In this document: positions 1 through 22,580 of the stretch, one piece after another
Numbering within the stretch: the stretch's first letter is position 1
Layout: each line of letters begins with the position of its first letter
IMG/VR virus record: IMGVR_UViG_3300045006_000283
Span: 1 to 22,580 of that record
DNA: 22,580 bases
Direction: 5' to 3' (one strand)
Source: a virus
Notes under the pieces: model-generated
Told to the model about the DNA's origin: nothing
What the model saw: the letters and a program-made list of their open reading frames with translations, nothing else
The model's database searches: none
Translations under genes and position numbers: made by a program

Positions 1-59
1 AAGAAGTAGAAAAAAGGCTTTTAAATAGCATTAATGTTCTGAAGTCCAAGGAGAAATAA
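1..59 (+). CDS. 3' end of an upstream gene (partial)
   Basis: Reading from base 3, codons stay open to a TAA at 57-59 and give the tail EVEKRLLNSINVLKSKEK. The tail is charged and helix-prone, as expected for a protein C-terminus. The stop lies one base before the next ATG at 61, and that gene's Shine-Dalgarno AAGGAG (48-53) falls inside these codons. This matches the tight coupling seen across the window. The two other forward frames close after 2 and 8 codons. Nothing can be said about function. Confidence 0.5.
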   Translation, partial: EVEKRLLNSINVLKSKEK

Positions 60-60
60 T

Positions 61-345
61 ATGTGTAGCTATGGAAGAAATGGAAGAAATAGAAGAATGC
101 CTTATGTTTGCCCGGTTTGTCTAGGCAGGGGGCAAGTACCAGATTTAGAAGCAGAAACTTCAGATTGTGCAAAAAAAGTCTGTCCTGCTTGTCTTGGAGC
201 TTGTGTGCTCTGGGAGCCGTCTAAGTTGCCGCCTCTAGTTCCTTTGCCGTGGTATCCGTGGTATCCCGCTCCGATACCTTGGTATCCGCCTGCTCCAACA
301 CTTTATCCCGACACAACAACCAACATTTCATGGACAAATTGCTAG
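61..345 (+). CDS. Small Cys-rich protein with DnaJ-like zinc motifs and a Pro/Trp/Tyr tail
   Basis: This 94-residue protein has a CPVCLGRG motif at residues 17-24 and a CPACLGAC motif at 41-48, with one more Cys at 36. CxxCxGxG repeats are the zinc-binding unit of the DnaJ central domain, so one zinc site is likely; no J-domain is present. Residues 55-83 are a low-complexity tail built on PWYP units (PWYPWYP, then IPWYPP). The DNA repeats CCGTGGTAT twice at 247-264 and nearly again at 277-285. The start is supported by AAGGAG at 48-53, seven bases upstream. I infer a small zinc-binding adaptor or binding protein; the partner is unknown. Confidence 0.7.
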   Translation: MCSYGRNGRNRRMPYVCPVCLGRGQVPDLEAETSDCAKKVCPACLGACVLWEPSKLPPLVPLPWYPWYPAPIPWYPPAPTLYPDTTTNISWTNC

Positions 346-355
346 CACAAACCTC

Positions 356-384
356 TTGACAACGGATTTGTTTTCTGCTAATCT
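356..384 (+). promoter_or_regulatory. Sigma70-type promoter for the deaminase gene
   Basis: TTGACA (356-361), a 17-base spacer and TAATCT (379-384), with TGC directly before the -10 (376-378) as an extended -10. It lies in the short gap after the stop at 345, and transcription would begin near 391, just ahead of the GAGG ribosome site (399-402). The other two promoters proposed here (9499 and 20760) share the CTTGAC -35 context. Recognition by host RNA polymerase is inferred. Confidence 0.65.
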
Positions 385-406
385 TAAGACGGTGAATGAG
401 GAAAAA

Positions 407-784
407 ATGAATACTCGTTTGTCACCCCGAGAACTAGCACTGGCTCTGTTGCAGCGTTCTACGTGTAATGTCAGGGTGGGTGCTGTACTTTCAGATCGCA
501 AGGGCATATATGCTTGGGGCTGGAATTTCGGTGAATCTTCTATGCCTTTTCGAAGAGGCACGCATGCCGAAGAGCATGCTATTCGGCGAGCCAATCGCAA
601 GCGCCTGCAAGGCTCTACTATCACGGTTGCCGGAATGAGAAGGAATGGACATTTTGTATATAGTAAGCCCTGTGCAGAAATTTGTCTTCCGTTGTGCAAG
701 AAGCACGGGATTGAAGTAATTGAATTTGTTGACAAATCCGGGACATGGGTTACTATGAAGCTTGATTATGTACGTTCGGCTTAA
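407..784 (+). CDS. Zinc-dependent cytidine/dCMP-type deaminase
   Basis: Member of the cytidine/deoxycytidylate deaminase superfamily, which removes the amino group from (deoxy)cytosine compounds. In a phage a role in supplying dUMP for dTTP synthesis is the usual explanation. From the ATG at 407 it is 125 residues. The zinc/proton-shuttle motif is HAE (H53, E55), followed by PC (C89) and further Cys at 93 and 97. The second motif is C-x3-C-x3-C, whereas dCMP deaminases normally show PC-x2-C. I chose 407 over an in-frame ATG at 356 because GAGG (399-402) sits five bases before it and because 356 lies inside the promoter -35 box. Substrate (free dCMP, nucleoside or nucleic acid) cannot be decided from sequence. 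Confidence 0.75.
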   Translation: MNTRLSPRELALALLQRSTCNVRVGAVLSDRKGIYAWGWNFGESSMPFRRGTHAEEHAIRRANRKRLQGSTITVAGMRRNGHFVYSKPCAEICLPLCKKHGIEVIEFVDKSGTWVTMKLDYVRSA

Positions 785-796
785 TAGCAGGAACAA

Positions 797-805
797 AACT
801 ATTTA
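797..805 (+). repeat. AACTATTTA intergenic element, copy 1 (short)
   Basis: The 9-mer AACTATTTA lies between the deaminase stop (784) and the next start (832). It is the core of a 13-base element found in two other intergenic gaps at 20073 and 22218. The copy here is shorter, so it may be chance. Confidence 0.25.
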
Positions 806-831
806 CATTAGAGGAAGAAGAAAAACAATGG

Positions 832-1152
832 ATGATTATGGTGGAGAAACTGATCAGCCGCTTGTGGAGGCGGAAGAGCCTCCGCTATCTATTCGTATTT
901 TTGGCAAGCATCTTTGCCGAATTCTGGATTTCTTTGTTCTATTACGCTCTTTCCCACGATTGGGTTTTCGTACAGGGAGTAATCAATTTCTTTTTACCTT
1001 TTATTAGTCTAGTTTTTACCATCTGGATGATAGAAACAAAAGATTTTTATGAGAGAGTGCGTCTGACAACTGCCTCGGCACTAGGCATTGCTGTGGGTTC
1101 TACTATTATGCTTCTTGTTCTTAGGGCGCTAAGGTTGTCTGTCTCTTCATGA
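832..1152 (+). CDS. Small three-helix integral membrane protein
   Basis: This 106-residue protein has three hydrophobic stretches long enough to cross the membrane, at about residues 17-40, 45-67 and 81-98. A basic N-terminus (RLWRRK) suggests that end stays in the cytoplasm. A charged loop (ETKDFYERVR) joins the second and third helices. A second start, ATG 838, is in frame. A different ORF (762-1007, also starting at ATG 828) overlaps in another frame but lacks any coherent hydrophobic pattern, so I prefer this one. Function is unknown. A holin is possible by size, but the gene is far from the endolysin and nothing else supports it. Confidence 0.65.
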   Translation: MIMVEKLISRLWRRKSLRYLFVFLASIFAEFWISLFYYALSHDWVFVQGVINFFLPFISLVFTIWMIETKDFYERVRLTTASALGIAVGSTIMLLVLRALRLSVSS

Positions 1153-1346
1153 ATTCAGATTTAACACCGGGAGCTATCGTAAAGGCTTTATATCCAGGTG
1201 CGTTATATTGGCGTTGGGGCATCGTAATCGGTAGAAGGCATATATATAATGAGTACTATTACTGTATCCATTGGTTTAGGCCCAAGGGCATATTTAACTG
1301 TCATGTTCACTGTTATCGCAGAGGTCAATTAACCGAAATAAATTAA
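1149..1346 (+). CDS. Small beta-rich protein, SH3-like pattern (paralogue set)
   Basis: This 65-residue protein overlaps the membrane-protein gene by four bases (ATGA), a sign of coupled translation. It carries PGAIVKAL near the N-terminus, then WGIVIGRR, then YYYCIHWF. Alternating hydrophobic residues and a Gly-hydrophobic start suggest a small SH3-like barrel. The gene at 1611 has the same order: GDVV, WGIIIKV, CLVHW. I propose they are diverged paralogues. No function can be named; such small barrels often bind RNA, DNA or protein tails. Confidence 0.6.
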   Translation: MNSDLTPGAIVKALYPGALYWRWGIVIGRRHIYNEYYYCIHWFRPKGIFNCHVHCYRRGQLTEIN

Positions 1347-1360
1347 AGTAAGGAGAATTT

Positions 1361-1624
1361 ATGATAAACGAACAGCTTAAATCTTGTCTTGTTTACGAGG
1401 GCGTCTTTAGAAAGACTGATGGCTCTTGGCGCAAGATGCAATTTGTTCACTTGAAAGATTTGCCTCCGGGTTTTCTCGCAGGTTTGTTAAATTATTCAGA
1501 ACAGAAAGCCAAGCCTGTACGGAAGCCGGGCATGGAGCTTGTTTATGATATTGAAGCTGATGACTTCCGTACTTTTAATCACAAAACCGCTATAGGAGAA
1601 CTTAAGAGCGTTGCAAGTAGGTGA
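1361..1624 (+). CDS. WYL_2-type Sm/SH3-like barrel protein
   Basis: An 87-residue protein behind a strong AGGAG (1351-1355). The order of features resembles the WYL_2 family (formerly DUF2693) common in phages. There is an N-terminal 'GVFRKTDGSWRKM' strand pair, a Pro-rich middle, and a C-terminal strand ending 'LVYDIEADDFRTFN', like the family's vwD...g.wRsf signature. WYL_2 proteins are predicted small beta-barrels of unsettled function, perhaps ligand or nucleic-acid binding. The family call is from memory of the pattern. The next gene overlaps its end by 14 bases. Confidence 0.55.
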   Translation: MINEQLKSCLVYEGVFRKTDGSWRKMQFVHLKDLPPGFLAGLLNYSEQKAKPVRKPGMELVYDIEADDFRTFNHKTAIGELKSVASR

Positions 1625-1850
1625 TGTAGTTCACAAAAGGATTTATTTGACGCATAGTCTTAGTGACTGTTGGGGAATAATAATAAAAGTTATAAACAAA
1701 AAAAAAGAAAGAAAAGGACAGAAAACAGAACCAGATTGTCTAGTACATTGGTGCTGGAAAGATGGAAAACGCAGGGAAGATTACCAACGCGGCGAGTTTT
1801 TTAAAAATCTCATAACCTTGAATGACTGGCAAGAAGTAAAAGATGTATAG
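1611..1850 (+). CDS. Small basic SH3-like protein, TTG start
   Basis: A 79-residue protein read from TTG at 1611 (codons TTG CAA GTA GGT GAT), overlapping the previous gene by 14 bases. AGGAG at 1594-1598 is the only ribosome site in reach, at a long 12-base spacing. The sequence begins QVGDVVHKR, then WGIIIKVINKKKERK, then CLVHWCWKDGKR. It shares the 'GDVV... WGIxI... C(I/L)VHW' layout with the gene at 1149. A Lys/Arg-rich insert between the strands makes it basic, so nucleic-acid binding is a reasonable but unproven guess. A hairpin follows directly after the stop. Confidence 0.55.
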   Translation: MQVGDVVHKRIYLTHSLSDCWGIIIKVINKKKERKGQKTEPDCLVHWCWKDGKRREDYQRGEFFKNLITLNDWQEVKDV

Positions 1851-1875
1851 AGAATCTGCCTTTGAGATTCTTCTT
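1851..1875 (+). terminator. Hairpin after the first gene block, weak terminator or processing site
   Basis: AGAATCT (1851-1857) pairs perfectly with AGATTCT (1865-1871) across a 7-base loop, immediately after the stop at 1850. Only TCTT follows, so the U-tract is poor. It may be a weak terminator or an mRNA end stabiliser. Confidence 0.4.
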
Positions 1876-1918
1876 AAGACGCACCAGCAGATATGCAATA
1901 CTAAGTTATAACCTAGCT

Positions 1919-1938
1919 ACCTGGGAGATTTGCCAGGT
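1919..1938 (+). promoter_or_regulatory. Leader hairpin upstream of the SSB gene
   Basis: ACCTGG (1919-1924) pairs with CCAGGT (1933-1938) around the loop GAGATTTG, ending 12 bases before the strong AAGGAGG of the SSB gene. Phage T4 gp32 represses its own translation by binding a structured leader near its ribosome site. The position here makes a similar control worth testing, but the sequence does not prove it. Confidence 0.4.
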
Positions 1939-1959
1939 CGCTTTACACAAGGAGGAAAC

Positions 1960-2748
1960 ATGATCAATCTAAAAAGAATCAACGAAAGACTGAACAGACT
2001 AAAGAACGGCGGGGCACAGAATGCATTTTTGAGGCTCCAGGAGGATTCAACTACGGATCTGCGTATTCTTCCGGCTGCGGATGGAGATCCTTTTAGGGAA
2101 TTCTGGTTTCACTATGGCATAGGCAAGGAACGCGGATTTCTCTGTCCAAAAAGGAATTTTGGTGAAGATTGTCCAATCTGTGAGTTTGCCAGCGAACTTT
2201 ACCGCTCTGGCGATCCGGAAAACATCAAGACGGCTAAGAATTTCTTTGCCCGACAGCGTTTCTTTTCAGCCGTCGTAGTTCGTGGACAGGAAGGCGAAGG
2301 GGTCAAGCTCTGGGGTTACGGAAAGACCAGCTATGAAACGCTCTTAAAACTTGTGCTCAATCCAGAATATGGAGATATCACGGATCTGGAAGAAGGCACA
2401 GATCTTACAATAGTTTATTCTAAGCCCAGTGGTGGAAAGAAATATCCTGACACGAGCATTACGCCCAAGCGCAAGACAAGCTCTCTGTGCGGAGCGTTAG
2501 GAGAAGGTAGGTGCAAGGAGCTTATGGAGAGTGTTCCGGATTATGATGAGGTTTTTGAGCGCAAGAGCCCGGAAGAGGTACAAGCTGCTTTGGATCTAGC
2601 ACTCAATGCGGGAGCTTCTGATCCCGAAGCTGAAGCAGAGTCCTCGGAAGAAGAAAAGTACGGAAAAGAAGAACCCAAAGGTTCTTCTGTAGATGAAGCT
2701 TTTGCTGAACTTGAGAAGAGCGAGGTTTCTGGTTCTGCAAGCGAGTAG
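1960..2748 (+). CDS. gp32-like single-stranded DNA-binding protein
   Basis: Binds and protects single-stranded DNA during replication and recombination. From ATG 1960 the protein has 262 residues. That start follows AAGGAGG (1949-1955) at the ideal distance, so the in-frame upstream ATG at 1930 is discarded. A likely zinc site uses H51, C62, C71 and C74 (the last two in CPIC), the His-Cys3 set-up seen in T4 gp32. The middle is the OB-fold region. From about residue 220 the tail is low-complexity and very acidic (Glu/Ser/Asp), as in gp32 and bacterial SSB, where it recruits partner proteins. It precedes the RecA/UvsX gene and is separated from it by a clear terminator, so it can be expressed at a higher level on its own. 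Confidence 0.8.
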   Translation: MINLKRINERLNRLKNGGAQNAFLRLQEDSTTDLRILPAADGDPFREFWFHYGIGKERGFLCPKRNFGEDCPICEFASELYRSGDPENIKTAKNFFARQRFFSAVVVRGQEGEGVKLWGYGKTSYETLLKLVLNPEYGDITDLEEGTDLTIVYSKPSGGKKYPDTSITPKRKTSSLCGALGEGRCKELMESVPDYDEVFERKSPEEVQAALDLALNAGASDPEAEAESSEEEKYGKEEPKGSSVDEAFAELEKSEVSGSASE

Positions 2749-2777
2749 TGGCACTCTCGCTGCGATCTGCCGATTTT

Positions 2778-2812
2778 GAGGTTTGCGGCATTAAACATTA
2801 AACCTCTTTTTT
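2778..2812 (+). terminator. Intrinsic terminator after the SSB gene
   Basis: GAGGTTT (2778-2784) pairs with AAACCTC (2800-2806) across a 15-base loop, followed directly by six T's (2807-2812). Placed between the SSB stop and the recA start. The long loop weakens the prediction a little. Confidence 0.7.
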
Positions 2813-2833
2813 ATTCAAAGGAACAATAATGTC

Positions 2834-4021
2834 ATGAGAAAAAAGCAAGAAAGTCAAGCTGCTGATGTTTCGGCTCCGGGCAAGATCAATGTTGCCGAAA
2901 TGCGCAAGCTCATTAATAAGGCAGCGGGATATCAAGTAGCGTACAACCTCAAAGATGAGATGCCGTCTGATATCAAGGAATTTATTCCTACATCATCTAC
3001 TGTTCTGGATTATTCGTTATGTCGAGGACGCAAAGGAGGAATTCCCATAGGCAGAATTTCAGTCATAGCTTCAATTGAAGGAATTGGTAAGAGCTATTTA
3101 GCTGCCTGTATCGCCGCTCAGGCTCAAAAGATGAGCAATCCCATGAAGGTGATTTATTTTGATGCAGAGAATGCTCTGGATTCAGAATTTTTGGCTGCTA
3201 TTGGCTGCAATCTATCAGAAGAATCTGGATTGTATGTGCAAGCTACTTCTGTTGAATTCGTATTAGAGACCATCGAATCTTTGCTAGCTAGTGGAGAAAA
3301 CAGATTCTTGTTTATATGGGATAGCCTGGCATTGACACCTACCAAGGCTGACAATGCTGGAACCTTCAATCCCCTGGAGACCATGGCAGAGAAAGCTCGT
3401 ATTATAGCCAAAGGAATGAGCAAGCTAGTTCAGCCACTTGGTAGAACGGATTCAGTTCTTCTAGTCTTGAATCAGCTTAAGCACAACATTGGTGCTGATC
3501 GAATGGAGTTGTTGATTGATCCTTGGACTATGCCGGGCGGTAAAGCCCTGGTTTATGCGGCTAGCTTGATTTTGAGACTTGAAGGATCCAAAGCCAAGGC
3601 TTCTTATGTAACCGATGAACACGGCTTTAGAATAGGAAGTACCATTCGCTTCAAAATTACCAAATCTCGTATGGGAACTCAATATAGAATTACGACACCA
3701 GTACAAATCTTGTGGGGAGGAGCAAGCAAGCTGGGTATTCTTGATGAAGAATCTTGGATGGAGGCGTGCAAAGAGTTTGACATCATTCGAGCCAAAGGAG
3801 CTTGGTGGTGTTTTGTAGATCCAAACAATGCAGAAATCGAAACCAATATTAAATTTCAAGCTAAGGATTGGTTATCGAAATTGCAAGAGCCGGAATTTAG
3901 ATCTATGGTGCTCGAACGCCTGGAAAATGCATTAATTACTCAGTTTGCAAATCGGACAGGTGAAGCAAAGCAATATTTTGGCGAGAATGGAAACGCCGAA
4001 GAAGAAAAAAAGGAAGAGTAA
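2834..4021 (+). CDS. uvsX: RecA/UvsX-family recombinase
   Basis: ATP-dependent strand-exchange protein that works with SSB in recombination-dependent replication and repair. It has 395 residues, close to T4 UvsX. The P-loop is SIEGIGKS (80-87), with the first Gly of the usual GxxxxGK[ST] replaced by Ser. Walker B is LFIWDS with D163. A VLNQLK segment (211-216) and a PGGKAL segment (234-239) match the RecA core around the L2 region. The C-terminal tail is acidic (EEEKKEE), as in RecA. ATG 2834 is used; AAGGAA lies at 2818-2822. A two-codon reading frame (ATG TCA TGA at 2829) overlaps this start. The stop overlaps the next ATG by one base (TAATG). Confidence 0.85.
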   Translation: MRKKQESQAADVSAPGKINVAEMRKLINKAAGYQVAYNLKDEMPSDIKEFIPTSSTVLDYSLCRGRKGGIPIGRISVIASIEGIGKSYLAACIAAQAQKMSNPMKVIYFDAENALDSEFLAAIGCNLSEESGLYVQATSVEFVLETIESLLASGENRFLFIWDSLALTPTKADNAGTFNPLETMAEKARIIAKGMSKLVQPLGRTDSVLLVLNQLKHNIGADRMELLIDPWTMPGGKALVYAASLILRLEGSKAKASYVTDEHGFRIGSTIRFKITKSRMGTQYRITTPVQILWGGASKLGILDEESWMEACKEFDIIRAKGAWWCFVDPNNAEIETNIKFQAKDWLSKLQEPEFRSMVLERLENALITQFANRTGEAKQYFGENGNAEEEKKEE

Positions 4022-4425
4022 TGGAAGAACAAGCAAAAGGACAAAAAGATAGATTTGTTGTATTTGGTTCCCTTCGTGTGGATCAGCGCTTATTGCAAGA
4101 TCTTGTATTACAATATCTTCTAGCACAGGAAGAAAATGTACGTAAGCTTTATGAGAAAGTCCGGCACGAACCAGATGGGGATGTCGGCTTCTGGTGGCTA
4201 GATAATGCAGAGATCAAAATGCTAAATGGTGAACCCGCTAAGCTGGAAATTGTTTTTGGCAGGCATGTAACACTTTCAGACGAGGAATGCCAACAGCAAG
4301 ATCTGGAATTCGGCAGCACAGATGGTTATTTTGTGTGCAACAAAAATGAATCTTGGCGAGTTCATCAGCTAGACGTACCAGAAGCAGAAACATCCCAAAA
4401 AGAGCCCTCGGGAAGCAAGCCGTAA
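4021..4425 (+). CDS. Unknown protein between recombinase and exonuclease genes
   Basis: A 134-residue protein I do not recognise. The N-terminal half (about 15-48) is probably helical (LLQDLVLQYLLAQEEN, then KLYEKVR). The middle has WWLDNAEIKML and a strand-rich stretch up to the YFVCNKNESWRVHQL region. The tail is hydrophilic. It is translationally coupled to the recombinase gene (TAATG) with AGGA just upstream. Position next to uvsX raises the idea of a recombination mediator such as UvsY (T4 UvsY is of similar size), but I see no sequence support for that. It may simply be a co-expressed accessory protein. Confidence 0.6.
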   Translation: MEEQAKGQKDRFVVFGSLRVDQRLLQDLVLQYLLAQEENVRKLYEKVRHEPDGDVGFWWLDNAEIKMLNGEPAKLEIVFGRHVTLSDEECQQQDLEFGSTDGYFVCNKNESWRVHQLDVPEAETSQKEPSGSKP

Positions 4426-4427
4426 TC

Positions 4428-5417
4428 GTGGCTACTAAACGTCTGCTCCTGATTGATATGCTCAATCAGTTTATTCGGCAATACGTGATGTCTCCTAGAG
4501 TGTCGGCATCTGGGCAGCCTATAGGAGGCGTGACAGGGGTTCTATTTGCGTTGCAAAAATTTATCCGAGAGAGTTCACCAGATCTAATTTTTGTTTGTTG
4601 GGACGGTGAAGGCGGAAGTCAGCGAAGAAGAGCAGCAAATAAAGAATACAAAAAAGGAAGAAAGCCGCTGCATCTAAATCGAGAAATTTCTATCTTATCG
4701 GAAGAGGAAGAAGCAGCAAATAAACTAGCTCAACAGATGCGACTAATAGAATATCTGAATTGCACACCGATTATACAGCTTTTATTACCACACCTGGAAG
4801 CAGATGATATAATAGCATATATTTGTCACTTGAAACAATTTGAGAATTGGCAGAAAGTGATCATATCTTCTGATAAAGATTTTCTGCAATTATGTGATGA
4901 CAAAACCATTGTCTGTCGTCCCGCGCAGAATGAAATAGTGAACAAGCTGACTGTTCTTAAACGATACAACATCCATCCTAATAATTTTGCCATAGCACGA
5001 GCGATTGCAGGCGATAGAACAGATAACCTTGTAGGTGTCAGAGGCGCAGGATTGCCCACAGTAGCAAAAAGATTACCTATTTTAGCAACACCAGTCAGTC
5101 AAACACTTTCAGACGTTTTTGCATACTGCCAGCTAGTTATTGAAGCTGGCAATAAGATAATTTTTTATCCGCGCGTTCTTGAGTCAGAAGGACTCATAGA
5201 AGAGAATTATAAACTTATGCAGCTATATTCACCAACTATATCTTATGAAGCAGCACAGCATATCCAGAGGGCAATAAAAAATCATGTATCTGCCTTTAAT
5301 CATACTCAATGGACAAAAATGTCCATAGAAGATGGCATTGGAACTGTTAATTTCGCAGACATGTTCTGCTATTTTCGTAGAAAAATAGCGGAGAAGAAAA
5401 AAGATGCGCAAAACTGA
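4428..5417 (+). CDS. 5'-3' exonuclease / flap endonuclease (FEN, T4 RNase H type)
   Basis: Removes RNA primers and flaps during lagging-strand synthesis. Read from GTG 4428 it has 329 residues. Metal-binding acids fall where the PIN/FEN fold needs them: D10 (LLLIDM), D59 (VCWDG), E124/D126/D127 (LEADD), D149 and D151 (SSDKD), and D196/D199 (AGDRTDN). The last run leads into a helix-hairpin-helix stretch (GVRGAGLPTVAKRL). RRR at 67-69 and the following KEYKKGRK match the basic helical-arch region. The frame is open upstream to ATG 4353, but that would overlap the previous gene by 73 bases. GTG 4428 puts the catalytic Asp at the normal distance. The ribosome site is weak (GGAAG at 4411), so coupling to the previous gene is likely. 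Confidence 0.85.
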   Translation: MATKRLLLIDMLNQFIRQYVMSPRVSASGQPIGGVTGVLFALQKFIRESSPDLIFVCWDGEGGSQRRRAANKEYKKGRKPLHLNREISILSEEEEAANKLAQQMRLIEYLNCTPIIQLLLPHLEADDIIAYICHLKQFENWQKVIISSDKDFLQLCDDKTIVCRPAQNEIVNKLTVLKRYNIHPNNFAIARAIAGDRTDNLVGVRGAGLPTVAKRLPILATPVSQTLSDVFAYCQLVIEAGNKIIFYPRVLESEGLIEENYKLMQLYSPTISYEAAQHIQRAIKNHVSAFNHTQWTKMSIEDGIGTVNFADMFCYFRRKIAEKKKDAQN

Positions 5418-6804
5418 CGATACCAAAGGTGCTTTTGCCGAATACGGTACGGGTTTTCAGGAAGCTTTAGTTCGTATCATTCTTGATGATCGCAATTTTG
5501 CTGATCGTATTGGCGAAGCATTAGATGTAAATTATCTGGAGCTTAAATATCTTCAGATATTTGTAAACAAGGTCTATGAATATAAAAAGAAATATAATGT
5601 TCATCCATCTAGAGATACCATGACCACGCTCTTGAGAACCACGCTTGACGGAGAGACAGAAATAGTTCAGACTCAGGTGCGTGACTATTTTGCCAGGTTG
5701 CTTGCTGCTTCCGTGCTGGATAAAGAAAATGATGCTTATGTGTGCGATACGGCACTAGAATTTTGCCGAAAGCAAAAGGTCAAGGAAGCTATGTTGCGAT
5801 GCGTGCCGCTGCTTAAGACAGCTTCTTTTGATGAAGTAAGCAGAATCATAAATAAAGCCCTCCAGGTTGGTGCCGATAACGACATAGGTTATGATTATGT
5901 CGCTGATTTTGAAGCAAGGTTTCAAAAGGAAGCTAGAAATCCGCTATCAACAGGATGGGAAGAAATAGATAAGATTCTCAACGGAGGTCATGGTAAAGGA
6001 GAACTAGGTGTAGTTCTTGCGCCCACCGGCGGTATGAAAAGTTTTGTGCTTGTCCATCTCGGTGCAGCGGCTTTACGACAAGGTAAGACTGTTATTCATT
6101 ACACTTTAGAACTTCGAGACAAAGTGATTGGTAGTCGCTATGATAGCTGCTTTACGGGAATACCTATTGATGATTTGGGAAACTTCAAAGATCGTGTGCT
6201 GGAAATGGTGCAGAAAATTCCTGGAAAGCTCATTATAAAGCAATATCCTACGAAAAGTGCCAGCTTACATACTATTCGATTGCATCTTAATAAGCTTCTT
6301 TCTAAAAATGTAAAACCCGAGCTTGTAATTATAGATTATGCCGATCTTTTAAGACCAACTACATCTCATAAAGAGAAAAGAGATAATCTGGAAGCTACTT
6401 ACGAAGATATGCGTGGTATGGCGGAAGAATATGTGTGCCCGTTTTTTACAGCAAGCCAGTGCAACAGAAGCTCGCTAAATGCTGAAATTATAACTATGGA
6501 AGCCATAGCAGAAGCATTCAGCAAATGTTTTCCTTCAGATTTTATTTTTTCTCTTTCCCGGACAATAGAAGATAAACAGACGAACACAGGAAGGATCTTT
6601 ATTGCCAAGAATCGTAATGGCCCAGATGGCATCGTGTTACCAGTTTTTGCCGATCCTGCAATTGCAAGCATTAAGATTCTTCCGAAGACTGCCAACAATG
6701 GCAATATTGCAATAGAGGCACCTGCTCAAGTGCAAGAAAAAAGACTTCGGGAAAAATACAAGAGTTTTAAAAAAAATAAAAAGCAAAACGGAGGAGAAAA
6801 ATGA
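5404..6804 (+). CDS. Replicative DNA helicase, DnaB/gp41 type
   Basis: Ring helicase of the RecA-like DnaB family that unwinds DNA at the fork. It has 466 residues. The N-terminal 160 residues are helical, as in the family's primase-interacting domain. The ATPase domain begins at 'STGWEEIDKILNGG'. Its P-loop is APTGGMKS (206-213, K212), with the first Gly replaced by Ala. Walker B is LVIIDYADLL (D311), and a TASQCNR segment fits the DnaB H3 motif, which in many relatives reads 'qlnR'. The basic C-terminus (KKNKKQ) is short. The gene overlaps the exonuclease gene by 14 bases and the next by 4. No primase is visible in this window. Confidence 0.85.
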   Translation: MRKTDDTKGAFAEYGTGFQEALVRIILDDRNFADRIGEALDVNYLELKYLQIFVNKVYEYKKKYNVHPSRDTMTTLLRTTLDGETEIVQTQVRDYFARLLAASVLDKENDAYVCDTALEFCRKQKVKEAMLRCVPLLKTASFDEVSRIINKALQVGADNDIGYDYVADFEARFQKEARNPLSTGWEEIDKILNGGHGKGELGVVLAPTGGMKSFVLVHLGAAALRQGKTVIHYTLELRDKVIGSRYDSCFTGIPIDDLGNFKDRVLEMVQKIPGKLIIKQYPTKSASLHTIRLHLNKLLSKNVKPELVIIDYADLLRPTTSHKEKRDNLEATYEDMRGMAEEYVCPFFTASQCNRSSLNAEIITMEAIAEAFSKCFPSDFIFSLSRTIEDKQTNTGRIFIAKNRNGPDGIVLPVFADPAIASIKILPKTANNGNIAIEAPAQVQEKRLREKYKSFKKNKKQNGGEK

Positions 6805-7109
6805 CAAGAATATATGGTGCTTCTGATAATATCATAGAATTTGAAGGAGATGTAAGCGGAGAAGTAAATCATTACGGCGAAGATAACGAGGAGATTCTTA
6901 TTATTTGTAGTGATGGCACCTTACTAGCGGCTAAATATGGTAAATTAGATCTGGGGATCTGGGCAATTAATGTTATTCAGGCTGGTTCACTTTTCAAGGA
7001 ACATCAAACCTGCTCTTCCGAAAATGCAGATCCTTATTCAGATGTAGTTACTTTTCACGATGGATTGAGATGGGCGTTTGCTGCAACGGAATGGGAAAGG
7101 GTTCATTAG
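6801..7109 (+). CDS. Small unknown acidic protein
   Basis: A 102-residue protein that begins MTRIYGASDNIIEFEGDV and continues with SDGTLLAAKYGKLDLGIW. It ends with SDVVTFHDGLRWAF. The pattern is that of a mostly beta small domain, and I recall similar short hypothetical proteins in phages and bacteria with the same 'GASDdlIeieGdi' opening, but no named function. It overlaps the helicase gene by four bases (ATGA) behind GGAGG at 6790-6794. The next gene, the ribonucleotide reductase, starts immediately after its stop. Confidence 0.6.
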   Translation: MTRIYGASDNIIEFEGDVSGEVNHYGEDNEEILIICSDGTLLAAKYGKLDLGIWAINVIQAGSLFKEHQTCSSENADPYSDVVTFHDGLRWAFAATEWERVH

Positions 7110-9491
7110 GTGTTTTTTTCGGAAGAAGAAGTTCGATCCGCTACATTAGCTTATTTTAAAGAAGATGAACTTGCAATGCAGGTCTGGATGGACAAATACG
7201 CTCTGAAAGACAAAGAAGGTCGTTTTCTGGAGAAAACACCCGATGACATGCATAGACGGTTAGCCAAAGAGTTTGCCAGAATTGAACAGAAATATCCTAA
7301 TCCCATAAGTGAGGAAGAAATTTATGAACTATTCAAGGATTTTCGGTACGTCTGTCCCCAGGGCAGTCCCATGTATGGCGTTGGCAATCCATATGTTTTG
7401 ACATCGTTAAGCAATTGTGTGGTTGTAGATAGTCCTAAAGACAGCATATCCGGTATTATGGATACTGCAAAAGAACTAGCAAATCTTTTTAAATATCGAG
7501 CAGGTTGTGGCGTTAATCTGTCTTCTTTGCGTCCAGAAGGCTGTGCTGTAAACAATTCTGCCAAAAGCACTACAGGAGCCTGGAGTTTTGCTGAGCTATA
7601 CTCTCATGTGGTCAACATGATTGGACAGAACGGCAGACGCGGTGCCCTTATGCTTACCATGGAAGTATCTCATCCGGATATTGAAAAATTTATTACCATG
7701 AAGCAAGATCTTCAAAAGGTTACAGGTGCCAATATCTCCGTTATGCTTTCAGACAAGTTCATGGAAGCAGTTAATAAAGATAATGATTTTGTATTAGAAT
7801 ACAAAGGCGAAATCTATAAAACCATCAAGGCCAGAGAACTATTCAATTCAATTGTGCGTTCTGCTTATGCTACGGCAGAGCCGGGAATTGTTTTCTGGGA
7901 TAAAATTCTGCATGATAACCCAATGGAGTGTTATCCGGAATTTCATCATATTGGGCTAAATCCATGTCAAGAGCTATGCTTATCTCCTTATTCTTCCTGT
8001 CGCCTGATTTCTGTAAATTTATCTAATTTCGTGGGTGAAGCATTTGATGTTAAGCGGGCTAGCTTTTCCGATTTGCGGTTCCTTACTGTAGTTAAAAAAG
8101 CTCAGCGTTTAGCAGATGATCTTATTGACTTGGAAATAGAAAAATTAGATATTATTATTGCCGCTGTTGACGAACAAGACGTTAAAGAATTGTTTGCGAA
8201 ACTTAAAAACGATGCTATAAGAGGTCGTCGAACAGGTTTGGGCGTACATGGTCTGGCAGACTGTTTATTGCAGCTTAATCTTGTTTATGGCACACAGGAA
8301 GCTTGTCAACAGACTGCTCAAATCGGAGAATTATTAGCTAATGCTGCTTATCAATCATCAGCTATCTTAGCTAAGGAGCGAGGCAGCTTTCCAGCATACG
8401 ATGCAAAACTAGAGCATGCTAATGTTTTTCTTAATCGCTTATCAGATGTCACCAAAAAGAAACTACAGAAACATGGGAGACGCAATGGGGCTTTGCTTAC
8501 GGTGGCTCCTACGGGTACGGTTAGTTTGGTTTCTAGAACTAGTTCGGGAATAGAGCCAATCTTTCAGGCGTCATATGTACGTCGCAAGAAGTTGTATGCC
8601 GATGATTGCACCGCTCCAGACTTTATAGACGAAACAGGACAAGCTTGGCGAAATTATGGAGTGCTGCATCCGATGATAAGACAATGGCAAGAGCGTGATA
8701 AAACAGTCTTCATGCCTCCCGCCTTGATTGTAGCTGCACAAGTGCCACCCGAGCGTAGAATCGCAATGCAGGCGGCTTTGCAATCGCACATAGATCATCA
8801 AATCAGTAGCACTATCAATTTATCTGCCGAAACTACCGTAGAAGCAGTTAGAGATATTTACATGCAGGCTTATAAACAAGGCTGTAAGGGAATAACCATT
8901 TATCGTGACGGTTCGCGCGCTAATGTTCTTGTTTCAGGAAAGAATATAGAACGCAGAAAGGCTAAAGCAAGACCTGAACGAGTACCTTGTGATGTACATC
9001 ATGTAACAGTCAGGGGTGAAAAATGGATCGTTATTGTGGGAAAACTAGAAAACAAAGCTTATGAGATATTTTGCGGATTAGCTGATAAAATAGAGATTCC
9101 TAGAAGATATAAAGACGGCTATGTGTTGAAACATCCACGAAAAGCAACCAGATCTATTTATGATCTTCATTTGGGTGTCGATGATGATGAATTGATTATT
9201 AAAGACATCATTAACGTGTTTGATAATTCGACTCATGGAGCATTTACGAGATTGCTTTCACTTGCATTGCGTAACGGCATTCCCATTCAACACGTTAGCG
9301 AGCAGCTTTCGAAAGATGAAAAAGACAGCGATATGTTTAGTTTTTCCAAAGTAGTAGGCAGAATTTGCAAGCGTTATATAACAGATGGCACTAAATCTGA
9401 CAGAATTTGTCCTGGCTGTCAGCAAGAAACCCTTATTTATCAAGGAGGATGTATCTCTTGTTCAGTTTGTTCCTGGAGCAAATGTGACTAA
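7110..9491 (+). CDS. nrdJ: Adenosylcobalamin-dependent (class II) ribonucleotide reductase
   Basis: Reduces ribonucleotides to deoxyribonucleotides with a B12-generated thiyl radical, and needs neither oxygen nor a small subunit. It has 793 residues from GTG 7110, placed directly after the previous stop and preceded by AAAGG. The catalytic NPCQE loop (284-288) supplies N284, C286 (radical Cys) and E288. The reducing Cys pair is C103 (SNC) and C297 (eleven residues after the radical Cys, as in known class II enzymes). APTGTVS at 466-472 is the phosphate-binding loop. The C-terminal third (about 650-793) looks like the TSCPD-type extension and ends in a Cys cluster: CPGC at 767-770, then C781, C784, C787 and C792. 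That cluster likely binds zinc or acts in thiol exchange with thioredoxin. No intein and no cobalamin riboswitch are seen. Confidence 0.9.
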   Translation: MFFSEEEVRSATLAYFKEDELAMQVWMDKYALKDKEGRFLEKTPDDMHRRLAKEFARIEQKYPNPISEEEIYELFKDFRYVCPQGSPMYGVGNPYVLTSLSNCVVVDSPKDSISGIMDTAKELANLFKYRAGCGVNLSSLRPEGCAVNNSAKSTTGAWSFAELYSHVVNMIGQNGRRGALMLTMEVSHPDIEKFITMKQDLQKVTGANISVMLSDKFMEAVNKDNDFVLEYKGEIYKTIKARELFNSIVRSAYATAEPGIVFWDKILHDNPMECYPEFHHIGLNPCQELCLSPYSSCRLISVNLSNFVGEAFDVKRASFSDLRFLTVVKKAQRLADDLIDLEIEKLDIIIAAVDEQDVKELFAKLKNDAIRGRRTGLGVHGLADCLLQLNLVYGTQEACQQTAQIGELLANAAYQSSAILAKERGSFPAYDAKLEHANVFLNRLSDVTKKKLQKHGRRNGALLTVAPTGTVSLVSRTSSGIEPIFQASYVRRKKLYADDCTAPDFIDETGQAWRNYGVLHPMIRQWQERDKTVFMPPALIVAAQVPPERRIAMQAALQSHIDHQISSTINLSAETTVEAVRDIYMQAYKQGCKGITIYRDGSRANVLVSGKNIERRKAKARPERVPCDVHHVTVRGEKWIVIVGKLENKAYEIFCGLADKIEIPRRYKDGYVLKHPRKATRSIYDLHLGVDDDELIIKDIINVFDNSTHGAFTRLLSLALRNGIPIQHVSEQLSKDEKDSDMFSFSKVVGRICKRYITDGTKSDRICPGCQQETLIYQGGCISCSVCSWSKCD

Positions 9492-9498
9492 TTCTTTC

Positions 9499-9527
9499 TT
9501 GACAAAAGACTAGAATCGAGGTATCAT
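9499..9527 (+). promoter_or_regulatory. Near-consensus sigma70 promoter abutting the macrodomain start
   Basis: TTGACA (9499-9504), exactly 17 bases, then TATCAT (9522-9527). Transcription should start about six or seven bases later, at 9533-9534, which is the A of the start codon (9534). The mRNA would then be leaderless or nearly so. The only candidate ribosome site, GAGG at 9518-9521, would lie upstream of the predicted start of transcription. Confidence 0.7.
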
Positions 9528-9533
9528 AAGACT

Positions 9534-10001
9534 ATGGGTATTATTTATGTGGCGGGTGATCTTTTGACTTCGGATGTTGATGTCTTGGCACATGGAGCAA
9601 ACTGTTTTAATACTATGGGGGCGGGCATCGCAGCACAAATAAAACGATTATATCCGGAAGCCTGGGAAGTAGATTCGCTTACCAAAAAGGGAGATAAGAA
9701 AAAACTTGGTAGTTTTAGCAGAACACAATACCAGAAGCCCGTGATCTATAATTTATATACCCAGTATAGCTTTGGAAAAAATAAAATTTATGTAGATTAC
9801 AAAGCTGTGCGTAAAGCTTTAAAAGCTATGAAAAACGATTTGATAAAAACAGGTTACTATAAAACTTGTAAACTCGGCATGCCCATGATTGGCTGCGGTC
9901 TTGCAGGTGGCGATTGGCAAAAAATAAGTCAGATTTTGGAGGAGATCCTTAACGACAAGGATGTTTTTGTGTATACTCTATCTCAAAAGGAGGCAATATG
10001 A
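9534..10001 (+). CDS. Macrodomain protein (ADP-ribose binding/hydrolase, TARG1/Poa1-like)
   Basis: Macrodomains bind ADP-ribose, and some remove it from proteins or nucleic acids or hydrolyse ADP-ribose-1''-phosphate. The 155-residue length is one bare domain. The ligand loops are visible: HGANCFNTMGAGIA (20-33), then MIGCGLAGGDW (118-128), with VYTL near the C-terminus. The layout resembles human TARG1 (OARD1) and yeast Poa1. From memory of TARG1, its catalytic Lys (in TKKRA) and its Asp after GCGL do not appear here (TQY and GCGLAGG), so activity is uncertain. It opens a new transcription unit. Possible roles are reversing ADP-ribosylation by host defences or handling NAD breakdown products. 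Confidence 0.8.
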   Translation: MGIIYVAGDLLTSDVDVLAHGANCFNTMGAGIAAQIKRLYPEAWEVDSLTKKGDKKKLGSFSRTQYQKPVIYNLYTQYSFGKNKIYVDYKAVRKALKAMKNDLIKTGYYKTCKLGMPMIGCGLAGGDWQKISQILEEILNDKDVFVYTLSQKEAI

Positions 10002-10294
10002 CAGTAGAAAACGTATCTCAGGAAAAGTACCAGAAAGAAACAGGTTTTGATCCAGCAGTAGCAAAAGAGTTCCTTGAACGCTATTTTACCACCGCCCAAG
10101 AAGCGAAAGCTTTACAGCGCGATCTCAAGGATCTTCGAGAGGAATACAAAAATAAGCTGAATATGAAGCTGATCACACGCATTGTTAAGTTGGTAAAAGC
10201 CAAGCTCGATGTAGATAAGTCACAGGCTTCAATAGATACCATTCAAGTGCTCGAAGACCTTGTGCGCGATCAGATAGGGAAAATAGTAGAATGA
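9998..10294 (+). CDS. Small alpha-helical protein, possibly GapR/DUF2312-like
   Basis: A 98-residue, highly charged, all-helical protein starting at an ATGA overlap with the macrodomain gene and behind AAGGAGG (9987-9993). Residues about 20-50 form a long coiled-coil helix (FLERYFTTAQEAKALQRDL, then LREEYK). A basic segment with conserved spacing (MKLITRIVKLVKAKL) and a C-terminal helix follow. This order recalls GapR (DUF2312): a dimerising coiled coil, then a Lys-rich helix gripping overtwisted DNA. The resemblance is only in layout and in the 'K..i..i.kl.Ka' pattern, so treat it as a hypothesis. Otherwise an unknown DNA- or protein-binding helical factor. Confidence 0.55.
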   Translation: MTVENVSQEKYQKETGFDPAVAKEFLERYFTTAQEAKALQRDLKDLREEYKNKLNMKLITRIVKLVKAKLDVDKSQASIDTIQVLEDLVRDQIGKIVE

Positions 10295-10599
10295 TGTTTG
10301 ACATTAGATGTATTCCTAGAAACGGATATCTTGTGGTAGAGCCGTACATTTTTAAGGAAGACATATCGCAGGAAAAAGAAAAACCTCTTTTAGTGCTTCC
10401 TGCCAAGCCCGACACAGAAATATTTAAGACTGCCAGAGTAATAGCAACCGATGGCAGACATCCATCCTCTCAAGCATATTGGGTAGATGACATAATCCTG
10501 GTAGATTCACGGTATTTGCAAACTTGTAGAATAGCAGAAAAAGAATTCTCTTTTATACCAGAAAGTCACTGTCTTGCCAGAATCGTTAAACAAGGCTGA
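10291..10599 (+). CDS. GroES-like co-chaperonin (gp31 type)
   Basis: A 102-residue protein with the shape of a chaperonin-10. It opens with 'IRCIPRNGYLVVEPYIF', close to the GroES 'i.PL.drvlvkp' start. A mobile-loop-sized region follows, ending in LLVLPAKP where GroES has 'givlP'. Then comes TARVIATDG, a WVDDIILVDSR segment matching GroES 'v.vGD.Vlf', and a terminal SHCLARIV like 'dilaiv'. Co-chaperonins cap GroEL. T4 gp31 does this for capsid folding, and a similar role is the best guess. No GroEL gene is seen here, so it would use the host's. The identification is by fold pattern, not strong identity. A second ATG at 10294 is possible. Confidence 0.5.
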   Translation: MMFDIRCIPRNGYLVVEPYIFKEDISQEKEKPLLVLPAKPDTEIFKTARVIATDGRHPSSQAYWVDDIILVDSRYLQTCRIAEKEFSFIPESHCLARIVKQG

Positions 10600-11413
10600 C
10601 GAACAATTAGTCATTCCAGAACGCTGTGAACCGGAGGTTGTGCTGGGGGGTACAGTAGCGGCACTGGCCTTTGCGGTTCGCAGAAATATTCCAGTGCTGT
10701 TTGTACAAGCAAAGACTCCGTTAAGCTTTCACAAATATCGAAAGCGATGGATACGATATGCATGGCTAGCTGCTTATTATGGTTTGTTGTGGGGCGGGGA
10801 ACCAATTACGAATATTTCGGTGCAGGAAACCGATACGGGTGTGCAGATAGACGTTTTTGCCAATAACGTTAAATTGTTCATAATCAGCGCCCATCACGTG
10901 CATATATTCTACGAAGAAGATATCATAGGTCTACCTACACCCATAACAATAAAACAGAAAGAGTACTCTGTATTAGATTGGTTTTATATGGGCACGGGCA
11001 CACGACCAACACATTATGATTATCTGGCAAAGCCAGATGTGCGATTAGCAAAAAGAATATTCTTTTTTCCTTTTCGTCGCCGTTTTCCACACAAAAAGAG
11101 CGCCTCCAACAGAACATCACGCAGATTCCCTTATGCTCATGCCGCAGCATTTTCTGATATAAACGAAGAAGAATTATCTCTAGAATACAGTTCAGAAACG
11201 TATATTAAAATTTTAGTTGAACGTGTTATGAGGAAGCGTCTACATTTAAAGCAATCTATTTGTCACAAAAAGCGCGAAATACTGACAGAGACACGCAATC
11301 AATATCTAGATACACCGCGACTACATTTTAATCATGATTTACTGGCAAAAATTGAAGCCCTCCCTTATCTTGAACCCAAGATGTTGCGCACTGGACAGTT
11401 TTTATTTACATGA
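10574..11413 (+). CDS. Uncharacterised protein with Rossmann-like N-terminus
   Basis: A 279-residue protein I cannot name. The N-terminus 'EVVLGGTVAALAFAVRRNIPVLFVQ' (about 21-45) has the strand, Gly-rich turn, helix, strand order of a nucleotide-binding Rossmann fold. Conserved-looking blocks follow: GLPTPITI, YSVLDWFYMGTG, and a very basic FFPFRRRFPHKK. A C-terminal helical region contains MRKRLHLKQSICHKKREI. I recall similarly laid-out hypothetical proteins in marine T4-like phages. TTG 10574 is the only usual start codon in range and overlaps the GroES-like gene by 26 bases; an ATT at 10613 would also fit. It ends in an ATGA overlap with the next gene, so the two are probably made together. 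Confidence 0.6.
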   Translation: MPESLNKADEQLVIPERCEPEVVLGGTVAALAFAVRRNIPVLFVQAKTPLSFHKYRKRWIRYAWLAAYYGLLWGGEPITNISVQETDTGVQIDVFANNVKLFIISAHHVHIFYEEDIIGLPTPITIKQKEYSVLDWFYMGTGTRPTHYDYLAKPDVRLAKRIFFFPFRRRFPHKKSASNRTSRRFPYAHAAAFSDINEEELSLEYSSETYIKILVERVMRKRLHLKQSICHKKREILTETRNQYLDTPRLHFNHDLLAKIEALPYLEPKMLRTGQFLFT

Positions 11414-12354
11414 CGCCGATTTCAAAAAAAATAAAAGCCTATGTACGTCGTACACAACCAGATTCAGCAGTACACTTGGCGGGTATTATTCCTGTTGCTG
11501 CGCAACCTCTAGAATATTCCTTTCCGTGGCACGATGCTTTAATACCAGTTGCCAACAATCTTTTGGCTGTAGAGTGGGCAGTTCTAGAATGTCTAGCGGT
11601 GGGATGTCAAACCATATGGATTGTTTGTCCTAACGACATGCAACCCCTTATTCGATTTCGTCTGGGAGAATGGTTGAGCGACCTGCGAACCGCTACAAAA
11701 ATGCAACATAGCACCATGGAGATAATAGCGGGCAAAAAAGAACACAGGACTCCTATTTTTTATATTTCTTTAAAGGCTTCTGATCGGCGGAGGCGGCTTT
11801 GTGCAGGTATGAGCATTATACACGGTATGCGCATGGCAACAAGCACACCGGGGCGGCTTAGTCATTGGCTTGAGCCACATAAATTTTATATAGCTTTTCC
11901 TCATGGAATATATTCCTTGGATATTCTTGTGCGATTTCAAAAAGAGATTCAAGGATCCTGCAACCGCACATGTCTGGAATATAATCATCAGACGTGTTTG
12001 CATGATCGACCTTATGGCTTTACGTTGTTTCCTGAAGACATAAAACCGCTAGCATCGTTTTTCAAACTTAGTGATTCTCCGCATGCCCGCTATTCTCGTG
12101 AACAAGATACTTTAAGTAATATATTACAGAAACTCTCATTTAAGAATGATACCGTTATTGAACTTCCATGGGCTTACGATATTCGCACATGGGAAGGCTA
12201 TCGGCAATATTTGGGATCAGAACACGCCTCTTTGATTGTTCGTCCAGATCCAGCATATCTATCTTATCATGAATTTGGGATAGTGGGTGTCCCTCCTGAA
12301 TACTGGCGTTCATATCAGCAAACGCAAAAAAAAGAACTTGAGCAACAAGCATGA
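11410..12354 (+). CDS. Uncharacterised protein, possible nucleotidyltransferase-like fold
   Basis: A 314-residue protein coupled by ATGA to both neighbours. The N-terminus runs 'HLAGIIPVA', 'FPWHDALIPV', 'AVEWAVLECLAVGCQTIWI', then VCPNDM. This order of strand, substrate loop, helix and strand resembles sugar-nucleotidyltransferases of the GT-A/NTP-transferase fold (…kpLlPv…vi..l...g...i.iv). The diagnostic GxGxR of that family is missing. Further blocks are PIFYISLKASDRRRR and KFYIAFPHGIYSLD. The C-terminal 100 residues are hydrophilic. If the fold is right, it might transfer or make a sugar nucleotide. That is inference only. Its tie to the Rossmann-like gene and to dnaE is the main clue. 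Confidence 0.6.
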   Translation: MTPISKKIKAYVRRTQPDSAVHLAGIIPVAAQPLEYSFPWHDALIPVANNLLAVEWAVLECLAVGCQTIWIVCPNDMQPLIRFRLGEWLSDLRTATKMQHSTMEIIAGKKEHRTPIFYISLKASDRRRRLCAGMSIIHGMRMATSTPGRLSHWLEPHKFYIAFPHGIYSLDILVRFQKEIQGSCNRTCLEYNHQTCLHDRPYGFTLFPEDIKPLASFFKLSDSPHARYSREQDTLSNILQKLSFKNDTVIELPWAYDIRTWEGYRQYLGSEHASLIVRPDPAYLSYHEFGIVGVPPEYWRSYQQTQKKELEQQA

Positions 12355-15300
12355 ATCAAAATATTCCTTATGTCAATTTGCATGTACACACCAACATTGG
12401 TTCTATTGGCGATGCTCTGGGAATGCCAGAAGACATTGTACAATATGTTCTTTCGCAAAATGGTTCTGCTGTAGCTTTTACTGATCATGGTAATATGAAT
12501 GCTGTGCCATATATTTTTGCTATACAGCAAGATCTTCTTAAGAAGGAGAAAACATTTAAGTGCATATACGGCATAGAAGCATATTATATTGATAGCTTGC
12601 GCGCTTGGGAAGATCTTTATGATCAGTATCGAGAGAGAGTACAAAAAAAAGAAAAACAACAAGAACAAGATCCGCTAGAAGGCGTGGAAGACATTGGGGA
12701 GCATAAAAAAAGAAAATCTCCAGTTAATCGTCGATCTCACTTGCTCTTGTTGGCACAGAATCTTGAAGGATTACATAATTTATATACGCTCGTTAGCAAA
12801 TCGCATAGTGATAAGTATTTCTATCGTTATCCGCGTATTGATTATGAACTTCTTGCACAACACTCCAAGGGTGTGCTTTGTTCTAGTGCGTGTCTTAATG
12901 GTAGACTAGCAGAATGCTATTTTGAAAATCAAGATAAAGGAGAAGAAGCCGTCGTTCGCTGTATGAAAATCGAGGCTCAGCGATTTCTAGATATTTTTCA
13001 CGATAGGTTCTTTTTTGAGCTTCAATGGAATGCCTTTTCTGAGCAGCACGCTATTAATAGATGCCTGATTCGAACTGCAATAGAGTTAGGATGTCAAGAG
13101 CAGCTTATTTCATCATCTGATGCACATTATCCCAGACCTGATTTATGGCTCAGCAGAGAAATGTACAAACGTCTTTCACGAATATCTAATAAAAAAGAAA
13201 GCGCCAAGCCTCTTCCTTTAACACCGCAAGAAGTTGGCTTTGAAGCTTATCCCCGTTCGGGTCAACAAATGTGGGAAGCATATAAATATTATGCAGCAGG
13301 TGGCATCTATGATGACAAGATAGTGCTCAGCAGTCTGTTTAAAACGTACGATATTGCTCAAAATATGATAGAAGACTTCAAACTGGAAACCGATATTCGT
13401 TTTCCTGATTTTATCGTACCTCCTGGTTATACTGATAATGAAAGATTGGCAGAACTAGCTCATCAGGGACTTTTACTTAGGCATCACGATACCAAACAAG
13501 ACTATCTTACGAGGCTAGCTTATGAACTGGAAGTTGTAAAAAAGCGCAAATTCGCAAAATATTTTCTGCTGGTACATGAAATTGTCGAAAAAGCTAAAAC
13601 ATTAGGCTTGACTGGTCCTGCACGCGGATCTGCTAGTGGTAGTCTTCTTTCTTATCTCTTGGGCATTACACAAGTAGATCCGGTACGCTTTAACTTACAT
13701 TTTGAGCGCTTTATGGATCCGGAAAGTGAAAGCTTTCCAGATATTGATTGGGATGTACAGGCTCCAATGGAGCTTAAAGAACTTCTTGCAAAGGAGTGGA
13801 AAAAACAGCATAACGTTGATGTAGTGCCTATTAGTAACTTTTCTACCTTACAGTTACGCAGCCTGATTAAGGATATTGCTAAATTCTATGATATCCCGTT
13901 TATAGAAGTCAATGCTGTTACTGGCGTCATGATGCAAGAAGCAACGCCGTTGGCAAAAGAGCAGCACGGCATTAAAGCAGGCGTCTATGTGCCGACTTTC
14001 GATGAAGTATTAGAGTTCAGCGTCTCGCTTCAGAAATTTCTTAAGAAATATCCTAAAGTGGCTGAGCATATTGCAGCATTAAAAGGAGCAATACGAGGTA
14101 CTTCCCGACATGCAGCAGGGATTTTGGTAGAAGAGAATCTTGAAGCTCGTATGCCGCTGATTCGCAGCGGAGGCGTTATACAAACACCTTGGGCAGAAGG
14201 ACAGAAAATAAGAAATCTAGAGCCCATGGGCTTCCTTAAGATGGATGCGCTAGGACTCACCACCTTAAGTATTATTCACAATACCATTAAACGCATATTG
14301 CAGAATCACTACAATAATTCTAATCCATCGCTGGATGATGTATGGAATTATTATAATGAATATTTACATCCAGACACTCTTGATCTTGATGATCAAGAAG
14401 TCTATCAGCACGTATATCACAAAGGACATTTTGCAGGGATCTTTCAGGCGTCGGAAAAAGGCATGCAAGCACTCATAAAAGCTGCCAAACCTACCAATAT
14501 CAATGAACTATCTACGCTAAACGCTATCTATCGTCCAGGCCCGTTAGGTGCTGGCGTAGATGCTAAATACCTTGCTATACGCAATGGAGAGCTTCACATT
14601 GATCATCCTCACCCTCTGGTGACGAAGGTTCTTGCAAGAACTGCTGGTGTGTGTTGTTACGATGAACAAATCGCAGAACTAGCTCACGTATTAGGCAAAG
14701 ATCTCTCACTGGCAGAAGGCAACAGGTTGCGCAAGCTTTTGATAAAGAAAGGCTTGCGCAACGTAGAACAAAAAAAGGCTGCTCTTAAGCGAAAATTTGT
14801 TGCAGGTTGTCAAGAAAAAGACTTATCCGATCAGACAATTAATCAGCTATGGGAAGAGTTTGAACTACACACTAAATATTCTTTTTGTTATAATCACTGC
14901 CTCAGCTACAGCTTAATATCTTATCAGTGTGCATGGCTTCTTACGCATTATAGTGCCGAATGGGCGTGCGCTGTGCTTGATAATGCTTCAGAAGAGACTA
15001 AGGAATCGGATATTAGTGCTGTTCGTGCTCTTGGGTTTACAATAGAGGGTCTAGATATTAATCATTCTGGTACTTTGTGGAATATTTCTAAAGACAGCAA
15101 GAGCCTAATTCCGCCGCTGACGTTAATTAAAGGGCTAGGAGAGAAAGCTGTAGAACAAATTATGCAGCATCGTCCTTTTAAGACCCTAGAAGAACTTCTT
15201 TTCAACGAAAAGATTGCATATGCTAAGCTTAATAAAAAAGCTCTAGATGTTCTTTTGCGTAGCCAGGCTCTTAATTCGCTTATAGATGATCGCTTTTCTG

Positions 15301-15767
15301 GATTGCGTCACGCATATTCAGCAATCGTTGTAGATCGGGCACGGATCATTAAAGACTTTCAGGCTAACATTGAACGTTATAGACCGGAAGGAGATTTCTC
15401 GGAAGCGGAGAAAGTTGATTATCTTGTGTCCTTAACAGGCATCTTTCCTTTTCATATAATATTACCAGAGCAAATGCTGAAAGCTCTTGTAAAGCACAAA
15501 ATTCCTCCTATAAGTGCCTGGGATGACGCTATTGGCATGGCTTATTTTGTTCCTAGAGAAGTATTGATCAAGCAAACCAAAAATGGAAGAACTTATTGGG
15601 TAGTAATTACTACTGATCCGTCAGGCGCTCAGCAGCGAGTCAAAGTTTGGAGTATTCATTCAGGAGACAAGCTTTATCTTAATCGGGTTTATGCTGCTAA
15701 ACTAAATTATGATTCAAAATGGGGATTAAGCTGTCCTGGAGTTTATTGCTTGAAATTACTGGGATAA
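12351..15767 (+). CDS. dnaE: DNA polymerase III alpha subunit (C family, DnaE) with PHP domain
   Basis: Replicative DNA polymerase of 1138 residues, close to the 1160 of E. coli DnaE. The N-terminal PHP domain seems to keep its whole metal site: H11 and H13 (LHVHT), D45 and H46 (TDHG), E76 (GIEAYY), H130, C181 and D257/H259 (SSDAHY). That suggests it can still act as a proofreading exonuclease. A charged insert of about 40 residues lies between E76 and H130. The palm has GPARGSASGS (422-431) and the catalytic PDIDWD (463-468), with a third Asp in KMDALGL (D632). HAAG at 587 and YRPGPL are also family signatures. An OB-like region ends the protein. ATG 12351 overlaps the previous stop (ATGA). 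Confidence 0.93.
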   Translation: MNQNIPYVNLHVHTNIGSIGDALGMPEDIVQYVLSQNGSAVAFTDHGNMNAVPYIFAIQQDLLKKEKTFKCIYGIEAYYIDSLRAWEDLYDQYRERVQKKEKQQEQDPLEGVEDIGEHKKRKSPVNRRSHLLLLAQNLEGLHNLYTLVSKSHSDKYFYRYPRIDYELLAQHSKGVLCSSACLNGRLAECYFENQDKGEEAVVRCMKIEAQRFLDIFHDRFFFELQWNAFSEQHAINRCLIRTAIELGCQEQLISSSDAHYPRPDLWLSREMYKRLSRISNKKESAKPLPLTPQEVGFEAYPRSGQQMWEAYKYYAAGGIYDDKIVLSSLFKTYDIAQNMIEDFKLETDIRFPDFIVPPGYTDNERLAELAHQGLLLRHHDTKQDYLTRLAYELEVVKKRKFAKYFLLVHEIVEKAKTLGLTGPARGSASGSLLSYLLGITQVDPVRFNLHFERFMDPESESFPDIDWDVQAPMELKELLAKEWKKQHNVDVVPISNFSTLQLRSLIKDIAKFYDIPFIEVNAVTGVMMQEATPLAKEQHGIKAGVYVPTFDEVLEFSVSLQKFLKKYPKVAEHIAALKGAIRGTSRHAAGILVEENLEARMPLIRSGGVIQTPWAEGQKIRNLEPMGFLKMDALGLTTLSIIHNTIKRILQNHYNNSNPSLDDVWNYYNEYLHPDTLDLDDQEVYQHVYHKGHFAGIFQASEKGMQALIKAAKPTNINELSTLNAIYRPGPLGAGVDAKYLAIRNGELHIDHPHPLVTKVLARTAGVCCYDEQIAELAHVLGKDLSLAEGNRLRKLLIKKGLRNVEQKKAALKRKFVAGCQEKDLSDQTINQLWEEFELHTKYSFCYNHCLSYSLISYQCAWLLTHYSAEWACAVLDNASEETKESDISAVRALGFTIEGLDINHSGTLWNISKDSKSLIPPLTLIKGLGEKAVEQIMQHRPFKTLEELLFNEKIAYAKLNKKALDVLLRSQALNSLIDDRFSGLRHAYSAIVVDRARIIKDFQANIERYRPEGDFSEAEKVDYLVSLTGIFPFHIILPEQMLKALVKHKIPPISAWDDAIGMAYFVPREVLIKQTKNGRTYWVVITTDPSGAQQRVKVWSIHSGDKLYLNRVYAAKLNYDSKWGLSCPGVYCLKLLG

Positions 15768-15779
15768 GGAATAAGAAAC

Positions 15780-16433
15780 ATGAATAGCTGGACAGATCTC
15801 TTTAAACAAGAAGCACAAAAGTTTTATTATCCTGCTCTGCTTCGTTTCCTTAAAGAGGAATATGCTTTTAATACCATATGTCCACGGGTGGACGATATTT
15901 TTAAAGCCTTTAAAATAACACCGTATAGTGATGTTAGAGTCGTAATTTTGGGTCAAGATCCCTATCCTAACTTGGCTCACGCAACTGGTTTGGCTTTCGG
16001 CGTCGATCCAGATAGTCCAACTTTTCCAGCTTCGCTTAAAAATATTTTTAAAGTAGTACGTGAGGATTTTGGGTATTGGCCCAAAGATCGCTCACTCGTA
16101 TCCTGGGCTAGACAAGGAGTATTTTTGCTGAATACTATTCTAACCACAAGAGCAGGTGAACCTTTATCTCATGCTAATCAAGGATGGGAACAATTTACGG
16201 ATGCAACAATTGCTTTTTTAAACCAAAGAGAGCAGCCAATGGCATTTTTGCTTTGGGGAAGTAAAGCTAGAACAAAAAAAGCCTTAATAAATGTAGAAAA
16301 ACATCTTATCTTAGAAGCAGCCCATCCTTCTCCCTTGGTTGCTTGGCGTGGTGGTTTTTTTGGATGTAAACATTTTGCTACTGTTAATAATTGGCTTCGA
16401 GAACAATATGGTAAAGAAATCCACTGGAGATAA
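15780..16433 (+). CDS. ung: Uracil-DNA glycosylase, family 1
   Basis: Cuts uracil from DNA to begin base-excision repair. It has 217 residues, a full-length family-1 UDG. Key parts are GQDPYP (58-63, catalytic D60 and Y62), F73 for stacking on uracil, LLNT (N118 reads the base) and HPSPL (H182, minor-groove loop). The usual GQDPYH has Pro in place of His, a variant known in other bacteria. It starts 13 bases after the dnaE stop with AAGGAA upstream. Together with dUTPase at 17693, it suggests that this phage keeps uracil out of its DNA, or else that it degrades uracil-bearing competitor DNA. Confidence 0.93.
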   Translation: MNSWTDLFKQEAQKFYYPALLRFLKEEYAFNTICPRVDDIFKAFKITPYSDVRVVILGQDPYPNLAHATGLAFGVDPDSPTFPASLKNIFKVVREDFGYWPKDRSLVSWARQGVFLLNTILTTRAGEPLSHANQGWEQFTDATIAFLNQREQPMAFLLWGSKARTKKALINVEKHLILEAAHPSPLVAWRGGFFGCKHFATVNNWLREQYGKEIHWR

Positions 16434-16436
16434 AAT

Positions 16437-17489
16437 ATGTTGTCCATGGCGACAATTCGTCAGATACAAGACAAGCTAACCACATTAGGTTTATATGCCG
16501 GTGCTCTCGATGGTGTATATGGCAGAAAAACACGAGAAGCCGTTATAGAATTCCAGAAACAAGAAGGATTAATAGTTGACGGTATAGCAGGTCCGCAGAC
16601 TCTTGGAGCTTTAGAGCTTTGGAATAATGAAGCCAATAAGACAACAGTTCCAGCATTAACGCTTACTGAAGCAGAGAAGCTTTATATGATGCAGGTTGTT
16701 TCACAGTTCGAAGGAAATTATTGGACCTGTAATCGAGATGGAGAATTTGAAGGCTGGTTTGATCAACCGCGCACCGATACACACGGTACTAAGCTGACAC
16801 CTGTAGAAAGAAAATCGCAACCCAACTGGACACCTAATGCATGGTCTAAATATGGTCGTAATCCGGGTCATGTAGGTTTATCTTATGGGTTTATTCAATT
16901 TACCCAAGATGGAGGCAACTTAGGAGTGCTATTGGCTACTATGCACGCAGATGATGCAATACTCTTCGAGAACATTTTCGGAGAACACGCTAATGAGCTA
17001 ATAGAGACCACGACCAAAGAGGGACTACGAACTTATTATAGAGATTCTGCTTCGCCTACAGGTCTTGCACGGCGAAGTCCTAGAGTACAGCCTGTTGGTG
17101 GTTATGAACTATGGCATGATTACTGGGTAGAAAAATTTAAACGTGCTGGACAGGAATCTATTTTTCAGCAAACACAGAGGAAAATAGCTCTTCTATTATA
17201 TTTTGAACCTATGGTGCGGAAGGTTGCCAAGCTTTATGGGATTTCTTCGGAAAAAGGTTTAACAATTTTATTGGATCGCAGCATTCAAATGGGTGTTGGA
17301 GGCTGTTTCTCGCTTCTAGAACAAAACATGGGGAAAGCGAAGGCAGAGCAGCGTATGCGTAGTTCCATAGAAGAAGCTGCTTTTTTTCAGCGTCTTTATG
17401 AGATGGTGCGTACTTCTTCGTGGAGTCATCGAACACGCAAAATTATTGAAAATCTCGATCTTTCGTTTAACAAACAATATGCGCTTTAA
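16437..17489 (+). CDS. Endolysin: peptidoglycan-binding domain plus glycosidase-like domain
   Basis: Cell-wall hydrolase for host lysis, 350 residues. Residues 8-60 form a PG_binding_1 domain, a three-helix fold with the usual LGLY.G..DG.YG..T..AV..FQ...GL..DG..G..T pattern. A linker leads to the catalytic domain from about 75. There, FEGNYW (91-96, with E92 as candidate acid) and HVGLSYGFIQFT (145-156) have the lysozyme/GH46-like order of a helix-borne Glu followed by a Gly-rich beta region. The exact glycosidase family is not settled. There is no signal peptide, so a holin is needed. GGAG at 16426-16429 supports ATG 16437; ATG 16446 is an alternative. Confidence 0.75.
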   Translation: MLSMATIRQIQDKLTTLGLYAGALDGVYGRKTREAVIEFQKQEGLIVDGIAGPQTLGALELWNNEANKTTVPALTLTEAEKLYMMQVVSQFEGNYWTCNRDGEFEGWFDQPRTDTHGTKLTPVERKSQPNWTPNAWSKYGRNPGHVGLSYGFIQFTQDGGNLGVLLATMHADDAILFENIFGEHANELIETTTKEGLRTYYRDSASPTGLARRSPRVQPVGGYELWHDYWVEKFKRAGQESIFQQTQRKIALLLYFEPMVRKVAKLYGISSEKGLTILLDRSIQMGVGGCFSLLEQNMGKAKAEQRMRSSIEEAAFFQRLYEMVRTSSWSHRTRKIIENLDLSFNKQYAL

Positions 17490-17493
17490 GCGC
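17481..17493 (+). promoter_or_regulatory. Short palindrome overlapping the endolysin stop codon
   Basis: GCGCTTTAAGCGC spans the endolysin stop and ends one base before AAGGAGG of the next gene. In RNA it can form a 4-bp GC stem with a 5-base loop. It may tune translation or mRNA decay at this junction, or be chance. Confidence 0.25.
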
Positions 17494-17504
17494 AAGGAGG
17501 AAAC

Positions 17505-17690
17505 ATGGGAGTAGGAGAACTTAATACCGAGGACAAGACCAAAAATCCAGCAGCGCTACTAAGAGAGTTTGTAATTCTGCTTAGCAAAGACATTAAAGCT
17601 TTGCAACAACAGGCTAATACAATGCAGAGTCAAATAGATGTTATAGCCAGAGATCTTCGCGCACTTCAAGCAACAAAAAAGAGCAAATAA
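17505..17690 (+). CDS. Small coiled-coil protein downstream of the endolysin
   Basis: A 61-residue protein behind a strong AAGGAGG (17494-17500). From about residue 18 onward it is one amphipathic helix with heptad-like hydrophobic spacing (LLREFVILLSKDI, then LQQQANTMQSQIDVIARDLRAL), and it ends in a Lys-rich tail. There is no signal peptide or membrane segment, so it is not an evident spanin or holin. It probably forms an oligomer. It could be a small structural or regulatory factor. The strong ribosome site suggests abundant expression. Confidence 0.55.
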   Translation: MGVGELNTEDKTKNPAALLREFVILLSKDIKALQQQANTMQSQIDVIARDLRALQATKKSK

Positions 17691-17692
17691 AT

Positions 17693-18166
17693 ATGATATT
17701 GCAGTATAGTAAAGTGCATGCGCAGGCGCTAGCACCCAGTCGTGCCCATCCGTCTGATGCTGGATTGGATGTGTTTTATTGCCCTCCAGGTATGCGTCAA
17801 GAATCAAATGTTGTTTTGCGACCAGGACAAAACATAATACTGCCAACAGGACTTAAATTTGGTATTCCTCATGGTTATGCACTTGTTACCATGAATCGTG
17901 CAGGTATGGCAGCGAAACGCAATCTTGTTGTAGGATCGCAACTGAGCGATCCCAATTATTCTGGGGAAATATTTGTAGATATTCACAACATAGGACAAGA
18001 AACACAGGTCATTACTACCGGAGCAAAGATAGCACAACTTGTTATGGTACCAGTGGTTCATTTTAGAGCCATGGAAACTGCTCTCGATCAGCTATACGTA
18101 TATCCGCTTGCAATGAGCGACCGAGGGGAAAATAAGCTGGGCAGCACTGGAGACAGCTATATATGA
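17693..18166 (+). CDS. dut: dUTPase (deoxyuridine triphosphatase), trimeric type
   Basis: Hydrolyses dUTP to dUMP and pyrophosphate, keeping uracil out of DNA and feeding dTMP synthesis. It has 157 residues. Five motifs are present: SDAGLDVF (21-28), NRAGMAAK (68-75), SQLSDPNYSGEI (82-93, with D86 and Y89), GAKIAQLV (110-117) and RGENKLGSTG (144-153). In motif 5 the usual RGtgGFGSTG has Leu where the aromatic Phe stacks on the uracil. That could change specificity or speed. The ribosome site is weak, so it probably depends on the upstream gene. It overlaps the next gene by four bases. Confidence 0.88.
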   Translation: MILQYSKVHAQALAPSRAHPSDAGLDVFYCPPGMRQESNVVLRPGQNIILPTGLKFGIPHGYALVTMNRAGMAAKRNLVVGSQLSDPNYSGEIFVDIHNIGQETQVITTGAKIAQLVMVPVVHFRAMETALDQLYVYPLAMSDRGENKLGSTGDSYI

Positions 18167-18411
18167 AAAAATGGCGTCTTAAGACATCTGATATTCAAGA
18201 AATTATAGCCAAAAAAACCTCCTTGCTCTTGGCTACTCCGTCTGCTTGTTTTGTCTGCGGCGCAGTATTTGATAAAAAAGATAAAGAAGCCACACAGACA
18301 TGGCGCATTGTGGCAGATAGTGCCGCTGGACTTATTCGTCTTTATTGTCCTACGTGTTGGCAAACAGCCGAAACTTGGTTAGAAAGCGCAAAAGAGAGTG
18401 TTCAACGTTGA
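18163..18411 (+). CDS. Small zinc-ribbon protein
   Basis: An 82-residue protein with two CxxC knuckles, CFVC at 29-32 and CPTC at 62-65, set thirty residues apart as in a zinc ribbon. The region between them is strand-prone (TWRIVADSAAGLIRLY). The helical ends are basic at the N-terminus (KKWRLK) and mixed at the C-terminus. Zinc ribbons often touch nucleic acids or RNA polymerase, but no specific role can be claimed. It begins in an ATGA overlap with dut and slightly overlaps the next gene. Confidence 0.6.
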   Translation: MKKWRLKTSDIQEIIAKKTSLLLATPSACFVCGAVFDKKDKEATQTWRIVADSAAGLIRLYCPTCWQTAETWLESAKESVQR

Positions 18412-19447
18412 AATGCCTGCACCAGTTCCTCGACCGAGATCTGTGCTTGAGAATCCAAATATTATAGAACATAGCTATTCCTATGATAATATTCAGATCA
18501 TACCAAAATATAGTGATATTGCCAGCAGATCGGATGTGTGTTTACAGACCACGTTGGATGAGAAGCGCAAGATCGTGCTTGACTTACCTATTGTTGCTGC
18601 GCCAATGGATACAATCTGTGATAGCAAAATGGCAATTGCTTTAGGCAAACATGGAGCATTGGGCATTATTCATAGATTTATGAGCATCGAAGAACAGGTA
18701 AAGGAAGCTCAGAAGGCAGAAAATGAAATTCCGTGGGTTGCTGTTGCAATTGGGGCAAAGCCGGAAGAAAAAGAGCGCTTGACTCAGCTAATGAAACGTG
18801 CTAACGTTTCTATTGTGGTAATAGATATTGCACACGGGCACTGTCGAATGTTAAACGAAATGGTGATTTGGCTCCGTCTTAATTTTCCAAAACTGCATAT
18901 TATGGGCGGGTCTATCGCTACCGGCGAAGCAGCAAGAGCCCTAGAGCAATGGGGAGTGCATAGTTTGCGTGTTGGTATAGCTAACGGATCTATGTGTTCT
19001 ACTAAATATCAGACAGGCATCGGAGTACCGCAAGCTACCGCTGTCTATGCCTGTGCGATGGCTGTTAGGGATACGCCAATTATTGCAGATGGCGGCATAA
19101 GGACTTCGGGAGATATGGCAAAAGCACTGGCGCTGGGAGCTTCTGCGGTAATGATAGGATCTGTACTAGCAGGAACAGCAGAGACGCCGGGAGCTATTTG
19201 CTATCGTAATACAGGCAAGATGTTTGCTGAACGATATAAAGAATATCGCGGATCGGCTTCTTGGGAAGCAAAAATAGCACGCGGAGAATCTAGACACGTA
19301 GAAGGAGTTTCCTGTACGGTGCCATATCGAGGCTCAGTAGATTCCATAATCCACGATATTGCCGATGGACTTAAAAGCGCCTTTTCATACGTTGGAGCAA
19401 AAAATCTTACAGAGTTTCAGCAACAAACAACTTTCATAAAGGTTTAG
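18398..19447 (+). CDS. IMP dehydrogenase / GMP reductase family enzyme (no CBS domains)
   Basis: TIM-barrel oxidoreductase of purine nucleotide metabolism: IMP to XMP (GuaB) or GMP to IMP (GuaC). From GTG 18398 it has 349 residues; ATG 18413, two bases after the previous stop, is a good alternative start. Seen are VAAPMDT (67-72), DIAHGHC (143-149), the catalytic loop [14 protein letters not shown] with C200, [12 protein letters not shown] (229-240) and YKEYRG. DxAHGH is typical of IMPDH. However, the CBS-less length, the SRSDV near the N-terminus and the C-terminal YVGAKNL...TTFIKV resemble GMP reductase. The family is clear; the direction is not. It lies between nucleotide-pool genes and two small regulators. 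Confidence 0.8.
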
Positions 19448-19457
19448 TTTTTTAGTC

Positions 19458-19796
19458 ATGGTTACTCCATATGGCACTCTCAAGGTTGAATGTGATCGGC
19501 GTAGATTGCTAGAATTTCGTATCAAATGCAAAACTGAAAATGTCAGTCCACAAAAGTTTCTGCGAGCATGCATACATGCATACATATGTCAAGATGCACA
19601 TTTCATGGACTTTTTTAATCCTAGACGAGAAGAATGCAGCCCAGTTTTTAACGAAGTTTCACGCAGAGCTAAACAACTAAGAGAAGAATGGGAGAAAACC
19701 AAAGATACACTTAGGATCTTTAATTTAGATGCCACTTGTAAGCAGGAATTTTTTGAAGTTCCTGAAGAAGAATTTAATGTGGAGGAGAAAAAATGA
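19458..19796 (+). CDS. Ribbon-helix-helix-like DNA-binding protein
   Basis: A 112-residue protein. Residues 6-12 (GTLKVEC) read as the DNA-contacting strand. Helix A (about 13-26, RRRLLEFRIKCKTE) follows, a turn at NVS, and helix B (30-43, SPQKFLRACIHAYI). This is the order of the Arc/MetJ/CopG family, whose dimers usually act as repressors. The rest is a charged helical tail (RRAKQLREEWEKTK) and an acidic end. The DNA for helix B contains two tandem copies of CATGCATA (19567-19582). No strong ribosome site is seen. Being directly followed by a sigma-region-4-like gene (ATGA overlap), the pair looks regulatory. Confidence 0.6.
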   Translation: MVTPYGTLKVECDRRRLLEFRIKCKTENVSPQKFLRACIHAYICQDAHFMDFFNPRREECSPVFNEVSRRAKQLREEWEKTKDTLRIFNLDATCKQEFFEVPEEEFNVEEKK

Positions 19797-20053
19797 ACAA
19801 AGGTAATGCGTTTCTATCGTGTGTAGAAGCACTAAAGTTTTATCAGGAACCATGCCCGTGCGAAGATTGCCGATGTCACATGAATTACGATCAAGATTTA
19901 AACTGTGCAAAATATGCAGCAGAGATACACGGAGAACTAACGTTTCGTGAAATAGGAGAGCGGCTTGGCATTTCTGCTCCCAGAGCAAAACAGAACGAGG
20001 GAACAGCACTGGCAAAGCTTGTTCGTCGAAGACGTGTGCTTTTTGATGAATGA
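19793..20053 (+). CDS. Cys-rich sigma-70 region-4-like DNA-binding protein
   Basis: An 86-residue protein behind GGAGG in the end of the previous gene. Residues 49-77 (LTFREIGERLGISAPRAKQ, then EGTALAKL) match the helix-turn-helix of sigma factor region 4.2 (LtleEIGe.lGvsreRvrQie..AL.KL). Upstream is a Cys/His cluster: C21, C23, C26, C28, H29 and C38, probably one zinc site. I recall bacterial and phage proteins with the same 'PCPw..CrhHl ... sCAl.va ... GvsreRvRQiE' layout, of unknown role. It has no region 2, so it cannot be a full sigma factor. It could act as a promoter -35 or RNA polymerase-binding switch. Confidence 0.65.
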   Translation: MNKGNAFLSCVEALKFYQEPCPCEDCRCHMNYDQDLNCAKYAAEIHGELTFREIGERLGISAPRAKQNEGTALAKLVRRRRVLFDE

Positions 20054-20072
20054 AAAGTGATTTTCCAAAAGA

Positions 20073-20085
20073 AGTAACTATTTAT
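20073..20085 (+). repeat. AGTAACTATTTAT intergenic element, copy 2
   Basis: Thirteen bases identical to 22218-22230, in the 63-base gap between the sigma-like gene (stop at 20053) and the acidic-protein gene (start 20117). Possible phage promoter or regulatory element; see the findings. Confidence 0.4.
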
Positions 20086-20116
20086 CTGTGATGATGAGCA
20101 CACAAGGAGATCAGAC

Positions 20117-20731
20117 ATGAAGAAAAATCAAAAGATGAAGGCTCTTTTGGAAGAAAGCACCATGCGTAGGTGGAACAAGCTATCCGGTTCCCCTATTTCT
20201 GAAAAGCTTATAAAAGAGCTTTACGGCGATGAAGAAGATGAAGAACTTCCGCCTTCGGAAGATACAGAAAGCGAAATTCCCGCTCCAGAACCAGGAGAAG
20301 AGCCTGTTCCAGAGGAACCAGGGGCAGAAGCCTCTGCTGTACCCGAAGAAGAGCGAGAAGAAATCCTAGCAGATGTTGTACGTGCTGTTGCGGACGAACT
20401 AGGAATTGAGGCAGAGGTAGAAGGTGCCGATGGCGGCGAAGAGGATGAAATACCAGAAACGCCAGAGGAATTGCCCGATGAGGAAGAACTTCCGCCTGCC
20501 CCGCCTGAAACTTCTTCGCCTCCCGAAGAAGAAAAAAAGCCCCCAATTGATGAAGCTAAGAAAACATGGCCCGCCAAAGATCCTGCTGCCGGTGCAAAAT
20601 GGCAAAAAGCCAAGAAAGTTCAAGAAGCTCTCGTAAGCAGAGTTGTAGAGCGTGTTATTCGCAGGCTTGTAAAAGAAGCCAAAGAAGCGAAAGTCAAATC
20701 TCCTGCCTCTGCCAAGCCTGTTAAGAAATAA
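20117..20731 (+). CDS. Acidic Glu/Pro-rich low-complexity protein
   Basis: A 204-residue protein behind AAGGAG (20104-20109). It begins with a basic-helical head (MKKNQKMKALLEESTMRRWNKL) and ISEKLIKELY. A long Glu/Pro/Asp-rich disordered stretch (about 37-160) is interrupted by one helix (ILADVVRAVADELGI). A Lys/Arg-rich helical tail ends the protein (VERVIRRLVKEAKEAK). The opposite charges of the middle and the tail are notable. I recall proteins with a similar 'LLEEnt.RRf.KL' head near structural genes of T4-like phages, so a virion or scaffold role is possible. The link is weak. Antisense ORFs over this region are by-products of the repetitive codons. Confidence 0.65.
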   Translation: MKKNQKMKALLEESTMRRWNKLSGSPISEKLIKELYGDEEDEELPPSEDTESEIPAPEPGEEPVPEEPGAEASAVPEEEREEILADVVRAVADELGIEAEVEGADGGEEDEIPETPEELPDEEELPPAPPETSSPPEEEKKPPIDEAKKTWPAKDPAAGAKWQKAKKVQEALVSRVVERVIRRLVKEAKEAKVKSPASAKPVKK

Positions 20732-20758
20732 CAATTTCGTTGCGCCTTTAACTTTTTT
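20720..20758 (+). terminator. Weak candidate terminator after the acidic-protein gene
   Basis: GTTAA (20720-20724) can pair with TTAAC (20748-20752), with an inner GAAA/TTTC pairing, and six T's follow (20753-20758). The outer stem is short and AT-rich and the loop is large, so the call is tentative. It lies just before the promoter at 20760. Confidence 0.3.
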
Positions 20759-20759
20759 C

Positions 20760-20788
20760 TTGACGACGACATTCATTTGTGCTAGCTT
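20760..20788 (+). promoter_or_regulatory. Sigma70-type promoter for the zinc-knuckle gene
   Basis: TTGACG (20760-20765), 17 bases, TAGCTT (20783-20788) with an extended -10 TGC at 20780-20782. It shares the CTTGAC box and the TGCTA junction with the promoter at 356. Transcription would start near 20795. The leader holds GGAGG (20801-20805) inside the small inverted repeat AGCC-TGGA-GGCT. Confidence 0.5.
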
Positions 20789-20820
20789 GTAGGTGAGCCT
20801 GGAGGCTGGCAGGATAAGAG

Positions 20821-21243
20821 ATGTCGAGAACCAAATTCAATCCAAATGAATGCAAAGTGGTGCTTTTCAAGCGTGCTCCGGGAACACATGATCATGAATA
20901 TGTAGCGCAGCTTGAGACGGTAAATCAACAGCCAACAAAGCTAGCTATGTCTCTTTTTGAGACATGGCGTGCGTGTGGTTCTGGTTATCAAGTGCTTCCG
21001 GGGGCCAACAACAAGAAAGCAGGCGAAAAATATATTCTGCTTTTTGCCAAGGACTTTAAGACTCATCTGGACGCCGTAAAATGGGCTAGGACGTGTCCTT
21101 ACAAGATCGTGGTCGAGCATCCTGGTGGAAAGGAAAAAGCGATTGTGCGCAGTCCTAGAGGCCCTGGCGGGGCAAAAGGACAGTATATCTGTTCGCACTG
21201 TGGAGCTTCTGGACACAACAAAAGAACATGTCCACAAAGATAA
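20821..21243 (+). CDS. Protein with a C-terminal CCHC zinc knuckle
   Basis: A 140-residue protein. Its end, residues 124-137, is CSHCGASGHNKRTC, an exact C-x2-C-x4-H-x4-C zinc knuckle of the kind that binds single-stranded nucleic acid in retroviral nucleocapsids. A Gly/Arg/Pro linker (SPRGPGGAKG) precedes it. The first 90 residues form an unrecognised domain with strands (CKVVLFKRA, then KYILLFAKDF) and a helix (HLDAVKWARTC). It begins a transcription unit with its own promoter. RNA or ssDNA binding is the likely property. The target and purpose are unknown. AGGA at 20811-20814 is the better-placed ribosome site. Confidence 0.7.
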   Translation: MSRTKFNPNECKVVLFKRAPGTHDHEYVAQLETVNQQPTKLAMSLFETWRACGSGYQVLPGANNKKAGEKYILLFAKDFKTHLDAVKWARTCPYKIVVEHPGGKEKAIVRSPRGPGGAKGQYICSHCGASGHNKRTCPQR

Positions 21244-21428
21244 AAAAAGGTGACGTAATCTCGTGTGCCGTTTGCTGGGCATTTGGATATGCGTGCAGAG
21301 GCTTTGTTATAGAGCCTAATAATAATAGCTATTATGCTGGTCACTGTTTGGTTCGTGTACGTTTGCCTATTAAAGAACACTGGACAGATTGTCAAGTCGA
21401 CTCGAAAAATTTGAAGATTTTAGAATGA
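21228..21428 (+). CDS. Small Cys-containing SH3-like protein, first of a tandem pair
   Basis: A 66-residue protein overlapping the zinc-knuckle gene by 16 bases. It starts MSTKIKKGDVISCAVC, then RGFVIEPNNNSYY, then GHCLVRVRL, and ends LKILE. The next gene repeats the order KRGDLIKCCAC, FGIFLDCHNGCYT, ending YIEVL. I read the two as tandem duplicates of one small beta-barrel. Both recall the pair at 1149/1611 in having a Gly-Asp-hydrophobic start and a central Gly-hydrophobic strand. Function is unknown. Confidence 0.5.
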   Translation: MSTKIKKGDVISCAVCWAFGYACRGFVIEPNNNSYYAGHCLVRVRLPIKEHWTDCQVDSKNLKILE

Positions 21429-21658
21429 CCTCTAATATAAAAGATAATTTAAAACGTGGTGATTTAATAAAATGTTGTGCGTGTATACAGGCAAGGGTAA
21501 ACAAAGCTCCATGTTTTGGTATTTTTTTGGATTGCCACAATGGTTGTTATACTTTCTTCACTAAATATATGTGTAAACAAAACGGCATAAGTGCAGGCAT
21601 CTGTCGTACCTCTCTAGCAACTTCAAATTTAAAATATATTGAAGTTCTCAAAAACTAA
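21425..21658 (+). CDS. Small Cys-rich SH3-like protein, second of a tandem pair
   Basis: A 77-residue protein from ATG 21425, in an ATGA overlap with its neighbour. An in-frame TTG at 21389 exists, but the tight coupling favours the ATG. It has seven Cys (two in KCCAC), which may bind metal, though their spacing fits no standard finger. KRGDLIKC and FGIFLDC align with KKGDVISC and RGFVIEP of the previous protein. It precedes the ClpP-like gene by 12 bases. No function can be assigned. Confidence 0.5.
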   Translation: MTSNIKDNLKRGDLIKCCACIQARVNKAPCFGIFLDCHNGCYTFFTKYMCKQNGISAGICRTSLATSNLKYIEVLKN

Positions 21659-21670
21659 GGAGATGAAATC

Positions 21671-22222
21671 GTGAATGAGTCATCACAACTTTTTACTTCT
21701 TCCTCAGAAATCATTCTTCTTCAAGGCGAGATTACAGAAGAAAAAAGCGCTTTTGCTATAGAAAAACTGCTTGGTGGTCATATCGAGCAACGTCCATTAC
21801 ATCTGGTGCTTTCTACATATGGTGGCAGTGTTGTTGAAACGTTTGGCATTTATGATGTTATGAAATATGTTCGTCGTCACGGAAGCACAATTTATACTCT
21901 GGGTGTTGGCAAGGTTATGTCCGCTGGTGTGCTTTTGCTGGCTGCTGGTAGCAGAGGATGTCGTGAAATAGGAAAGAACTGCCGCTTGATGTTTCATGCT
22001 ATGACAACAGAGGCCGATGGAAAGCTATCAACAGTTGTCGGTGAAATTAAAGAAACTAAACGACATGAAGAACAGTTTACTACATGTATAAGAAAAGAAA
22101 GTTCTGCTCCCTTTTTTCTTACCAGGCAGCTTGTTTCACAATGGAACGAATCTGCAACGAATGTGTATCTAAGCCCAAAGCAGGCTATCTATTATGGACT
22201 AGTCGATAAATGCTTAGAGTAA
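21671..22222 (+). CDS. ClpP-fold serine protease with altered triad
   Basis: A 183-residue member of the S14 (ClpP) family. ClpP forms barrel-shaped peptidase chambers, and phages also use relatives as prohead proteases. The nucleophile is S84 in VGKVMSAGVLL and the His is H109 in RLMFHA. The STYGGSV stretch (48-54) is the oxyanion-region Gly loop. The triad Asp expected before 'FLSa.eA..yGlvD' is Asn here (N164, in TNVYLSPKQA). Listeria ClpP1 also carries Asn at this place. GTG 21671 follows AAGGAGA at 21657-21663. Whether it matures capsids or helps take over host proteolysis is open; no capsid gene is in view. Confidence 0.8.
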   Translation: MNESSQLFTSSSEIILLQGEITEEKSAFAIEKLLGGHIEQRPLHLVLSTYGGSVVETFGIYDVMKYVRRHGSTIYTLGVGKVMSAGVLLLAAGSRGCREIGKNCRLMFHAMTTEADGKLSTVVGEIKETKRHEEQFTTCIRKESSAPFFLTRQLVSQWNESATNVYLSPKQAIYYGLVDKCLE

Positions 22223-22230
22223 CTATTTAT
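22218..22230 (+). repeat. AGTAACTATTTAT intergenic element, copy 3
   Basis: Identical 13-mer to 20073-20085. It overlaps the TAA stop of the ClpP-like gene and ends five bases before the ATG of the next gene at 22235. Confidence 0.4.
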
Positions 22231-22234
22231 TGGC

Positions 22235-22580
22235 ATGAATCATGAAGACATCATAAAAGAATTCTTAAAGCCTCCACTTGCTAATTATGGATTTTCCACG
22301 CTCTTAGAGGAAGTAGAGCTTCTACAAGAAAAGGCATTAACGCTTGCCCAGATGGCAAAAGATCCTGCGAGGCTACAGCATTTTATCGACAAAATCAAAA
22401 AAGGAGAACCTTTTGAAACCATGCAGGGACGGCAAGTCACCATTAAACCAGATTCCGTTTTGCTGGATAAATTTCATGAAATTTTGAATACTGGTGATTA
22501 TAGTCTAAACAAAGCTCGCGAACTTTTTGGAAGTGCTGTAGTGCCGTTGCCTCTAGAGGATGGTGCTGTCATCTCTTTAG
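22235..22580 (+). CDS. Start of an unidentified gene, cut by the window end
   Basis: ATG 22235 opens a frame that stays open for 115 codons to the window end. It begins MNHEDIIKEFLKPPL, has a helical middle (LLEEVELLQEKALTLAQM, FIDKIKKGEPF) and later TIKPDSVLLDKFHEIL and ARELFGSAVVPLPLEDG. The composition is ordinary and coding-like, in the same strand and spacing as its neighbours. The family is not identified. No good ribosome site is seen, since the 13-base repeat takes up that position; coupling to the ClpP-like gene, twelve bases upstream, is likely. Confidence 0.7.
   Translation, partial: MNHEDIIKEFLKPPLANYGFSTLLEEVELLQEKALTLAQMAKDPARLQHFIDKIKKGEPFETMQGRQVTIKPDSVLLDKFHEILNTGDYSLNKARELFGSAVVPLPLEDGAVISL

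Follow-up and report, generated by a model that had tools for sequence, protein, structure and literature searches.

Two adjacent genes, designated here gp1 and gp2, lie directly ahead of the gene for a family C DNA polymerase (dnaE) in the 22,580-nucleotide stretch of viral DNA that was analysed (IMG/VR record IMGVR_UViG_3300045006_000283, positions 1 to 22,580; below, the window). Judged from sequence comparison, the two form a core module shared by a large group of DnaE-encoding, uncultured phages, and the pair appears to belong to no named protein family. Our favoured, still tentative, reading is that the gp1 and gp2 proteins are obligate partners, most likely forming one heteromeric complex that would bind a nucleotide or nucleotide-sugar at active sites that have been rewritten. 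Hundreds of uncultured phages retain the pair as faithfully as they retain the polymerase, it goes unnamed in the protein libraries searched and it is small enough for direct expression and testing.

The features of the pair are collected in Table 1. A preliminary description of this DNA had reported two proteins of 279 and 314 residues at 10574–12354, sharing an ATGA junction and lying between a GroES-like gene and dnaE. The coordinates and lengths are exact and the junction is where it was said to be; a second ATGA, between gp2 and dnaE, was absent from that description. Because four-base overlaps of this type are common in the window (8 of its 32 gene junctions), the ATGA junction by itself says little about coupling. 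Profiles of the two families made with the window left out pick exactly these two from its 245 ORFs (gp1 at E 1.8e-25, gp2 at E 1.9e-80); on this comparative evidence both are genuine conserved genes and not chance ORFs.

Table 1 Features of the gp1–gp2 locus (positions in the window)
Feature	Positions	Strand	Remarks
Cpn10/GroES-like gene upstream of gp1	10291..10599	+	Position kept in relatives
gp1, 279 aa, GR2-type flavoprotein-fold family (predicted)	10574..11413	+	TTG start; 26-base overlap with upstream gene
beta1-turn-alpha VLGGTVAAL, gp1 residues 23–31	10640..10666	+	FAD-binding GxGxxG site of the parent fold
Point in window gp1 lacking the family's conserved GIxGxxNG loop	11234..11236	+	
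gp1 stop/gp2 start overlap, four-base ATGA	11410..11413	+	
gp2, 314 aa, GT-A nucleotidyltransferase-fold family (predicted)	11410..12354	+	
HLAGIIPVAAQPLEYSFPWHDALIP, gp2 residues 22–46	11473..11547	+	Site of the nucleotidyltransferase GxGxR and catalytic Lys; W40, D42 and P46 near-invariant
DxxxRDCxxW family motif (DRRRRLCAGM in the window), gp2 residues 125–134	11782..11811	+	Site of the nucleotidyltransferase base-binding loop
AFPHGIY, post-beta4 loop, gp2 residues 162–168	11893..11913	+	Site of the nucleotidyltransferase metal-binding Asp; no conserved acid in family
gp2 stop/dnaE start overlap, four-base ATGA	12351..12354	+	
dnaE (family C DNA polymerase)	12351..15767	+	Next in the kept order gp1–gp2–dnaE

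The neighbours were also as described. The window's own gene upstream of gp1 has no match in a direct family search, and its direct comparison with the counterpart in contig L273 is weak (E 0.018); the genes found at the same place in two contigs match Cpn10, with E 3.9e-5 for L050 and 4e-4 for L273. Immediately before it, a small gene (9998–10294) has a sub-threshold match to the GapR DNA-binding domain (E 0.043), and at that place L050 and L273 carry genes of similar size that are alike to one another. The surrounding nucleotide-metabolism block of the window includes a macro-domain gene (9534–10001) and an IMPDH/GMP reductase-like gene (18398–19447), the latter being present in most relatives.

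Single-sequence scans of IMG/VR with gp1 or gp2 recovered no relatives. The bridge to the first of them, contig L001, was the neighbouring DnaE: the genes upstream of L001 dnaE proved to be diverged versions of gp1 (23% identity) and gp2 (27%). A two-sequence gp2 alignment (window plus L001) then retrieved 367 relatives and wider gp2 alignments at least 560 in IMG/VR, whilst 377 relatives of gp1 were found with a 12-row subset of its alignment, the profile of all 85 rows being too variable. In L001 itself, the overlap of gp1 and gp2 exceeds 100 bases (1561–1684) and no ATG, GTG or TTG stands ahead of the conserved HLAG start of gp2; either the start codon is unusual or the contig contains a frameshift.

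The pair is also present in two bacterial genome bins, apparently as phage sequence. Record CP070664.1, labelled as the chromosome of a WOR-3 bacterium, carries the pair and dnaE right at its beginning (contig L084, 1244–3048); this locus is either a provirus or a chimeric assembly. Among cultured phages, tblastn with the window and typical relatives as queries gave no match to gp1 or gp2, and searches against sequence profiles from Pfam, PHROGs, NCBIfam and the PDB gave neither protein a match that was both significant and consistent. Literature searches turned up no account of the pair, and no gene fusions involving gp1, gp2 or dnaE were found.

The two genes are nearly always kept together. 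At 163 gp2 loci, gp1 lies upstream in 159 and dnaE downstream in 156, always on the same strand, the remainder being cut by contig ends. When loci from independent gp1, gp2 and dnaE scans were merged, 217 groups resulted, three of which are cultured DnaE phages serving as outgroups, and gp1, gp2 and dnaE occur together in 169 of the 214 distinct metagenomic contig groups (an approximate grouping, since L030 and L247, for instance, share one record). With the sole exception of L273, every other metagenomic group ends before the expected place of the missing gene. Each of 19 large records (114–206 kb) encodes exactly one gp1 and one gp2, and neither gene is frequent alone.

L273 extends 9 kb upstream of dnaE, with gp32, RecA, exonuclease, helicase, RNR and Cpn10-like genes in the same order as in the window, and has neither gp1 nor gp2. 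The DnaE of L273 shares 71% identity with that of L050, which carries the pair, and in a tree it falls, with modest support, among contigs that have the pair. Both genes would therefore seem to have been lost, or relocated, jointly. Between its Cpn10-like gene and dnaE, this locus (L273, 7560–9000), the only long one in the group to lack the pair, has a transglycosylase SLT gene instead.

Covariation points the same way. The gp1–gp2 distance correlation is r 0.81 across the 104 contigs that carry all of the genes compared, and a partial r of 0.69 persists given dnaE and helicase, a value as high being seen in 0 of 500 permutations; the partial r of gp2 with dnaE is 0.17, as against 0.67 for dnaE with helicase. 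In a dereplicated set of 58 contigs the gp1–gp2 partial is again 0.69 (subsamples 0.60–0.74). The covariation persists at all distance cut-offs and is 0.63 where the two genes lie at least 150 bases apart (n=16); where gp2 touches dnaE, the value for those two genes is 0.18. In the 14 large genomes alone, the gp1–gp2 and gp2–dnaE partials are alike (0.40 and 0.42). Overall, gp1 and gp2 would appear to form one evolutionary unit, distinct from the adjoining replisome genes, and the proposal in the preliminary description that the two proteins act together gains support from both co-occurrence and covariation. The covariation may, instead of contact, reflect joint horizontal transfer.

Proximity to dnaE raises the question of whether gp1 and gp2 serve the phage polymerase as accessory subunits. 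The order gp1–gp2–dnaE on one strand at every intact locus but one speaks for this, as does the failure to find the pair in cultured DnaE phages, whose DnaE is distant. Nevertheless, in the sets of 104 and 58 contigs partial correlations of gp1 and gp2 with dnaE are only about 0.1 to 0.2, compared with 0.51 to 0.67 for dnaE and helicase, L273 has a DnaE closely similar to that of a pair-bearing relative without having either gene, and the folds of gp1 and gp2 differ from those of known polymerase accessories. We regard such a role as highly improbable.

The structure of the window gp2 was predicted with AlphaFold2 (pLDDT 87, pTM 0.86). Compared with solved structures, the model finds nucleotidyltransferases as its best matches (Foldseek probability 1.00, E 5.5e-8), superimposing on a glucose-1-phosphate thymidylyltransferase of the RmlA type over 208 residues at 2.6 Å (Z 19.7). 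The predicted fold is thus the GT-A nucleotidyltransferase fold, as had been guessed earlier, and is of the RmlA/IspD/GalU type, with likeness to these enzymes extending across the whole fold and the order of its elements (Z 17–20 over 190–230 residues). At sequence level the resemblance is slight: Pfam gives no match for the gp2 of the window or of L001, the best NCBIfam match (E 5.5e-4) is to an unrelated family and was seen in 1 of 18 cases, and hhalign of gp2 against genuine nucleotidyltransferases from two bacterial genome bins gives a probability of 8% only.

The roles of the GxGxR, catalytic Lys and metal-binding Asp motifs of nucleotidyltransferases, and of the GxGxxG motif of flavoproteins, are well established in the parent enzymes. 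Unlike RmlA, GalU and IspD, the gp2 family has none of the first three. The preliminary description had noted that GxGxR is missing, which is true of the window gp2 and of the whole family: the phosphate-binding loop after beta1 reads VAGQPLDF, with Arg uncommon in its columns. The region of the catalytic Lys (the PK motif) reads WHD, and the loop after beta4 (158–161), where the metal-binding Asp would lie, reads AFPYGVY and has no conserved acid. Motif positions in both families were assigned from the order of secondary-structure elements, a low-probability profile alignment with genuine nucleotidyltransferases also being drawn on for the N-terminal part of gp2. Other residues in these loops are near-invariant: W40 (65 of 65 sequences), D42 (64/65), D125 (65/65), D130 (64/65) and P164 (63/65), and likewise R129 and W134.

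For gp1, the fold was taken from the most typical relative (L137, 9069–9971), in which the structure prediction is of high quality (pLDDT 96, pTM 0.91); the window gp1, at ~22% identity, is placed by homology only. The L137 model matches GR2-type flavoproteins (Foldseek E 6.4e-8), with UDP-galactopyranose mutase at Z 13.5 over 261 residues and PA4991 and renalase within Z 13.0–13.5 (renalase 13.0). The gp1 family is accordingly predicted to adopt the GR2-type FAD flavoprotein fold seen in UDP-galactopyranose mutase, renalase and p-hydroxybenzoate hydroxylase, although gp1 is smaller than most members of that class. The Rossmann-like fold suggested earlier for gp1 is in keeping with this prediction, and the nucleotide-binding-like Gly turn remarked upon (VLGGTVAAL) does fall at the beta1-turn-alpha of the family; both predicted folds are of nucleotide-binding type.

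Here too the textbook motifs are missing. Unlike GR2 flavoproteins, the gp1 family keeps only the first Gly of GxGxxG (85 of 85 sequences), the third being Gly in 18/85 and the sixth Ala in 74/85, and it has no ribose-binding acid at the end of beta2, columns 33–34 holding mostly Asn, Val, Thr and Lys, Glu, Ser. By eye, no Gly-Asp pair corresponding to the GD motif looks conserved in the strand and loop at the C terminus. Residues D151, W152, H161, Y179, R183, K191, D192, S197 and R254 (L137 numbering) are near-invariant. We set the pair outside the NTP_transferase and GR2 flavoenzyme families because the features that define these families were tested for and not found, and neither protein matches their profiles.

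That the classical motifs have gone from both families, whilst residues in the same or adjoining loops are near-invariant, looks like the rewriting of sites rather than decay. The absent motifs argue against classical chemistry but are no proof that there is none. Subunits with a nucleotidyltransferase fold that act as scaffolds or regulators without catalysis are known, eIF2B and GMPPA being examples, and gp1 and gp2 might similarly be non-catalytic relatives of enzymes with a scaffolding or regulatory role, for example in the control of host nucleotide or sugar metabolism. Loss of both sets of classical motifs with retention of both folds would fit this idea. It sits poorly with the pattern of conservation in gp2, which is strongest in the acidic, Arg, His and Trp residues of the pocket loops and so suggests that a ligand or a reaction is involved, not a surface alone. 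We consider a purely non-catalytic role improbable.

The reading that we tentatively favour, of a heteromeric complex with rewritten sites, can be put in more specific terms. The remodelled gp2 pocket, with its WHD, DxxxRDC and FPYG motifs, would still bind a nucleotide or nucleotide-linked ligand, and the conserved Asp-Trp, His, FYPSxR, KD and Arg residues of gp1 would provide a second face that works without FAD. Both proteins might then jointly handle the gp2 ligand in phage DNA or nucleotide metabolism, gp2 acting as no ordinary metal-dependent nucleotidyltransferase and gp1 as no ordinary FAD oxidoreductase.

Some phages have nucleotidyltransferases that supply DNA glycosylation. RB69 ORF053_052c has a proposed role in UDP-arabinose supply (PMC6024577), and Thanatos TH1_063 is a UDP-xylose pyrophosphorylase in vitro (PMC12838424). 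Like these, gp2 has a nucleotidyltransferase-like fold in a large phage, and RB69ORF053c appears at rank 38 in a viral structure search with gp2. Unlike them, gp2 is not beside glycosyltransferases and its partner is a protein of flavoprotein fold; tblastn gave no match to gp2 among cultured phages.

A comparable role for gp1 and gp2, as an active enzyme system with a remodelled catalytic centre that yields either an activated sugar or modified bases in phage DNA, is a possible if doubtful alternative. It draws on the gp2 fold, on UDP-galactopyranose mutase being the closest fold to its partner and on the presence of Glycos_transf_1 genes in 17 of the 19 large relatives, though a canonical NTP_transferase is found in only 1 of the 19. 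In its ordinary form, the two-step sugar-nucleotide or DNA-modification enzyme envisaged in the preliminary description fares badly: neither nucleotidyltransferase nor flavoprotein catalytic motifs are conserved in the two families, and no homologue of the canonical thymidylate synthase family was found in the 19 large relatives. Moreover, the glycosyltransferases lie at a distance from the pair, in a glycan-synthesis island whose content varies between phages, and the two conserved ones show no covariation with gp1 or gp2 (partial correlations −0.11 to 0.14, n=14). In L398, L399 and L400, this island has two conserved tandem GT-B glycosyltransferases beside a PhoH-like and a PD-(D/E)XK-like gene and after these, inspected by eye, varies in its content of fucosyltransferase, sulfotransferase, sugar dehydratase, aminotransferase, sialic acid synthase and CMP-sugar synthetase-like genes. 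A search for the T4 clamp family gave no match, but with its controls also silent this result carries no weight.

A bolder possibility, which we think rather unlikely, is that the flavoprotein-fold and nucleotidyltransferase-fold proteins together make up an enzyme whose rewritten sites carry out a new nucleotide or DNA reaction, base modification for example, as a core phage function. With their textbook motifs gone and their pockets kept, yet changed in step, these two old folds are a promising setting in which to seek new nucleotide or DNA chemistry.

The window carries a diverged version of the pair. Its gp2 keeps 43 of 62 conserved positions, compared with an average of 97% (minimum 79%) in other members, D130 and W134 being among the losses. 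In its gp1, 11 of 19 remain, and the family's K, D and H are missing along with the GIxGxxNG loop. Identity to relatives is 35% for gp2 (52% amongst the relatives themselves) and 22% for gp1 (36%), making gp1, by these counts, the most altered part of the window's version. The window DnaE is 48% identical to relatives that share 69% with one another; divergence of DnaE in proportion to that of gp1 and gp2 suggests that the window represents a deep or fast-evolving branch. Within this DnaE, the stretches GFNKSHA and LIFQEQ, identical or nearly so in nine relatives, read SFCYNHC and CCYDEQ, and the acidic residues of PDxD and D632 are retained.
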